Assembly: GCA_023382265.1 (NCBI GenBank) | Contig: JAMCPX010000054.1 | Coordinates: 1-64,000 of the forward strand | Length of the DNA: 64,000 nt | Origin: Deltaproteobacteria bacterium | GTDB lineage: Bacteria; JAMCPX01 | Direction of reading: 5' to 3' | Shown here: positions 1 through 64,000 of the stretch, in pieces | Layout of the letters: every line of letters starts with the position of its first letter | How positions within the stretch are numbered: position 1 is the stretch's first letter | Position numbers and translations under genes: made by a program | The notes under the pieces: generated by a model | What the model was told of the DNA's origin: nothing | Database searches by the model: none | The model's input: the letters and a program-made list of their open reading frames with translations, nothing else

Positions 1-65
1 ACCCCATAACCTGCCTCCTTTATCAAAGGCAGACTATAATATCCATCTCTGAAGCTGTATCTTTC

Positions 66-119
66 GGTTAGATTTTTACATGACAAGATGATACCCTCCA
101 TGGTTAGATTTTACATGAC
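66..119. repeat. Pair of near-identical 18-19 nt direct repeats
   Basis: GGTTAGATTTTTACATGAC (66-84) and GGTTAGATTTTACATGAC (102-119) differ only by one T in the T-run. On the minus strand each reads GTCATGTAAAA(A)TCTAACC. Closely spaced repeats of this size occur in the ends of some insertion sequences, for example IS21-like elements. No transposase lies within the window, so an IS remnant is only a guess. Confidence 0.45.
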
Positions 120-323
120 TCGATTCGCAGAATTCAAAAATACCTTATTTAGATGTATAATCCTTTTAAAACAGGAAATTTTCCATTACACTACACAAAC
201 CTTCTTATTCTCAAATATATTATTTTGATAAAAAAATGATGCACGATGTTATGAGTGCAACCAATTAATACAAACAGATATTATAATGGCTTTAATTTGA
301 AGTTGTTTCTTGACGGTATAAGA

Positions 324-344
324 GCTTATGTTCTAAACATAAGC
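324..344. terminator. Perfect 9-bp hairpin downstream of the GT-C gene
   Basis: GCTTATGTT, loop CTA, AACATAAGC form a perfect stem about 80 nt past the stop of the minus-strand gene at 426. There is no strong U-tract on the minus strand after the stem, so it may be an RNA-stabilising hairpin rather than a true intrinsic terminator. Confidence 0.35.
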
Positions 345-425
345 CTGCTTAAACCTATAAAGGTAAATAAAGCACGCGTTCTTTTTCAGTATCACTTTTA
401 TGCTCCCGGTTTGAAAATATAAACA

Positions 426-2081
426 CTAAGGAATTTTTTCATCTTCGTTTTCCGCATAAGTGCGTTTAAGCAATTTGTATGACCCGATATCCGAATCCCC
501 TATTTCTTTTACCGGTTGATAGTGTGTGAAGATATATTTCTCAAGCGTATTGAGGGAAAAAATCTTACCCTGTTCCTTCGATATACGCCGAAGTTCGGTG
601 TATGACCATTGGTAGGTAATAATGTATTTTGTCTTTGAAGCCTTCAGTTCCCCGATGATCTTATTCATAATAAATAATGGAGCACTCGCAACTGTTCCTA
701 AACTCGGCACTATATCATAGCTTGTAGGGTTTTGTATATCCATTGCAGTATAGAGAATCGGAGCAAAAGGATAGACGAATACTTTTCTATCGTTTTTAAT
801 GATTCTGTCTGTTTCCGTAATGAAATTCACCATAGTCTCCGCTCCGTATCTGTCAAATGTCCATAATCGCTCGTGATCAAGAGTGAAATGGTAACCCTTT
901 TCCTGTATCTTTTTGACAGAGAAAAACAACATCACAAACACAACTACCATACATGCGGATATAACCGCGTTGATCCCTCTCTTAAATAATTTATTATACA
1001 ATAACTCCCAGCTTTTTTTCTGCAGCATATCATCAAACAGGTATATCAGATACACCCCGAAAACCATTGAGAGTCCCATATTAATGTAGGTAGTCGTTGG
1101 AATAATCAGCATGATGCGATGACCGTTATTAAGAAAAAAGATGATGGAGCCCGCAAACAAAATATATTCTATGGATGTCCTGGCTTTTCTACGTATGAAC
1201 ATGAACACGCTCAATAACGCAGTTATAACCTGGAATAAACGAATGGGGTCGTCTACGACATATTTCGTTGACGCGAACGGAGACATTAAAAACATGTCTA
1301 TCCTTGGGTATGCGGACAGCAGGATGTATTCGTCCTGCAAAAATCCATAGACTGCTCTATTCACAATAAGGAACAGCAGCATGAATAAAAGCGGAATGCC
1401 GGCCCCAATCATAAACTTTATGATCATGCTCAATCGTACGTGTTTGGCCGATCTACCTTCAACAGCTTTACCCGCATTTTTAAAGAATTTCTCCGGTATC
1501 CATAGCAATAAGATTGTAAGTATAACAATCGTATAAACACCCGTAGACTGAAGGAATACGGTGGTGAGCCCTGCAAGAAATCCCGATACATAAAGGAATA
1601 TATCCTTTCCTGAGGAAAAGAATTTATTCAAAAATGCCAGTGTCAGAAGCAGGATAATTGCTGCTGTGATATAGTGGTTAAAAGTAAACCATTCGGTGAA
1701 CCCAAAAGTGAGAAACAGCAGGGGTGCTAAAATCGCATACCACCTTTTTATAACCAATCTGGAGAAATGGTACAGGAGTACATTGATCACGCAGCCCGTT
1801 ACAATTGTAATCTCGTTCGTTACAATAATGCCGGAACCAAAGATTTTGTATAAACCGGCGAGCAGATATGTATTACCCGGAAAAAATATATCAAAAAAGT
1901 CCCTGTATATCACCTGGCCGTGAAGAACCCTTAATGCGCTGATCATTGTACCCTCGTCATTTGAAGGGTTTGTAAGGAAAAAATAACGTGTGTAAAAAGA
2001 AAGGTATGCAAAACTTATAAGAGCAGCTATTATATAGGGTATTGTTGTATATACAGGTTCAAGCAGCTTTCTATTTTTCAT
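426..2081 (-). CDS. Polytopic membrane glycosyltransferase, GT39/ArnT-like (GT-C fold)
   Basis: The 551-residue protein has an N-terminal membrane segment, then a loop with Asn-Asp-Glu-Gly followed by Arg-Asp-Phe-Phe-Asp and Phe-Pro-Gly. This is the usual first periplasmic loop of GT-C enzymes that use lipid-linked sugars. About ten further hydrophobic segments follow, and a soluble C-terminal part of roughly 140 residues. The family transfers sugars from polyprenyl-phosphate donors to lipids or proteins on the outer face of the inner membrane. It lies 6 bp downstream of a B12-radical-SAM gene on the same strand, so the two are probably co-transcribed. Substrate unknown. Confidence 0.6.
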   Translation of the reverse strand: MKNRKLLEPVYTTIPYIIAALISFAYLSFYTRYFFLTNPSNDEGTMISALRVLHGQVIYRDFFDIFFPGNTYLLAGLYKIFGSGIIVTNEITIVTGCVINVLLYHFSRLVIKRWYAILAPLLFLTFGFTEWFTFNHYITAAIILLLTLAFLNKFFSSGKDIFLYVSGFLAGLTTVFLQSTGVYTIVILTILLLWIPEKFFKNAGKAVEGRSAKHVRLSMIIKFMIGAGIPLLFMLLFLIVNRAVYGFLQDEYILLSAYPRIDMFLMSPFASTKYVVDDPIRLFQVITALLSVFMFIRRKARTSIEYILFAGSIIFFLNNGHRIMLIIPTTTYINMGLSMVFGVYLIYLFDDMLQKKSWELLYNKLFKRGINAVISACMVVVFVMLFFSVKKIQEKGYHFTLDHERLWTFDRYGAETMVNFITETDRIIKNDRKVFVYPFAPILYTAMDIQNPTSYDIVPSLGTVASAPLFIMNKIIGELKASKTKYIITYQWSYTELRRISKEQGKIFSLNTLEKYIFTHYQPVKEIGDSDIGSYKLLKRTYAENEDEKIP

Positions 2082-2087
2082 TCTTGT

Positions 2088-3512
2088 TCAATCCACTGTA
2101 TGTGATTTTAACCCGCCAAAGATTTGATGTTTTAAAATATGCCATAAAAATACAAGTATAGTAATTGGTGTAATGCGTTTCATGGCATTGAGAAAATGTT
2201 TTGGAGTACTATAGAATCTTATGTAAGCGTACAATTGGTAGAGTTTTAATCGTTTGTAGCTAATATTTTCCAACTCAAGAATACCGCCGGTTTGTTTTCC
2301 ATACTTGCTCCAGTCTTTTGACAACAGCCTTAATCCCCCTTCATTATGCTCTGCCATTATCGCAACCTCTGTCCCAGGGTATGGAACAAGAGTAAAAAAA
2401 CTTGCATAATCAAGCGGCAGAGAGCATGCAAAATCTATCGTTTTTTTTATTGTATGTTTATCTTCATAAGACAGACCGAGTATGAAATTCGCATCAACCT
2501 CGAGTCCTACTTCTCTTGCAAGGTTAACGGCATTTAATGAATCTTTTCGTGTTATTCCTTTTGAGTTTTTTTTGAGGATCTCATCATCCCCTGATTCAAT
2601 ACCAAAAGTGACACTTCTCACGCCTGCGTTTTTCATATACATGAGTATCTCTCTATCAACGACATCGGTTCTTGTTTCACATATAAACTCAACTTCTTTG
2701 TTTATACCCTCTTTTATTATTGATTCACAGACCTCGATTACGAACGATTTCTTTATAGTAAAGGTATCATCACCTATCAGGATCTGCGATGGATGATATC
2801 TTTCTATGTCCATTTTGAGTTCTTCAATAATGTTTTTAACAGTTCTGAATCGTACCTTTCTCCCCATTGGTCCCGAACAAAAACTACAGTCATAAGAGCA
2901 TCCCCTTGTTGTAAACACCGGTAATGCAACACCCCTGTCATGAGAATACTGAGGCTTATAATTATCAAGCAGGAATAGATCATAGGCAGGAAAAGGGATG
3001 TCATCAAGATGTTCAATTAATGGTCTTGATTTACCGGATTTTATATTACCGTTTTCTCTATAATATAGTCCCCTATCATCCAATTTCTCTTTTCCGGAAA
3101 GATACGATATCAATTTGTAAAAAGTTTCTTCTCCTTCACCTTCAACTAGATAATCAAATGCTTTGAATTCTTTTAATGTTCCCTCCGGTAAGGCACTTGC
3201 ATGGGCACCGCCAATAACTGCAACGATATTGTTATCTATGGATTTGCTTAAATCGGCAATATAGTTTGCATCGACTATCTGAATTGTAGATGCGGATATG
3301 CCGATAATATCAGGTTTTTTTTCCATTATTACTTTTTGTAAATCGGATGTTTTAAATTCGCCGACACTCGCATCATAAATACTGACATTTATACCTCTAT
3401 GTCTAATGTACGAAGCTATGTATGCAATGCCTGTATTCATACTGAGTTGTTTTTGCCCTATTTCGCCAAACTTGCTAAAGTATCGGGGCGGCTGAATTAA
3501 AAGTACCTTCAT
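2088..3512 (-). CDS. B12-binding-domain radical SAM protein
   Basis: The 474-residue protein has an N-terminal Rossmann-like cobalamin-binding region (about 1-140, beginning MKVLLIQPPR) and a radical-SAM core. The 4Fe-4S cysteines are C205, C209 and C212 (CSYDCSFC). Homologues carry out methylations or rearrangements on lipids, hopanoids, sugars and peptides; here no product can be assigned. It precedes the GT-C glycosyltransferase on the same strand with only a few bases between them, which suggests modification of a lipid or envelope glycan. The clear N-terminal start and full length argue that the gene is intact. Confidence 0.8.
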   Translation of the reverse strand: MKVLLIQPPRYFSKFGEIGQKQLSMNTGIAYIASYIRHRGINVSIYDASVGEFKTSDLQKVIMEKKPDIIGISASTIQIVDANYIADLSKSIDNNIVAVIGGAHASALPEGTLKEFKAFDYLVEGEGEETFYKLISYLSGKEKLDDRGLYYRENGNIKSGKSRPLIEHLDDIPFPAYDLFLLDNYKPQYSHDRGVALPVFTTRGCSYDCSFCSGPMGRKVRFRTVKNIIEELKMDIERYHPSQILIGDDTFTIKKSFVIEVCESIIKEGINKEVEFICETRTDVVDREILMYMKNAGVRSVTFGIESGDDEILKKNSKGITRKDSLNAVNLAREVGLEVDANFILGLSYEDKHTIKKTIDFACSLPLDYASFFTLVPYPGTEVAIMAEHNEGGLRLLSKDWSKYGKQTGGILELENISYKRLKLYQLYAYIRFYSTPKHFLNAMKRITPITILVFLWHILKHQIFGGLKSHTVD

Positions 3513-3654
3513 AATGTTAATTTATCTCTTATGAGTGAAACATTAGCACAATAGTAAGTATGTAAACAAGAATAAAATACCCCTCATTGTATTTTTCAAT
3601 AAGTGCAATTTTTGTGTAACAAAAGATATTATTGTGGTAATATTCTTCTGATAA

Positions 3655-4470
3655 ATGTTTAGGGTTATAAACCAAATGCCATACATAAACATAGATAACA
3701 AAAAAATATATTATGAGATCAATGGAAATGGCAGTACAGTACTGTTATTTTTACATTGCTGGACATGTAATCACACCTTCTGGCAGGAACAGGTAAATAC
3801 ATTATCAAAGATGTATAAATGCATAACAATTGATTTCCCCGGGCATGGTTTATCAGAGGATGCAGGGAATTATACAATTGATGAGTTTTGTAGATATGTT
3901 TATGTGGTAACAAGAAAACTTCGTATCAGGAAATTCATTATTATAGGGCATAGTCTTGGAGGCATGGTGGCTTTAAAATTGGCATTGGACTATTCTGATT
4001 TATTAGCCGGCATGATCTTAATAGATACATCGGCAAAACTAAAAAGGCATCTTTTGCAGAACGTTTCTTCCATGTTGGGCATTGCCGGCGGCAAATTAGT
4101 TTTTCCTGCAATCAAAAGAGCAGTTATTGACTTCAGCGCTGTTCATCCTCTTACCGGATGGAAAACGAGAAAAAAGATTAAAGACGACATAATTAAGGTT
4201 CCGAATAATATAACTGTAAAAACCTTAAAAAGTATCAGATCGTTTGATGTGATTGATACACTCGGGCGTATAACAGTCCCTGTCCTGATAATGGTTGGCA
4301 GCATGGACATATTCACGGACATCCGTCACGCGCTTACACTTTATGTGAGAATACCACATTCCAGCCTGAGGCTCATAGGAGGAGCAGGGCATATGTCTAT
4401 GCTTGAACAACCGGGAAAAGTCAATGCGTATATAAAAGAGTTTATTTCAACATTACTCCATAAGACTTGA
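3655..4470 (+). CDS. Alpha/beta-hydrolase fold protein
   Basis: The 271-residue protein has the nucleophile elbow GHSLGG (Ser100), a likely catalytic His near residue 246 in GGAGHMSM, and an Asp near 218 in GSMD. The usual oxyanion HG-x motif reads LHCW. There is no signal peptide, so it should be cytoplasmic. An alternative start at 3676 (MPYINID) fits the family N-terminus better and removes seven residues. It is followed 89 bp downstream by a TonB-dependent receptor and TonB, so it may hydrolyse an ester imported by that system. That link is inference from position only. Confidence 0.75.
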   Translation: MFRVINQMPYINIDNKKIYYEINGNGSTVLLFLHCWTCNHTFWQEQVNTLSKMYKCITIDFPGHGLSEDAGNYTIDEFCRYVYVVTRKLRIRKFIIIGHSLGGMVALKLALDYSDLLAGMILIDTSAKLKRHLLQNVSSMLGIAGGKLVFPAIKRAVIDFSAVHPLTGWKTRKKIKDDIIKVPNNITVKTLKSIRSFDVIDTLGRITVPVLIMVGSMDIFTDIRHALTLYVRIPHSSLRLIGGAGHMSMLEQPGKVNAYIKEFISTLLHKT

Positions 4471-4559
4471 ATATTTAAAGGATAAGGCTTAATTATGGAG
4501 TTTTATAGGAATACGGATGTATTTGGGAATACATATAATAACGTGAATGGAGCAAAACA

Positions 4560-6974
4560 ATGCGCCGTATATTATGCCATATAACTAAAAAAGGAATCAA
4601 TGGATTGAATAGTTTTATCTTTGGTGAAGTGAGATACCATTCTATTGTATTATCCGGTTTCATTATGTTGTTTTCATGTTTATACGTTTCCAATACAATG
4701 GCTGCATCCATATCTGGCACGGTTAAAGATGCAGTTACAGGTAAACCCATTTACTCCGCCCACATATATACTAAAGCCGGAAAGGTAATCGAAAAAGAGA
4801 CATTGTCCGGGAAAGACGGCAGTTTCTTAATAGACAATATTAAACCAGGCAAATACACATTAAACATAGAACATAACGGATATGAATCTGTTAATAAGCG
4901 TATTCTGTTAAATGATAAGGTACATCTGAATTTTAATGTTGAACTTATAAATATATCTGTAATAACGGGGAAAGAATTTCTCGTAACCTCAAGCAGAATC
5001 ATGCAGAAACACATGAATAAGGTAGAACTTGAAAAGCCGTCAACCGAGTATGTGGTAGGCGGACGGGAGGCAAAAAGGATAGCAGGAAATATTGAAAATC
5101 CTGTTCAGGCTATTGTAACACTGCCGGGGGTATCCGATGCCGGAGAACTATCATCATACATGTACGTTCTTGGCGGAGGTGCTGATGAGAATAGCTACTA
5201 CCTTGACGGTATACCTCTGTTTGATCCAACACACCTGGGCGGCACAACAAGCATATACAATGATGACATGGTTGATGTAATGCAATTTTATCCCGGCGGT
5301 TATCCGGCTACTTACGGCAATGCTTTAAGGGGCATCTTAAATGTTGATTACATCAATGGTAATATGGATAAGTACACCGGCAAAGCCAACTTCAGTTTGA
5401 TTGATGCATCAGTGCTGGCGCAGGGACCGCTCGATAAAGGCAAGGCTTCTTTTATTATTGCTGCAAGAAGAACATACTATGACTTACTTATAAATGCGCT
5501 CGATCTCGCAAATAATACCGTTATACCAAGTTTTTATGATGTTCAGGCAAAACTTTCTTACATACCGGATGATAAGCTAAAAATATTCATGGATTATATT
5601 CTGTCGGGAGATAATGTCTCCGGATATCTGAAACGATCCAGTCAATATAATCAACCTGCTTACGGGGACGTATACTGGCTGCATAGACAGAACATTCTCG
5701 GTGCAGGGTTGATTTACACACCTTCTAAACTGTTAAAGTATGAACAGCTCCTGTATGGTGCAGCAGATGAGAATAATGCATCTCTAATAGGCTCAAGCTC
5801 TAATATCGCAAATACCTTGATACAGCAGCTAGGTGCAAAAGGTACACTGAGTTTATACCCATCTTCATGGGATAAACTATTTTTGGGTTATGAAGCCGAA
5901 TATGCTCCTGTTAACGCATCGGTATCTATACTTAGCGCACTTATTGTAGGTTCTGCTCAGAATCAGACAACGAATTATTCTACAAGAAACCATGGCCAGT
6001 ACAACAATACACTGAGCGATATCTTTAAGATCTACAGCGGATTTATAGGTAACAGGTTTACAATAGCAAAAAGATTTATTATAACCCCCTCGCTGCGTTA
6101 CGATTATTTTATATTAAATAAAGAAGCGACGTATAGCCCGAGTCTTGAGCTTGGCTATAAAATAAGCAAACACCAGACAATAAAGTTTGTTACGGGATTG
6201 TATCATCAACTGCCACTTACAGAGGTTGCTGAAACAGGGAATTATAGCCTTTCATCATCTGAATCAAGGCACTTTATCCTCACCTATGAGATCTACAAAG
6301 GAAGTTATTACGGCAGGGTAGATGCGTTTTATATGCTTGATAATAATCTCATCTATACATACATCAATCCTGCAAACATAAAGTTCGTTAATCCGTGTGA
6401 GCCTGTTGTTACTATCAGTTCAGCAAACTCATCAAAAAGGATGACTTACGGAGCCGACGTAATGCTTCAGAGGTATGTTACGGGTAAATGGGATGGGTGG
6501 ATAAGCTATACGTATATGTTTACAAAACAGCAGGATACATCAAATGGACCGTGGTATTTCCCACAGCAGGACCAAAGGCATACAATAAACGTGGTTGCCG
6601 ACTTCAGGCCTTTCACAAGCTGGGAGTTTTCATGGAGATGGAGCATACATTCGGGCAATCCTTATACGCCGATTACAGGCTCTACAATTGTACCAAATCC
6701 ACTCGGCTCATGTCCAGATCAGCCAAAGACAATTGTAATGCCTTTGCAGGGTTATCCCGATTCAGAGAGATTTCCGTTCTATAACCGCCTTGATTTTACC
6801 GCTTCAAAAACATTTAATTTTAGCTATTCAAGTTTAAAGGTATACATAAGCGTAATAAATTTACTTGATTACTCGAATGTTGTTGGATATTTTTACAATT
6901 CTAATTATACACAAAAAGAGACCATTTATTCATTGCCCATTATACCCTATTTTGGTATCGAATACGATTTCTAA
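4560..6974 (+). CDS. TonB-dependent outer-membrane receptor with carboxypeptidase-regulatory-like N-domain
   Basis: The 804-residue protein begins with an unusually long N-region and a hydrophobic signal segment (about 28-49, ending in AA). A CarboxypepD_reg-like beta-sandwich follows (about 50-130, ISGTVKDAVTGKPI). Next come a plug domain (about 145-260, with DENSYYLDGIPLFDP and GGYPATYGNALRG) and a beta-barrel. The C-terminus is IEYDF, ending in the aromatic residue typical of barrels. A GGAG ribosome site supports the start at 4560; a GTG at codon 24 (4629) would give a more normal signal-peptide length. The stop overlaps the start of the TonB gene, so the pair is translationally coupled. 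Ligand unknown. Confidence 0.85.
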   Translation: MRRILCHITKKGINGLNSFIFGEVRYHSIVLSGFIMLFSCLYVSNTMAASISGTVKDAVTGKPIYSAHIYTKAGKVIEKETLSGKDGSFLIDNIKPGKYTLNIEHNGYESVNKRILLNDKVHLNFNVELINISVITGKEFLVTSSRIMQKHMNKVELEKPSTEYVVGGREAKRIAGNIENPVQAIVTLPGVSDAGELSSYMYVLGGGADENSYYLDGIPLFDPTHLGGTTSIYNDDMVDVMQFYPGGYPATYGNALRGILNVDYINGNMDKYTGKANFSLIDASVLAQGPLDKGKASFIIAARRTYYDLLINALDLANNTVIPSFYDVQAKLSYIPDDKLKIFMDYILSGDNVSGYLKRSSQYNQPAYGDVYWLHRQNILGAGLIYTPSKLLKYEQLLYGAADENNASLIGSSSNIANTLIQQLGAKGTLSLYPSSWDKLFLGYEAEYAPVNASVSILSALIVGSAQNQTTNYSTRNHGQYNNTLSDIFKIYSGFIGNRFTIAKRFIITPSLRYDYFILNKEATYSPSLELGYKISKHQTIKFVTGLYHQLPLTEVAETGNYSLSSSESRHFILTYEIYKGSYYGRVDAFYMLDNNLIYTYINPANIKFVNPCEPVVTISSANSSKRMTYGADVMLQRYVTGKWDGWISYTYMFTKQQDTSNGPWYFPQQDQRHTINVVADFRPFTSWEFSWRWSIHSGNPYTPITGSTIVPNPLGSCPDQPKTIVMPLQGYPDSERFPFYNRLDFTASKTFNFSYSSLKVYISVINLLDYSNVVGYFYNSNYTQKETIYSLPIIPYFGIEYDF

Positions 6975-7675
6975 TGCGCAGCAGCTATTTTGATAAAAGA
7001 TTTAAGTATTTTATCTTAATGTCCATTGCATTACATTGTAGTTTCTTAGTCTTTATTTACCTTTACAGCTCTCCAGCTTATTCGCACTCTGAATCAACTA
7101 TAACATTAAATCTTAATATGCTAAGCAGCGGAGGTGGAGCGGCAAGGGTAGAAGAGCATAACAGCAGAGTAAAAACCCTATCTGCCGTAAAGAAAATACG
7201 GCATACGATGACATTACCTGAAAAAAATAAATCAAATTCAATAAAACAAAAAAACGCGGTGCATAAAATGACCGGTACTACCTTATCCAATACAATGGGA
7301 GGGATTACAGAAAACAACAACGGCGTACAGCGTAGCAGCGGTAATGGGAGTGGAACTGGAACGGGTCATGGCATGGGTTCCGGCTACGGTATTGCGTCGA
7401 CAAATGCACTTGATCATACCCCATCACTCGTTCAGTTTAAAAACCCCGAATACCCTATCGAAGCAAGAAAAGAGGGGATACAGGGCGTTGTAGTTCTGAA
7501 GGTACTTATAGAACCTGATGGAAAAATAAAAGATGTGAGAATTATCCAATCAATTCCTCAACTTGATCGGGCTGCTATAGATGCAGTTAGAGCATGGATA
7601 TTTACGGCAATTACATCACACGGCAATCCCGTTTATGTCTGGATGATAATACCAATCAGATTCCGGTTAAAGTAG
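6974..7675 (+). CDS. tonB: TonB family energy-transducing protein
   Basis: The 233-residue protein has one N-terminal membrane anchor (about 11-32), a low-complexity Lys/Ser/Gly-rich periplasmic linker including a Gly-rich stretch near 120-135, and a C-terminal TonB domain. The domain carries FKNPEYPIEARKEGIQGVVV and ends RFRLK. Its ATG overlaps the TAA of the receptor gene, so it is probably the dedicated partner of that receptor. No ExbB or ExbD gene is in the window, so the proton-driven motor must be encoded elsewhere. The linker is not strongly Pro-rich, unlike enterobacterial TonB. Confidence 0.85.
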   Translation: MRSSYFDKRFKYFILMSIALHCSFLVFIYLYSSPAYSHSESTITLNLNMLSSGGGAARVEEHNSRVKTLSAVKKIRHTMTLPEKNKSNSIKQKNAVHKMTGTTLSNTMGGITENNNGVQRSSGNGSGTGTGHGMGSGYGIASTNALDHTPSLVQFKNPEYPIEARKEGIQGVVVLKVLIEPDGKIKDVRIIQSIPQLDRAAIDAVRAWIFTAITSHGNPVYVWMIIPIRFRLK

Positions 7676-7725
7676 TAGTATAAAACCTTATATTCATTTT
7701 ACAGATTTACTTCGTTATGTATAGT

Positions 7726-8496
7726 TCAGCGGCTTTTTGTGTGAGACGGGGTAATCATATTTATTTGAGGGATCATACCCTCCAGATAACTTGATATTGT
7801 TGTAAACTTATCTGATATGAGTAATATACCAATGAGCACAAGAAACACGCCGGAAGCTACTGTTACTGCTTTTATGTATTTTCGGAATTTTTTAAAATAA
7901 ACGAGAAAGCTGTTTATTGCAAGTGAAGATAAAAAGAAAGGTATTCCAAGTCCAAGTGAGTACGCTGTTAATAATATTATACCTGCGTATACGGTTTTCA
8001 TATTCATAGCCATATAAAGAATAGCACCGAGTATGGGTCCTATGCATGGTGTCCAGCCTGCGCCGAATGTAATGCCTACGAGGAGTGTCCCGATATAACC
8101 TGCCGGTTTGTTTTTCAGCTGTATCGTTTTTTGTTTTTCGAGGAACTTTAGATTTACTAAACCGGTAATATGTATACCAAATATAATCACGATAATGCCG
8201 CCTATAATCCTTATTAATGTCTTATAACTGTTCATGAGATTACTTATAGCTGTTGCAGAAGCGCCAAGTGCCACAAAAACCATCGTGAAGCCAATAATAA
8301 ATATTATTGAATGAAGAATGGTTAATTTTCTGACCTGAGCTTTACTTTCTTCTTCCGAAAAATCCTCAAAAGATAAACCCGTTATGTATGTTATATAAGA
8401 CGGAATCAAGGGTAATACGCATGGCGAGACAAATGAGAATATGCCGGCAACAAAGGCTATAAATATTGAAATATTTGTGGATGCAGCTCCAAACAT
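7726..8496 (-). CDS. ccdA: CcdA/DsbD-type thiol-disulfide transmembrane protein
   Basis: The 256-residue protein has six hydrophobic segments and the two family motifs with conserved Cys: FVSPCVLPLIPSY near the N-terminus and WTPCIGPILGA near 150. CcdA carries electrons from cytoplasmic thioredoxin across the inner membrane to periplasmic thioredoxin-like proteins, for cytochrome c maturation or disulfide reduction. It is the last gene of a three-gene minus-strand operon whose first two genes encode membrane-tethered TlpA/ResA-like thioredoxins. They start 1-2 bp apart. The multiheme cytochrome at 39.75 kb would need such a pathway. Confidence 0.9.
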   Translation of the reverse strand: MFGAASTNISIFIAFVAGIFSFVSPCVLPLIPSYITYITGLSFEDFSEEESKAQVRKLTILHSIIFIIGFTMVFVALGASATAISNLMNSYKTLIRIIGGIIVIIFGIHITGLVNLKFLEKQKTIQLKNKPAGYIGTLLVGITFGAGWTPCIGPILGAILYMAMNMKTVYAGIILLTAYSLGLGIPFFLSSLAINSFLVYFKKFRKYIKAVTVASGVFLVLIGILLISDKFTTISSYLEGMIPQINMITPSHTKSR

Positions 8497-8497
8497 T

Positions 8498-9088
8498 TCA
8501 ACGTTCTGATATTAGTTTCTTAAAATCATCCACATATCCCTGCTCGTCCCATGCCCTTGCACCACTTACTATGGCATATATTGTACCATCTTTTTTGATA
8601 ATCAGCGTAGTTGGAAGTGCATTAATCCTATACATACTCGAGACTGTATTATTATCGACGAGTACAGTAAAGGTTAGCCCCATGTCCTGGGCAAATTGCT
8701 TTATACTCTGTATATTTGTTTCATCTACATTTACAGCAAGAACAACGAAAGGCAGGCCTTTAAGTTTCTGTGATAATCTTTCTATGGATGGTAATTCCAT
8801 TCTGCATGGGGGACACCATGTTGCCCAGAAATTAAGAAATACAACCTTACCCCTATAATCGGATAATTTGATAATATTATTATTTATGCTTGGCAGTGAA
8901 AAATCAGGCGCCTTTTCATTCTGTTCGGGACCAACGCTGGTTAAAGGGTTTTGAATATCATTAGATTGTTTTGAATTGGAAATTCTTGAACCGATGTAAC
9001 CTACAACACTAACAATAAGCATTATGCCGATTATTGTTCCAATTATTATCAAACCGCTTTTCCCGAGTGTTTTTTCTTTTTTGCTCAT
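8498..9088 (-). CDS. TlpA/ResA-family membrane-anchored thioredoxin (CPPC)
   Basis: The 196-residue protein has an N-terminal membrane anchor (about 12-33) and a periplasmic thioredoxin fold with active site WCPPC (Cys92 and Cys95) and the cis-Pro loop INALPTTL. These are hallmarks of TlpA/ResA/CcmG proteins that reduce apocytochrome c or other periplasmic disulfides. It lies between a second TlpA-like gene (2 bp upstream) and CcdA (1 bp downstream), so all three are one operon and CcdA is the likely electron donor. Confidence 0.88.
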   Translation of the reverse strand: MSKKEKTLGKSGLIIIGTIIGIMLIVSVVGYIGSRISNSKQSNDIQNPLTSVGPEQNEKAPDFSLPSINNNIIKLSDYRGKVVFLNFWATWCPPCRMELPSIERLSQKLKGLPFVVLAVNVDETNIQSIKQFAQDMGLTFTVLVDNNTVSSMYRINALPTTLIIKKDGTIYAIVSGARAWDEQGYVDDFKKLISER

Positions 9089-9090
9089 AC

Positions 9091-9645
9091 CTATTCCTTT
9101 ATAATTGTTTTAAGGTAATTTATGACATCATAAGATGTCCAGTCCAACGGACCGATTACGTGTTTTAATAGCTTGTAATCGGATGTAAGAATAAATGTTT
9201 CCGGAACCCCTGTTAATCCATAGGATGCTGCCACTGTCTCGTCGGGATCAAAAAGTACAGGGAATGTTATTGAATATTTTTTTACAAATGATTCAGCATT
9301 AGCTGCATTATTGTCAATCGATATGGAAACCACAGTAACCCCTTCATTTTTCAGCTTATTATACATTGCCTCAAGGGATGGAGCTTCTTCATTACAGGGG
9401 CCGCACCAGCTTGCCCAGAAATTAATAAGTATCACTTTACCTTTATAATATTTAAGTGTTCTCTTATTCCCGTTTATACTCTGTAATTCGAAATAAGGGA
9501 CTTCACTACCTTCTACAATTTGGGCTGTTTTATTGGCTTTAGATTCATCCTGAGATGAATTAATAGCCCTTGGAAAGATGCTGTAGAGAAAAAACCCTAT
9601 CAACCCAATCACTATGATCAATGTTAAAATGTGTTTTGGTTTCAT
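9091..9645 (-). CDS. TlpA/ResA-family membrane-anchored thioredoxin (CGPC)
   Basis: The 184-residue protein has a membrane anchor (about 7-25) and a thioredoxin domain with active site WCGPC (Cys81 and Cys84) and cis-Pro motif LTGVPETF. It is first in the operon with a second TlpA and CcdA. The different dipeptide between the cysteines (GP rather than PP) suggests a different redox potential, so the two may be a relay or have different clients. A promoter candidate lies upstream at 9680-9707. Confidence 0.88.
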   Translation of the reverse strand: MKPKHILTLIIVIGLIGFFLYSIFPRAINSSQDESKANKTAQIVEGSEVPYFELQSINGNKRTLKYYKGKVILINFWASWCGPCNEEAPSLEAMYNKLKNEGVTVVSISIDNNAANAESFVKKYSITFPVLFDPDETVAASYGLTGVPETFILTSDYKLLKHVIGPLDWTSYDVINYLKTIIKE

Positions 9646-9679
9646 GTCTTTATTTTAAAACCTCTATTTTATTATAAAG

Positions 9680-9707
9680 AATATAATAATATGATCTCAA
9701 AAGTCAA
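9680..9707 (-). promoter_or_regulatory. Sigma70-type promoter candidate for the tlpA-tlpA-ccdA operon
   Basis: On the minus strand TTGACT (9707-9702) is followed after 16 bp by TATATT (9685-9680), about 35-60 nt upstream of the ATG at 9645. The call rests on match to consensus only. Confidence 0.5.
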
Positions 9708-9749
9708 AACATATACAAATAATTTTTTACCATTATACGTACATTCATA

Positions 9750-10403
9750 TCATCGTATTCTGCCGGCCATCATCTTAAAATCGTTTATTAGTTTTTTATT
9801 ATAAGCTCTCAATAACTCTTCCGGGTTTATATCATAATCCATAGATATTGACACTATTGAAAGAATCGCATCGGTTAATGCCTTTTCTATGTTCCCCTTT
9901 TTCTTGTACCTTAGTTTGTTTGCCGCTCTCTTATTTTTTTTAAAAGTATTTAATCCTAGTCTTTTTGCTTTCTCAAGCAATCGGTAAGAAACAAATAAGG
10001 ATGGCATCTCAAGTGGTACATCAAATATTTTTGAGCCCTTTTCTTTATGTTTGAGTTTCCCCCAATTTTTTAAAACATCTTCCTTTGAATCGACATTCGT
10101 ATCTCCAAAAACATGAGGATGCCTGTGTATAAGTTTTTTATTTATCCCGTTTAAAACATCTTCTATATTAAACCATCCTTTTTCCCTGGCTATTCGTGCT
10201 ATGAAAACAACCTGTAAAATAAGATCACCGAGTTCTTCTTTTACATACTCGTATTTACCCGATTCTATTGCATCCGTTACCTCATAAGCTTCTTCTATAA
10301 CATACCGTTTTAGTGAATCTATGTCCTGAGCCTTATCCCATGGGCAGCCTTTGTCACTGCGTAATGTATCCATTATTTCAACAAGTTCGTCAAAAGACCT
10401 CAT
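9750..10403 (-). CDS. mazG: MazG nucleoside triphosphate pyrophosphohydrolase with degenerate C-terminal domain
   Basis: The 217-residue protein starts with the MazG signature (MDTLRSDKGCPWD). Its N-terminal domain keeps the metal-binding acidic residues (EEAYEV and EELGDL). MazG hydrolyses NTPs to NMPs and pyrophosphate as housecleaning. Typical MazG has about 260 residues in two tandem domains. Here the second is shortened, and the equivalent of EELGDL reads KALTDA, so its catalytic Glu residues are gone. The gene ends 11 bp before the GGDEF gene upstream of it starts, and could be co-transcribed with it. Confidence 0.85.
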   Translation of the reverse strand: MRSFDELVEIMDTLRSDKGCPWDKAQDIDSLKRYVIEEAYEVTDAIESGKYEYVKEELGDLILQVVFIARIAREKGWFNIEDVLNGINKKLIHRHPHVFGDTNVDSKEDVLKNWGKLKHKEKGSKIFDVPLEMPSLFVSYRLLEKAKRLGLNTFKKNKRAANKLRYKKKGNIEKALTDAILSIVSISMDYDINPEELLRAYNKKLINDFKMMAGRIR

Positions 10404-10414
10404 TATTCACCCAA

Positions 10415-11473
10415 CTATGCAAGCGCAATACTATCTCTGGTCGTTTCTTTTACGCGATACATTGCCTGATCGGATAATCTCACTAAATCTAGTGTGTTAT
10501 CGGTATCTTCCGGGAATGCCGATACACCAAAACTTGCTGTCAGCATTATTTCAAAACCTTCCTCTCTGAGAAACCTATAGCTGTTTAAAGACTCTCTTAT
10601 TCTTGCAGCAACTTTATATGCACCCTTTTTATCGGTTTCAGGCATGAGAACAACAAATTCATCACCGCCGTATCGTATGGGTATATCCGGTTTGCGTAGG
10701 TTTTGTTTTATGACTTCGGCGGTTTCTTTCAATACCCTGCTGCCTATAAGATGTCCGTGTCTATCATTTACCAATTTAAAGTGATCAATATCCAGAAAAA
10801 TTATAGAAAAATGTAATCCGTACCTCTTTGATCTTTCCATCTCACTCTCAAGCATTATATATAGATAACGGGAGTTATAAAGTGTAGTGAGATCATCTTT
10901 TATCGTTAATTCCTGGACCCTTTGAAGGTATTTTGCATTTTCAATAGCAATTGCAGCATAATCAGCAAGCGTTAAAAGTACATTTATTTCTTCAGGATCA
11001 AATGCCTGATCTTTTATATTGTTTATAAGTTCTACAACTCCAAGAACCTTGCCTTTACTTTTTAAAGGGACACAAATTATAGATTGTGTTTTAAAATGTG
11101 TAAGTTGATCCATTTTAGGAGTAAATCTTGGATCTTTTGAGACATCCGGGAGTACAACAACCTCACCTGTCATAGCTACCCAACCGGCTACGCCTTCACC
11201 AATTTGAAGTTTCATATCTTTTAATTTGTCGGCATTTTCACCTACTGCTATCTCAAAAAATAGTTGCTGATGTTCCTCATCAATAAGTAATAATGACCAA
11301 TTTGTAGGCTTTAACAGTTCAGAGATCTTTTGCATTATAATGGACAACACCTCTTTTAGATCAAGTGTTGATGTTAAAGTTTTACCTAATTCATGGAGTA
11401 TTTCAATACCACGATTGTCTTTATCTGCCACTGTCTCTTTGTTTTTAATTTGTATGCCAGTCTCCTTAATCAT
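10415..11473 (-). CDS. GAF-GGDEF diguanylate cyclase
   Basis: The 352-residue protein has an N-terminal GAF sensor (about 30-180) and a C-terminal GGDEF domain (about 190-350). The active motif is GGDEF at 269-273. An RxxD inhibitory site (RKPD, 260-263) sits five residues upstream, so the enzyme should make cyclic di-GMP from GTP and be product-inhibited. There are no membrane segments. Its start overlaps the end of a small zinc-ribbon gene by 8 bp, so the two are coupled. The GAF ligand is unknown. Confidence 0.88.
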   Translation of the reverse strand: MIKETGIQIKNKETVADKDNRGIEILHELGKTLTSTLDLKEVLSIIMQKISELLKPTNWSLLLIDEEHQQLFFEIAVGENADKLKDMKLQIGEGVAGWVAMTGEVVVLPDVSKDPRFTPKMDQLTHFKTQSIICVPLKSKGKVLGVVELINNIKDQAFDPEEINVLLTLADYAAIAIENAKYLQRVQELTIKDDLTTLYNSRYLYIMLESEMERSKRYGLHFSIIFLDIDHFKLVNDRHGHLIGSRVLKETAEVIKQNLRKPDIPIRYGGDEFVVLMPETDKKGAYKVAARIRESLNSYRFLREEGFEIMLTASFGVSAFPEDTDNTLDLVRLSDQAMYRVKETTRDSIALA

Positions 11474-11678
11474 TTATCTTTATCTTGCTATTCTCAGAGT
11501 GCAACATTCTTTCCAAAACGGGTATACTGATTATATCTTTTATTGATTGTCCTGCAGGGGACAAAACATCTGTAACTCTCCGGCCGCAATTACATACTCT
11601 ATATTTTATTTTATATCCGTCTACCGCTTTTATTTTATAATTAATTAATTTTTTACATTTTTTGCATGTATAACTCAT
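11466..11678 (-). CDS. Small zinc-ribbon-like protein (hypothetical)
   Basis: The 70-residue protein has a CxxC pair (Cys5, Cys8) and a CxC pair near residues 29-31 (CNCG). This is consistent with a small zinc ribbon followed by a short tail. I do not recognise a named family. The 8-bp overlap with the diguanylate cyclase start supports that it is translated and coupled to it. A role as a regulator or partner of the cyclase is possible but unsupported. Confidence 0.55.
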   Translation of the reverse strand: MSYTCKKCKKLINYKIKAVDGYKIKYRVCNCGRRVTDVLSPAGQSIKDIISIPVLERMLHSENSKIKIND

Positions 11679-11721
11679 TTAAATCCTATAATATAGGTAA
11701 AGACAAAAAATCAACCTTAAT

Positions 11722-12762
11722 TTAAGCCGGAAATCCGTATATCGGCGATGTAAAATGTTTTAAAACATTAAAACCCATACCCAAGATAAACAATGCCATC
11801 ATCACAATCATGAACAGAACAAACAAAAATATTGGGAATAATGCTGCCACAAATGCCCTTGCTGTTGTGAGCTTATGTAATTCCCTGAACCCGATAGTGT
11901 AGAGGTACAGCGAGTAAAACCAGTACAGAGGTGTACCGATAAAAGGTACAACCTGAAGTACCATGGCAGCTATTGAATAGGATATAACCTTTACTGTTGA
12001 ACCAAATCCGCCCTTTCCACCGACGAGCAGTATGAATGCATGGTATATTGCAGAAATAATAAATATGCCTACAACAAGAAGAAATGGTGATGTAAACAGT
12101 ACTGATGTGTAAAAGGAACCCGATGACGGCATGGCTCCTGAAAAACTGTCTCCAAAAAATCTGAAAAAGATTGCATGCCGCATGCGTAGTACTGTTGGTA
12201 TATTAAGCAGGATGGAGATCGTACCCCATATTACTGCAAAAATGATTGGGAATACGATTTGTTTCTCATTGATAATGCTTTTAAAAAAAGGCGAGGGATT
12301 AAACATGACATCAACCCAGTTTTGCCATAACCTCTTTATAAATGATGGCTCGTTCGCTATCGGGATTGCTTGTGAATATGGATTTGATTGGGTGTTCTGA
12401 TCTTGTTCAACATCATTGTTAAAGGCTATTGAAGAAGGTGTTGCGGTTATAGACTCACCTGATAGTGGAATATCTGCAGATGCCATGGTTTTACCAACCG
12501 TTGTATCTCCCGGGATAAGCTTAATAAGTCTTACAATGGCACCTCTTGCCTCAAGCTTTTCTTTTAACGCAGCAGCCGTTTGTTCTGTTACTGCGCTAAC
12601 TACCTTGAAGGGCAAAGAAGAGATACCTGTTAGCACTTCTTCAAGCTGCATATGTTTAACGATTCCTGCAAGGAATAGAACTATATTTTTCTTTTGTTCT
12701 TCATTTCCTACACCGTCAATATAAACATCATAACGATAACCTGTGTCTGAATATTCTGTCAT
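11722..12762 (-). CDS. Yip1-domain membrane protein
   Basis: The 346-residue protein has a soluble N-terminal region of about 80 residues that resembles an L7/L12-type or similar alpha/beta domain (KNIVLFLAGIVKHM, AAALKEKLEARGAIVRLI). A Ser/Thr-rich linker follows, then five or so membrane segments from about 170 onward (FFKSIINEKQIVFPI). The pattern matches bacterial Yip1 proteins, whose function is poorly known. It sits between the zinc-ribbon/cyclase pair and thiC on the same strand, with short gaps. Confidence 0.65.
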   Translation of the reverse strand: MTEYSDTGYRYDVYIDGVGNEEQKKNIVLFLAGIVKHMQLEEVLTGISSLPFKVVSAVTEQTAAALKEKLEARGAIVRLIKLIPGDTTVGKTMASADIPLSGESITATPSSIAFNNDVEQDQNTQSNPYSQAIPIANEPSFIKRLWQNWVDVMFNPSPFFKSIINEKQIVFPIIFAVIWGTISILLNIPTVLRMRHAIFFRFFGDSFSGAMPSSGSFYTSVLFTSPFLLVVGIFIISAIYHAFILLVGGKGGFGSTVKVISYSIAAMVLQVVPFIGTPLYWFYSLYLYTIGFRELHKLTTARAFVAALFPIFLFVLFMIVMMALFILGMGFNVLKHFTSPIYGFPA

Positions 12763-12800
12763 TTATACTCCTTTAAAATATCAGGTAAAATCATAAAACA

Positions 12801-14099
12801 CTACCCAATCATATTTTTCACTTGTTTTAATTCTACCTGCTGTAATTTGATTGCACAAAACTCGCCGCACATACTGCACGCATCTTTATCTTTTAGTTCT
12901 ACCGATTCTCTATATGCCTTTGCCTTTTCAGGATCAATAGAAAGTTTATACTGTTTCTCCCAGTCCATTGCCTTTCTCGCCTTTGCCATCTCCATGTCCC
13001 AATCAATAGCGCCTTTAACACCTCTTGCTATGTCTGCTGCATGCGCCGCTATCCTAGAAGCTATTATGCCATCTTTAACGTCTTCAATACTCGGTAACCG
13101 TAGATGTTCCGCAGGCGTTACATAGCACAGGAAATCAGCACCGGACATACCTGCGATTGCACCGCCAATTGCCGAGGTTATATGATCATACCCGGGTGCG
13201 ATATCGGTAACAAGTGGACCAAGCACATAAAAAGGAGCACCATTGCATAGCTTTTTTTCAATTTGCATATTAGTTACTATTTGATTTATAGGCACATGAC
13301 CCGGCCCTTCTATCATAACTCCAACGTCATGCTCCACAGCGTGTTTAGCAAGTTCTCCAAGTATTATCAATTCCTGAATCTGTCCTCTATCTGTTGCATC
13401 CGCAATTGCACCGGGCCTTAAGCCGTCGCCAAGGCTTATGACAACATCATATTCTGACAAAATATCTATGAGCCTGTCATAGTACTCATAAAAAGGATTT
13501 TCTTTATCATTATATTCAATCCATTCCATCATGAACGTTCCGCCTCTACTAACCATGTCAAGCAGTCTGCCCTGTTTTTTAAACCTGCTAATAGATTCTC
13601 GCGTAACACCACAGTGAATCGTCATAAAATCCACACCCTGCCTTGCCTGATTCTCAATATTGTCGAACATCTCGTCAACAGTGAGTTCAACGAGGGATTT
13701 CTTCTTTTTCACTGCTGTAATAACGCTCTGATATATGGGAACAGTGCCGATAGGGATTGAAGAATGATGTAATAATATGTCTCGGATCTTTGTTATATTA
13801 CCTCCTGTTGACAAATCCATTATTACGTCCGCTTTATATTTTATAGATACGTTTAGCTTTTCAAGCTCCTCATCAATATTAGACTTATCTTCAGAAGAAC
13901 CTATATTGGCATTTATCTTTACAGACAGGCCTTCACCGACACCAACCGGGTTTATATCATGATTTTTGTTTTTTAATACAGCAATCCTGCCGCTTGCAAT
14001 GCTCTCAAGCATAGAAGCAATAGGTATACCTTCTTTTTGTGCGATGAATTGTACCTCTTTCGTTGCTATCCCATTTCTCGCTGACAAAATGTGACCCAT
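12801..14099 (-). CDS. thiC: Phosphomethylpyrimidine synthase ThiC
   Basis: The 432-residue radical-SAM enzyme converts aminoimidazole ribotide to hydroxymethylpyrimidine phosphate in thiamine synthesis. The C-terminal Fe-S cysteines are C408, C411 and C415 in CSMCGEFC, with one residue fewer between the last two than in enterobacterial ThiC. This is the short form known from many anaerobes. Central motifs such as GPGHVP and LGPLVTDIAPGYDH are intact. No TPP riboswitch signature was seen in the 160 bp upstream, and no other thi gene is nearby. Confidence 0.95.
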   Translation of the reverse strand: MGHILSARNGIATKEVQFIAQKEGIPIASMLESIASGRIAVLKNKNHDINPVGVGEGLSVKINANIGSSEDKSNIDEELEKLNVSIKYKADVIMDLSTGGNITKIRDILLHHSSIPIGTVPIYQSVITAVKKKKSLVELTVDEMFDNIENQARQGVDFMTIHCGVTRESISRFKKQGRLLDMVSRGGTFMMEWIEYNDKENPFYEYYDRLIDILSEYDVVISLGDGLRPGAIADATDRGQIQELIILGELAKHAVEHDVGVMIEGPGHVPINQIVTNMQIEKKLCNGAPFYVLGPLVTDIAPGYDHITSAIGGAIAGMSGADFLCYVTPAEHLRLPSIEDVKDGIIASRIAAHAADIARGVKGAIDWDMEMAKARKAMDWEKQYKLSIDPEKAKAYRESVELKDKDACSMCGEFCAIKLQQVELKQVKNMIG

Positions 14100-14183
14100 A
14101 TAATCATCCTTTCTAAAATTAGGATAACAAAATATACATATTTAATCAATACATTGCTATGAACTGACCAAAAACACAGCAGG

Positions 14184-14212
14184 GCAGGGGCGGGTTTAAA
14201 CCCGGCCCCTGC
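14184..14212 (-). terminator. Strong GC-rich hairpin, probable bioF terminator
   Basis: GCAGGGGC-GGGTTT pairs with AAACCC-G-GCCCCTGC (one bulge). An outer GCAG/CTGC stem extends it at 14179-14182 and 14217-14220. Read on the minus strand it lies about 50 nt past the bioF stop and is followed by TTTTT (14174-14170). It fits a rho-independent terminator separating bioF from thiC; the core GGGTTTAAACCC palindrome may also be a dispersed repeat. Confidence 0.6.
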
Positions 14213-14262
14213 TTAACTGCAATACGCCTTAACGATTTAAACGGTTCAAAGATTTAAGCAGT

Positions 14263-15438
14263 TCATCGGAGCATATGGTTTACGGTATTTATTATATCAA
14301 GCGATTTGTAGAGCATCTCTTTTGTATGAGATGCACTGACAGTTATTCTTAATCTTGATGTCCCGGGAGGCACTGTTGGGGGCCTTATGCCGGAAACGAA
14401 TACGCCTCTATCAAAAAGCAAAGAAGAGAACTCCATTGTTTTTTTAGAATCACCGATTATTACAGGTATTATTGGAGTAGGGGCATCGGGTATTTCAAAA
14501 CCCATATTTCTCAGTCCATCTCTCATGATTTTGATATTTTCTTTCAATGCTTCACGCAATTCCGGGTGATTCCTGATAAGTTCTATTGCTTTTCTGCTTG
14601 CCGAGCATAAAGCGGGTGGAAGTGATGTTGTGAATATGAATGAGCGGGATTTATTGATAAGATAATCTATCAATAACCTGTCCCCTGCGGCATAGGCTCC
14701 AAAAACACCCAATGCCTTACCCAGTGTTCCCATTTGAATATGAACCCTGCCGCTTAATTCAAACAGCTCTACAGCCCCTCTGCCGTGTTTGCCAAGAATA
14801 CCGGTTGCGTGCGCCTCATCAACCATTAACAATGCATCATACCTTTCGGCAAGTTCGGCAAGTTCTTTTAGAGGCGCGATATCTCCATCCATGCTGAATA
14901 CACTATCGGTAACGATAAGCTTTTTTTTCTGTTCAAGTGATTTTAAAATATCTTCTGCCATGCTTGTATCCCTATGTCTGTATATAAATATGTTTGCCTT
15001 GCTTAATCTTATCCCGTCAATAATGGATGCATGATTTAATTCATCACTGAGCACAGCAGTATCAGTATAGGCAATGGCTGAGATGATCCCGATATTTGCA
15101 TGATAGCCGGAATTAAAAACGAGTGCCGATTCTGTTTGTTTAAAATCTGCTATATCCTGTTCGAGTTGTTCATGCGGACCCATATTGCCTGAAATCAATC
15201 TTGATGCACCAGAACCGACGCCGTAACGATTAATGGCCTTAATAGCATCATTCATGAGTTCCGGATGATTGGCAAGTCCAAGATAATTATTTGAACACAG
15301 CAGAATTATATCTCTACCATCGATATTAACAACAGGACCCTGTGCACTCCGGATAGTCCGCATGAATCTAAAAAGGTCCCTTTCTTTTATGCTGCTAAGT
15401 TCCTGTGAAAGGATTGAGTAAAAATAAGATTTTGACAT
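14263..15438 (-). CDS. bioF: 8-amino-7-oxononanoate synthase (BioF), PLP-dependent
   Basis: The 391-residue enzyme belongs to the alpha-oxoamine synthases. The PLP-binding lysine is K241 in GTLGKALG; D207 and H210 lie in VDEAHATG; the N-terminal CSNNYLGL motif is present. BioF condenses pimeloyl-ACP/CoA with alanine, the first committed biotin step. Sequence alone cannot fully exclude 2-amino-3-ketobutyrate CoA ligase, but the adjacent bioB (30 bp upstream, same strand) makes BioF much more likely. BioA, BioD and pimelate genes are not in the window. Confidence 0.88.
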   Translation of the reverse strand: MSKSYFYSILSQELSSIKERDLFRFMRTIRSAQGPVVNIDGRDIILLCSNNYLGLANHPELMNDAIKAINRYGVGSGASRLISGNMGPHEQLEQDIADFKQTESALVFNSGYHANIGIISAIAYTDTAVLSDELNHASIIDGIRLSKANIFIYRHRDTSMAEDILKSLEQKKKLIVTDSVFSMDGDIAPLKELAELAERYDALLMVDEAHATGILGKHGRGAVELFELSGRVHIQMGTLGKALGVFGAYAAGDRLLIDYLINKSRSFIFTTSLPPALCSASRKAIELIRNHPELREALKENIKIMRDGLRNMGFEIPDAPTPIIPVIIGDSKKTMEFSSLLFDRGVFVSGIRPPTVPPGTSRLRITVSASHTKEMLYKSLDIINTVNHMLR

Positions 15439-15468
15439 TTATATCATGAAAACTTTCATCAATATCCG

Positions 15469-16449
15469 CTATACTGCCAAAGGTTTTGCAGGCGCAAGCC
15501 CGAGGTCTTTTAACATTTGAAGGTCTGTTTCTACAGGTCTGCCTGATGTCGTAAGATAACCGCCAAGCATCATGCCGTTTGCACCTGCAAAGAAGATCAT
15601 GGATTGAAGGTCCCGGAGATTTACTTCTCTGCCTCCACATATAACAATGTCCTTATCGGGCAGAATCAATCTATATATGGCTATAACCTTGAGACATTCC
15701 AAGGGTGTAAGGTTGCGTACATCTTCAAGCGGTGTGCCTTTTACAGGGTTCAAGAAGTTTATAGGGACAGAATCAACATCAAGTCTTTTTAGTGTAAACG
15801 CAAGCTCTATTCTATCTTCCCATGATTCTCCAAGACCAAAAATCCCGCCGCTGCAAACCTTTAGCCCTGTTCTCTTTGCATTACCTATTGCTTCGATATC
15901 ATCCTCGTAAGGATGCGTTGTGCAGACGTTTGGGAAAAACGACCTTGACGTCTCAAGATTGTGATGATACTTCACAAGTCCTGATTCTTTAAGATGGTTC
16001 AACTCATGCTCTGTAAGTATGCCGAGAGAAGCACATCCATAAAAATGGGTTTGCTCTGATATACCCTTAACTGCCTGGGCTATGATCTCAAGCTCGTCAG
16101 AATTGTCGATCCCATACCCGCTTGTTACAATAGAAAAGCCCTTTGCAGGAATATTATCTGCCTGTTTTGCCTTATCAATAATGGTGCCGGCCGACAGCAG
16201 CGGATACACCTTAGCAGATGTTTTATGATGAACAGACTGAGCACAAAAATTGCAATCCTCTGGGCATAATCCGGATTTGGCATTAAGTATTGAACAGGTA
16301 TTTACTTCATTCCCCTTGTAATGCAGCCTCATCTTGTTAGAGGTATTAAACAGATCTAATAAGCGTTCATTATCAATAAGGCTAAGTTCCTTGGCTTCAT
16401 CAAACGTAATACCGTTATTCTCTATAACATATTCAGCGGATAGTTTCAT
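15469..16449 (-). CDS. bioB: Biotin synthase BioB
   Basis: The 326-residue radical-SAM enzyme inserts sulfur into dethiobiotin. The 4Fe-4S cysteines are C62, C66 and C69 (CPEDCNFC), followed by AQS. Other conserved motifs are KVCSGGIFGLGE, VPINFLNPV and the C-terminal GANGMMLGGYLTT. A GGAGG ribosome site precedes the ATG. It heads a two-gene biotin operon with bioF. No BirA- or BioR-type operator was recognised in the 60 bp upstream. Confidence 0.95.
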   Translation of the reverse strand: MKLSAEYVIENNGITFDEAKELSLIDNERLLDLFNTSNKMRLHYKGNEVNTCSILNAKSGLCPEDCNFCAQSVHHKTSAKVYPLLSAGTIIDKAKQADNIPAKGFSIVTSGYGIDNSDELEIIAQAVKGISEQTHFYGCASLGILTEHELNHLKESGLVKYHHNLETSRSFFPNVCTTHPYEDDIEAIGNAKRTGLKVCSGGIFGLGESWEDRIELAFTLKRLDVDSVPINFLNPVKGTPLEDVRNLTPLECLKVIAIYRLILPDKDIVICGGREVNLRDLQSMIFFAGANGMMLGGYLTTSGRPVETDLQMLKDLGLAPAKPLAV

Positions 16450-16509
16450 TACAGCCTCCTGTAAATAGACATGTTATTACAAATTAAAAAAAAATACAAG
16501 TTCACGATT

Positions 16510-17448
16510 TTATTCAGGGGTTATGAACACGCGGTATTTTTTAAGTATCTGTACGGGATGATAGGATAGTTTTGCTTTCCTTAACCCTTCGTGACCGAGA
16601 TCCTGCTCACGGTTTATATACTTGTAATGACTAAGCTCGTGAATGCAAAACTCATTGCTTATAACCTGCGGGATACCCTCATATGACGGATCGAATTTTT
16701 CAATATGTCCCACCGCTGTGTCTGGATTTAACCCTTCTGCAATGCAAAAAGCTATGACATTATCGTCCACGATTATTGTACCGCCGGTAAGACCGAGTGT
16801 ATTGAAATTGATGAGCGCTTCTTTTGTTGCAATAACATCATCTTTGAGCAATGGATTACCTTTGTTGCTGTACCATTTATCGGTCAAAAAGATACAACTA
16901 TTTATTAGTTGATCGGTTATTCTTTCATACGTGTAAGTATAATGATTCTTGAACTTTTTTATATGATTTCGTTTACCATCAAATTTCCTGCCCCTGAGTT
17001 CTATTAGATCTGAAGCTAAATAGATATAATCATAATTATCCCTATCCTCTTCATATCTGATATCAGGGAATGCATGCTGCAAAGGTTCTATAAATCGTTC
17101 TTCGACCCTGAATAATTGAATAGGCTCGTCACCCGTATTTTTATAGAACGATACTATGTGTTTAACGGTATCGACATACGATTCTATATCTTTTGCAATA
17201 AACATAAAAAACCCTTTACCATCTTTATCAAGTCCTTTTATGCATATACTCTCATTTACAAGACCGGCCTTAAATTTATAAAAATGCCGCCATATAAACA
17301 TATTCGTAAAATCATACTCAGATGCCTGAGGCGGGTTAAGCCTTAAAATCCGATCAAAGTACGGTTTCATCTTAATGTCTATCTCTGCAAACTCAGGGAA
17401 TACCGGTATCGATTCGGCATACCGGGTTAAACGGATTATTTGATCCAT
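16510..17448 (-). CDS. DUF2156 (GNAT-like, LPG-synthase C-domain-type) protein
   Basis: The 312-residue protein has no membrane segments. It shows the DUF2156 pattern: FDGKRNHIKKF in the middle, VDDNVIAFCIAEGLNPDTAVGHIEKFDPSYEGIPQ, and C-terminal REQDLGHEGLRKAKLSYHP. The last resembles the acyl-acceptor motif of aminoacyl-phosphatidylglycerol synthases. Stand-alone members are common in anaerobic bacteria and their substrate is unknown; transfer of an aminoacyl group from tRNA is the family-level expectation. It lies just downstream of large surface-protein genes on the same strand but is separated from them by a hairpin. Confidence 0.75.
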   Translation of the reverse strand: MDQIIRLTRYAESIPVFPEFAEIDIKMKPYFDRILRLNPPQASEYDFTNMFIWRHFYKFKAGLVNESICIKGLDKDGKGFFMFIAKDIESYVDTVKHIVSFYKNTGDEPIQLFRVEERFIEPLQHAFPDIRYEEDRDNYDYIYLASDLIELRGRKFDGKRNHIKKFKNHYTYTYERITDQLINSCIFLTDKWYSNKGNPLLKDDVIATKEALINFNTLGLTGGTIIVDDNVIAFCIAEGLNPDTAVGHIEKFDPSYEGIPQVISNEFCIHELSHYKYINREQDLGHEGLRKAKLSYHPVQILKKYRVFITPE

Positions 17449-17537
17449 AGATGTTTAAATTAGCTCTTAATAATAATAATTTCAAGAGGCAGTTAAAAGA
17501 ATATAAAAAAAGTTTATATCGTATTTTTTGGATTATG

Positions 17538-17561
17538 TAGGGGCGAGATTCCTCGCCCCTA
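17538..17561. terminator. Perfect 10-bp hairpin downstream of the IPT lipoprotein gene
   Basis: TAGGGGCGAG, loop ATTC, CTCGCCCCTA lies 8 bp past the stop of the minus-strand gene at 17569. No U-run follows on the minus strand (the flanking sequence is CATAATCCAAAAAA), so it is either a weak terminator or an mRNA 3-prime stabiliser. Similar GGGGCGAG palindromes are common dispersed repeats. Confidence 0.5.
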
Positions 17562-17568
17562 AGCACCT

Positions 17569-20500
17569 TTAGTATATCACCTGCTCAATCGTGTTGAGCA
17601 CTGTATCGCTTGACATGGTCGTCGGTGAGCCGTTGGACGTGCCGCCGATTAAGTAGAAGTAAGGTCCGAGTAATATACCCGCACCAAGGTATCGATAGGT
17701 CAATGTCTTGCCTCCATCATTATTTGGATATCCTGTATGTAATGTGTAAGGCGTTGTTCCAAATTCAAAATCTTCAATATTATGTGTCAATGGGTATCCG
17801 GCAAAGAAATAAAAGAAGTTATTTGTATCCACCAATGTTATCTGGCCACTTATGGTATAAGAAGCGTTTGATAAACCATTAGAAGTCTTTAAGTATTGAA
17901 ACGGCTCAAGTCTTCCATCGCCCTGAATACGGGAGACCTCTGTTGTGTTTATAACAGCTCCGTTGTACCCGGTTACTGCATATATATAACCGGATGTATC
18001 TGTTATTGCCAGAGGCAGATTTGTTTTATCTGCTGATAATGCACTGAGCTGGCACCTGGCTGTTTGTAGCGATGCTGTTGCAAAGATATTTCCAATGCCT
18101 CCACCCATAGGCAATGCACCCGGGGTTGGGCTGACAGAACCATTATCAGAGAATGCAGTCGTTGGAGAGACAATGTTGCCTATATACTCTAAGCCATGCC
18201 CGCTGTCCCTGTATATGTTATAAGACGATGCATCCGGCACAGATGCCCATGTAAACTGTATGCCGCCTGTTACAGATGTCTGGAATGTTCCGGCATAGGC
18301 AAGCTCGCCGTCAGGCACGATTGCTGTAACAGCGTATGTGTATGTAGAAGCAGCAAGCCTGCCCGTTGTAGCGCTCGCTTCTGTTATAGGAGCCGCGGAC
18401 AATTGTATTGAGTCAACTGTTGAAAGTCCTGTCGAACCATTTGCTGTCCCTCCAACGGCATAACCGTACACGGTGCCTGTCTGCGTATGACCTACTGCAG
18501 CGCCAAGATAGCCCCGTGCAGAAGATAATGAAGCAGAAACAAGTCCGAATGGACCAAGGCTGCCATACGGTAATGGTGGTATATATCCATCGGAAGGCGT
18601 TGTCATCGTAACAGGCAGTGAACTACCGTCATCCGTAATGGTTGTGGTTAAGGTAACAGGCACAAGCAATACCTCATTTCCCTGTCTGATATCAGGGGAT
18701 GGGCTTCTATAGACCTTATAATATTCTGCTTCAGGAACGGGATTAAATTTAAGTGTTACGTAAGATGTGTTTGATGTGGTTGTTACTGAGGCAAAGTTTA
18801 ATGCAGGTGATTCTCCCCTGTAGTTTACGGCAGAAACCCTGTAATAGTATGTGCCTGCCGATAATGTACCTCCCGATGAGGAAGGTGTTGCAACAAGGTT
18901 TGTTGGATCCTGGATGGTTGTTGGGAAACCTGACGTTGTATCTGTTATGCTGATAGGCTGAGATGTCCCATTATCAACAAAGCTTCTGCCGCTGATATTC
19001 CATGCAATAAGCACAGGTCTGAATGTGCCTGGGGTATTCCTGTAAACATTGTATCCAGTAGCAGTGATAAAGCTATTTGTTACAGGGCTCCACACGCTCA
19101 CTGGCTGCCATGATACCTGGATTGAGCCCGTCTGCGTGGTTGTTGTAAAAACAACCGGTGAAGGCAGGCTTTCTCCTATGTACGTTGTGCCTGTCGGCAG
19201 GTTTGCAGAAACTTCATATACCCATGTGCCAGCGGGCAGTGTACCCGTCGTAAATGCGGAAAGACCTTCGAACGATACAACAGGAGTACTGTCGGTTGTA
19301 AGAATCTTTGCACGCTCTATTACTGAGGTGTATCCTGAAGAAGGGGTAAGCCCGCCGAGTACATACACATAGCCATTATACTGGAATGCCGCTGCACCCG
19401 TGGTTTTATAGATAAGAGGAGATGTAAGGTTGAATGGATTGAGATTACCAAACCTGTCCGGCTGTGCGTATTCAACACTGTCAAGTGTATGCCTGCCTAT
19501 GCCATCATCGCCGCCGATCGCATAAATAAACCGATCACCGATATTGTCATGCCCTGTAACCGATGTAAGCCCTTGCCTGCCAATAATAAGTTGACTTGTT
19601 GATGCATTAGTATTTCCAACATTTTGCGCAGGGTTCGTGACGATAAAGCTTGAATAGTCATAATAGGTATTATCCGATGTGTTAGTAACTCGTATTACGT
19701 AAACACCTGTTGCAAGCACTGCAGTTGTGCATGTAATAATAGTCGATGATTGAGCGCTTATTGAACATACATTAATTGCACCTGTAGAATCGATAGTCTC
19801 TGCAGTTGCATCTGATGCAAAGTAATTGCCTGTTATGGTTATAGATGTTAAAGCATTGGATGAGCCCGATGCAGGCGATATGCTCGTTATAACAGGCGGC
19901 GGGTTGGCAGAAACGTAGAACCCGGACGGGTATACAGCCTGCTGCCCATCTGGATTTTGTACTGTTATATCATACCACCCGACAGCCATACCATTCGGTA
20001 CGACAGCCTGGATCTGTGAGGATGATACATAAGCGACATAGGTTAGTTTTACACCAGCAGTTGAACCGGCGGGCGCAAATATCACGGTAGCAGGAAAACT
20101 GAAGTTCATGCCGCTTATTGTGATATTTGTATCGGCGTTTGTCCATCCGAACTTTGGCTCTATTGATGAAATGACCGGTGAAATGCACGCGTGGATCTGT
20201 GTTATTGAGATTGATGCACTTGTCTGCTGTGAATCGGGGTTGGTGACAATAATGGTATATGTGCCTGCACTTAAACCTGTACCTGTTGTAGCTGTTATGG
20301 ATGTTGAGGATACTGAATTTACGGTTGTAGTTATTTTATTGCCCGATGCTGATACTACTGTAACATTGGGTATACCGAAAAAGCTTGTTCCCCCGATGTT
20401 TACAACAACCGTGCCTGCCATGCTGCAGATCGATGCGCTGCTTATTGTTGGTGGGGGATAGCTCGAAACGATGTAAGCGTTCTTAAGCGTGCCGCTCTTG

Positions 20501-20853
20501 CCAGTGGGGTTGACGACCGTAACGCTGTATGTAACCCATGTACCTGCAGCGACAGAGATCCCGGACGGCACAGTTGCATTTATGACGGTCTGTGAAACCT
20601 TTGTCATAGAGAGATGTGTAATTGGCGATGTGCTCAGATATACCTGCGGCAGTTTTGTTGTAAGGTTGCCTGAAAGAATATTGAATGGTACTGCCTGAAA
20701 GCCGTTACCGGTGATTGTTACCGGTATGGTGCTTTGATTATACCCACCCCCCGGTGTTATGGATAACGGTTGCGGTGCTGGACCAGTTGTCGTCTTTGAA
20801 CAGCCGGCAAATATAGCAAATGCTGATAATGTTATGTATATAAGCTTCTTCAT
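17569..20853 (-). CDS. Large surface lipoprotein with IPT/TIG, kelch-like and Fn3-like modules
   Basis: The 1094-residue protein has a lipoprotein signal with lipobox FAGC (Cys near 18). At least four IPT/TIG immunoglobulin-like repeats follow (about 28-410; for example SSIEPKFGWTNADTNITISG and TSISPASGSSNALTSITITG). The rest alternates kelch-like beta-propeller blades (YAIGGDDGIGRHTLDSVEYA, YVLGGLTPSSGY, YAVGGTANGSTG, YLIGGTSNGSP) with Fn3-like segments (AGTYYYRVSAVNYRGESP, AGTWVYEVSANLPTG). Such architecture suggests an outer-surface adhesion or carbohydrate-binding protein. It is 9 bp downstream of a small barrel gene, so the two form an operon. Confidence 0.75.
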   Translation of the reverse strand: MKKLIYITLSAFAIFAGCSKTTTGPAPQPLSITPGGGYNQSTIPVTITGNGFQAVPFNILSGNLTTKLPQVYLSTSPITHLSMTKVSQTVINATVPSGISVAAGTWVTYSVTVVNPTGKSGTLKNAYIVSSYPPPTISSASICSMAGTVVVNIGGTSFFGIPNVTVVSASGNKITTTVNSVSSTSITATTGTGLSAGTYTIIVTNPDSQQTSASISITQIHACISPVISSIEPKFGWTNADTNITISGMNFSFPATVIFAPAGSTAGVKLTYVAYVSSSQIQAVVPNGMAVGWYDITVQNPDGQQAVYPSGFYVSANPPPVITSISPASGSSNALTSITITGNYFASDATAETIDSTGAINVCSISAQSSTIITCTTAVLATGVYVIRVTNTSDNTYYDYSSFIVTNPAQNVGNTNASTSQLIIGRQGLTSVTGHDNIGDRFIYAIGGDDGIGRHTLDSVEYAQPDRFGNLNPFNLTSPLIYKTTGAAAFQYNGYVYVLGGLTPSSGYTSVIERAKILTTDSTPVVSFEGLSAFTTGTLPAGTWVYEVSANLPTGTTYIGESLPSPVVFTTTTQTGSIQVSWQPVSVWSPVTNSFITATGYNVYRNTPGTFRPVLIAWNISGRSFVDNGTSQPISITDTTSGFPTTIQDPTNLVATPSSSGGTLSAGTYYYRVSAVNYRGESPALNFASVTTTSNTSYVTLKFNPVPEAEYYKVYRSPSPDIRQGNEVLLVPVTLTTTITDDGSSLPVTMTTPSDGYIPPLPYGSLGPFGLVSASLSSARGYLGAAVGHTQTGTVYGYAVGGTANGSTGLSTVDSIQLSAAPITEASATTGRLAASTYTYAVTAIVPDGELAYAGTFQTSVTGGIQFTWASVPDASSYNIYRDSGHGLEYIGNIVSPTTAFSDNGSVSPTPGALPMGGGIGNIFATASLQTARCQLSALSADKTNLPLAITDTSGYIYAVTGYNGAVINTTEVSRIQGDGRLEPFQYLKTSNGLSNASYTISGQITLVDTNNFFYFFAGYPLTHNIEDFEFGTTPYTLHTGYPNNDGGKTLTYRYLGAGILLGPYFYLIGGTSNGSPTTMSSDTVLNTIEQVIY

Positions 20854-20862
20854 ATTGTCCTC

Positions 20863-21510
20863 CTAAAAAAAGATATTGTAGCCGATCAGAAATAAAGTCC
20901 CTCCGATGTTTGCAGAGCCTGTTGTAAGGTAATTCACGGATGAGGATATAAAGTTAAATTCTGCAAAAATGGCCCCGGGCCCAAGTTTATTTATCCTGAT
21001 GCCGGGGTATACGGAAAAACCAAACGAACTACCCTGTTCACTTACGGATGAAAATTTTGATATAGATGTGTTTACAGAAGAGCTAACAATACCCAGTCCT
21101 ATACCCCCGTAAATATCTATCAGATCATTAATCGTGTAATCGTAAGTGAGTTGTATAAGTATGGGTAATGCATAACCTTTTAAATGGTAACTAATCGTGC
21201 CTGTCTGGATTGAACTGGCAGAGCCTGATTTATCTATGGGATAGTAGTCTATGCCAAGACCAATTGATAATGAAGAGCTGGAGTGTCTGTAGACCCTTTC
21301 CCCGGCCCCAATACCAAAGGAGAATCCGCTTTGAAAAGATGAAAAAGGCACAATCATGTCACCGATGCCGGCATTAAAGTATGTGTTTTTGTTTTCCGTG
21401 TAAGTTTCTCTATAATCGCTCTGCCTCATCGAGTATTCACGCGCATACAGATTGCTTGATGTAAAAACGCATGCCAGTAAAAAAAACATTACTACCCATG
21501 TTTTTATCAT
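20863..21510 (-). CDS. Outer-membrane beta-barrel protein
   Basis: The 215-residue protein has an N-terminal signal peptide (about 1-23, FFLLACVFTSSNLYA). It then has alternating amphipathic strands rich in Gly, Ser and Tyr and ends in IGYNIFF, with a terminal Phe as recognised by the BAM complex. It resembles small OmpW/OmpA-type eight-strand barrels, though no family can be named. It shares a 15-nt ribosome-site leader with the lipoprotein gene at 26916, and is followed closely by the IPT lipoprotein, which it may anchor or help export. Confidence 0.65.
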   Translation of the reverse strand: MIKTWVVMFFLLACVFTSSNLYAREYSMRQSDYRETYTENKNTYFNAGIGDMIVPFSSFQSGFSFGIGAGERVYRHSSSSLSIGLGIDYYPIDKSGSASSIQTGTISYHLKGYALPILIQLTYDYTINDLIDIYGGIGLGIVSSSVNTSISKFSSVSEQGSSFGFSVYPGIRINKLGPGAIFAEFNFISSSVNYLTTGSANIGGTLFLIGYNIFF

Positions 21511-21700
21511 TACGCACCTCCATTTTTAATATAAGACAATGAAATGGTTTAGATGTAACATGAGCACACTCAAATACCGGCTGTAGTTTTACTTCAATCG
21601 TATTTTTCTTATGCATGCAAAAAACGGAAAGATTAACAGATAGCCTGCACCGACGGCAATGATCCACATGCCCATAATGACCCTCTTTAAAACTGGCAGC

Positions 21701-22736
21701 TCAGATGTTGTTTTGAAAAATACGGGCCGCCCATTTTCTAAAACCCGATGTCATTAATGTTGCAATCCCGGGTATTGCCTCGGTTAGTCTTGAGGAAATT
21801 TGAATCGGTACACGTTTCATAACCACGCTATTTATATAGTAAATGTATGCATCCGATATCCCTGTATGTTCCGGCTTATATATTATCTGGGCATTTTCAA
21901 AGGCGGTATACATTATGGGCTCAAACAAGCCTTTTGCCTGTGTCTTATCAATGTAGGTGATGATATTCCCGTACTCAAGACTGTAAGCAGTTATCAGGTA
22001 TGAAAGATCGATAAAATCCCTAAGTCTAAATGAATAATTGTGATGTATTGCCATATGATAAAGCGTATAAATAAAGGATATCATGGGCTCAAACACATAA
22101 AAATTTTCGTTATCCCATTTTATCTTCATAGTGCATTCAAACGGGTTTAGAGGAGTTAAGAAAATAAATCTATCATCGAATAACCATGTATGGATCTCGA
22201 GCGATAGAATATCATCGGCGGATTGATACGGAGTGATGTGTGATTTTACCTCCTCAAACCATTTTCCACTCAGAGTTTTAAACAACGCATACATACTCTG
22301 TTCTTTCATCAATTCTTTCATTTTCAGGATATGTTCTTTTTTAATAAGTATGTCCACGTCAGCCATGGGTCTTATACCGACCTCGTTATATATAGAAACG
22401 GCGAATGCAGAGCCTTTTAACAGGATAATATCTATACCATACTTTTCAGCGGCTTGTCTCAGCAGTTTTTTTTTTAGCGCTTCAACAATAGTATGTTTCT
22501 GGCTGTATTCTGCATATAACTATTTTTTAAAGATGCCGGTATCTCAGGACTAAGAGTTGTGATATTTTTTTAATATTATGATATAAAAGGGGAGATAAAA
22601 ATTACATGCTTGCAAGTTTTACGAGTTTTTTAAAATCCATACGTGTCAGTCTATTTTTGATAATGGTTATCCGTGAGTTTGACTTTGCCGGAGCACATAT
22701 ATCTATCAGTAATGTTCTGGAAGTGTTGAAAAGCAT
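21701..22736 (-). pseudogene. Broken NTP_transf_5-type nucleotidyltransferase
   Basis: The intact 3-prime part encodes RPMADVDILI and a long helical C-region. The upstream DNA encodes the rest of the family in other frames. ATG at 22736 opens MLFNTSRTLL, leading through FKKLVKLASM to an in-frame TAA (22604-22602). SPLLYHNIKK continues in that frame. A shift near the A7 run leads to PEIPASLKNSYMQNTARNIL. A second shift near 22490-22525 leads to EALKKKLLRQ and ILLKGSAFAV, joining the intact part. So one stop and two frameshifts interrupt a gene of about 345 codons. The Lys-Gly-Ser and Asp-x-Asp catalytic elements persist. Family members often accompany PqqD and lasso-B2-like proteins in RiPP-type clusters. 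The start lies 1 bp after the B2 remnant stop. Confidence 0.8.
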
Positions 22737-22737
22737 A

Positions 22738-23153
22738 TTATAGATAAGAAAATGTTATATGATAATAGTTGGATATATCCGGCTGATCATCAAATACAAC
22801 ACCGTCTATACAAACCCAGCTATGTCCAATTATGGATGTTTTGTCTATACGGTCTTTTCGTATACCAGTATACAGTACGGCATTGTATCCCGATTCATTT
22901 AAGAATTTATAAAGTATTATTGTACGGTTCCAGCGATGCTGTGTTTTAAATATGCTTTTTATCTTTAACCATACGTGTGCATACCTTTTTATAAGTATCT
23001 TATTGAAAGATTTTTTTTGTCCTTTGAGAGAGTATCAAGAAATTCTTTCAGCCCATACTCCTTTTCAAGAAAAGGAATATAAAATATGTAAAAACCCATT
23101 CTCAAGAATAAAGATAAGCTGCCGGTTATTTTATCGGCGGTATTGTTATCCAT
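22738..23153 (-). pseudogene. Frameshifted lasso-peptide B2-like (transglutaminase-core) protein
   Basis: ATG at 23153, overlapping the preceding gene by 28 nt, opens MDNNTADKITGS and FLEKEYGLKEFLDTLSKDKK. It runs into a stop at 22991-22989. A shift of one base at the A8 run (23018-23011) restores the frame giving RYAHVWLKIK, RTIILYKFLNESGYNAVLYT and the His motif GHSWVCIDG, ending at 22738. Total length (about 138 codons) fits Transglut_core3 proteins, the lasso leader peptidases. Where CLxRSLALyrfL is expected the sequence reads RWNRTIILYKFL, so the catalytic Cys is replaced by Arg (codon CGC at 22935-22933, one transition from TGC). The His (22824-22822) remains. The gene is probably dead. 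Confidence 0.75.
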
Positions 23154-23536
23154 GCGGGCTGATCATTAAGGTATGCATTGTCTGTTAATCCATGATTGTT
23201 TGAGCCGTTTATGGACATTGAGTATAATTGAAATCTTCCGGATCTGTTCGATGAGAATACAATAGTATAACCGCATGCAGTAGGATGCAGATCAAAATAC
23301 TGGCTTAGGACGCAATCGGTTGAAGGATCGGTAAGCCTTTTCACGCCTGACCCATCCGGCTTCATACTATATATACTGTAATCCCCATCCCTTGTTTATA
23401 CAAAGATTATCAAAAATTGTTTTAGATTCTTAAGCTTATCAGGCTGATGATAAACTTCGCGTGAGCATGAACCTATAAATAGGGCAGCTGCCATAAAAAA
23501 GCTTCTATATAGCATTGTTGGTAGTTTTGGAATCAT
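23126..23536 (-). pseudogene. PD40/TolB-like lipoprotein gene with an in-frame stop
   Basis: ATG at 23536 overlaps the TGA of the pqqD-like gene (ATGA). It opens a clear lipoprotein signal, MIPKLPTMLYRSFFMAAALF, with lipobox IGSC. The frame meets TAA at codon 47 (23398-23396), then continues in the same frame to 23126. Across the stop the sequence reads IIFV-stop-TRDGDYSIYSMKPDGSG, exactly the PD40 beta-propeller motif FVS-TRDG, so the TAA most simply replaces a Ser TCA codon. A second PD40-like unit (IVFSSNRSGRFQLYSM) follows. At about 136 codons it is short for the family. It may be inactivated or already a relic. Confidence 0.75.
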
Positions 23537-23817
23537 GCCTTTTCAATTAATTTGCTGTTAAGTAATTTACTTATCAATGTGTTAACGCTGTCAAGAGCCT
23601 CTGCCTTATCCAAATCGTAAATAGAAATAAGTTGTTCAATATTTTTTTCAAGTGTCAGCGATACCTCAATACCTTTATATATAAGAAGTCCTGTCTCATT
23701 TAATGAATAATACCGTTCGCTCTTCAAATCAAGAAGCACAGCCTCGTTATCGTCAAGTTCTGTAATTATTATGTCCTTCGGGATGGTGTAGTTCATTTTG
23801 ATGGATAAGGAGGGCAA
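23533..23817 (-). CDS. PqqD-family protein (RiPP recognition element)
   Basis: The protein of up to 94 residues shows the PqqD/RRE pattern: VLLDLKSERYYSLNETGLLIYKGI followed by a helical C-half ending LISKLLNSKLIEKA. Such proteins bind leader peptides and present them to RiPP-modifying enzymes. The start is uncertain. TTG at 23817 sits 3 nt after GGAGG; ATG at 23796 (MNYTIPK) gives 87 residues but lacks a nearby ribosome site. It lies 15 bp after the 1027-residue lipoprotein stop and overlaps the next gene by ATGA. It is the only cassette gene without an obvious lesion. Confidence 0.8.
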   Translation of the reverse strand: MPSLSIKMNYTIPKDIIITELDDNEAVLLDLKSERYYSLNETGLLIYKGIEVSLTLEKNIEQLISIYDLDKAEALDSVNTLISKLLNSKLIEKA

Positions 23818-23829
23818 TGCCCTCCTTAT
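23805..23829 (-). promoter_or_regulatory. Hairpin sequestering the ribosome site ahead of the PqqD-like gene
   Basis: An 11-bp perfect inverted repeat (ATAAGGAGGGC, loop AAT, GCCCTCCTTAT on the plus strand) spans the gap between the giant lipoprotein stop and the PqqD start. On the minus-strand RNA its 5-prime arm contains AAGGAGG, the only good ribosome site. It has no U-tract, so it could dampen translation or protect the upstream mRNA end rather than terminate. Confidence 0.5.
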
Positions 23830-23832
23830 TAT

Positions 23833-26800
23833 TTATAATGAACTCGTTAAAGAATTAATGAGCAATGATACAAGCCCGACAAACTGGTTGACCTTGCCGT
23901 TGGTAATGTCCATTGTCGAATAACTTGTTGTACCGCAGCTCAGTGTTCCCTGATCTGCTATACCAAGCCATGAAGAGTACTGTGTACCCCAATGGAAATG
24001 TCCCATAGTTAATACGCCGTCAAAGCTTGGATCAGGGAAGAACACGTACGTGTCATCCGGTATGAACACCAATAGATTTATCCCCATACCTGAGAACATA
24101 ACAGGCGTGGGAGGATCCACTGCCCTTCCGTCTGGCCAGAAATGGTATCTTGAAACGAATGGAGTATAACTCCCGGAAAATGGAGCAACAGTAGTTCCGG
24201 AAACGGTAGACAACAGTGTCATAAAATTACCGTCATATCCATCGTATATACCATTCTTCTCACCGCACACCGACCATGATTGTTGTGGATAATCAGGGAA
24301 TGGATATGGAGGATTTGTACACGTTATATCATCTCCATAAGGATCCGGATTATTTGTAGGACTATATCCGAGTTCAAGATTATCAGCCACCCTGCCTGTC
24401 CCCGTATCACTAAATGCGGTTATAGGTAAACCCTGCCAATCTTTACCTACAAACGGAAATGTCTGCTCTTCATCATACTGGACTATAATATCTCCTGCAT
24501 TGTGATATTGTCCGTCACCATATATGTCGTCAATCGGATCACCCGATTCCCATTGTACATATTTACCGGTTGAATCAGAGTACCATTCGCCTCCATATCC
24601 TGCAGTAAAAGGATTACCTACGCAATTATCGCATGTGCCGTTTACAAGGCTTGCTGTTGCTGTCCAGTAACCAGCCCCATTATTATATGCGGGGTCCGGC
24701 ACATGGACAAATCCATCTGCAAAAGGCTCCGGCGGTACATATATGCCTGTTCCAGCCTTATCGACAAAAGGCGTTGCTTGTGGATAGTATAACGGTGCAA
24801 GTGTTTTCAGATTACCGGGTGGATAATTAAAGAACGCACCGAGATCTATAGAAGGTAATACACCGGGCAATAAAGTATAAAGCGTCCCGGCAGAGGCATA
24901 GTTTGTTAGAACCGGTAACAGCCCTCCAAGCATTGATGTAATTGCAGGACTACCTGAATAGGAAATGCCATTTACCATTCCTAATAACCTTTTGAGCAAT
25001 ATGCCTATTACCGGATAGAGATCCAGAGGGTGCTGGCCATTAGTATCAAGAATAGACCCCTGAAGGGCATAGCTTGTAGAAGAAATATCGGTTAAATATA
25101 TAATCTTGGAAAGCGGAGGTATGGTTACGTTTGATACTCCGATCGGTAAAGATATACCCTGTATAAATAAAAGGTTGTCAATAAAAGCCGCTGCCCGTTT
25201 TCTATTCATCCCTGAAATGAGTATGGATACAGGGGATAAAGTGCTACTCAAACTTGGTACAATGGCAGGGAGTATTTGAAGAGCAACTACAAGCAATTGA
25301 CTTAATAAAGGCGAACCCCACGGCTCTCCCGGATCATAATGCCCATTGCCGTCCGTACCCATAGGATTCTTAACTGGATCATAAAGATCACCTTTTGGAT
25401 CAAGTCCTCTGTAACAGCCATTTGGTCCTGTTTCCAATTGATCGGGTGTATTATCAGTGCCCCAATCATGGAATCGTTTGCCAGGCTCATATACTCCGCT
25501 TCCCTCTGCTTCTGTAAATGGTATTCCCGATACCATGATAGGAACCTGATGATGTATAAGCCATGGAAAGTTTGGCGGAAATGCGTCATTCATGTCCGGA
25601 TCGGGATTACAATCAGCATTGTAACCTGTTTCCTGAACATTAAATAAACCATCTATACCGGTATCATCAGGACCCGGCGAGAATACTGTACTCATATTTA
25701 CCGCGGGGTTCCTTTGTTCCCATCCAGGCATAAATACGCCGTTCGGCAGTGTCGTAGAAACGTCTTCGACATAAGTGGTACCGGAAATCTCTCGTATCCC
25801 ATCTCCGTAGCCGCAGGGTGTCCCATTTGAGAGATCCTGGGATGTGCATGGATGATTATCGCCTGCTGGATAAAGATTGAACTTAGAGGAATCAGTAATG
25901 TAATCAGGGCATTTATTAAAACTTGCCTCAGAAATAGAAGACGCAGGTATGGACATGGTTATATTGAGCCCATTAAAAGACAGCACAACTTTTTTTGGCT
26001 GACACTGCGGGAAATAAGACGGGCATCCGCCCCAGTCATCATAAAACATCAGCACATGATTAGAATTGTCACCCTTTCTGTTCATTATGAATGAAGCGCT
26101 GTCACCGAACGACTTGAATGCGTCTCCAAGTAATGATTGGGCATCTGTTAACTCCTGAGCACCGTTGGATGAAATCGTCCCGAAGGCTGGATCAAGTAAC
26201 GGGCTTTGAGGTGCCGGACAACCTGATTTTACAGGGATTACAAGATTTATAAGTGCATTTGCCACACCATTATATGCAAACAATAGCTTAACTCCGCCTT
26301 GAATCGTTTCAAGGAGTCCTATAAAAGAGTCAACCTCTCCGAGGTCATAAGTACCCGACATATCAAGATATAACCTTGGATCTGTTAAGCTTGACGTATT
26401 GATTCCAAGGGTACTCATGTTATTTAAGATAACAAGGTCGGCACTATTTATTGTAAATGAAAAGCCCGTGAAAGGTAAAACCGCTTTTAAATTAGAAACA
26501 ATTGGAGAAATAATATTATCAAGAATAGGACCAAGTAAATTTTGATACGGCGTGATATCAATGGGTTGACATGGATTTGATGATGATCCTCCTGTTAATG
26601 ACCCAAGCATGTTAGAGCTTAATAGACTTGAAATGGTCGAGATCGCATTCCATATACCTATCATTCCAAGTCCGAAGTTTGCATGCGATTCAACATAAGC
26701 ATAATTACTATCCCCTGGATTTATATTATTCAAGGCATCTGTGTACAGTGACTGTGCCTCTGATATTTGTGAACTGTTATTAAGTCCCCCGTTCATGATA

Positions 26801-26916
26801 ATTTGATCCGCATTATGTGTGTTCTGGTATGGATTAACCTTTGAAGTTGCACACCGGGTTGTTAGAAAAAATAATGACAAAATAATTATAGAAAAGTGAA
26901 TCACCCTTTGCCTCAT
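23833..26916 (-). CDS. Giant lipoprotein-like secreted protein of unknown function
   Basis: The 1027-residue protein has an N-terminal hydrophobic signal followed by a Cys (LTTRC, an imperfect lipobox). The first 100 residues include a helical TPR-like stretch (SEAQSLYTDALNNINPGDSN). The middle and C-terminal parts are rich in Asp, Gly, Asn, Pro and Tyr, with repeated short acidic turns (DGNGHYDPGEPWG, GDGQYHNAGD, NGIYDGYDGNF) that look like calcium-binding loops. Cys occurs in scattered pairs. I do not recognise the family. It heads the operon of the PqqD/B2/nucleotidyltransferase cassette and has a good promoter and a GGAGG ribosome site. Confidence 0.6.
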   Translation of the reverse strand: MRQRVIHFSIIILSLFFLTTRCATSKVNPYQNTHNADQIIMNGGLNNSSQISEAQSLYTDALNNINPGDSNYAYVESHANFGLGMIGIWNAISTISSLLSSNMLGSLTGGSSSNPCQPIDITPYQNLLGPILDNIISPIVSNLKAVLPFTGFSFTINSADLVILNNMSTLGINTSSLTDPRLYLDMSGTYDLGEVDSFIGLLETIQGGVKLLFAYNGVANALINLVIPVKSGCPAPQSPLLDPAFGTISSNGAQELTDAQSLLGDAFKSFGDSASFIMNRKGDNSNHVLMFYDDWGGCPSYFPQCQPKKVVLSFNGLNITMSIPASSISEASFNKCPDYITDSSKFNLYPAGDNHPCTSQDLSNGTPCGYGDGIREISGTTYVEDVSTTLPNGVFMPGWEQRNPAVNMSTVFSPGPDDTGIDGLFNVQETGYNADCNPDPDMNDAFPPNFPWLIHHQVPIMVSGIPFTEAEGSGVYEPGKRFHDWGTDNTPDQLETGPNGCYRGLDPKGDLYDPVKNPMGTDGNGHYDPGEPWGSPLLSQLLVVALQILPAIVPSLSSTLSPVSILISGMNRKRAAAFIDNLLFIQGISLPIGVSNVTIPPLSKIIYLTDISSTSYALQGSILDTNGQHPLDLYPVIGILLKRLLGMVNGISYSGSPAITSMLGGLLPVLTNYASAGTLYTLLPGVLPSIDLGAFFNYPPGNLKTLAPLYYPQATPFVDKAGTGIYVPPEPFADGFVHVPDPAYNNGAGYWTATASLVNGTCDNCVGNPFTAGYGGEWYSDSTGKYVQWESGDPIDDIYGDGQYHNAGDIIVQYDEEQTFPFVGKDWQGLPITAFSDTGTGRVADNLELGYSPTNNPDPYGDDITCTNPPYPFPDYPQQSWSVCGEKNGIYDGYDGNFMTLLSTVSGTTVAPFSGSYTPFVSRYHFWPDGRAVDPPTPVMFSGMGINLLVFIPDDTYVFFPDPSFDGVLTMGHFHWGTQYSSWLGIADQGTLSCGTTSYSTMDITNGKVNQFVGLVSLLINSLTSSL

Positions 26917-26944
26917 GCCGCACCTCCATTTTTTATTAAAGGTG

Positions 26945-26973
26945 ATTTAATCTTAGTTTTGTATAATAGTCAA
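26945..26973 (-). promoter_or_regulatory. Sigma70-type promoter of the giant-lipoprotein/PqqD operon
   Basis: On the minus strand TTGACT (26973-26968), 17-bp spacer, TTAAAT (26950-26945) lies just upstream of the gene starting at 26916. It is followed by the ribosome site GGAGGTG. Spacing and match are both good. Confidence 0.6.
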
Positions 26974-27113
26974 GCACAAATCACAGAAAAAATGACAACT
27001 TGCCTACCCACGATTTTATCTTTGTAAGACAATTGATCCAGAGTACAATAGAGAAATACCGTGTTTTAAACCCGGCCTTTCTTGTTATCCGCGTTAATCA
27101 CTATTACTGCTTT

Positions 27114-27983
27114 CTAATATTTATACAGCATGGCTGTTATTATTTTATAAACAAGCCTTGCTGCTAAAAAATCGGTATTGATGGATAATGGCGCCGGTGA
27201 AAGTTCAACAACATCGCATCCAACAAGGTTATGATGTTTTATAACCATTTTTATCAGATCGATTACATCATACCATCCCAACCCACCTGGTTCGGGTGTA
27301 CCGACAGCAGGCGCAACGGACGGATCGAATCCGTCGAGATCTATAGTCAAATACACATTATCATGAAGCGATTCTGTTGCGTGTTCTTTCCATTGTGCAT
27401 CTTTTCTTATGTTATGCATATAGAAGGTATGGATCCTGTCTTTTTTTATGGTCTCATACTCTTCTTTACTCTGGCTTCTTATACCTACCTGAACTATAGT
27501 TGCCATATCTTTTATTCTTGCCATTACGGATCCATGGCTGTAAATACTGCCCTGGTAACTTTCTCTTAGATCCGAATGTGCGTCAACGTGCAAAACACTT
27601 AAGGACTTAAACTTTTCTTTATACGCTTTTACGATTGGATATGTTATAGAGTGTTCGCCGCCTAACGAGATCAAAAACTTTTCCTTTATCGGGAGTTGTT
27701 TTACAGTTGAGTAAATTCTGTTGATGGCATCATCGGGTATAAGGTTCTGGAAATTAATATGTTCAAGTGTATTTATACCCGTAAGATATGTTTCAACGCC
27801 TGCCTCTTCGTCAAATAGCTCTACATAATGTGAAGCCCTTATTATAGCCTCAGGCCCGTTTTTTGTCCCATCGATATAGGATGTAGTTTGCTCGTAGGGG
27901 ATGGGCAGAATTAGAAAATTCGCCCTTTTAAAGGGAACATTATATCCAATAAAGCTATTTTTGTCTGCAATGGGTATCATCAT
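27114..27983 (-). CDS. speB: Agmatinase (arginase-family ureohydrolase)
   Basis: The 289-residue protein has the binuclear manganese motifs of the family: GGEHS near 107, DAHSD near 133 and DLDGFDPS near 215. The sequence [10 protein letters not shown] follows and is typical of agmatinases. It hydrolyses agmatine to putrescine and urea. Its start overlaps the end of the arginine decarboxylase gene by 4 bp, giving a compact two-gene polyamine operon (arginine to agmatine to putrescine). Arginase activity cannot be excluded by sequence but the partner gene favours agmatinase. Confidence 0.92.
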
Positions 27984-28525
27984 GGGAGAAGCACTGCGGA
28001 TGCAAGTACCGTTGTCCAGTATCCGTCTTTATCAACCGTAGCTGATTGGGTTATGTTACGGGTTGTTACAATATGACCTTTGATTGTCCATATCTCTTTT
28101 TGTTCATCATAGCTTTTGTTTGAATCAAACTCTACTCCCATTGTTGTTGCAAGCATGTAGGCAGCAAGGTCCTCTGCATAATCTCCTGCTACCTTTTCCG
28201 TCTGGCCAAAACCATGATGTTCTGATAAATAGCCGTGAATTGTTTCATCCTTCGGATTAGCAAGTCCGATTGATGCTGCAACAAGCCTGTGCGGTTCGTT
28301 AGAAGAGTTTTCCGATAATACACAAAACACGATTTGACCTTGCTGTAAATGCTGCAAGCCCTGTTCAATGCTTATTATTTTGCATCGTGGCGGGATAATG
28401 CTGCTCACCTTGACAAGGTTATATTCTGCTATTTTTGCATCTCTCAATGCCATCTCAAAACTTGTTAACTTTTCTGTATGCCTGCCAATGCCCTTTGTTA
28501 AAAATAGTTTAGAAGGTACAAACAT
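27980..28525 (-). CDS. pdaD: Pyruvoyl-dependent arginine decarboxylase PdaD
   Basis: The 181-residue proenzyme contains KVSSIIPP, where self-cleavage between Ser41 and Ser42 generates the pyruvoyl cofactor. Later motifs include [20 protein letters not shown] and [14 protein letters not shown], as in archaeal and deltaproteobacterial PdaD. It decarboxylates arginine to agmatine, the substrate of the downstream overlapping agmatinase. This archaeal-type enzyme, instead of PLP-dependent SpeA, is common in anaerobic bacteria. The gene is divergent from the TetR-efflux operon. Confidence 0.92.
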
Positions 28526-28649
28526 TTATCCTCCTTATAATCATGTGCGTATCTCTATACATAGATTTTACGATGTCAATAAAAACGTTGATTTGGTGCT
28601 AACGGTTACTATTGATAGCGTATTTCGACAGGTACGTATATTGAACTCC

Positions 28650-28678
28650 TTGACAATGAATATATATTCTTATACAGA
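28650..28678 (+). promoter_or_regulatory. Promoter with embedded palindrome ahead of the tetR-type gene
   Basis: TTGACA (28650-28655) is followed after 15 bp by TATACA (28671-28676), or after 17 bp by TACAGA. Between them lies the perfect 12-bp palindrome GAATATATATTC (28658-28669). A repressor bound there would block the promoter, so this is a candidate operator for autoregulation of the efflux operon. Confidence 0.45.
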
Positions 28679-28694
28679 ATGTACAATTAAAAAA

Positions 28695-29342
28695 ATGAAC
28701 CATAATTCAAAAATGAAACTTACAAGAAAAGAAAAAGAAAAATTAGTCAGGAAGCAGGACATAATAGAAGCTGCGATAAAAGTGTTTTCCGAGAAAGGAT
28801 TCTACGAAACATCTGTGCAGGATATAGCAAAAATAGTGGAAATGGGTGTCGGTACTATTTACAAATATTTCAAGAATAAAGACGATCTGTATTATAATGC
28901 GATTTTATACAAGTTTGAAGGATTTGATAAACTCTTGAGTGAAAAACTTGTTGACAATAAAACCTTTATTGACCAGCTTACCACTATTGTAAAGGTATGG
29001 CTTGAATACTTTGACACAAATAAAGCATTTTTTATGGTCATATTTTCTGAATGGGCAAACGTAAAGAAAACGATGATGCACGGATTAAAAATAAGAATCA
29101 TGCGTAAGATGGAGAGAGACAGTAATAACATAAAGCTGCTGATAGAAAAGGCGAAAAGAGAAAATGAAATAAGGGATGATATAGACACCGATATCCTGAA
29201 TTCAATAATTACCGGGACTATTCGGGATGTTATTCACAGAAAGTATTTTAATATGATAAAGTCTGATTCTACTACTATAATAAACAATATTATCGTGATC
29301 GTATCAGAAGGTATAATGAAGGAAAGGAAGGAAATTCTATGA
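28695..29342 (+). CDS. TetR-family transcriptional regulator
   Basis: The protein of about 215 residues has an N-terminal helix-turn-helix of TetR type (IIEAAIKVFSEKGFYETSVQDIAKIVEMGVGTIYKYFKNKDDL, given here in its recognised parts: AIKVFSEKGF, VQDIAKIVEMGVGTIYKYF). The C-terminal ligand-binding domain is all-helical. The reading frame stays open further upstream, but that part overlaps the PdaD gene and lacks family features, so ATG 28695 is chosen (28713 is an alternative). Its stop overlaps the tolC-type start (ATGA), so the repressor and pump are one operon, probably derepressed by an efflux substrate. Confidence 0.88.
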   Translation: MNHNSKMKLTRKEKEKLVRKQDIIEAAIKVFSEKGFYETSVQDIAKIVEMGVGTIYKYFKNKDDLYYNAILYKFEGFDKLLSEKLVDNKTFIDQLTTIVKVWLEYFDTNKAFFMVIFSEWANVKKTMMHGLKIRIMRKMERDSNNIKLLIEKAKRENEIRDDIDTDILNSIITGTIRDVIHRKYFNMIKSDSTTIINNIIVIVSEGIMKERKEIL

Positions 29343-30658
29343 AACGGATGACTATAGCTATTGTAATGCTATTAATGATTACACAACCGTATATTGCAAA
29401 TGCATGCGAGCAGCTTAGTATAGATAATGCCGTACAGCTTGCATTGGGCAACAACAAAACGTTAAAGCAGGCGGAACAGGAAAAAGAAGCAGCATATTCA
29501 AAGATCATACAGGCAAGAGCCGGATTCATGCCGGAGATACAGGCATCGGGAACATATATATTCACTTATCAGCTTCCTATACTTACTATACCACCTAACG
29601 CTTTTGGTCCCAAATTCCCGTCAACAGCTATTAACACAAGGATCAATTTCTCTACATGGAATTATACGGCAGGGTTTAATGCGTCGTGGACATTATTTGC
29701 CGGTGGTATGATATGGAATAATTATAACGCATCAAAGTACTTGTACGAATCATCCTCCGCATCGGTGCAGGATACAAGACAGGAAATCATATATCAGGTT
29801 AAAAAAGCTTATTATGATTTTTTGCTTGCAAAAGAATCTGTAAGTATAATTAAGCACTCGATTGTTATTGCGAAGGAGCATTTTAAGAACACACAGAACA
29901 GATATAGTGCCGGCGAGGCATCGGAACTCGATGTTTTAAATGCGAATGTGAGTCTTGCCAATTTACAGCCGCAGGTAATAGCTGCTGAAAATAATGTGAA
30001 GATCACGGAACTTAATCTGAAAAATCTCCTTGGTGTTGAGTTTACTGATAATGTATGCGGAAATGCTGATGTCCCTTTACCTCAGCTTTCAAACAGCCTT
30101 GGGCAGTTCCAGCAGGACGCGGAGCAAAAAAACTATCAACTTAAATCGGTCGAAAAACAGATCAAGGCATCGGCGTATTACAAGAGGGTTTCATTTGGCA
30201 GATTCATACCGTCACTTACAGTAGGCGGGTATTACAACTGGTTATCAAATGACTTTGGTACATGGCAGCCCATATATCAGGCTGAACTTGTCCTCTCAAT
30301 ACCGCTTTTCAGCGGTGGTTCAGATGTCGGCAAGGTAAAAGAGGCTAATGCGGATTATTATAGACTTACCTTTTTAAAATCACAGATAAAGGATACTATC
30401 AGACTATCGATTGAAGGCGTATATTCAAGTGCGGTTGTTGCAGAAAAAGAATTAAAGGCTGCGGAATATGCCGTAAATACTGCACAAAAAGCAGAGTCTA
30501 TTGCCGAAGAACAATACCGGATCGGGACTGCCATAAATATAGATGTACTTAATGCGGATTTAGCTCTAAGAGAGGCACAGATAAATTATGTAAAGGCAAA
30601 GTACAACTATTTAACTGCTGTAGCAGAACTTGACAGGATTACCGGCATAGGGGAATAG
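29339..30658 (+). CDS. TolC-family outer-membrane efflux channel
   Basis: The 439-residue protein has a signal peptide (about 1-22, ending IANA) and two homologous helical-hairpin halves with the OEP pattern (AVQLALGNNKTLKQAEQ near the start; YRIGTAINIDVLNADLALREA near the end). It forms a trimeric channel that connects to the EmrA-type adaptor and EmrB-type pump encoded next. Start and TetR stop overlap, and a 55-bp gap separates it from the adaptor gene. Confidence 0.92.
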   Translation: MKRMTIAIVMLLMITQPYIANACEQLSIDNAVQLALGNNKTLKQAEQEKEAAYSKIIQARAGFMPEIQASGTYIFTYQLPILTIPPNAFGPKFPSTAINTRINFSTWNYTAGFNASWTLFAGGMIWNNYNASKYLYESSSASVQDTRQEIIYQVKKAYYDFLLAKESVSIIKHSIVIAKEHFKNTQNRYSAGEASELDVLNANVSLANLQPQVIAAENNVKITELNLKNLLGVEFTDNVCGNADVPLPQLSNSLGQFQQDAEQKNYQLKSVEKQIKASAYYKRVSFGRFIPSLTVGGYYNWLSNDFGTWQPIYQAELVLSIPLFSGGSDVGKVKEANADYYRLTFLKSQIKDTIRLSIEGVYSSAVVAEKELKAAEYAVNTAQKAESIAEEQYRIGTAINIDVLNADLALREAQINYVKAKYNYLTAVAELDRITGIGE

Positions 30659-30713
30659 GCGTTCAAAAGAATCATTAATTTTAGTCGAAAATTACCGTGA
30701 AAGGAAGTTTAAT

Positions 30714-31673
30714 ATGGATGGTCAAACTAAAGAAACAAAAAAGAATAATAGGATGTCTTATAAAAAACTTCGGGTACAGGTGCCTGTTCTACTTATAATA
30801 GCAGGTATAATATTTGGGTTGGTGTGGTGGAGGTACTGGGCAAATTTTGCTTACACAGAGGATGCACAGATTGATGCGGACCTTATTTTAATAAGTTCTC
30901 CTCTTCCTGCTTATATTGATCAACTGTACGTTGATGAAGGTGATCCAGTAAAGATTGGTATGCCTCTTGTGCGGGTAACATTATCCAACATTATCACAGA
31001 CAAGGATCTTAAATCAGCAAGGTCGGAGGCAAATATTCAATATGTTAATGCGGAAAAAGAACTTAAGGTACTTAAATCCCAGATGATAGATGCGCAGAAA
31101 AATTCGCAGAGGATTGAGGCGATATACAAAAAGGGCGGTATAAATGCGCAGTCCGTTCTTGACGCAAAAACCAGGTATGAGGTTTTAAGAGAGCAGTACG
31201 AATCTCAACAGATAACAGCCGGTCTTCAAAAAGACATACTCGATGCCACATATAACAGGCTTAGCGGTATTATCTTAAAAAGCCCTATAAATGGTGTAGT
31301 TTCAGAGAGAAGTGCAAACATAGGACAGAATATGGGACCAGGTGATCCCATTTTTGGGCTTGTTGATTTGGATAAGGTCTGGATAGTTGCTAATTTTAAA
31401 GAGACGCATGTCGGTAAAATTAAAGCAGGGCAGAAAGTAGCTATATCCGTAGACACGTATCCGGGCGTTAATTTTAAAGGTACTGTCTTACATGTAGAAA
31501 ACGCTACGGTGGGCGCATATTCCGTAATACCTTCAGAAAATCCATCAGGAACATTTATAAAGATTGTTCAAAGAATACCTGTAAAGATTGCGGTTGACAC
31601 GGAAGGCTATGTCTTAAGACCCGGCATGTCTGTTGAAGTTAAAGTACGTATAAGGAAGTTTAGCTGGTTATGA
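30714..31673 (+). CDS. EmrA/HlyD-family membrane-fusion (adaptor) protein
   Basis: The 319-residue protein has one N-terminal membrane anchor (about 25-42), then TEDAQIDADLILISSPL and VDEGDPVKIGMPLVRV, the first lipoyl half-motif. A coiled-coil hairpin (about 95-170) and the second lipoyl half-motif (GIILKSPINGVVSERS, GQNMGPGDPIFGLVD) follow. It bridges the inner-membrane EmrB-type pump and the TolC-type channel across the periplasm. A good GGAAG ribosome site precedes it. Confidence 0.92.
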   Translation: MDGQTKETKKNNRMSYKKLRVQVPVLLIIAGIIFGLVWWRYWANFAYTEDAQIDADLILISSPLPAYIDQLYVDEGDPVKIGMPLVRVTLSNIITDKDLKSARSEANIQYVNAEKELKVLKSQMIDAQKNSQRIEAIYKKGGINAQSVLDAKTRYEVLREQYESQQITAGLQKDILDATYNRLSGIILKSPINGVVSERSANIGQNMGPGDPIFGLVDLDKVWIVANFKETHVGKIKAGQKVAISVDTYPGVNFKGTVLHVENATVGAYSVIPSENPSGTFIKIVQRIPVKIAVDTEGYVLRPGMSVEVKVRIRKFSWL

Positions 31674-31742
31674 CAACAATACCAAAGGTCTTTAGGGCAG
31701 CAGCCTTAATTTAAAAGAAAATACCGTCCGAGACAAATACAA

Positions 31743-33326
31743 ATGGAAGATAATACCAATCATAATGATGCATCCTACAAGTGGTGGGTGCTTGCAATAG
31801 TAATGATAGGCAGCTTCATGGGTGTGATGGATAACTCTGTCGTTAATGTTGCCCTGCCGCATTTCATGGTCGCATTCGGAGTAAACACAGAGCAGGTTGA
31901 ATGGGTTGTTACGGCTTATATGCTTGCATTTGCAATACTTATGCCGCTTGCAACATGGTTAAGGAATTTGCTTGGATTAAAGGTCGCATTTTTGCTCGAG
32001 CTGATGATATTTGTGATAGGTTCATTCTTGTGCAGCTTGTCATGGAGTCTTGAATCGTTGATAGCTTTCAGACTCCTCCAGGCTGTTGGAGCAGGTGATA
32101 TAATGCCTACAGGTATGACAATGATTGCAGAGGTTTTCCCAAAAGAGGAAAGAGGACTTGCACTTGGTATATGGGGAGCAGGTGTAACAGCGGCCCCTGC
32201 AGTAGGTCCAACACTTGGCGGATATTTGCTCGATCATGTGAGCTGGCATGCACTATTTTATATAAACATTCCTATAGGTGTGCTTGCGTTTTTCTGGGGT
32301 TTAACAATCCTTAAGTCGTCAAAAGGTGATATCAATGTTCTTAAGAGTTTTGATTTTATCGGATTTATTACCTTTGGGCTGTTCCTTGGCACATTACTTG
32401 TCGCGCTTGAAAAGGGACAGGAAAAAGGCTGGTCATCCGGTTATATTCTATCATTATTTATAGTATCTTACTTCTCTCTCTGGATATTTATCGCTACAGA
32501 ATTTATTGTAAAAAAACCAATCATAGATCTCAGAATATTTAAGAATTATAATTTCGTTATGTCTAATATACTTGGTGTAATAAGATCTATTGCCTTGTTT
32601 GGTACCGTTTTCTTGATGCCGTTGTTCTTCCAGAACCTGATGAGTTATTCCGCCACATTAACCGGCATATTACTTATTCCACAAGCATTAGCAGTCCCTT
32701 TTGCTATGCCCTTGGCGGGAAAACTGACCGATAAGATAGGACCAAAGATACCTATCTTGTTCGGCGTTTTGTTAACATCATATTCGTTGTTTTATTTTTC
32801 ATCCTTATCCATAATCTCAAGTTACGGCTTTATAGTTATTGGATTGGTTATGCGGGGTTTTGGTATAGGTTTTTTAATGGCACCTCTTACAAGTACTGCC
32901 GTAAATTCACTTCCTAAAGAGCAAATAAATCTTGGCTCAGGAGTATTGAATGTTATTATGCAGGTTGGAGGTTCTCTTGGTATTGCTACGTTAGGAACAA
33001 TACTAGAGAGCAGGGGAGATTTCTACATGTCAACTTACGCGGGACACCTGAGTTTTACTTATCCATATACAAAGCAGCTATTGAATAGGATTGCATATTA
33101 TACTATCAATAGAGGTGCTACTTTATATAATGCCTCGATCGCATCAAGAGGCTCGTTTATTGCATATCTGCATCTATGGGCTCAATCCAATGCATTTGAT
33201 GATGCCTTTTTGATAGCCGGCTTATTTGTTTTAGCAGGTATTATACCGGCACTTCTACTTCGAAATATTATTTATAGGAAAAAAAATAAAAAAACTGAAG
33301 AAGAGATTGAATTTATAGAAATGTAA
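31743..33326 (+). CDS. EmrB/QacA-family (DHA2) drug:proton antiporter
   Basis: The 527-residue protein has 14 predicted membrane helices. The DHA2 motif appears in helix 1 (GSFMGVMDNSVVNVALP) and motif C-like GAGVTAAPAVGPTLGGYL in helix 5. A long Lys/Glu-rich cytoplasmic tail ends the protein. With the upstream adaptor and TolC-type protein it forms an EmrAB-TolC-like tripartite exporter of hydrophobic compounds. The gene order tetR-tolC-emrA-emrB is common in Gram-negatives. Confidence 0.92.
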   Translation: MEDNTNHNDASYKWWVLAIVMIGSFMGVMDNSVVNVALPHFMVAFGVNTEQVEWVVTAYMLAFAILMPLATWLRNLLGLKVAFLLELMIFVIGSFLCSLSWSLESLIAFRLLQAVGAGDIMPTGMTMIAEVFPKEERGLALGIWGAGVTAAPAVGPTLGGYLLDHVSWHALFYINIPIGVLAFFWGLTILKSSKGDINVLKSFDFIGFITFGLFLGTLLVALEKGQEKGWSSGYILSLFIVSYFSLWIFIATEFIVKKPIIDLRIFKNYNFVMSNILGVIRSIALFGTVFLMPLFFQNLMSYSATLTGILLIPQALAVPFAMPLAGKLTDKIGPKIPILFGVLLTSYSLFYFSSLSIISSYGFIVIGLVMRGFGIGFLMAPLTSTAVNSLPKEQINLGSGVLNVIMQVGGSLGIATLGTILESRGDFYMSTYAGHLSFTYPYTKQLLNRIAYYTINRGATLYNASIASRGSFIAYLHLWAQSNAFDDAFLIAGLFVLAGIIPALLLRNIIYRKKNKKTEEEIEFIEM

Positions 33327-33389
33327 ACCTTAATAAGAATAATTTATCTGTTGACTTATAGATTTTATGACTTTAATTCATCATTATAT

Positions 33390-34127
33390 ATGAAAAGGAT
33401 TTACTTATTATTAGGTACTTTATTCATACTTTTGTTTTCTGCATCTGCAAAGGCTTATGATTTTCCTTCTTATGTCGGATATGTGAATGATTTTGCAGGG
33501 ATCATGGATCCGTCCACAGTATCTCAGCTTAATTCGAGTATAAGTGAATTCAATAAGGCAACGGATATACAGATCGCCGTTGTTACTGTTAAAAATACCG
33601 GTGACATGGGCATTGATGAATATGCAAACAGGCTTTTCCATCACTGGGGAGTCGGTGTAAAAGGTCTTGATAACGGTATAATGCTTATTGCTGCTATAAA
33701 AGAAAAGAAGGTAAGAATAGAGGTTGGCTACGGACTTGAACCGGGTCTTACCGACGAAGATGCAGGCGTTATAATAAGACACGACATAATCCCTGCTTTT
33801 AAACAAGGTGATTTCTCACAGGGTATATTAGCCGGTACACTCGGTATAATGAAGAGGCTGAATACCTCCATAAAACAAGGGGACATATCAAAACATGCCT
33901 CTTCTTCGACGGCAAAGTCATCAAATGCATTTAATCTTATTCTTGGTATAATTATGTTTGTAATATTTATTTACTTTGCAATCAGACACCCATTCCTTAC
34001 CCTGTTTTTTCTTGGATCCGGTTTCGGCGGCGGGTTCGGTGGCGGTGGAGGCTTCGGTGGCGGTGGAGGCTTCGGCGGGTTTGGCGGTGGTAGCAGCGGC
34101 GGAGGCGGCGCGTCCGGAGGCTGGTAG
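33390..34127 (+). CDS. TPM-domain protein with Gly-rich C-terminus (YgcG-like)
   Basis: The protein of about 245 residues has a signal peptide (MKRIYLLLGTLFILLFSASA), a TPM domain (about 22-140, VNDFAGIMDPSTVSQLNSSI through KKVRIEVGYGLEPGL), a membrane helix (about 180-200) and a terminal FGGG/GGGGG tail ending SGGW. I use ATG 33390 because the upstream TTG at 33351 is better read as part of a promoter-like TTGACT. TPM proteins often sit beside LemA, as here, and are linked to membrane or photosystem repair, but their role in this setting is unknown. Confidence 0.85.
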   Translation: MKRIYLLLGTLFILLFSASAKAYDFPSYVGYVNDFAGIMDPSTVSQLNSSISEFNKATDIQIAVVTVKNTGDMGIDEYANRLFHHWGVGVKGLDNGIMLIAAIKEKKVRIEVGYGLEPGLTDEDAGVIIRHDIIPAFKQGDFSQGILAGTLGIMKRLNTSIKQGDISKHASSSTAKSSNAFNLILGIIMFVIFIYFAIRHPFLTLFFLGSGFGGGFGGGGGFGGGGGFGGFGGGSSGGGGASGGW

Positions 34128-34146
34128 GACTTTATAGGAGGTTGTC

Positions 34147-34863
34147 ATGCATGAAGATATATTAAAAAGATTACTTGATACGTTAAAATCGGTTTTTGAT
34201 ACAAGACTGATAAGCTTTGTAATGTACGGATCTTCACATACAGGCGAGTATCATAAACGGTACTCAAATATTAATACCATTGTATTAGTCAAAGATGTAC
34301 ATACGGATGATATAATTAAGCTTGGCAAAGAGATAATATGGTTTTTGAAAAATGATAATCCTGCACCGCTCATTTTTACAGAAAATGATATAAGTTCATA
34401 CAAAGATGTGTTTCCTATAGAGATGCTTGATATCATAGAGAATCATACGGTTGTTTATGGAGATGATCCTTTTAAGGATTTACAGATTGATAAGACGAAT
34501 CTCCGCTTCCAGTGTGAATATGAACTTAAATCAAAGCTTTTGCTGTTAAGGCAGTCACTATTTAATAAAAGCTCAAGAAGGCGTGTGCAGGAGATTATGC
34601 TAAATACACTGCCGGGGATCGTTGCCTTGTTTAAGGGTGTTTTAAGGCTGAAAGATCAAGAAATACCTGCCCGTAAAAAAGATACGATAGAGAAACTTTC
34701 ACAGTTTATAGGCTTTGTGCCGTCCGGTTTATTAAAGATGCTTAGCGTAAGACAGGGTAATGAGAGATTAAAAAAATCAGATGTGTATACCGTGATGGAT
34801 GGTTATATTTATGCAATAGTAAAGGTTTTAGATTTTATTGAAACAATTGAAAGGAGCAAATAA
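34147..34863 (+). CDS. Nucleotidyltransferase-like protein lacking catalytic acids
   Basis: The 238-residue protein opens with a fold resembling MNT-type nucleotidyltransferases. SFVMYGSSHTGEYHKRYSNI corresponds to the GS-motif, but the expected Asp-x-Asp reads Asn-Ile-Asn (NINTIVLV). The metal-binding acids therefore appear lost. The C-terminal half is helical. It is placed between TPM and LemA genes, with 19-bp and 2-bp gaps, so it belongs to that operon. It is likely a non-catalytic or altered member; function unknown. Confidence 0.55.
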   Translation: MHEDILKRLLDTLKSVFDTRLISFVMYGSSHTGEYHKRYSNINTIVLVKDVHTDDIIKLGKEIIWFLKNDNPAPLIFTENDISSYKDVFPIEMLDIIENHTVVYGDDPFKDLQIDKTNLRFQCEYELKSKLLLLRQSLFNKSSRRRVQEIMLNTLPGIVALFKGVLRLKDQEIPARKKDTIEKLSQFIGFVPSGLLKMLSVRQGNERLKKSDVYTVMDGYIYAIVKVLDFIETIERSK

Positions 34864-34865
34864 GT

Positions 34866-35444
34866 ATGAGCAAGAAATTGATAGCTGTGCTTATAACCCT
34901 TGGGATTTTTGTCCTTTTAGTGCTGATAGCAGTTGGGACATTTGCAAGTAGTTATAACCGTTTGGTTACTCTGAATGAGAACATCAATAATTCATGGGCA
35001 CAGGTTCAAACTGTTATGCAAAGACGTGCTGATTTAATCCCAAACCTTGTTAATACAGTTAAAGGCTATGCAAAACATGAGAAGGCAATATTCGATCATG
35101 TCGCAGATGCAACAGCCAAACTCGCCGGGGCAACAACACCAAAAGATAAATTTGCAGCAAACGACCAGCTTGACGGTGCCTTGAGCAGGTTACTTATGGT
35201 TGTACAAAATTACCCGAACCTTAAAGCAAATAAATCATTCAATCGTTTAATGGATGAGCTGGCCGGTACAGAAAATAGGATTGCGGTTGAAAGACGTAGA
35301 TACAACAATGCTGTAATGGCTTATAATGTTGCCGTTAAAAGCTTCCCTACAAATATCATTGCGGGTATGTTTGGATATGCGCCAAAAGAGGTTTATTTCA
35401 AAGCAACAGAAAATGCAAATAAAGTGCCAACGGTTAAATTCTAA
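34866..35444 (+). CDS. lemA: LemA-family protein
   Basis: The 192-residue protein has an N-terminal membrane helix (about 5-27), then YNRLVTLNENINNSWAQVQTVMQRRADLIPNLV, of which the diagnostic part is WAQVQTVMQRRADLIPNLV. A long helical bundle follows, and the conserved C-terminal FPTNIIAGMFGY. LemA proteins are membrane-anchored helical bundles of unclear function, regularly paired with TPM proteins. A GGAGC ribosome site inside the end of the previous gene suggests translational coupling. Confidence 0.92.
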   Translation: MSKKLIAVLITLGIFVLLVLIAVGTFASSYNRLVTLNENINNSWAQVQTVMQRRADLIPNLVNTVKGYAKHEKAIFDHVADATAKLAGATTPKDKFAANDQLDGALSRLLMVVQNYPNLKANKSFNRLMDELAGTENRIAVERRRYNNAVMAYNVAVKSFPTNIIAGMFGYAPKEVYFKATENANKVPTVKF

Positions 35445-35493
35445 AATAACGGTTTTTATTTTTACATGTTCAGGTTAAAGATTTAAGGAGAAG

Positions 35494-38400
35494 ATGTCAG
35501 AAGATGTTGTAAGCAAAGAAACAGAGCTTGAGTTCCCTCATGTATTTCAGCTTGCTGCCTCAGCAGGTTCCGGTAAAACACACAGTCTTTCATTAAGGTA
35601 TGTCCAGTTTTTGCTATCCGATTCCGGGAAAATATTAAATAAAAATCTTAGAAGTATACTTGCCATTACCTTCACAAACAAGACTGCCAATGAAATGAAG
35701 GAGCGCATACTAAGGCAGCTTAAGCTTATTGCAATTCCTGCTCTAAAAGATGATAAACAAGCAGCAGAAAGAGAGCAGATATTAAAGCAGCTTAAATCTA
35801 TTAATCTCGGCGATAAAAACTTTCAAAAGGCTACGGATAAACTCGTTGAGGAAATCATAAGACATTACACGGATTTCCAGGTTCGTACTATTGACAGCTT
35901 TTTAAGAAGCATCATTGTGGCATCTTTACGGGAAACGAATCTACAGCCCGATTTTGATATAGCTATAGATGCTATGCCGTATATAGAATATGCTGTTGAT
36001 GACCTTCTGTCAAGAATTCAAACAAATCCGGCTGTGAAAGAGCTTTTTATAAGGTTTCTTGACATCTATCTTAATGTAGAGGGCAAAACTGGTTTTTACC
36101 CGCGTGAAGATATTATCAATCTTGTGAATAGGTTTAGATATCTGGAAAACAAGAAATGTAAAAGGATTGAAAGTAAAAAAATAACGCGGGAAGAGATAGA
36201 CAAAAAAAAATATACATTCAAGAAGGCTGTTAATAACCTTTATGATATTATAGCCGAAGAAAATATTGAAACAAAATATCTTCCCGGTAAAGATGATCTG
36301 ATCGGTAAAATCGATAGCAATGATTTCTCAAATAAACTATGGGTGCAGCATGATGTTGAATATATTCTAAAAAAACAGAGTAAACACTTTAGGGACCAGC
36401 TCCAGCATGCATGGGACAATATAAGATGGCTGTTGTTTGATCTTTTAATTACGGTTGATAGCAGCCGTTACAGTGCTTATCATGACATCCTTATAAATAT
36501 AGAAAAAACGCTTCATGAGATTACGCAGGCAAGAGGCGAAATTTTAATAGACGATATAAACAAATACGTTAAAGAACTAACAGATAAATACAACGTACCG
36601 GAAATCTATTTTAATCTCGGTGAAAGGATATTTCATTATTTTATTGATGAATTTCAGGATACGGATAGGGCACAATGGAATAATATAAAGGACCTTTTAA
36701 TGGAGGCCCTTTCAAATGGAGGCTCTCTTTTTTATGTTGGGGATAAAAAACAATCCATCTATAGATTCAAGGGCAGCGATTCAAGCCTTTTTGACGAGGT
36801 TATAGAAGATGAAGGAATAGTCCACATCCTGAAAGGGATTTATATAAAGCAGTTGAGTTCCAATTACAGATCAACAGCATTACTTGTAAATTTCTTTAAT
36901 GAAACATTCCATCCTGATTATCTGAAAAGGATGATTGTTGATAACGAAAAAGAGCAGATCAAATTAAGGATAAATAAACAGATTATAGAGCTTATTAATG
37001 ACACATACAAAGGTTCAGGACAGGCCGTAGCACAAAACAATAAAACACAAAAACAGGGCGGGTATGTGTTGGTTGAACATATTGAATCAAAAGACGAGCA
37101 ATCAAATGCTGATGCTTCAACACCTCCAGATGCAGATGCCGTTGAACCTGCCCAAGATGAAGATGTTTACATAAAAAGAATCGATGAGGTTATTGTAGAC
37201 TTGCATGATAAGGGGACAGCCTATTCAGATATTGCTGTACTTGTCAGAAAAAACGAACAGATAGAAGCGCTCTCAGGCAAACTAAAACAAAAAAGCATTC
37301 CTGTGCAGTCGGTGCAGGGATTGGACATCAGAAAGCATCATTTAATAGATGAAGTAATATCTTTTTTAAGCTTTTTAAATAACCCTCTCGATAACCTCTC
37401 TTTTGCCGGGTTTATTACCGGAGAGATATTCAATACGGTATCCGGAATACAGACCAACGATATGCATGCTTGGTTTGTGAAACAAAGAGGATCCAAATAT
37501 CTCTATATAGCCTTTAAACAATGGCAGGTTCAATTGTGGGATGAGTTTATAAGACCATTGTTTAATGCGGTTGGATATCTCCCGGCATACGATATTGTTA
37601 ACGAGTTTATCGAACGATTCAATGTCCATGAAAACTTTAGTACATCAATAGGCTTTTTTATGCATTTACTTGAGATGCTAAAAAAAAGAGAGGATAAGGG
37701 CGAGAATAATCTTTATAGTTTTCTTGAATACTGGAATACTAAAGAAGAGAATGATAACAGCTTTTTTGTAAATCTGTCATCCGGGGATGCTGTTAAGATT
37801 TTGACCATACATAAGGCAAAAGGGCTTGAATTCCCTGTTGTGATCCTTCCTTCTGTATCATTTGTATCATTAAATCCTAAAAGTAAAGGCAATGACCAAC
37901 AAAGCATGTTCATAACAGAAGATAATGATAAACTTAATTTGTCCTATTCTAATAAAATGCATCGCAGCATCTTAAACAGTATAAACGAAGAGGATCCCTC
38001 TATTAAGGCTTACATTAAGGATCAGGCATTATCATTTATAGATGAGCTGAATACATTTTATGTGGCACTAACCAGGGCCGGACAAGAACTCTACATTTTT
38101 ATACAGGATGAAAAAGACCCGGTTTATACATTGTTTGAACACAAGCTTGATACAAACGGCAGGTATGAGCAGGGTGAACATATTGTTTTAAAAAAACAGG
38201 GGAAGGAAGAAGAGGATGTTTTTACGGCAAAGGTACGGGCATCTACCCGCTGGCAGGATCACATATTCATAAAACAGCCTGACATGGACAGTCTTGAAAA
38301 TTACAAAGAAGAAAAGCGCGGCAACATCATCCATGATATCCTTTCGAGGATAACAATTGTGGATGAGCATATAGGGAAACGGATATCAGGGCTCTTAGAC

Positions 38401-38751
38401 ATGATCAAGAATGAGACAATCAAAAATCAGTCAGACATTATCGATAAGCTAACAGAGGTCCTTACATCAGAAGAGGTTAAAGCATGGTTTACCCCTGGGC
38501 GATCTGCAAATGTTTTTAAGGAAAAAGAGATTGTAAACAAGCATGGCGAGTTAAAAAGAATAGACAGATTGATTGTAACTCAAGATGAAGCAATCATTGT
38601 AGATTATAAAACTGGAGGTTTAAAGGATATTGAAAAACACAAAAAACAGGTGAGAGGATATATGAATATAATCTCGGATATATATCCTACCAGACGGATA
38701 AAAGGATATCTATTGTACGTTGATCATAATAGGGTTGAAGAAGTCAGATGA
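35494..38751 (+). CDS. AddA/RecB-like UvrD-family helicase with C-terminal nuclease
   Basis: The 1085-residue protein has superfamily-1A helicase motifs in order: Walker A ASAGSGKTH (about 22-30), FTNKTANEMKERI, Walker B IDEFQD (near 385), GDKKQSIYRFKGSD, LSSNYRST, LTIHKAKGLEFPVV and YVALTRA. The C-terminal PD-(D/E)xK nuclease shows RGNIIHDILS, IDRLIV, VDYKTG and QVRGYMN. This is the layout of AddA, the helicase-nuclease of double-strand-break repair. No AddB partner is adjacent, which is unusual; it may be elsewhere. The gene follows lemA by 49 bp. Confidence 0.88.
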   Translation: MSEDVVSKETELEFPHVFQLAASAGSGKTHSLSLRYVQFLLSDSGKILNKNLRSILAITFTNKTANEMKERILRQLKLIAIPALKDDKQAAEREQILKQLKSINLGDKNFQKATDKLVEEIIRHYTDFQVRTIDSFLRSIIVASLRETNLQPDFDIAIDAMPYIEYAVDDLLSRIQTNPAVKELFIRFLDIYLNVEGKTGFYPREDIINLVNRFRYLENKKCKRIESKKITREEIDKKKYTFKKAVNNLYDIIAEENIETKYLPGKDDLIGKIDSNDFSNKLWVQHDVEYILKKQSKHFRDQLQHAWDNIRWLLFDLLITVDSSRYSAYHDILINIEKTLHEITQARGEILIDDINKYVKELTDKYNVPEIYFNLGERIFHYFIDEFQDTDRAQWNNIKDLLMEALSNGGSLFYVGDKKQSIYRFKGSDSSLFDEVIEDEGIVHILKGIYIKQLSSNYRSTALLVNFFNETFHPDYLKRMIVDNEKEQIKLRINKQIIELINDTYKGSGQAVAQNNKTQKQGGYVLVEHIESKDEQSNADASTPPDADAVEPAQDEDVYIKRIDEVIVDLHDKGTAYSDIAVLVRKNEQIEALSGKLKQKSIPVQSVQGLDIRKHHLIDEVISFLSFLNNPLDNLSFAGFITGEIFNTVSGIQTNDMHAWFVKQRGSKYLYIAFKQWQVQLWDEFIRPLFNAVGYLPAYDIVNEFIERFNVHENFSTSIGFFMHLLEMLKKREDKGENNLYSFLEYWNTKEENDNSFFVNLSSGDAVKILTIHKAKGLEFPVVILPSVSFVSLNPKSKGNDQQSMFITEDNDKLNLSYSNKMHRSILNSINEEDPSIKAYIKDQALSFIDELNTFYVALTRAGQELYIFIQDEKDPVYTLFEHKLDTNGRYEQGEHIVLKKQGKEEEDVFTAKVRASTRWQDHIFIKQPDMDSLENYKEEKRGNIIHDILSRITIVDEHIGKRISGLLDMIKNETIKNQSDIIDKLTEVLTSEEVKAWFTPGRSANVFKEKEIVNKHGELKRIDRLIVTQDEAIIVDYKTGGLKDIEKHKKQVRGYMNIISDIYPTRRIKGYLLYVDHNRVEEVR

Positions 38752-39104
38752 TTTGAAGCATACAGGAACAAGAGATCGAAACCGGACAATTCCTTTTCAT
38801 ATTAGCAACAATAAATGATTACTTATCCATTTGCTTTGAATTCTTAACCGCACTAAGATTCCCTTTGCTATTTCAATGTGGGATAATCGGTTTTTACCAC
38901 TCCGTTTAATGGCATCTAACCCGGCTTTAAAATTACAACATTTTAAGGTCTTTAATAATCCATTCTGCTGCAAGCCAAGTAAAGGTCTGCTTACTTCAAG
39001 TGCATTTATTTTAGAGGAACCCTCTCCATAGCTTTTAGAGAGGGTCCATTTTTCTGAGTAACTTTATGATAACAAAATTACCAGGTTAACAATAAACGAA
39101 TTTT
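38752..39104. other. Gene-free interval between helicase and RRM genes
   Basis: Apart from the terminator at 39019-39053 I see no supported gene. On the minus strand one frame stays open for roughly 80 codons from about 39060 to 38800 (including LEVSRPLLGLQQNGLLKTLK) but has no good start or ribosome site and no family I recognise. It may be a relic of a lost gene. Confidence 0.4.
39019..39053 (+). terminator. Rho-independent terminator
   Basis: ACCCTCTC (39019-39026) pairs with GAGAGGGT (39038-39045), loop of 11 nt, followed by CCATTTTT. The polarity fits plus-strand transcription, so it probably ends the TPM-LemA-helicase transcript, although it lies about 270 nt past the helicase stop. 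Confidence 0.7.
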
Positions 39105-39407
39105 TTATCTGTATCCACCTCTGCTGCTCCCATACCCGCCTTTTCTTGGACCATCTCTTTTCTCCATTGGTTTTGCCTCATTTACCTTGATGCTTCTTCC
39201 CTTGAAGTCAGTGCCGTTCACCTGTTCAATGGCTTTCTTAGCCTCTTCATCGTTTGGCATTTCAACGAATCCAAAACCTTTTGAGCGATCCGAGTACTTA
39301 TCCTTGATTATGGTAACACTCTGAACCGCTCCGATTTTCTCAAACAACCCTTTTACATCTTCTTCTGTGGTGTCAAACGTCAAATTGCCTACATACAGTT
39401 TTAGCAT
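39105..39407 (-). CDS. RRM-domain RNA-binding protein
   Basis: The 100-residue protein is a single RNA-recognition motif with RNP2 LYVGNL (3-8) and RNP1 KGFGFVEM (about 43-50), followed by a short Arg/Gly-rich tail (GGYGSSRGGYR). Bacterial proteins of this shape, known in cyanobacteria and deltaproteobacteria, bind RNA and are often cold-induced. It is monocistronic with a strong AAAGGAG ribosome site and a promoter candidate at 39524-39552. Confidence 0.92.
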   Translation of the reverse strand: MLKLYVGNLTFDTTEEDVKGLFEKIGAVQSVTIIKDKYSDRSKGFGFVEMPNDEEAKKAIEQVNGTDFKGRSIKVNEAKPMEKRDGPRKGGYGSSRGGYR

Positions 39408-39523
39408 TTTTTTCTCCTTTGTTTTAAGTATGACTTATTTTTATATAAAAGTAAAAGAAAACAGAGTCACGATTAAAAACCAGAACCCGCTGTTATTTTA
39501 ATGGCAGTAACATAATATTTATT

Positions 39524-39552
39524 TAATTACATCAAATAAAATTCTTTGTCAA
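39524..39552 (-). promoter_or_regulatory. Promoter candidate for the RRM protein gene
   Basis: On the minus strand TTGACA (39552-39547), 17-bp spacer, TAATTA (39529-39524) gives a leader of roughly 110 nt, which is fairly long and could have regulatory structure. In the same divergent region CCGAGAAT (39568-39575) and ATTCTCGG (39642-39649) form a widely spaced inverted repeat of unknown role. Confidence 0.5.
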
Positions 39553-39752
39553 GTATGTAAAGGCCGACCGAGAATTCAGATTTTTCAAAATCAACATCAA
39601 TAAAATCAAATAGTTAACAAGTCAAAATAGGTAAAAATGTTATTCTCGGCCAGCCTGTGTAGCTGTAAACACAATTTATGACTATTCTTTTTAAGATAAT
39701 CAACTTGACAGCTATTGTATTTGGTATTTTGTATACAATAAAGGAGCTAAAT

Positions 39753-41759
39753 ATGAAATTACGAAAAACGAATATGATGTTAACAACCATTGTGGCTGTG
39801 CTTACATTCTCAACAGTATTATCTGCAAATGCTAAAAACATTAAAAAAGCTCAATCCGTGACTCATAGTGAAGTTTCTTTATTAACAGGGAAAAAACCGT
39901 TATTCTCAAGCAGTGATTGTCTGACCTGCCATGGTATTAAAACCGAGGGAATCCCTTATGTTGATGCAGATCACTTAAAGGCGTCCGTACACTCGGGTTT
40001 AACATGCACCGACTGTCATTCAAGCATAAAATCCCTTCCGCATCCTGAGAAGCTGCCGCTGCCGAATTGCGGTGCATGCCATAGCGATGTTGAAAGTAAA
40101 TACAAAAACAGCATTCATGGCAAAGCAGTAGCAATGGGTATAACAGGGGCTGCCTATTGTTGGAGTTGTCATGGCAGGCACGATATACTTTCCGCCGACA
40201 ACCCTTCTTCCACTGTTTATCCTCAAAATCTACCATCAACATGCGGCAAATGTCATAACAGTGAAGAGTTTGCCACACGGTACAATATCCCTGTTATAAA
40301 CCCGTATAAACTTTATGAAAAAAGTATTCATGCTGTAGCGCTAAAGGATGGTTTACCTGCTGCTACCTGCTCAAGCTGTCATGGTGTCCATGATATCTTA
40401 CCGCCCAACATAACAACATCAACTATTGCAAAGACAAATGTACCAAAAACATGCGGGCAATGTCATCAGGAGCAATACGAAAATTACATACAATCATCTC
40501 ACTGGAAGTCTTTTGAGAATGGTATATCCAATGCACCGGTATGTACAGACTGTCATGCAGAACATGCTATACTGGCACAAAATAACCCCAACTCACCAAT
40601 CTATCCATTAAATATCCCCAAAACCTGTACTGATTGTCATGGTAATATAACAATGTCTGAGAATTTCGGACTACCCGCTGTTAGCTTATCGTCTTATTTG
40701 AGCAGCTTTCATGGTATTATGATAAAAGGTGGCAGCGTTATAGCCGCTAATTGTGCTTCATGTCATAGGGCGCATAAGGTTTTAGGTCCGTCCAATCCTG
40801 AATCATCGGTATATCCTGCCAATCTATCCAATACGTGCGGCAAATGCCATCCAGGTATTACAAAGGCAGATATAAAACATCTCAAAGAAATCCATGGACC
40901 AACCGGTATTGGTAGCAGGGTAATCAATATTGTCAGGACAGCATATATATGGCTTATCACGATAACCATACTCGGAATGATTCTTTTTGTATCTGCGGAC
41001 TTTGTCCGGAAGACCATCGACAGGAACAAAAAAGGTATAACAAGGCTTCCGGACGAAGGTGATTATATAAGATTCAACAAAACTGAAATTGTTTTGCATA
41101 CATTGAATTTTATCAGTTTTATTCTCCTTGCCTATACAGGCTTTGCATACCATTGGCCCAATGAGTGGTGGAGCTCATGGATTACACACATTGACAATGG
41201 TCTGATAAGGGCGTGGATTCACAGGGTATCGGGTGTGATATTGCTCATTGTATTCTTCGTTCAGGTCGTACTGATGGCTGCTACAGAGAGAGGCAGAGAA
41301 CAATTTAAAGAGCTGTTACCGGTTATTGATGATATAAAAGGTACACTGCAGTTGTTCTTCTACAATATAGGGAGAACGGACAAGAAACCCGCGTTTGGCA
41401 GATTTACACCTTTTGAAAAATTCGAATACTGGGCCCTCGCGTGGGGCAACACTGTTATGGGGGTAACGGGATTGGCCCTATGGTTCAAAACAGATATACT
41501 CAAATATATACCCTTATGGTGGTTGAACCTGTTCCTCTTAATTCATTTCTATGAGGCGCTTCTGGCTACCCTTGCGATAATATTCTGGCACTTCTACTGG
41601 GTTATATTCAATCCGGTACTGTATCCATTGAATACCTCTATTTTTACCGGCAAAATTTCTATAAATCTAATGGAAGAAGAACATCCGCTGGAACTCGCAA
41701 AACATCAATCAAAGAAGCAGACAGGGACAAGCAATACGGAAACAGACCAGTATATATAG
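39753..41759 (+). CDS. Eleven-heme cytochrome c fused to a membrane cytochrome b domain
   Basis: The protein of about 668 residues has a signal peptide (MKLRKTNMMLTTIVAVLTFS). Its periplasmic region carries eleven CxxCH heme-c sites (CLTCH, CTDCH, CGACH, CWSCH, CGKCH, CSSCH, CGQCH, CTDCH, CTDCH, CASCH, CGKCH). The C-terminal part (about 400-640) has five membrane helices with His residues (LHTLNF, WIHRVSG, LIHFYEA, FWHFYW) like cytochrome b561/FdhI. It likely passes electrons between the quinone pool and periplasmic acceptors. Start 39753 is chosen for its AAGGAG site. It needs the Ccd/Tlp system encoded at 7.7-9.6 kb or its equivalent. Confidence 0.85.
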   Translation: MKLRKTNMMLTTIVAVLTFSTVLSANAKNIKKAQSVTHSEVSLLTGKKPLFSSSDCLTCHGIKTEGIPYVDADHLKASVHSGLTCTDCHSSIKSLPHPEKLPLPNCGACHSDVESKYKNSIHGKAVAMGITGAAYCWSCHGRHDILSADNPSSTVYPQNLPSTCGKCHNSEEFATRYNIPVINPYKLYEKSIHAVALKDGLPAATCSSCHGVHDILPPNITTSTIAKTNVPKTCGQCHQEQYENYIQSSHWKSFENGISNAPVCTDCHAEHAILAQNNPNSPIYPLNIPKTCTDCHGNITMSENFGLPAVSLSSYLSSFHGIMIKGGSVIAANCASCHRAHKVLGPSNPESSVYPANLSNTCGKCHPGITKADIKHLKEIHGPTGIGSRVINIVRTAYIWLITITILGMILFVSADFVRKTIDRNKKGITRLPDEGDYIRFNKTEIVLHTLNFISFILLAYTGFAYHWPNEWWSSWITHIDNGLIRAWIHRVSGVILLIVFFVQVVLMAATERGREQFKELLPVIDDIKGTLQLFFYNIGRTDKKPAFGRFTPFEKFEYWALAWGNTVMGVTGLALWFKTDILKYIPLWWLNLFLLIHFYEALLATLAIIFWHFYWVIFNPVLYPLNTSIFTGKISINLMEEEHPLELAKHQSKKQTGTSNTETDQYI

Positions 41760-41816
41760 AAAGATGCATAGATAAGATATGGGGGTAAGATTATAATAAT
41801 TGTATAGGGCGTGGTC

Positions 41817-43949
41817 TTACATGATCCATTCAAGAAATATTTTCATCTCTGTTTGTGATTCAAGGTAACACGATGCATTGCTGTTTTTACCTATACTTAT
41901 GGAGATGCCCATTTGGTTTATCACCTTAAATGCATCATCATCGGTAGTATCATCACCGATATAAATGGGCATTTTCCCTGCACCAAAGTTTTTGAGTATC
42001 CATACGACGGCGTCCCCTTTATTCCATACATTGAGTGGCCTTACCTCGAACACTTTTTTGCCTGTCACTATTCTAAGTTTATCCATATACCCATCTGCTA
42101 CATTCCAGAATTTTTCAACCATCTTTTTTATATTCTCCTGCCGTACATTCCTATAATGGATACCGAGGGTAATGGTTTTATCTTCCACCAAAACGCCGTC
42201 TATATTTATCAACGCCGCGGATATTTTTTCTTTGAATTCATTTAACAGTCCGGCATCGGAAGGTTCGTAGCCTTTGGTGACTATAGTACTGCCGTCCCAT
42301 ATTTCTGCTCCATGATTTCCAGCATAGATAATATCTTTTATATTTATCTTGTCCATTATATCGGCAAGTTTCCTGCCGCTTATAATCGCTACCGGATACT
42401 TCGATTTCAGCCTGTTGAGTATATCGCGAATACTTTCATCCAGTACTGCGGCCTGGGGTGTATCTACGATGGGTGTAAGCGTGCCGTCATAATCGAAAAA
42501 CAGGAAAACACCGTTTGATGCACCCTGTACGGACGAATGACATTCCCCGAGCGCCCCGATAAAATCGTCTGTCCATCTCCTGAGGTTATTGATTTTAACA
42601 TGTTCGCGCAGTGCCCTCATCCTGCTCCTCTTTTCTTCGACAGGCATAAGCAGGGCTTTCTTGATAGTTTCGGCAAAGGTCTCTATGTCGTAAGGATTCA
42701 AAGGCAAAGCCCCGGTGAGTTCCTCCGATGCACCGGCAAATTCGCTAAGTATGATAACACCCTTTTCATCTACCTGAGATGCGATGTATTCTTTTGCGAC
42801 AAGGTTCATGCCGTCGTATACAGAGCTTATTATGGCAACATCCGCTATGCGGTAATACAGAGCGAGGTCTTTATGCTCTATCTTCGTCGTAATGTATGCA
42901 ATGGGCTTCCATGCACCTGTCGAGTACTTATCATTGATCCTGTGTATAAGCTCTTCCACGGATTTCTTATAACTTATATACGGTTCGCTTAACCGAGTCG
43001 GCACCGCAATCTGGATAAAGGTAAATTTTCCTATAAAACTGTGATATTTGTCAAAAAAAAGATCGATTGCCTGAAGTCTTTTCAATAATGCCTTTGTATA
43101 TTCCAGCCTGTCGACGCCTATTCCGGTATATCCATCCTTTATACCGAGTTGCGACCTTAAGTGGTTTATTGAATGTTGTTTTTTGGAGAGAGCCATGGAA
43201 CTGAAGCTGTCAAAGTCGACACTTATAGGAAATGATTTTAACCGGGTACTGTGCCCGTGATAGATGACGGATGCGCTTTCATAATCGATATCCGCGTTCA
43301 AACCTTCCCGGGCACAATTCATAAAGTTTTTAACGAACAATGGTATCTGAAAGCCTATGAGATCGTTTGCCAGCAATCCTTCGAGTATATCTTTGGCCTG
43401 CGGCAATATCCTGAATGTACTCCAGTCCGGCCACGGAATGTGCCAGAAATGTCCGGTTGTTACCGAAGGGAGCGTCTCTTTGATAAACAGAGGAACAAGG
43501 CATAGATGGTAATCGTGTATCCATACGGCGGTACCGGTGATAGCCTGTTCCATTTGTTCAATCACGGCATCTGCAAATTTCCGGTTTACCTTTTTGTAGT
43601 AATCCCAGTACTGCTTTTTATAGTAAACCCTGTCCAGTGTCAGGTGTGATAACGGCCAGAGGACCCTGTTGGAATATCCTGCATAATAGTTGTCCACCTC
43701 GTTTTGATTGAGCCACACCCTCTTCAGAGTGTATGAAGGGCCGGATTGAGGGACGGAGACACAGTTACGCCCGTCTACAACCCCTCTGTCCCCGCTGCCG
43801 CTTCCCCATGCTATCCATATCCCGTTTAAGGTTTTTAAGACGTTGTCAAGGGCGGATGTAAGCCCTCCCGCGGGTTTTTCTACACTGATATTATTGCCTG
43901 TTTTTCTATGGATATAGGGTTCTCTGTTGGAGACCACTATCAATCTCAT
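41817..43949 (-). CDS. otsAB: Bifunctional trehalose-6-phosphate synthase/phosphatase (OtsA-OtsB fusion)
   Basis: The 710-residue protein begins with a GT20 domain (about 1-465; VVSNREPY, KPAGGLTSAL, VWIHDYHLCLVP, GVDRLEYTKALLKRL, DGMNLVAKEY). A HAD phosphatase follows (about 480-710), with catalytic Asp in FFDYDGTLTP and the motif GDDTTDDDAF. It makes trehalose from UDP-glucose and glucose-6-phosphate in one polypeptide. It is last in a minus-strand cluster with TreT and DUF5752. Both catalytic halves look intact. Confidence 0.93.
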   Translation of the reverse strand: MRLIVVSNREPYIHRKTGNNISVEKPAGGLTSALDNVLKTLNGIWIAWGSGSGDRGVVDGRNCVSVPQSGPSYTLKRVWLNQNEVDNYYAGYSNRVLWPLSHLTLDRVYYKKQYWDYYKKVNRKFADAVIEQMEQAITGTAVWIHDYHLCLVPLFIKETLPSVTTGHFWHIPWPDWSTFRILPQAKDILEGLLANDLIGFQIPLFVKNFMNCAREGLNADIDYESASVIYHGHSTRLKSFPISVDFDSFSSMALSKKQHSINHLRSQLGIKDGYTGIGVDRLEYTKALLKRLQAIDLFFDKYHSFIGKFTFIQIAVPTRLSEPYISYKKSVEELIHRINDKYSTGAWKPIAYITTKIEHKDLALYYRIADVAIISSVYDGMNLVAKEYIASQVDEKGVIILSEFAGASEELTGALPLNPYDIETFAETIKKALLMPVEEKRSRMRALREHVKINNLRRWTDDFIGALGECHSSVQGASNGVFLFFDYDGTLTPIVDTPQAAVLDESIRDILNRLKSKYPVAIISGRKLADIMDKINIKDIIYAGNHGAEIWDGSTIVTKGYEPSDAGLLNEFKEKISAALINIDGVLVEDKTITLGIHYRNVRQENIKKMVEKFWNVADGYMDKLRIVTGKKVFEVRPLNVWNKGDAVVWILKNFGAGKMPIYIGDDTTDDDAFKVINQMGISISIGKNSNASCYLESQTEMKIFLEWIM

Positions 43950-43950
43950 T

Positions 43951-44075
43951 GTAATCCTTTACTGAAGGGTTTGAAAGGAACTTCAAATCTCTCCCCTCTC
44001 CCCCCTTTTCTAAAGGAGGGCAGGGGGGATTTACCACACCTAACAGGGGTATTACACAATAGGGTAATCCTTTAC
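43951..44075. repeat. Small hairpin element flanked by a 12-nt direct repeat
   Basis: GTAATCCTTTAC occurs at 43951-43962 and again at 44064-44075. The 101 bp between contain a CT-rich stem (CCCCCCTTTTC, then TAAAGGAGGGCAGGGGGG, within 43985-44032) bounded by AAATC and GATTT. Similar CCCCCCTTT/AAAGGAGGG palindromes are dispersed repeats in many bacterial genomes. The copy nearest otsA provides its AAAGGA ribosome site. It may be a MITE-like insertion with a target duplication. Confidence 0.5.
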
Positions 44076-44083
44076 CTTTCATT

Positions 44084-45301
44084 TCACAGTTCCATAGAAG
44101 TCTTTGATTTGTTTAGCATAGCATACCACACGAACAGGTAGTCACGTATCTGCCGTGTGATAAGAAAATGATTGCGCACATACTGTCTTGCATTTTCGCC
44201 CATTTTGCTTGCCATATCGGGGTTGTTCAGTATACGCCGGATCCTGAAGGCGGATCCTTCTTCCGAGTTTACGAGGAATCCGGTAACGCCATCGATGATC
44301 TGTGCAGGAATACCGCCTACATTACCTCCGATAACCGGTTTGCCTTTCCACATTGCCTCGGTAACCGTCAGTCCAAAACCCTCTTTCAGGGACTTCTGCA
44401 GCACAACGGTTGCCATTCTCTGAAGGGCGTTTATATCTTTATCGCTGAACGTCGGCAGCAGCAGAATGTGGATATCCGGATCGCTGCCGGCAAACTCTGT
44501 CACCTCACGGATCACTGCTTCTCCCTCGGGATCATCCGTTGCAGAACTGCCGGCAAGCACCAGTCTGCATTCGTTATATTTTTTAACCATTCTGTATGCC
44601 CTGATAACGCCCTTGGGGTCTTTAAACCGGTCAAACCTTGAAACCTGCAATATTATAGGTTTGTCCAGAGGAATTTTAAACCTGCTTGCCACCTCATTGA
44701 TCTCATCTGCCGTCAAATCATTGTTCTTCTCGCTCAGCGGGTCTATCGTCGGCGTTATGATGAATTCATCCAAAGGCATTTGTTTTGCAAACTTCGACAC
44801 CGAAAAAATCGCTGCGTCATATTTGCCCGCATAAGCGGATATTCTGTTCCAAACCTCCTGGACCGGATTGGCCACATCGATATGACATCTCCATATCCAT
44901 AGCCCCTTATCCCTGAATTTTATTAAGGGTACAGGCTGCGGATCGTGTATAAATACTACATCGGCATTTAGATCCAGTGTTTTTGCATTCTTCTCGTTGA
45001 TGGCATCATGATACTTCCACATATCGTCCGTAAACTCTTCAGGCAGCCCCTGTAAACTGTTGTGGATCTTTTTTGTTATGGTAAAGAACCTTTGATCCCC
45101 CTGAATAACCTCCCATCTTACCACAATGCCAAGCTTGCTCAACAACGGGGTCATCCTGCCGAGTATCTCGGCTACACCGCCGCCTGCCTTGGTAGAGTTT
45201 ATATGAAGGAATTGCTTGGACGAAAGTTTGTTTGCAAGCCTGGAGATAAGCTGGAGGTCCGATTTTGGAGATATGCCCGAGTAATCCGACAGTTGTAACA
45301 T
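44084..45301 (-). CDS. treT: Trehalose synthase TreT-like GT4 glycosyltransferase
   Basis: The 405-residue enzyme matches TreT: HINSTKAGGGVAEIL near the N-terminus, VFIHDPQPVPLI, WRCHIDVANP, VSRFDRFKDPKGV and the C-terminal nucleotide site KEGFGLTVTEAMWKGKPVIG. TreT joins nucleotide-glucose and free glucose directly into trehalose, often reversibly. The gene directly follows DUF5752 (stop and start adjoining) and precedes the OtsA-OtsB gene, so two independent trehalose routes are clustered. Confidence 0.88.
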   Translation of the reverse strand: MLQLSDYSGISPKSDLQLISRLANKLSSKQFLHINSTKAGGGVAEILGRMTPLLSKLGIVVRWEVIQGDQRFFTITKKIHNSLQGLPEEFTDDMWKYHDAINEKNAKTLDLNADVVFIHDPQPVPLIKFRDKGLWIWRCHIDVANPVQEVWNRISAYAGKYDAAIFSVSKFAKQMPLDEFIITPTIDPLSEKNNDLTADEINEVASRFKIPLDKPIILQVSRFDRFKDPKGVIRAYRMVKKYNECRLVLAGSSATDDPEGEAVIREVTEFAGSDPDIHILLLPTFSDKDINALQRMATVVLQKSLKEGFGLTVTEAMWKGKPVIGGNVGGIPAQIIDGVTGFLVNSEEGSAFRIRRILNNPDMASKMGENARQYVRNHFLITRQIRDYLFVWYAMLNKSKTSMEL

Positions 45302-45955
45302 CTATAGTGTCTCCATATCCTTTTGTACCTTCTGTTCGACTATCTGAACGATAAGCCTTCTCATGCCCTCAATATCATACATAAAAGGGTCGATGTGCAC
45401 GAGTTTTTCAGAAAGTTCTTTTTCATTTAACTCTTCTTTTAACCACAGGGAGAAGTCATCCGGTCCGTGCATGCCATGGATCCTTCCTTCGTAAAAATGG
45501 TAGTATATGGAACTGCTGTCCACATATTTTAAAGCCTGTAAAAATTCAGCGAGATTATGGGCTATAATCCCTGTTGGGAAAACAATAGTTGCCGATTCGT
45601 TAAAATAGAATTCATTGCCTTTCATAGAAGGCCGTGGTTCAGGGAAATGTGCAAGGTAATCATCGATTACCCTCGCTATTTCTTCTCGCAGGGCTGATAT
45701 TGTATTGAAATCATACGGATCCACACTGGAAAGGTGCTCTGCAAGCGTATGTTCTTCCAGACTTTCGCCAACCCATTGGGAGAAGTCATTTGTATATTCA
45801 AGAATGTGTTCTTTTAAGAAATATTTATAGGTATGATGAAAGATAGACGCATCGCTTACTTCTTTGATACCATGCTCCAGCTCTTTGATAGTGCCTGCGT
45901 TTCTCTGTGCGGACTTCAGTATGTTTGTGCATTGCCTAAATATAAACGGTTTCAT
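45302..45955 (-). CDS. DUF5752-family protein with internal duplication
   Basis: The 217-residue protein contains two similar halves. Residues around 38-100 (FHHTYKYFLKEH, NDFSQWV, ESLEEHTLAEHLSSVDPYDF) repeat at about 145-205 (IYYHFYEGRIHG, DDFSLWL, KEELNEKELSEKLVHIDPFMY). Such proteins are recurrently found beside trehalose or sucrose glycosyltransferases, but no reaction is known. It overlaps the MBL gene by 4 bp upstream and abuts treT downstream, so its job is presumably tied to trehalose or glycogen metabolism. Confidence 0.7.
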   Translation of the reverse strand: MKPFIFRQCTNILKSAQRNAGTIKELEHGIKEVSDASIFHHTYKYFLKEHILEYTNDFSQWVGESLEEHTLAEHLSSVDPYDFNTISALREEIARVIDDYLAHFPEPRPSMKGNEFYFNESATIVFPTGIIAHNLAEFLQALKYVDSSSIYYHFYEGRIHGMHGPDDFSLWLKEELNEKELSEKLVHIDPFMYDIEGMRRLIVQIVEQKVQKDMETL

Positions 45956-46851
45956 TCAATCGTATCTCCGGCTCTGAATTTTCTCCAGTATCGGATAAGC
46001 CCCGGTGCGTTCATATATGCCGGGTCCGCGAGTTCATAGAGTTCAAAAAGCCCATTGTCTGTGCTTGTTTTCTGTATCAAATCTTTAAAATGCACCTCAA
46101 ATTCTTTTACGATTACATCATCCCTCTTGCCCTTTTTTAACCCGTCTCCGATCCAGACTGTCCATTGCAGCAGCATTTCTTCAAGCCTTCGAAGGTGCTC
46201 ATCAACATTTTTGAATATCCCGAAGTGAGTAAGGTAGAGTGCTGACGGGGCTATCCGGCGCATCTTTTTAATAGAGTCCTGCCAGACTTCTACATTTATA
46301 TCGGGCGGAGGTGTGGGTGCAAAAACAGGCCCATCCTTTATACGTATACCTCCTGCATCGCCTGTGAACATCATACCGTTTACAAGGTAAACATTGTGAT
46401 GAGATGCATGACCCGGTGTTGAAAATGCCTGTATCTTTACACCTCCTATGTTAATGCTCTCTCCGTCTTCGGTAGGGTGAATGCGATCTGGAGGTATTGG
46501 TTTAATCTGTCCCCATAACCTGTCCATATCGTCTTTGTAGATTTGTTTTGCGGATGCAAACAGTTTTGAGGGATCTGCCATGTGCCGTGCACCGTTGGCA
46601 TGCACATATACTGTTGCGCCTTGGTCAGCGAAATGCCATGCTGCACCGGCATGATCAAGGTGTATATGGCTGACAAAAACCACCTTTATGTCTCTAACAG
46701 AATATCCCAATGTTTTAAGCGATTCTACAAGGTTTTGATAGGTAGAGTCTGGTCCTGTCTCGATCAATACCGGACCCTCGCCTGTCTCTATCAAAAAGCT
46801 TGCTATTGAATTCGGCTTAAAAAAGTTAAGATCGATAATGTGTATGTTAAT
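45952..46851 (-). CDS. MBL-fold metallo-hydrolase, probable AUU start
   Basis: The metallo-beta-lactamase fold protein has the metal motif SHIHLDHAG, then TPGHASHH and FTGDAGG. A TTG at 46794 would start the protein in mid-strand. The same frame stays open to the rlmN stop and encodes IHIIDLNFFKPNSIASFLIE, the normal family N-terminus, with no ATG, GTG or TTG. An AUU codon (46851-46849) sits right after the rlmN TAA, 8 nt from GGAG within the rlmN end, giving about 299 residues. Substrate unknown; first gene of the trehalose-linked operon. Confidence 0.75.
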   Translation of the reverse strand: MNIHIIDLNFFKPNSIASFLIETGEGPVLIETGPDSTYQNLVESLKTLGYSVRDIKVVFVSHIHLDHAGAAWHFADQGATVYVHANGARHMADPSKLFASAKQIYKDDMDRLWGQIKPIPPDRIHPTEDGESINIGGVKIQAFSTPGHASHHNVYLVNGMMFTGDAGGIRIKDGPVFAPTPPPDINVEVWQDSIKKMRRIAPSALYLTHFGIFKNVDEHLRRLEEMLLQWTVWIGDGLKKGKRDDVIVKEFEVHFKDLIQKTSTDNGLFELYELADPAYMNAPGLIRYWRKFRAGDTIE

Positions 46852-47892
46852 TTAGCTGTCTCCTTCAAAGTTTTTGATACCTCCAAGCTGTCCGCACGCA
46901 GCCTCTATCTCTTCACCATGCGTTGTTCTTACCATGCATGCAATATTGTGGTTTAAAAGGTATTCCTGAAATGCATGTACATGCTCTTCATCAGGCCTTT
47001 CATAATCAACGCCCCAATGTACGTTAAATGGAATCAGATTGACCTTGAATGGAAAGTTCTTGATAAGCTTTGCAAGCTGGATAGCATGGGCTATGCCGTC
47101 GTTAATGTTTTTGATCATTACGTACTCAAATGTAATCCAGCCTTTCCTTTTCTTATGGTAATCTTTTAAAGCGTCTATCAAATAGATCAATGGGTATGTA
47201 GTGTTTATAGGCATTAGAGCCGTTCTTGTATCGTCGTAAAAAGCATTCAGGGATACAGCAAGATGTGCCTTTGATTCTTCAATAAATCTCTTTATCTGAG
47301 GAACAAGCCCTGCCGTCGATACCGTGATCCTCCTGTGTGAATATTGATAACCGTATTCCGATGTCAGTACGTCAATCGCCTTCAGGGTATTGTCATAATT
47401 GGCAAATGGTTCTCCCATTCCCATGAATACAATATGGGATATGGATGTGCCAGGGTTTTCAGCCTGAACAACCGCGAGCTGGTCCGTAATCTCTGAGGTG
47501 CTTAGCTGTCTTTTAAACCCTTTTATGCCTGTAAGGCAAAACTTGCATCCAAGCGCACATCCAACCTGTGTTGAGACACACAGAGTATGCCATCTGCCCA
47601 TTGGTATAAGCACGGACTCTATTGTATAGCCGTCGTTAAGACTGAACTGATACTTTGTTGTATTGTCCCGGCTGACTTTTTTGTCAAGTGTCCGTAGGGA
47701 AGCGATTTCAAACTGCTCTGAAAGCGAACGCCTTGAATGCCTGGATATATTCGTCATCTGTTCAAAATCAGAGACATGCTTTTTGTAAAGCCATACAAAA
47801 ATCTGTTTTGCACTGTACGCGGGCATACCGAGCTTTTTAAGTGCCAGTTCAAGCTCTTTTATTGAGAGATTTTTTATATCCGTTTTTGCCAT
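46852..47892 (-). CDS. rlmN: Dual-specificity RNA methyltransferase RlmN
   Basis: The 346-residue radical-SAM enzyme methylates C2 of A2503 in 23S rRNA and A37 in some tRNAs. The 4Fe-4S cysteines are C112, C116 and C119 (CALGCKFC). The catalytic methyl-carrier Cys is in EAACGQLGG near the C-terminus. The motif GMGEPFANYDN is present. Its stop directly abuts the candidate AUU start of the MBL gene, so the two may be co-translated. Confidence 0.95.
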   Translation of the reverse strand: MAKTDIKNLSIKELELALKKLGMPAYSAKQIFVWLYKKHVSDFEQMTNISRHSRRSLSEQFEIASLRTLDKKVSRDNTTKYQFSLNDGYTIESVLIPMGRWHTLCVSTQVGCALGCKFCLTGIKGFKRQLSTSEITDQLAVVQAENPGTSISHIVFMGMGEPFANYDNTLKAIDVLTSEYGYQYSHRRITVSTAGLVPQIKRFIEESKAHLAVSLNAFYDDTRTALMPINTTYPLIYLIDALKDYHKKRKGWITFEYVMIKNINDGIAHAIQLAKLIKNFPFKVNLIPFNVHWGVDYERPDEEHVHAFQEYLLNHNIACMVRTTHGEEIEAACGQLGGIKNFEGDS

Positions 47893-48118
47893 GGTTATAA
47901 TATGAGTATTGTTATGCTATGCCTTGACTTCTTGTCATATGGTCATATTTACAATTCCATATATTTTTTGTTATTTTACCATTTTTAATATGGATTGTGA
48001 AGCTTTTTCAGAATTCAGATATGCAGCCTCCGGTAATGGCGGGCAGGGAGTATCGGTTTTATATGTTTTTTTAAAATAACATGTGGCAGCAAGCCCGGGA
48101 ACTTAAAAAATACAACTG

Positions 48119-48148
48119 TTGACTTCATTTCTTAAAATGATTTATATT
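48119..48148 (+). promoter_or_regulatory. Promoter candidate ahead of the DUF4845-like gene
   Basis: TTGACT (48119-48124) is followed after about 18 bp by TATATT (48143-48148). The predicted transcript would begin at or just before the ATG at 48158, giving a leaderless or nearly leaderless mRNA. This is also why the in-frame TTG at 48119 is not used as a start. Confidence 0.5.
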
Positions 48149-48157
48149 ATAGCGGTT

Positions 48158-48529
48158 ATGAAAACAACATTCAATGATGCAGAGAGCGGAAATTCAAAAT
48201 TTACCATATTGGTTTCTTTGCTTATTATTGGATTTATAATTTATATAATTATAAAGATTGCGCCTGTTTATCTCGTAAACTTTGAGCTGGAAAATATGTT
48301 TCAGGTGAATGCAGATAGGATTCAGACTACACCCATTAATATGATAAAACAGGACATTGCAGAACAATTGGCATCAATGCATGCACCGATCACATTGAAT
48401 GATGTCAGTATATTGCAGAATGCTACAAATGACATAACCATATCGGCAAGTTATTCGGCGGAAGTTAAATTACTTGACTACTATAAAATAAAGTTTCATT
48501 TTAATCCAAAAGCAGAAACAGGCGGATAA
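48158..48529 (+). CDS. DUF4845-like small membrane-anchored protein
   Basis: The 123-residue protein has one N-terminal membrane helix (about 14-36, FTILVSLLIIGFIIYIIIKI), then KIAPVYLVNFELENMF and a small C-terminal domain ending YSAEVKLLDYYKIKFHF. This matches the DUF4845 layout (single helix plus periplasmic domain). Function is unknown. It lies upstream of the pyr leader on the same strand, with structured RNA between. Confidence 0.6.
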   Translation: MKTTFNDAESGNSKFTILVSLLIIGFIIYIIIKIAPVYLVNFELENMFQVNADRIQTTPINMIKQDIAEQLASMHAPITLNDVSILQNATNDITISASYSAEVKLLDYYKIKFHFNPKAETGG

Positions 48530-48538
48530 GCAGTAAAC

Positions 48539-48637
48539 CCAGTTAGAAAGGATGTGGCTTTAAACCGCGCCCTTTTTATAAGGACTTTAAAATTTATCGT
48601 ATTATATCCGCCATAAATGGCGGAGCTTTCTAACTGG
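48539..48637 (+). other. Long-range inverted repeat in the pyr leader region
   Basis: CCAGTTAGAAAG (48539-48550) is perfectly complementary to CTTTCTAACTGG (48626-48637). Between them lie TCCGCC-ATAAAT-GGCGGA (48607-48624, a perfect 6-bp hairpin) and a GGCTTTAAACCGCGCCCTTTTT stretch that could act as a terminator for the gene before. The whole can fold as a multi-branched RNA. Confidence 0.6.
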
Positions 48638-48652
48638 ATGAAAAATATCCTT

Positions 48653-48677
48653 TAAGTTGATCCTGAGAGGTTAACAA
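48653..48677 (+). promoter_or_regulatory. PyrR-binding RNA loop
   Basis: The RNA GATCCTGAGAGGTT (48659-48672) matches the PyrR-binding consensus ARUCCNGNGAGGYU at every constrained position but the first. Flanking GTTGAtCC and GGTTAAC form the expected bulged stem. It lies just upstream of the AAGGAG ribosome site of a leader ORF, so PyrR-UMP binding could block translation of that ORF. Confidence 0.75.
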
Positions 48678-48686
48678 GGAGCAAAT

Positions 48687-48752
48687 ATGATTGTAAAAAA
48701 AGATGAATTAAAGATAGCCTTCCTGAGCTCGGGAAGGCTATCTTTTTATTAA
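48687..48752 (+). CDS. Leader peptide ORF (21 codons) in the pyr attenuator
   Basis: AAGGAG (48676-48681) sits 5 nt before ATG 48687. The frame encodes MIVKKDELKIAF, LSSGRLSFY and ends at TAA 48750-48752, nine bases before the pyrR ATG. It runs through the whole terminator hairpin, so a translating ribosome would prevent terminator folding. The product itself is probably irrelevant. Confidence 0.6.
   Translation: MIVKKDELKIAFLSSGRLSFY
48712..48750 (+). terminator. Intrinsic terminator/attenuator upstream of pyrR
   Basis: AGATAGCCTTCC (48712-48723) and GGAAGGCTATCT (48732-48743) form a perfect 12-bp stem with an 8-nt loop. It is followed by TTTTATT. It lies 12 bp before the pyrR start and can only act as an attenuator of the pyr operon. 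Confidence 0.85.
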
Positions 48753-48761
48753 GAGGGGATT

Positions 48762-49304
48762 ATGAAAAATTTAGTAATGGATGTAAAAATGATAGAAAGG
48801 GCGTTGAAGCGTATTGCACATGAGATTATAGAATTGCATACATCGATTCCTATATGTTTTGTAGGTGTAAGGACAAACGGCGTATTTATCGCAAATAGGC
48901 TGGCAGCTTATGTTAAATCTTATGAATCCATTCCTGTAAAGCTTGGTACACTCGATATAACTCTTTATAGAGATGACATAGCAATGAAGGCCGGCAGGGC
49001 CATTTTGAAATCAACAGAGATAGATTTTCCTGTAGATAATGCATTTATAATACTTGTGGATGATGTGCTTTTTACAGGAAGAACAATAAGGGCAGCAATG
49101 GATGCGATTATTGATCTCGGAAGACCCAAGGTGATTCAACTTGCCATACTTGTTGATAGAGGACATAGAGAATTGCCTATAAGGGCCGATTATGCAGGTA
49201 AAAATGTTCCAACCTCTGTTGATGATGAGATAAAGGTAGAATTTAAAGAAGGCGAACATGATGAAGATGCAGTTTATTTGATAGAAAAGGGGGTTATTCA
49301 ATGA
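48762..49304 (+). CDS. pyrR: PyrR bifunctional pyrimidine regulator/uracil phosphoribosyltransferase
   Basis: The 180-residue protein has the PRPP-binding motif ILVDDVLFTGRTIRAA and the PyrR-specific IGVRTNG-like VGVRTNGVFIANRL and RGHRELPIRADYAGKNVPTS. It binds UMP and represses pyr expression by RNA binding, matching the leader elements immediately upstream. Its stop overlaps the pyrB start (ATGA). Confidence 0.95.
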   Translation: MKNLVMDVKMIERALKRIAHEIIELHTSIPICFVGVRTNGVFIANRLAAYVKSYESIPVKLGTLDITLYRDDIAMKAGRAILKSTEIDFPVDNAFIILVDDVLFTGRTIRAAMDAIIDLGRPKVIQLAILVDRGHRELPIRADYAGKNVPTSVDDEIKVEFKEGEHDEDAVYLIEKGVIQ

Positions 49305-50236
49305 ATGTCAAAAATGGTTTAATCGGGCTTAAGGACATTTCAAGAGAAGAGATCGAAAATATTGTAGACACTGCCTTTTCAATGAAGGAAATATCGTTTA
49401 GGAACATAAAAAAAGTGCCGACGTTAAGAGGGAAAACGATAATAAACCTTTTTTTCGAATCAAGCACAAGGACAAAAACCTCCTTTGAAATAGCAGCCAA
49501 AAGGCTGTCAGCGGATGTGATAAACTTTTCCTCCTCATCAAGCAGTGTTTCAAAAGGTGAAACAACAATTGATACCGCAAAAAACATAGAATCAATGAAC
49601 CCAGATGTGTTTATTGTAAGGCATTATTCATCGGGCGTTATGGAACTGCTTCAAAGACATCTCAAAACGCCCATTATCAGTGCAGGTGATGGAACGAATG
49701 AACATCCTACGCAGGGGCTTCTCGACATAATGACAATCATTGAAGAGAAGAAAAAGATTGATGGTTTAAAGATTGTTATTGCCGGGGATATTTATCATTC
49801 AAGAGTAGCACGGTCTGATTTATACGGAATGAGCAAACTCGGTGCATCCGTATGGTTTTTTGCACCGCCGACACTCATAAGCGATGATTTTAACAGTCTC
49901 GGTGCAAAGGTTACTTACAGTCCGCAAGATGCATTTACCGATGCGGACGTAGTTATTATGTTAAGGATACAGCTTGAACGGCAGGGATCCGGGCTTTTTC
50001 CCACAACCAGAGAGTATTCAAGGTTTTTTGGTTTGAGCGAACAAAAACTGAGCCTTGCAAAACCTGATGTGATTGTTATGCATCCGGGACCAATAAATAG
50101 AGGGATTGAGTTGCCGAGCGGTATTGCAGATGGTATTAATTCACGGATATTAAAGCAGGTTGAGAACGGAGTAGCAGTGAGGATGGCTGTTATATATAAA
50201 GCTGCAGGAGGTGCAGATGAACATACTGATAATTAA
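49301..50236 (+). CDS. pyrB: Aspartate carbamoyltransferase catalytic chain
   Basis: The 311-residue enzyme has the carbamoyl-phosphate motif FFESSTRTKTSFE, HPTQ near 131 and the C-terminal HPGPINRGIE. It condenses aspartate with carbamoyl phosphate. No pyrI regulatory chain is nearby, so it is the unregulated catalytic type, consistent with PyrR control. It overlaps pyrC by about 26 bp. Confidence 0.95.
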   Translation: MNVKNGLIGLKDISREEIENIVDTAFSMKEISFRNIKKVPTLRGKTIINLFFESSTRTKTSFEIAAKRLSADVINFSSSSSSVSKGETTIDTAKNIESMNPDVFIVRHYSSGVMELLQRHLKTPIISAGDGTNEHPTQGLLDIMTIIEEKKKIDGLKIVIAGDIYHSRVARSDLYGMSKLGASVWFFAPPTLISDDFNSLGAKVTYSPQDAFTDADVVIMLRIQLERQGSGLFPTTREYSRFFGLSEQKLSLAKPDVIVMHPGPINRGIELPSGIADGINSRILKQVENGVAVRMAVIYKAAGGADEHTDN

Positions 50237-51539
50237 CGGGTTGGTTATAGACCCATCACAGGGACTGGAAAGGCAGTCGCATTTATTAATACACGAAAAA
50301 AATATTGCAGGTATTATTGAACCGTCGGCATTTACATTAAAAGGGGACAGGGCTGTTGTTAAAGGATATGAAGGTGAGGAGTTTACGATCATAGATGCAA
50401 ACGGTAAATGGGTTGTTCCCGGGCTTATTGATATGCATGCACACCTCAGGGATCCTGGATACGAATACAAGGAGGATATTATTACAGGGACAAAGGCGGG
50501 TGCGTCATCAGGGTTTACATCTATATGTGTCATGCCGAACACTAAACCTGTAAATGACAATAAATCGGTAACAATGTATATGATCTCAAAAGCAAAAGAG
50601 TACGGCTATACAAATGTATTCCCAATATGTGCCGTATCAAAAGGTAGTGAGGGAAAGGAGCTTGCAGAGATATACGATCTTGTTGAGGCAGGCGCGGTTG
50701 CGATCTCGGATGACGGTAAGCCCGTTGCTTCCGCTTCACTTATGAGAAAGGCGCTTCTGTATGTTAAGCCGCTCGGTGTCTCCGTTATAGATCATGCAGA
50801 GGAATTATCCTTGAGTGAAGCAGGCTATATGAATGAAGGTGTTGAAGCGGTCAAACTTGGATTAAAAGGCGTACCGTCAAGTGCTGAAAGCACTATGGTA
50901 GCAAGAGATATATTACTTGCGGACGAGACAGGATCGAGACTTCACGTAGCACACGTAAGCGCCTCGCGCTCGGTTGAACTCATAAGATGGGCAAAAAAAA
51001 TGTACATACCCGTAACATGCGAAGCAACTCCTCATCATTTTATGCTTAACGAATCTGCCGTTAGTGGATATGATACCAATGCAAAGGTAAACCCGCCTTT
51101 AAGATCAGAAAAGGACAGGCAGGTAATATTAGAAGCAATTTCTGATGGGACAATCGATTGTATTGCGAGCGATCATGCACCGCACAGCCATGGTGAGAAA
51201 GAGATAGAATTTGATAAATCTTTAAATGGTATATCTGGTATAGAAACGGTTGTTGGATTGTCGCTAAAGCTTTTTCATGAAGGAATTATAGATAAAAAAA
51301 GATTCGTTCAGCTTTTATCAATAAATCCTGCAAGGATCATGAAGCTTAAAAACAAAGGAACACTTGTAAGAGGTGCTGATGCGGATGTTACTATTATAGA
51401 TCCTGAGATTAAATGGGTTGTAGATAGGAATAGATTTATATCAAAAGGCAAGAATACGCCTTTTCACGGCATGAAATTAAGAGGCAGGGCTTTTATGACA
51501 ATAGTAGGAGGTAAAATCAGTGGCAATATTAGTGCTTGA
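50211..51539 (+). CDS. pyrC: Dihydroorotase (class I)
   Basis: The 442-residue amidohydrolase has metal motif DMHAHLRDPGYEYKE, the middle His motifs AEELS and VAHVSASRSVELI, and SDHAPH near 318. It cyclises carbamoyl aspartate to dihydroorotate. Two start codons are possible (50211 MQMNIL or 50217 MNILII). It overlaps pyrB and carA, showing tight coupling in the operon. Confidence 0.94.
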   Translation: MQMNILIINGLVIDPSQGLERQSHLLIHEKNIAGIIEPSAFTLKGDRAVVKGYEGEEFTIIDANGKWVVPGLIDMHAHLRDPGYEYKEDIITGTKAGASSGFTSICVMPNTKPVNDNKSVTMYMISKAKEYGYTNVFPICAVSKGSEGKELAEIYDLVEAGAVAISDDGKPVASASLMRKALLYVKPLGVSVIDHAEELSLSEAGYMNEGVEAVKLGLKGVPSSAESTMVARDILLADETGSRLHVAHVSASRSVELIRWAKKMYIPVTCEATPHHFMLNESAVSGYDTNAKVNPPLRSEKDRQVILEAISDGTIDCIASDHAPHSHGEKEIEFDKSLNGISGIETVVGLSLKLFHEGIIDKKRFVQLLSINPARIMKLKNKGTLVRGADADVTIIDPEIKWVVDRNRFISKGKNTPFHGMKLRGRAFMTIVGGKISGNISA

Positions 51540-52641
51540 AGACGGCTCCGTGTTCAGGGGTACATCATTTGGATACAGAGGGAAAACAACCGGTGAGGTC
51601 GTTTTTAATACCTCAATGACAGGATATCAGGAAGAACTGTCAGACCCTTCTTATTATGGACAGATACTTACTGCCACCTATACACAGATCGGGAATGTGG
51701 GTACAAATATACAAGATTATGAATCTGATAAAACGTACGTAGGAGGTTTAATTGTAAAAGAGTATATTGATTACCCCTCAAATTTCAGGTCAAATGAAAC
51801 CCTTGATAGCTTTATGGTAAGGCACCATATAATCGGGATGGGCGGCATCGATACTAGGATGCTGACAAGAATGATTAGAACAAAGGGTGCAATGATGGGT
51901 ATACTTTCATCGTTCGATGAATCAGAGGAACAACTCAAAAATGAGCTAAAACTTTCACCACCACTTGTAGGGAGGGATATTGTAACAGAGATTACAACAC
52001 AAAAGCCTTATGATTTTAACGAATCATTATGGACAATTGAGCATGGTTATAAAAAGATTGGTAACAGCTTTGCTCCGGCTGTTGCGGTGTATGATTTCGG
52101 CATAAAAAAGAATATACTAAGATCATTAGTATCTGCGGGATTAAGACCAAGGGTTTTTCCATGCACTACGCCTGTACAAGAACTGCTAAAAGATGAATAT
52201 AAAGGGGTTGTGCTTTCAAATGGGCCCGGTGATCCATCTGCGCTTTCATATGTTATTGAGAATACAAAAGAGATTATAAAGAGTAATAAGCCTATACTTG
52301 GAATATGTCTTGGGCATCAATTACTCGGACTTGCACTTGGCGGAGAGGTCGTAAAATTAAAGTTCGGGCATCATGGAGCTAATCAGTCCGTTATCAATAT
52401 GAAAACCCGTGGCATAGAGATCACAGTACAAAATCACGGTTTCGCCGTAAAACCAGAATCAATTCAGAGTAAGGTAAATATAACCCATATTAATTTGAAC
52501 GACGGCACACTCGAAGGGTTCGTACATAAAGATAAACCGATACTCTCAATGCAGCATCACCCGGAGGCTTCGCCGGGCCCCACGGAGAGCGGTTATATCT
52601 TTGAAGAGTTTGCAAAACTTATTCATGAAAGAAATTTATAA
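51520..52641 (+). CDS. carA: Carbamoyl-phosphate synthase small (glutaminase) chain
   Basis: The 373-residue protein starts with GTG (MAILVLEDGSVFRG). It carries the CarA N-domain (GEVVFNTSMTGYQE, YTQIGNVG) and a class-I glutaminase domain with nucleophile Cys in LGICLGHQLLG and catalytic His in QHHPEASPGP. It supplies ammonia from glutamine to CarB, which is encoded two genes downstream. Confidence 0.95.
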   Translation: MAILVLEDGSVFRGTSFGYRGKTTGEVVFNTSMTGYQEELSDPSYYGQILTATYTQIGNVGTNIQDYESDKTYVGGLIVKEYIDYPSNFRSNETLDSFMVRHHIIGMGGIDTRMLTRMIRTKGAMMGILSSFDESEEQLKNELKLSPPLVGRDIVTEITTQKPYDFNESLWTIEHGYKKIGNSFAPAVAVYDFGIKKNILRSLVSAGLRPRVFPCTTPVQELLKDEYKGVVLSNGPGDPSALSYVIENTKEIIKSNKPILGICLGHQLLGLALGGEVVKLKFGHHGANQSVINMKTRGIEITVQNHGFAVKPESIQSKVNITHINLNDGTLEGFVHKDKPILSMQHHPEASPGPTESGYIFEEFAKLIHERNL

Positions 52642-53269
52642 AAATATAGAAAATGGGCTTACAAGCCTTTATGAATATTCATTGGAAAGGTTCGGTGATG
52701 AGATGGATACCGCACGTAAGGAGTTTAATACTATAATGCATATCCCTCCGTATGATGATTTAGAGAATCAGCAAAGGCTTATGATATTTATACACTGGTT
52801 TATAATGGACAGGCTCGCCAAAAGTGCGAATACGCCTGCATGGGTATTTTATTCTGAAAGGTGCTTAAGTTTTTCTTATGAAGAAGAAGCCCTCTATAGG
52901 GGACTTGCAAACTCATACACTGGGATTTATAGGATTATCAAAAAACACAATCATTATGCGGCCATCGATGTCGGAACTGGTGAGCGGTTTAAATTTATAC
53001 TGGATGATGACATTAATATACCCGTTAATAATGAAATACTTAGTATAAGATTTTTGCATATCAATGCCAACACAGCACTGCTTGCAACATACTGTACCCA
53101 TTCATACGGCGCAGCATCCATTATAAAAAATGAGCTAAAAACTGTTAATTATTTTGATAAGAGGTTGTTTTCTAAAAGGATGCTTGAATTATGCTTATTA
53201 AGCATGAAGAGTAAAAAATATAACTGGATAAAGCCTGTTTTGATTTATAACAATATGGCAAAAATATGA
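52625..53269 (+). CDS. Unknown protein in the pyr operon
   Basis: The protein of about 214 residues starts at ATG 52625 inside the 3-prime end of carA. It is soluble and mixed alpha/beta with no signal peptide. Visible features are EFNTIMHIPPYDDLENQQRL, IHWFIMDRLAKS, CLSFSYEEEALYRGL and AAIDVGTGERFKFILDDD. I do not recognise the family. It overlaps carA and the next gene (start 53266), so it is co-expressed with pyrimidine genes; whether it is functionally related is not shown. Confidence 0.6.
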   Translation: MKEIYKNIENGLTSLYEYSLERFGDEMDTARKEFNTIMHIPPYDDLENQQRLMIFIHWFIMDRLAKSANTPAWVFYSERCLSFSYEEEALYRGLANSYTGIYRIIKKHNHYAAIDVGTGERFKFILDDDINIPVNNEILSIRFLHINANTALLATYCTHSYGAASIIKNELKTVNYFDKRLFSKRMLELCLLSMKSKKYNWIKPVLIYNNMAKI

Positions 53270-54189
53270 ATACTATCGGGTTATACCCGTCATATCTTAA
53301 TCTTATGGAAAATGGTGAATTTGAAAAAAGGATCCACGAGTCTAAGGCATACCTTTCTCTCTGCAGGGTATGTCCAAGGAATTGTATGACCAACAGATTG
53401 GATAATAAAATGGGCGTATGCCTTTTGGGAAGGGATGTTCGCATCTCAAGTTATAATGTACACAACGGAGAGGAACCGCCGATATCAGGGATAAACGGCT
53501 CCGGTGCGATCTTTTTTTCCGGATGCATCCTGAGATGCAAGTTCTGTCAGAACTATCCCATCAGTCAAAAAAATAATGGCGTTAATTATACAATAGAAGA
53601 TCTGGCAGATATGATGCTTGAGCTTCAGGCACAAGGCGTTCACAATGTAAACCTTATAACACCTACGCATTTTATACCGCATATTATAGAGGCTATTTAC
53701 AGAGCGGCATTAAAAGGACTAAGGATACCGATTGTTTATAATACAGGCGGATACGAATCAGTCGGTATGCTGAAACTGCTGGATGGAATTATCGATATCT
53801 ACCTGCCCGATATAAAGTATTCAGATGATCGTTATGCTTTTAAATATTCATCTGTAAAAGATTATGTAGAGGTGAATAGACAGGCAATTGCTGAAATGTA
53901 TAGGCAGGTCGGAGGGCTTATTCTTGATAGCAATGATATTGCAATACATGGCTTGATTGTAAGACATCTTGTTTTACCTTATGGTATTGCAGGTACCTGT
54001 GAATCTATGGCATTTATAGCAGGACGGATATCGGAAAATACCTATATAAGTCTTATGAATCAATATTTCCCTGCAAACAGGGCTTATGAGTATAAAGAGC
54101 TTTCAAGAAAGATTACGCGCGAAGAATATATCCATGCGGTTCAATGCCTTGAGAAAAACGGATTGGAAAACGGATGGATACAGGAATGA
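53266..54189 (+). CDS. Radical-SAM PflA-like protein (COG1313 type)
   Basis: The 307-residue protein has an N-terminal Cys cluster (C33, C36, C40, C52, CRVCPRNC) and a radical-SAM motif C87-x3-C91-x2-C94 (GCILRCKFCQNYPIS). Later motifs are HNVNLITPTHF, YNTGGYES and YLPDIKYS. These define the PflA-like COG1313 family, activase-type proteins of unknown target. It overlaps the unknown gene before it (4 bp) and precedes carB by 135 bp. Confidence 0.82.
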   Translation: MNTIGLYPSYLNLMENGEFEKRIHESKAYLSLCRVCPRNCMTNRLDNKMGVCLLGRDVRISSYNVHNGEEPPISGINGSGAIFFSGCILRCKFCQNYPISQKNNGVNYTIEDLADMMLELQAQGVHNVNLITPTHFIPHIIEAIYRAALKGLRIPIVYNTGGYESVGMLKLLDGIIDIYLPDIKYSDDRYAFKYSSVKDYVEVNRQAIAEMYRQVGGLILDSNDIAIHGLIVRHLVLPYGIAGTCESMAFIAGRISENTYISLMNQYFPANRAYEYKELSRKITREEYIHAVQCLEKNGLENGWIQE

Positions 54190-54324
54190 ATTGTATAGTA
54201 AAAATTAAGCAAATTCTTTATTACATAAAAAGAAGAAGTTAACCAATTATAGAGCATTAACAGATGTTAAACATGAATTGTTTGCTATTTTTGATATAAG
54301 AAAAAGATATGAAATGGAGGATTA

Positions 54325-57300
54325 ATGCCGGGAAGAAGAGATATAAAAAAGATAATGTTGATAGGTTCAGGGCCTATTGTCATAGGACAGGCATCGGAGT
54401 TTGATTATTCAGGGACGCAGTCATGCAAGACACTAAAGGCGGAAGGGATTGAAGTTGTTTTGGTAAACAGCAATCCCGCTACGATCATGACCGACCCTGA
54501 ATTCGCCGATAAGACATACATTGAGCCGATAACCCTTGAGGTATTGGAAAAAATAATAGTCATAGAAAAACCTGATGCACTCTTACCAACGATGGGTGGC
54601 CAGACCGCATTGAATATGGCCGTCAGACTTGCGGATGCCGGTATTCTTAAACATAATAATGTTGAGCTTATTGGAGCAAGACTCGATACGATAAAAAAGG
54701 CAGAGGATAGAGAACTGTTTAAGGCCGCAGTGCAGAAGATAGGTTTAAAAGTGCCTTTGAGCAGATATGCGCATTCAAAATCGGAAGCCATGAGTTACGC
54801 AGATGAGATAAAATTTCCTATAATCATAAGGCCGTCTTTTACACTCGGCGGTACTGGCGGCAGTATCGGATATAACATGGAGGAGTTTGAAGAAAAGGTT
54901 GAATACGGACTCAGCGTAAGTCCAACGCACGAAGTTCTGCTTGAGGAATCTGTAATCGGATGGAAAGAATTTGAGCTTGAGATGATGAGGGATCATAATG
55001 ATAACTGTATTGTCGTGTGTTCAATAGAAAATTTTGATCCAATGGGTGTGCATACGGGTGATAGCATAACGGTAGCACCTGCTCAAACCCTTACAGATAA
55101 AGAGTACCAGAATATGCGTAACGCCGCTATTAGGATTATGCGAGAGATTGGCATAGAGAGCGGCGGCTCAAACATACAATTCGCTATCAATCCTTCTGAT
55201 GGCGATATGGTTGTTATTGAGATGAACCCCCGCGTTTCGCGCAGCTCTGCTCTTGCATCAAAGGCTACTGGTTATCCAATTGCAAAGGTTGCAACAAAGC
55301 TTGCGATTGGATATACACTCGACGAGATAACAAACGATATAACAAAAAATACAAAAGCTTCTTTTGAACCAACCATAGATTATGTCGTAACAAAGATTCC
55401 AAAGTTTGCGTTCGAAAAGTTTCCCGGAGTGGATGATACGCTCGGCACACAGATGAAATCGGTTGGAGAGGTTATGGCTATAGGAAGAACGTTTAAAGAA
55501 TCCCTGCAGAAGGCGATAAGATCCCTTGAATCTGGTGTTTATGGGTTAAATGGAAAAGTAAAAAAAGAGGATTTTGCAAAAGAATCAGCAAAGGGAAGGG
55601 TTATTGGTGGATTGAAGAAGCCTTCATCGGAACGAATATTTTATATTGCGGATGCCTTTCGCATGGGATTTTCCATAGAAGAGATTTATAAATACACATT
55701 TATTGATCCATGGTTTCTTAACAACCTGAAACAGATTGTAGAATATGAATCAAAGATCAAATCCATTAAAGGCTACTCATTATCTACAGAGGATGCAAAA
55801 GGTATATTGCTTGAGGCAAAAAAAATGGGTTTTGCAAATAGATATATAGCAGATCTATTGGGAACCGCAGACATAATAATAAAGAAGGCCCTCAGAACTA
55901 ATAATCTCGATCCCGTTTACAAGGTTGTTGATACATGCGGTGCAGAATTTGAGGCATACACACCATACCTTTATTCAACCTATGAAATAGAAAACGAATC
56001 GATCCCATCGAATAGGGGAAAGGTTGTGATCCTTGGAAGCGGACCTAACAGGATCGGTCAGGGCATTGAATTTGATTATTGCTGTGTTCATGCAAGTTTT
56101 GCTCTTAAAGATGAAGGCTATGAATCGATAATGGTAAATTCAAACCCTGAGACGGTTAGCACGGATTATGATACCTCCGATAAGTTATACTTTGAGCCTA
56201 TAACGTATGAAGATATTATGAATATTATTGAGCTCGAGAAGCCGCAGGGTGTTATTGTGCAATTCGGAGGCCAGACTCCGTTAAAACTTGCAAAACGGCT
56301 TGAGGCAAACGGTGTTCAGGTACTCGGCACATCACCGGAAAGTATTGATATCGCGGAGGATAGAAAGAGGTTCAGAGAATTGCTTGAAAGGCTTAATCTG
56401 AAGCAGCCAATGAGTCTTACGGCAACGTCAATTGAAGAGGCAATAAGGATTGGCGGAACAATCGGTTTCCCCTTGATTTTAAGGCCGTCCTATGTACTTG
56501 GAGGAAGGGCCATGGAGATTGTTTATGACAATGAGAGCATTATAGAGTATATGGAGAAGGCAGTAAATGTTAGTGAGGATAGGCCTGTTCTTATAGACAG
56601 GTTTCTTGAAAATGCAATTGAGATTGATGTGGATGCAATCTCTGATGGTGATATGGTTGTTATCGGCGGCATTATGGAGCACATAGAAGAAGCGGGTATA
56701 CATTCGGGAGACAGTGCATGTTCGCTACCGCCCTTTTCCCTGTCACAAAACTTGATTGATGAAATTACAAGAGAAACTAAAATACTCGCAAAAGCATTAA
56801 ACGTTATAGGGCTTATCAATATACAATTTGCAATAAAGGATAATCAGGTTTATGTGCTTGAGGTAAATCCAAGGGCAAGCAGAACAATCCCGTTTGTTTC
56901 AAAATCAATTGGGGTTCCGCTTGCAAAGCTGGCCGTTAAGGTTATGCTTGGTAAAAGGCTTAAAGACATAGGATTTACCAAAGAAGTAGAGATGGGTTAT
57001 TTTACTGTTAAGGAAGCTGTATTGCCGTTTATGAAACTGCCTGGTACCGATACTATTCTCGGCCCTGAAATGAAATCAACGGGTGAGGTTATGGGTATTG
57101 ATAAAAATTTTGCCCTTGCTTTTGCAAAATCGCAAATAGCTGCGGGAACAATATTGCCTTTGAGCGGAAAGGTTTTTATAAGTGTAAAGGACGCTGATAA
57201 ATTGTTAATCGTACTTATTGCAAAACGGTTAAAAGAACTCGGTTTTGGCATAATTGCTACAAAGGGGACTGCCCGGGTCTTAATGAGCAGTGATTTGAAG

Positions 57301-57564
57301 GTAGATACTATAAATAAGGTTGTTGAGGGCAGCCCTCATATTGTAGATTTTATAAAGGCGGGTGAAATAAACTTAATTATAAATACAACCTTTGGTAAAA
57401 AATCTATAAGGGACTCATACTCTATAAGAAGATCAGCCATAACATACGATATACCGTATTATACAACAATAGAAGGAGCTACAGCGGCATATAAGGCGAT
57501 AGAGGCATTAATGAGAGGAGAGCTGTCGGTTATGCCTATCCAGAAATTATATAAAACAGTATAA
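54325..57564 (+). CDS. carB: Carbamoyl-phosphate synthase large chain
   Basis: The 1079-residue protein has two homologous ATP-grasp halves, each with the sequence family of [17 protein letters not shown] and [19 protein letters not shown]-terminal methylglyoxal-synthase-like allosteric domain follows (about 940-1079). It makes carbamoyl phosphate from bicarbonate, ATP and ammonia supplied by CarA. A GGAGG ribosome site precedes the ATG. The preceding 135-bp gap has no obvious terminator. Confidence 0.96.
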
Positions 57565-57584
57565 CGGGAATGGAGGGATAAAAC

Positions 57585-58073
57585 ATGTCTAAGATACCAA
57601 TGACAAAGGCAGGATATGAGAGCCTGAAAGAAAAACTAAAAACGCTTCAACGGGTAGAGAGGCCAAAGGTAGTTGTTCAGCTTACAGAGGCAAGGGGGCA
57701 TGGGGATCTAAGTGAAAATGCCGATTATGAAAGTGCAAAGGAAAAACTATCGTATGTAGACTCAAGGATATCGGATATACAGTACAAGCTTGCCAATGCA
57801 GATATAATTGAAATCGATAAAAATAATAACGATTTAAAGCATATTGCATTTGGTGCGTATGTATCAATAAAAGATATTAGTACAGATAAAATATCAACAT
57901 ATCAAATAGTTGGTGAGGAAGAGTCGGACGTAACAAATGGAAAATTATCCATAAGCTCGCCACTTGCGAGAGAGCTTATAGGCTGTATCAAGGGCGATAT
58001 TATAGAATTAGATACAGCAAAAGGTAAAAAAGAGTATGAAGTTGTTAAGATATCGTATGATGGAATTGGGTGA
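57585..58073 (+). CDS. greA: Transcription elongation factor GreA
   Basis: The 162-residue protein has the GreA N-terminal coiled coil with the acidic tip (RGHGDLSENADYESAKE) and the FKBP-like C-domain (YQIVGEEESDVTNGKLSISSPLARELIG). It rescues backtracked RNA polymerase by stimulating transcript cleavage. It is 20 bp after carB with a GGAGGG site, and closes the pyr operon. Confidence 0.95.
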   Translation: MSKIPMTKAGYESLKEKLKTLQRVERPKVVVQLTEARGHGDLSENADYESAKEKLSYVDSRISDIQYKLANADIIEIDKNNNDLKHIAFGAYVSIKDISTDKISTYQIVGEEESDVTNGKLSISSPLARELIGCIKGDIIELDTAKGKKEYEVVKISYDGIG

Positions 58074-58111
58074 CCGGAGTTATTCTCATTATCCATTTCA
58101 AAGCTTTTAGA

Positions 58112-58882
58112 TTAAATGCCGAAAAGCCATTTTATAGATTCTTTTACAAAGTAAAGATATCTTTGCAGCAATATTGGAAAAGTAGTATTCCATACCCCAC
58201 AAGTCGTGTGAACTTTCCTGAAATGCCCATTATGTTTTTTGAGTAACCTTTTTAGTGGTGGGAAATAGGTTTTTGGCAGATAACCTAAATTCATCAATAC
58301 CATAAATTTATTTTTCTCCATAACGGTTTTTGATGAATGGTATACAGAGAATGGCAGGACAAAAATATTGTAGCCCATTTCTCTGGAGCATAAAGAATAA
58401 TCAACAGCGTATAAATGCCATCTGTCATTTAAGTTATTATCAAACTTGAGTATGTTAAATACCGATTTTGGAATTATAAACAGGCATTCATCAACTGTTT
58501 GAACCATTGTGGGATATTTAATTTGTATACCTCCGGCAGGTTCAGGGGGTTCACCGTGTATAATATTTGATATGATACCATTTGCGTTTTCAGCCATTCC
58601 TGCAACACCTGCAACACCGATATTAGGTAATTTGTCCAATTCTTCTTCTGATTTTTCCAACCATGCATTTGACATCAGATCAACATCCTGATGAACAAAC
58701 ATTATGTACTTGCCGTTTGCCCTGTTCCCTCCGCTGTTAAGTGCCTCCGATGCGGATTTAAATTGATTTTTTGTATTATTTATAAGAATAAGTTCATACT
58801 TTACAGTCTGGGTTTTCAGACTTTTCAATAAATACTTATCTAAAGTTTCTTTGTCATTATATGTACAGACTACAGAAATCAT
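58112..58882 (-). CDS. Family 2-like glycosyltransferase
   Basis: The 256-residue protein has a GT-A fold with VVCTYNDKETLDKYL at the N-terminus and FVHQDVDLMS as the DxD-type metal motif. This is the HQDV variant often seen in rhamnosyl- or similar transferases. The last part is basic. It belongs to a surface-polysaccharide cluster and is adjacent to a GT4 gene (6 bp). Donor and acceptor are not predictable. Confidence 0.75.
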   Translation of the reverse strand: MISVVCTYNDKETLDKYLLKSLKTQTVKYELILINNTKNQFKSASEALNSGGNRANGKYIMFVHQDVDLMSNAWLEKSEEELDKLPNIGVAGVAGMAENANGIISNIIHGEPPEPAGGIQIKYPTMVQTVDECLFIIPKSVFNILKFDNNLNDRWHLYAVDYSLCSREMGYNIFVLPFSVYHSSKTVMEKNKFMVLMNLGYLPKTYFPPLKRLLKKHNGHFRKVHTTCGVWNTTFPILLQRYLYFVKESIKWLFGI

Positions 58883-58888
58883 ATATTT

Positions 58889-60094
58889 TTATCCAGGCTG
58901 CTTTAATGTGGATTCAAAATGCGAAATCAAATTATCCGCTGCCTTCTGCCATGTCCATTTTTCTTTTACAGATTCAATGGCATTATTGCCCATTTTATCC
59001 CTTTTATCTTTATTGTGTAAGAGATATTCAATAGCCCCTGCAAACTCATTTACATCTCTTTCTACAAGCAAACCTGTTATACCGTTTTCTATAGCCTCTC
59101 TTACCCCGCCTTCCTTGACACCAATAACAGGGGTGCCGCATGCCATTGACTCCAATGTTACCAAACCGAACGGCTCTAAATAAGGTGCATAAACAACTAA
59201 GAGGGCTTTATTATAGTATTTTACAAGTTCTGTATCTGTTATCCCGATTTTTATTTCAATATCAATGTCGTTTTCACTTGCAAGAGATGTTAAGATGTTC
59301 TGTTCGCTGTAAGAATTATCATCACCTATTATAATAAGCTTCGGTTTATTTATTTTATTCGCTACTTTTGCCATTGCTTTTATTATGAATCTGAATCCTT
59401 TTTGCTGGATAAGCCGTCCGACTGAGAGTATGATATTTTCCCTGGGGGTATTATGATTGTGTTTGAATATTTCAGTATTCACGCCGAGATAAGATACATA
59501 AGAATTCAACCCATAAGCCTTCATAATGGATTCATGAGAATAATAAGAGTTAACAAGCAAGACCGTTGAGTATGCAATATTTGATTCATCGAGAGGCTTT
59601 AATAAATATTTTACCAATGCACGTTCATATAACATCTTTAATGCGGATCTTTTAATCACTTTATCGATATCTTTTACTGGATGTTCGTACGCCCACCTGA
59701 TTGGCTCCTGGATATAATAAACAGAAGGTATTTTAAGATACTTCAGTATAAACGGACTTTGTGTTGGGACAGAATGATTGGCAAAAACGAGGTCGTAGCC
59801 ACCATTATTTATATCGTTTGCAATCAACCTCTGACATCTTGCCTGGGCTATGATAGACTGCTCAAGAAAATATAATGTTCTGAAGCCCTTCAGATTTATA
59901 CGGGGCATGAATGTTTTTACAGAGTATATCTGTTTTTTATTAACGGCATCATCAAGCGGCAGAAATTGTTCATTGGCTGTTTGTGGTAAAAAAGCGTCTA
60001 TTGTATGTCCTCTTTTTTTCAGCTCTTTTAAAAATTCATAGAGAGCCCTCTTTGCCCCTCCCGAAGGTAAATTGTGGAAAACAGCAATCTTCAT
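58889..60094 (-). CDS. GT4-family glycosyltransferase
   Basis: The 401-residue protein has the GT-B architecture: N-terminal FHNLPSGGAKRALYEFLKEL, middle SVGRLIQQKGFRFII and the C-terminal nucleotide-sugar site EPFGLVTLESMACGTPVIGV (E-x7-E). Retaining transferase, probably adding a hexose to a lipid-linked glycan. It lies one base after the methyltransferase gene, in the same operon. Confidence 0.85.
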   Translation of the reverse strand: MKIAVFHNLPSGGAKRALYEFLKELKKRGHTIDAFLPQTANEQFLPLDDAVNKKQIYSVKTFMPRINLKGFRTLYFLEQSIIAQARCQRLIANDINNGGYDLVFANHSVPTQSPFILKYLKIPSVYYIQEPIRWAYEHPVKDIDKVIKRSALKMLYERALVKYLLKPLDESNIAYSTVLLVNSYYSHESIMKAYGLNSYVSYLGVNTEIFKHNHNTPRENIILSVGRLIQQKGFRFIIKAMAKVANKINKPKLIIIGDDNSYSEQNILTSLASENDIDIEIKIGITDTELVKYYNKALLVVYAPYLEPFGLVTLESMACGTPVIGVKEGGVREAIENGITGLLVERDVNEFAGAIEYLLHNKDKRDKMGNNAIESVKEKWTWQKAADNLISHFESTLKQPG

Positions 60095-60095
60095 T

Positions 60096-60908
60096 TTATT
60101 TCGTACATTTTATCAATAGCGCTCCACCTTTATGGCCCGGCATCACTTCGGCTTTGTAATAGTGATTTAAATAAAAATACCAAATTATTCTTAAAATAAA
60201 CGAAGGGGTCAAAGACAATGCCCTCATTTTATAGGATCTCAGCATCGTGAAGAGTTCTCTCGTATAGAATTCTTCTATCCTGTCCCATTTGGATAGAGTT
60301 TCTTCCGGCAGATAATAATTTATTTCTATATCTTTAAATCCGGTTGATTTTAACAATTCTTTCCACTTCTCCGGCGGCATATAGTAATAATGTTGGTGCC
60401 TATCATCGGTGTGTTTTATATATTCCCGGGCTTTGTCTTCACGATTCATTTGCATATAGAGTTTATAATGATAAAGGAATTTATGATAGTTCTCGCTTGG
60501 AACGGTAAGAATAAACCTGCCTTCCGGCTGTAAAATTCTATAAACTTCTTTTAGTGCATCGGTGTAACATGGGATATGTTCAAATACACAATTGCTGAAA
60601 ACCGTTTTGAAACTGTTATCTTTTAATGTCATACTGCATGCGTTTATTAATTCTACCTTTTCATATATCGGAACCGTCTTTGCCATCTCTAACATATCAA
60701 TATCAATGTCGATACCGAGATCTATTTGTTTTATATGTTTAAAAAATAAAAGGCCAAAAGAACCGTCACCACATCCGGCATCAAGTATTGGATTTTTAAA
60801 TTCATTTATTAGAGGCTGTAAAATCCTTAATTCGACAGCTCTCCACAAAGCAAAAGAAGGTATTTGTGGATATTTTTTAAGTGTTTCCCATAGATTATTC
60901 ATAGACAT
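60096..60908 (-). CDS. Class I SAM-dependent methyltransferase
   Basis: The 270-residue protein has motif I ILDAGCGDGSFG (about 43-52), the acidic motif II GIDIDIDML and the post-I region SNCVFEHIPC. It resembles the methyltransferases that modify sugars or lipid intermediates in polysaccharide loci. It overlaps the upstream B12-radical-SAM gene by 14 bp, so the two are coupled. Confidence 0.85.
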   Translation of the reverse strand: MSMNNLWETLKKYPQIPSFALWRAVELRILQPLINEFKNPILDAGCGDGSFGLLFFKHIKQIDLGIDIDIDMLEMAKTVPIYEKVELINACSMTLKDNSFKTVFSNCVFEHIPCYTDALKEVYRILQPEGRFILTVPSENYHKFLYHYKLYMQMNREDKAREYIKHTDDRHQHYYYMPPEKWKELLKSTGFKDIEINYYLPEETLSKWDRIEEFYTRELFTMLRSYKMRALSLTPSFILRIIWYFYLNHYYKAEVMPGHKGGALLIKCTK

Positions 60909-62265
60909 TCCTTTTTTTTATTTTTTTGCGCATGTGCATGTAAATCCTTAATGTAAAGGCTTTAATGGTCCCTAATAAATAATTATACTTTATGCTATAG
61001 GCGAACAAAAGAAATGTTTCATGGACGTTTACCTGGTATTGTTGTGTCTCAACCATGGCTATAAAATATGCCTTTTTTCTTTGATATCTTGTAAAGTCTT
61101 TGGTTTCTATAACAGGCTCGCGTATATTTAAAGTGTGTGTATCATAAGATGAATAGTCTTCTGTATTGTAAATTTGAGCGGCGTTCATGGAGAACCAATC
61201 CATGATTTCTGTTTTCTTCATCGGGTGTGCCATGTTCCAGAAGATAAAATCCGGCTTGAGTTCTTTGGTCAAAATAATTGAATCCTTTACTCTCTTAAGA
61301 TTGTCATGCGGTAGTCCTATAACAAAGCATGTTCCCAAACGTAATCCGCCTTTCTTTATAAGATTTGCAGCCCTTTTTATGTCATCCAATGTCTCACTCT
61401 TATTTATTGCTTTGAATACCACTTCATTACCGCTTTCTACGCCTATACAGATGTTATCACTACCGGCATCTTTAACGAGTTTTACCAATTCTTCATCTAT
61501 TCCATCAGCCCGTATGTTGTCTATGATCATTTTCAATCTTATTTTTCGAGATATATATTCGTTCAGAAAATTTTTAAAATGAACAATATTAACGGTAGGT
61601 GCATCGTCTACTATCTTAACATATTCTAATCCCGGATATAAACTCTTTGCCTTTGCAACCTCATCAACGCAGAGCTTGTAATCCCTGCTTCTCCATTTTC
61701 TTGAAGCTATAAATTTTACAGCACAAAAACTGCAGTTGAATGGACACCCGCGGCTTGTTTGTAATGGATATTGGTTGATATACTCCTTGTTCATAAATAC
61801 CGTGAAGTCGGGGAAGGGAACCTTATCCATATCAGCCACTGTTCCATCTATAATCTCCGGCTTCTCCAGGTAGCGTATATTCTTTATGAGTTCTATTATT
61901 ATAGCTTCAGCCTCGCCTCTTACTATATAGCTGATCCCTTTAACAGATATTAATTCTTCACCGTATAGCGAGGGATGTGGGCCGCCAACAATGATTGGTA
62001 TCTTATAATGAAATATCCTGCCGATCATCTCTAACGAAGCTTTTGATGTTGCCGTATATATTGAAAAGCCTATTGCATCCGGTTTTATACTATCGATAAC
62101 ATTTTCCAGTATAGGGGAATTATTGTCGGACGGATATAGCAAATAATCCAGTACTATTACATCATGACCGGCATTCCTTAGTATTGAGGCAAGAATCCCA
62201 AGTCCAAGATGAGGGACCGGATTAGTGTCCGATTTCTTCTTTAATCTTACAAATAAAATTTTCAT
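60895..62265 (-). CDS. B12-binding-domain radical SAM protein
   Basis: The 456-residue protein has an N-terminal cobalamin-binding fold (about 1-140; KILFVRLKKKSD, VIVLDYLLYPSD, VGGPHPSLYG) and a radical-SAM core with C174, C178 and C181 (CPFNCSFC). It is full length. In glycan clusters such enzymes typically methylate unreactive carbons of sugars or lipids. It is coupled to a methyltransferase and two glycosyltransferases, and is the second of its class in the window. Confidence 0.82.
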   Translation of the reverse strand: MKILFVRLKKKSDTNPVPHLGLGILASILRNAGHDVIVLDYLLYPSDNNSPILENVIDSIKPDAIGFSIYTATSKASLEMIGRIFHYKIPIIVGGPHPSLYGEELISVKGISYIVRGEAEAIIIELIKNIRYLEKPEIIDGTVADMDKVPFPDFTVFMNKEYINQYPLQTSRGCPFNCSFCAVKFIASRKWRSRDYKLCVDEVAKAKSLYPGLEYVKIVDDAPTVNIVHFKNFLNEYISRKIRLKMIIDNIRADGIDEELVKLVKDAGSDNICIGVESGNEVVFKAINKSETLDDIKRAANLIKKGGLRLGTCFVIGLPHDNLKRVKDSIILTKELKPDFIFWNMAHPMKKTEIMDWFSMNAAQIYNTEDYSSYDTHTLNIREPVIETKDFTRYQRKKAYFIAMVETQQYQVNVHETFLLFAYSIKYNYLLGTIKAFTLRIYMHMRKKIKKRNVYE

Positions 62266-62339
62266 AGTCTTTTATTTTGTGTCCATTCATTTAATCGTTG
62301 TGGAAGTAGTTTAGCATGCTTATATTATAACTCATAATA

Positions 62340-63863
62340 CTACATTATAAATCTATTTATTAAGTGTATATTAAAACTTTTTACAAGTTCCCAATCGTTT
62401 TTATCAAACGTTTTTAAGCTTAAGAGTATTACAATATAAAGAAATCCTCCCGCTATGATCCCGGATGCAGTATAAATGATATTATGACTAAACGTATAAA
62501 TTATATAATAGATTATGAAAAGTAATATTCCTGCAATAGATGGCTTGAGCAGTTCTTTTCTAAAGAGTTGTGATACCTTGATGCCTATTATTTTATTGTT
62601 TACATAGTACAAGAACAGGGGCAGTTGTCCGAAGATATTTATAGCGAATGCAATGGCTGCACCATTTATACCATAACGGGGGATTAAAAATATTGCTGCT
62701 ACGAGATTTATGACCGCACTGATAATGCTGAAAAGTGTTGTGATATAAGGCTTTCCAAAGGCATCGGCGGACAGAGCCGGTACAGTACTTAAAACGGTAA
62801 AAAGATATGAAATTGATAATATCTTAAGGGTTGTGCCGCTTTTTGCGGCAAAATCGCCGTGCATCCACAGCTTGAGTATCGTATTAGAGAATACAAAAAG
62901 GATGAGAGCCAATGGCAAGACAAGTATAAATATATATTTTGTTAACTTGGTGTAGAGGAGTATAAGTTTTTCTCTTTCATTTTTCGCTATCAATTCGCAT
63001 GCGAGAGGGAAATACACGGTTGTAATATTGCCCTGCCATGACATCAGTTTTTGAGACAGATTTACTGGTACAACATAGTATGTTACCCACGCTATGGGCA
63101 TAAATATTCCTATTAAGATTCTATCGAGTTGGAACACAGCCTGTGATGCGATTTGATTTAAGAATTTCATTATGCCGAAATTACCAAGAGTTTTGAATGT
63201 ATTTATGTGAAAGGATGGTTTAAGGGATAATTCCGGTAAGAGTTTTTTTGAATCATGCCAGAATATCAATATATTTATTATCTCTATAAATATGTTCAGC
63301 AGCACAAGCTGGATCAGCCCAAATCCAAGATATAATAATATTACCTCTCCTGCTATAAAAGATGTTAAGAGCAGCATATTTCTTTTAACGAGTATGTCAA
63401 AACGTTGCAAAGCCATTAAGATGGAGCGTAAGAAGATCAAAGGCATATGTATAATAAGACCTATTCCGGCAATATAGAATACTGTTTGGGCGGTACTAAT
63501 GAGCGGCTCTGATATGTGAAATACGTGTATGATGAAATACCTTGTTAATGGTATTATTGTTATAGTACCCAGGAATCCGATAATGAGATATAATGTAAAA
63601 GAGGTTTTTAATAATTCTTTTAGAGCGGTCCTATCATTTTTTGACAGATAATCAGAGATATATTTGATAGATGCAGCACCTATGCCAAGATCCATTATTG
63701 AGAAATAACCTATTATGACATTTAATATTGCAAATATTCCATAAGTCTCAAGTCCGAGTTTATGCACAATGTATGGTGTTACTGCAAGATTTAATACAAT
63801 GAACCAGATTTGAGATAAGAAATTATAAGATGTATTGGATATAAACCTTTTTGTTCTATTCAT
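62340..63863 (-). CDS. Wzx-like polysaccharide flippase (MATE/MOP superfamily)
   Basis: The protein of about 507 residues has roughly 14 membrane helices. Its N-terminal RFISNTSYNFLSQIWFIVLN and GLETYGIFAILNVI are typical of oligosaccharide flippases that move lipid-linked glycans across the inner membrane. ATG at 63863 (MNRTKRF) is preferred over the upstream start at 63941, because family members begin there. It is the first minus-strand gene of the 58-64 kb glycan cluster. Confidence 0.82.
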   Translation of the reverse strand: MNRTKRFISNTSYNFLSQIWFIVLNLAVTPYIVHKLGLETYGIFAILNVIIGYFSIMDLGIGAASIKYISDYLSKNDRTALKELLKTSFTLYLIIGFLGTITIIPLTRYFIIHVFHISEPLISTAQTVFYIAGIGLIIHMPLIFLRSILMALQRFDILVKRNMLLLTSFIAGEVILLYLGFGLIQLVLLNIFIEIINILIFWHDSKKLLPELSLKPSFHINTFKTLGNFGIMKFLNQIASQAVFQLDRILIGIFMPIAWVTYYVVPVNLSQKLMSWQGNITTVYFPLACELIAKNEREKLILLYTKLTKYIFILVLPLALILFVFSNTILKLWMHGDFAAKSGTTLKILSISYLFTVLSTVPALSADAFGKPYITTLFSIISAVINLVAAIFLIPRYGINGAAIAFAINIFGQLPLFLYYVNNKIIGIKVSQLFRKELLKPSIAGILLFIIYYIIYTFSHNIIYTASGIIAGGFLYIVILLSLKTFDKNDWELVKSFNIHLINRFIM

Positions 63864-64000
63864 ATAATATGAGAAAACTATAGGTTTAGTATTGGTTTTG
63901 TCAATTAAAAAATGGACGATTTGTTTAAAAACTATACCCATAACCGTATCAAAAGTCGATAGGATTATGGGTATGCTTGGCTTTAAGATTAGGCTAAGAC

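Follow-up and report, generated by a model that had tools for sequence, protein, structure and literature searches.

A stretch of 64,000 nucleotides from a Deltaproteobacteria bacterium, hereafter the window, carries the remains of a lasso-type leader-processing module, which we read, at a probability of roughly two in three, as having acted on a non-lasso peptide encoded in trans, a partner of giant surface proteins; the module would now be dead in the window lineage. What is probably new here is the trans precursor family, whose genes in several bacterial lineages mostly neighbour those of giant secreted proteins. Literature searches returned no account of the pairing of such a precursor/protease module with giant secreted proteins. 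As contig C54, the window belongs to genome G000, a 2.63-Mb assembly with a completeness of 95.8%, and metagenome assemblies were used throughout. Metagenome sample codes point to acid-mine-drainage sediments as the habitat of the relatives, a provenance absent from the record titles.

The gene order and strand given in the preliminary description were borne out: all five genes lie on the minus strand, in the order 1027-aa secreted protein, PqqD, PD40 lipoprotein, TgC3 and NTP5. Profile searches with the families it had named returned PqqD (PF05402, 43.2 bits), NTP_transf_5 (PF14907, 87.3 bits, against 119-137 in relatives and a curated cut-off of 31.2) and Transglut_core3 (PF13471, 26.8 bits, six-frame translation). 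The features of the locus, and the precursor gene found elsewhere in the same genome, are as follows.

26945..26973, minus strand: putative sigma-70-like promoter of gene 1, TTGACT-17-TTAAAT, with position and sequence kept in G001, G002 and G007
23833..26916, minus strand: gene 1, intact, encoding a secreted, probably lipid-anchored protein of 1027 aa, with orthologues in 8/8 other family genomes
23804..23830, minus strand: intrinsic-terminator-like hairpin with an 11-bp stem and a 3-nt loop, between the gene 1 stop and the PqqD start
23533..23796, minus strand: pqqD-like gene, 87 aa, open, a discrete RiPP recognition element (PF05402, 43.2 bits)
23126..23535, minus strand: pseudogene of a PD40 (TolB-like propeller) lipoprotein, with an in-frame TAA at 23398-23396 and a loss of about 190 aa
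22738..23127, minus strand: pseudogene of TgC3 (lasso-B2-like, Transglut_core3), with a frame change between 23016 and 23004 and a Cys to Arg replacement
21601..22733, minus strand: pseudogene of NTP5 (membrane-anchored NTP_transf_5 nucleotidyltransferase), with two TAA stops and three frame changes
G000:C21:37031-37222, outside the window: precursor gene of the window genome, open, with a start and a ribosome site

Open reading frames of at least 150 aa cover 90% of the window, and the largest stretch without one is 22367-23832. The flanking and upstream genes are open, as had been claimed. Alignment with relatives sets the PqqD start at ATG 23796 in place of the TTG at 23817 proposed earlier, and the gap to gene 1, given before as 15 bp, is 36 nt and holds the hairpin. 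PqqD occurs in a single copy (one match in the window genome); its best NCBIfam matches are the lasso PqqD models, although it falls under every equivalog cut-off.

Five lesions had been claimed in the last three genes. Alignment to the relatives showed that the lesions are real in the assembly, but that their number is higher. The PD40 gene has, besides its stop, an in-frame deletion of about 190 propeller residues between similar repeats. In TgC3 the catalytic Cys, invariant in 14 homologues, is replaced by Arg at 22935-22933. NTP5 is interrupted by stops at 22604-22602 and 22476-22474 and by frame changes at 22560/22530, 22474/22468 and about 21720; its nucleotidyltransferase motif is still recognisable, and the remnant extends to about 21601, beyond the operon end at 21701 given before. 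Weak NTP_transf_5 matches on contigs C53 and C3 of the same genome were considered as second copies and rejected, as they are separate short nucleotidyltransferases. Errors of sequencing or assembly in an operon that is functional in the window organism could be suspected in any metagenome assembly, but within 1.9 kb the locus has stops and frame changes, has lost 190 aa between similar repeats and lacks the catalytic Cys, while the neighbouring genes are open, and one relative (G003) is an example that the module can be lost, making this explanation very unlikely. True decay fits better, since a repeat-to-repeat deletion and an active-site missense change occur among the frame changes. The dN/dS values of the window's own remnants were mostly saturated and were left out of the selection analysis.

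An intact form had been expected in relatives, and the five-gene operon is indeed complete in G002, G004 and G007. G006 also has all of it except the 5' part of gene 1; in G001 and G005 the operon falls on two contigs, and G008 has the first three genes on a fragment. Between relatives, dN/dS is 0.04-0.22 for all five genes, indicating that the module is maintained there. These intact operons, together with the lesions in the window, support the earlier view of a decaying, envelope-associated RiPP-like operon. In G003 the head protein is kept, and PqqD, the B2-like gene and NTP_transf_5 are all absent. Four relatives have an ElyC-like gene after NTP_transf_5, where the window has an outer membrane protein barrel. 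The TgC3 proteins of the relatives have invariant Cys77 and His114 and score 36.5 bits against the NCBIfam model lasso_biosyn_B2 (NF033537; cut-off 33). A fold search with a TgC3 model gave weak matches to transglutaminases, NAT and Cys proteases (best E 0.045), and sequence searches of the PDB gave no match. Scanning genome contigs with a narrow TgC3 alignment yielded nine loci. In other lineages the order is PqqD-HprK-like-radical SAM-TgC3, with the HprK-like protein and the radical SAM enzyme in the place of NTP5.

The head protein belongs to no Pfam or NCBIfam family. Its orthologues are found in all eight other family genomes and clearly nowhere else, except for distant homologues in G051 and G056 that have no module alongside. 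The preliminary description had called it a lipoprotein, which is probable but uncertain since the lipobox is atypical: it reads T-T-R-C in the window and L-T-Q-C in the relatives, so that residue -1 (Arg in the window, Gln in relatives) is off the consensus [LVI][ASTVI][GAS]C. An AlphaFold model of the 1027-aa protein made with five sequences was uninformative (mean pLDDT 32). The gene is preceded by a GGAGGTG site, and in relatives its promoter reads TTGACT-17-TATTAA or TATTGA. Pairing of the hairpin behind the gene is 100% across 7 genomes, with compensatory changes in 6/11 pairs compared to 0 or 1 in slid controls; the T-rich tail is present in relatives and weak in the window. Gene 1 is thus separated from the enzyme genes by a conserved putative terminator, and with this promoter and hairpin the cell would probably make more head protein than enzymes.

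The earlier report that there is no short precursor ORF holds locally, but a precursor is present on another contig of the window genome. Scanning for small ORFs with a YxxPxL-type leader and a ribosome site found none in the window or in any family operon; the identical scan finds a precursor ORF beside the PqqD/B2 clusters L143, L133, L162, L132, L150, L158, L161, L121 and L112. A leader profile (A10), built from the precursors of PqqD/B2 clusters in other lineages, matched small ORFs on other contigs in 5/9 family genomes, the window's own included. The E-values were modest (5e-4 to 0.08) before the conservation within the family was seen: the 62-65-aa precursors align as one family, K-K-x-F-I-E-P-E-L-x-x-Y-P-x-L-x-x-[VI]-T-x-L ... 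G-x-[ST]-G ... T-F-F-K-T-F-[KR], of which only the G006 member is without the final T-F-F-K-T-F-[KR] part. When a profile of this family (A11) was run against 193 genomes at E<1e-6, it matched its own five genomes and G049 only (E=1e-8 to 5e-7). G049, which belongs to another family, has four precursor copies, none of them adjoining its PqqD-HprK-like-radical SAM-TgC3 cluster. Against the pairing, a precursor failed to turn up in G004 and G007, both with a full module, and in G008 (assemblies 80-87% complete); its absence from G003, where the enzymes are lost, speaks for the pairing.

Setting the leader motif (F-I-E-P-E-L in the family) at -17 to -12 placed Thr at -2 in 17/17 precursors examined, which is the geometry of lasso leaders, with YxxPxL at -17 to -12 and Thr at -2 (PMC10368454). 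Predicted core length is 12-16 residues for the family and 13 for G049 and G194; position 1 is Leu or Phe, and neither Asp nor Glu occurs at positions 7-9. None of the NCBIfam lasso precursor models matches the precursors. Precursor and enzyme genes lie apart in this family, so the pairing of the precursor with the module rests on co-occurrence and on the leader match. On these grounds the probable substrate of the module is a trans-encoded precursor of an undescribed family.

Using a combined profile (A12), 20 of 386 genomes matched at E<=0.01, and 18 of these were within the 35 TgC3-positive genomes. With the eight training genomes removed, a precursor was found in 10/27 genomes with TgC3 vs 2/351 without it (Fisher p=3.5e-11, a value to be read with related genomes not being independent). 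Most of the precursors also share a kind of neighbour. At each of three loci in G049 the precursor lies 47-74 bp upstream of a lipoprotein of 1048-1071 aa, and in G001 and G002 it lies upstream of secreted proteins of 971 aa and 907 aa, respectively. The order in G047 and G241 is PqqD-lipoprotein-precursor (lipoproteins of 640 aa and 905 aa), and in G194 the precursor is upstream of a 1042-aa lipoprotein. G194 and G241 are a fair test of this neighbourhood, since they were found by the profile and not used to build it. A different, TIG/NHL lipoprotein directly precedes the precursor in G005 (519 aa) and G006. In the window genome no giant gene directly adjoins the precursor, the nearest being a divergent gene for a 946-aa PD40-containing protein. 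Overall the precursor-adjacent giants range from 640 to 1071 aa; strict lipoproteins of at least 640 aa made up 3/185 background ORFs, and only some of the precursor-adjacent giants fit the strict signature, the rest having atypical lipoboxes. HMM comparison found no clear homology between giants of different lineages, and none between gene 1 and the precursor-adjacent giants.

The substrate of the module could instead be the gene 1 protein itself, or the PD40 lipoprotein, modified before export, with the small trans peptide unrelated to it. Precursor genes are often followed by a terminator, and gene 1 stands in the position of a precursor with a conserved terminator-like hairpin after it; no family operon holds a small precursor; and a PD40 gene precedes TgC3 at L142 and L143 as well. 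However, gene 1 is kept both in G003, which has lost the module, and in the window, where the module is dying; its homologues in G051 and G056 stand without a module, and no YxxPxL-type leader was recognised in it by eye. G047 and G241, moreover, have a separate small precursor beside the big protein, and gene 1 as precursor was demoted to an alternative once small precursors had been seen beside comparable genes. We consider it unlikely.

With the trans-encoded peptide as the preferred substrate, the module might work as follows. The PD40 propeller lipoprotein and the enzymes would sit behind a well-expressed secreted protein, with the terminator throttling the enzymes. PqqD would bind the F-x-E-P-x-L leader, and TgC3 would cut after the residue that follows the conserved Thr (-2), freeing a Ser/Thr/Phe peptide of 12-16 residues; in one relative this would be L-T-V-P-G-V-S-G-A-T-F-F-K-T-F-K. 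NTP5 would probably add a nucleotidyl or sugar group to Ser/Thr, as reported for PsmN, which we take to be in the same Pfam family as NTP_transf_5. In the pseudomycoidin system PsmN was reported to be necessary for hexose addition to phosphorylated Ser, the exact reaction being unsettled (PMC9266682). The mature peptide would be active on the cell surface, together with giant secreted proteins; we infer that it is not a lasso, because the operon is without a cyclase and the core without a ring-forming Asp or Glu. In the window lineage the module would be dead while the precursor persists.

An RRE-dependent RiPP is generally recognised by an RRE, by modifying enzymes and by a precursor whose leader is conserved; all three are found, the precursor in trans. 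A bolder proposal, which we offer only tentatively, is that these peptides, short, non-lasso and rich in Ser/Thr/Phe, make up a new RiPP class. Lasso-type RRE/B2 enzymes would cut them from precursors scattered in the genome, each precursor dedicated to a giant secreted protein, and the mature peptide would be displayed with or joined to that protein at the cell surface; the class would recur in at least three unrelated lineages, with loss under way in the window. Where there is no lasso cyclase, B2-like proteases and PqqD proteins usually go unexplained, and cluster-based mining misses distant precursors; a leader profile can tie such orphan modules to trans precursors beside giant surface proteins. 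For lineages about which little besides metagenomes is available, this also gives a concrete and testable role for a RiPP at the cell surface, not as a diffusible antibiotic. Natural knock-outs, in which the module is dispensable and the head protein kept, would then be at hand in the window and in G003.

Among known systems, the TolB-like PD40 propeller lipoproteins share PD40 repeats and a lipobox with the operon protein, which scores 117.7 bits against an equivalog cut-off of 343 and, unlike TolB, sits in a peptide-maturation operon. HPr-rel-A (TIGR04352 kinase, TIGR04353 PqqD) and SynChlorMet likewise combine a discrete PqqD with a kinase, a nucleotidyltransferase or a radical SAM enzyme, and the PqqD-HprK-like-radical SAM-TgC3 loci of other lineages resemble them. 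The family operon differs in having neither kinase nor radical SAM enzyme, and its PqqD scores 15-25 bits, far under the cut-offs (15-18 bits vs 35 for the PqqD_rel_X model of HPr-rel-A).

The closest likeness is to lasso systems (A, B1/RRE, B2 and C, with K and N tailoring, e.g. pseudomycoidin and paeninodin). The lasso cyclase is an asparagine-synthetase homologue, so the preliminary description, in reporting no ATP-grasp cyclase, had sought the wrong partner; the relevant homologue is likewise absent from the operon. A true lasso peptide system with its cyclase elsewhere in the genome would account for the B1-like RRE, the B2-like protease and the leader geometry, and an AsnB-type gene does lie near the G001 operon, two genes downstream of NTP5. 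This is quite improbable, given cores that start with Leu or Phe and lack Asp/Glu at 7-9, the lack of a cyclase in every family operon and the silence of the NCBIfam lasso precursor models. Compared as a whole, the family operon shares with lasso systems a discrete PqqD-type RRE, a Transglut_core3 B2 protease and an NTP_transf_5-like tailoring gene (PMC9266682), and its precursors share the motif at -17 to -12 and Thr at -2, the first motif position being Phe in the family (PMC10368454). It differs in that the operons examined are without an asparagine-synthetase-like cyclase, in cores with Leu or Phe at position 1 and no Asp/Glu where lasso cores have Gly, Ala, Ser or Cys at 1 and Asp/Glu at 7-9, and in its trans precursor and two secreted proteins.

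The operon, whose last three genes are pseudogenes in the window, is flanked by the following genes:
27114-28525, two overlapping genes upstream of the operon, one of the arginase family and one for a pyruvoyl-dependent arginine decarboxylase
20863-21510, outer-membrane barrel gene, after the dead operon
17569-20853, TIG/Kelch lipoprotein gene (1094 aa), after the dead operon
The upstream genes, probably a polyamine pair, are kept in this position in the relatives G001, G002 and G007. Directly after the operon lie the TIG/Kelch lipoprotein and barrel genes in the window, but an ElyC-like gene in relatives. Two further stretches (870-930 bp) of the window lack any ORF of at least 150 aa:
38752-39677
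47893-48761

A short nucleotidyltransferase gene, MDFKLVLEKLLTAFDEHNIRYALTGGFAMGLWGGSR, is present in the window's own genome in two nearly identical copies:
G000:C53:20331-20543 (locus L109)
G000:C3:13163-13372 (locus L110)
These lie on different contigs in similar surroundings, and the gene also occurs in G001:C161; it looks like a mobile or duplicated cassette.

In other lineages, L235, L236 and L237 (G106, G372, G245) carry weakly matching lasso-type precursors immediately adjoining secreted proteins of 980-1389 aa with Ig-like domains and a C-terminal RMVLIR, possibly the same precursor/giant-protein pairing in another lineage. Clusters L158 and L161 (G250, G376) encode, in this order, PqqD, TgC3 (Transglut_core3), a radical SAM protein, a precursor and a kinase-like protein; their 51-aa precursors are near-identical, with two Cys each, and the gene upstream resembles an ABC transporter ATPase.

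An operon of six to seven genes was observed in Deltaproteobacteria RBG_13_61_14 (L143, 3022-10267) and AlinenSediments bin-1115 (L163+L142, gene order inferred across two contigs), ordered PqqD, giant lipoprotein, (precursor), HprK-like protein, radical SAM protein, a PD40 lipoprotein that carries MopE or Big repeats, and B2-like protease. As in the family operon, PD40 lies immediately 5' of TgC3 in both.
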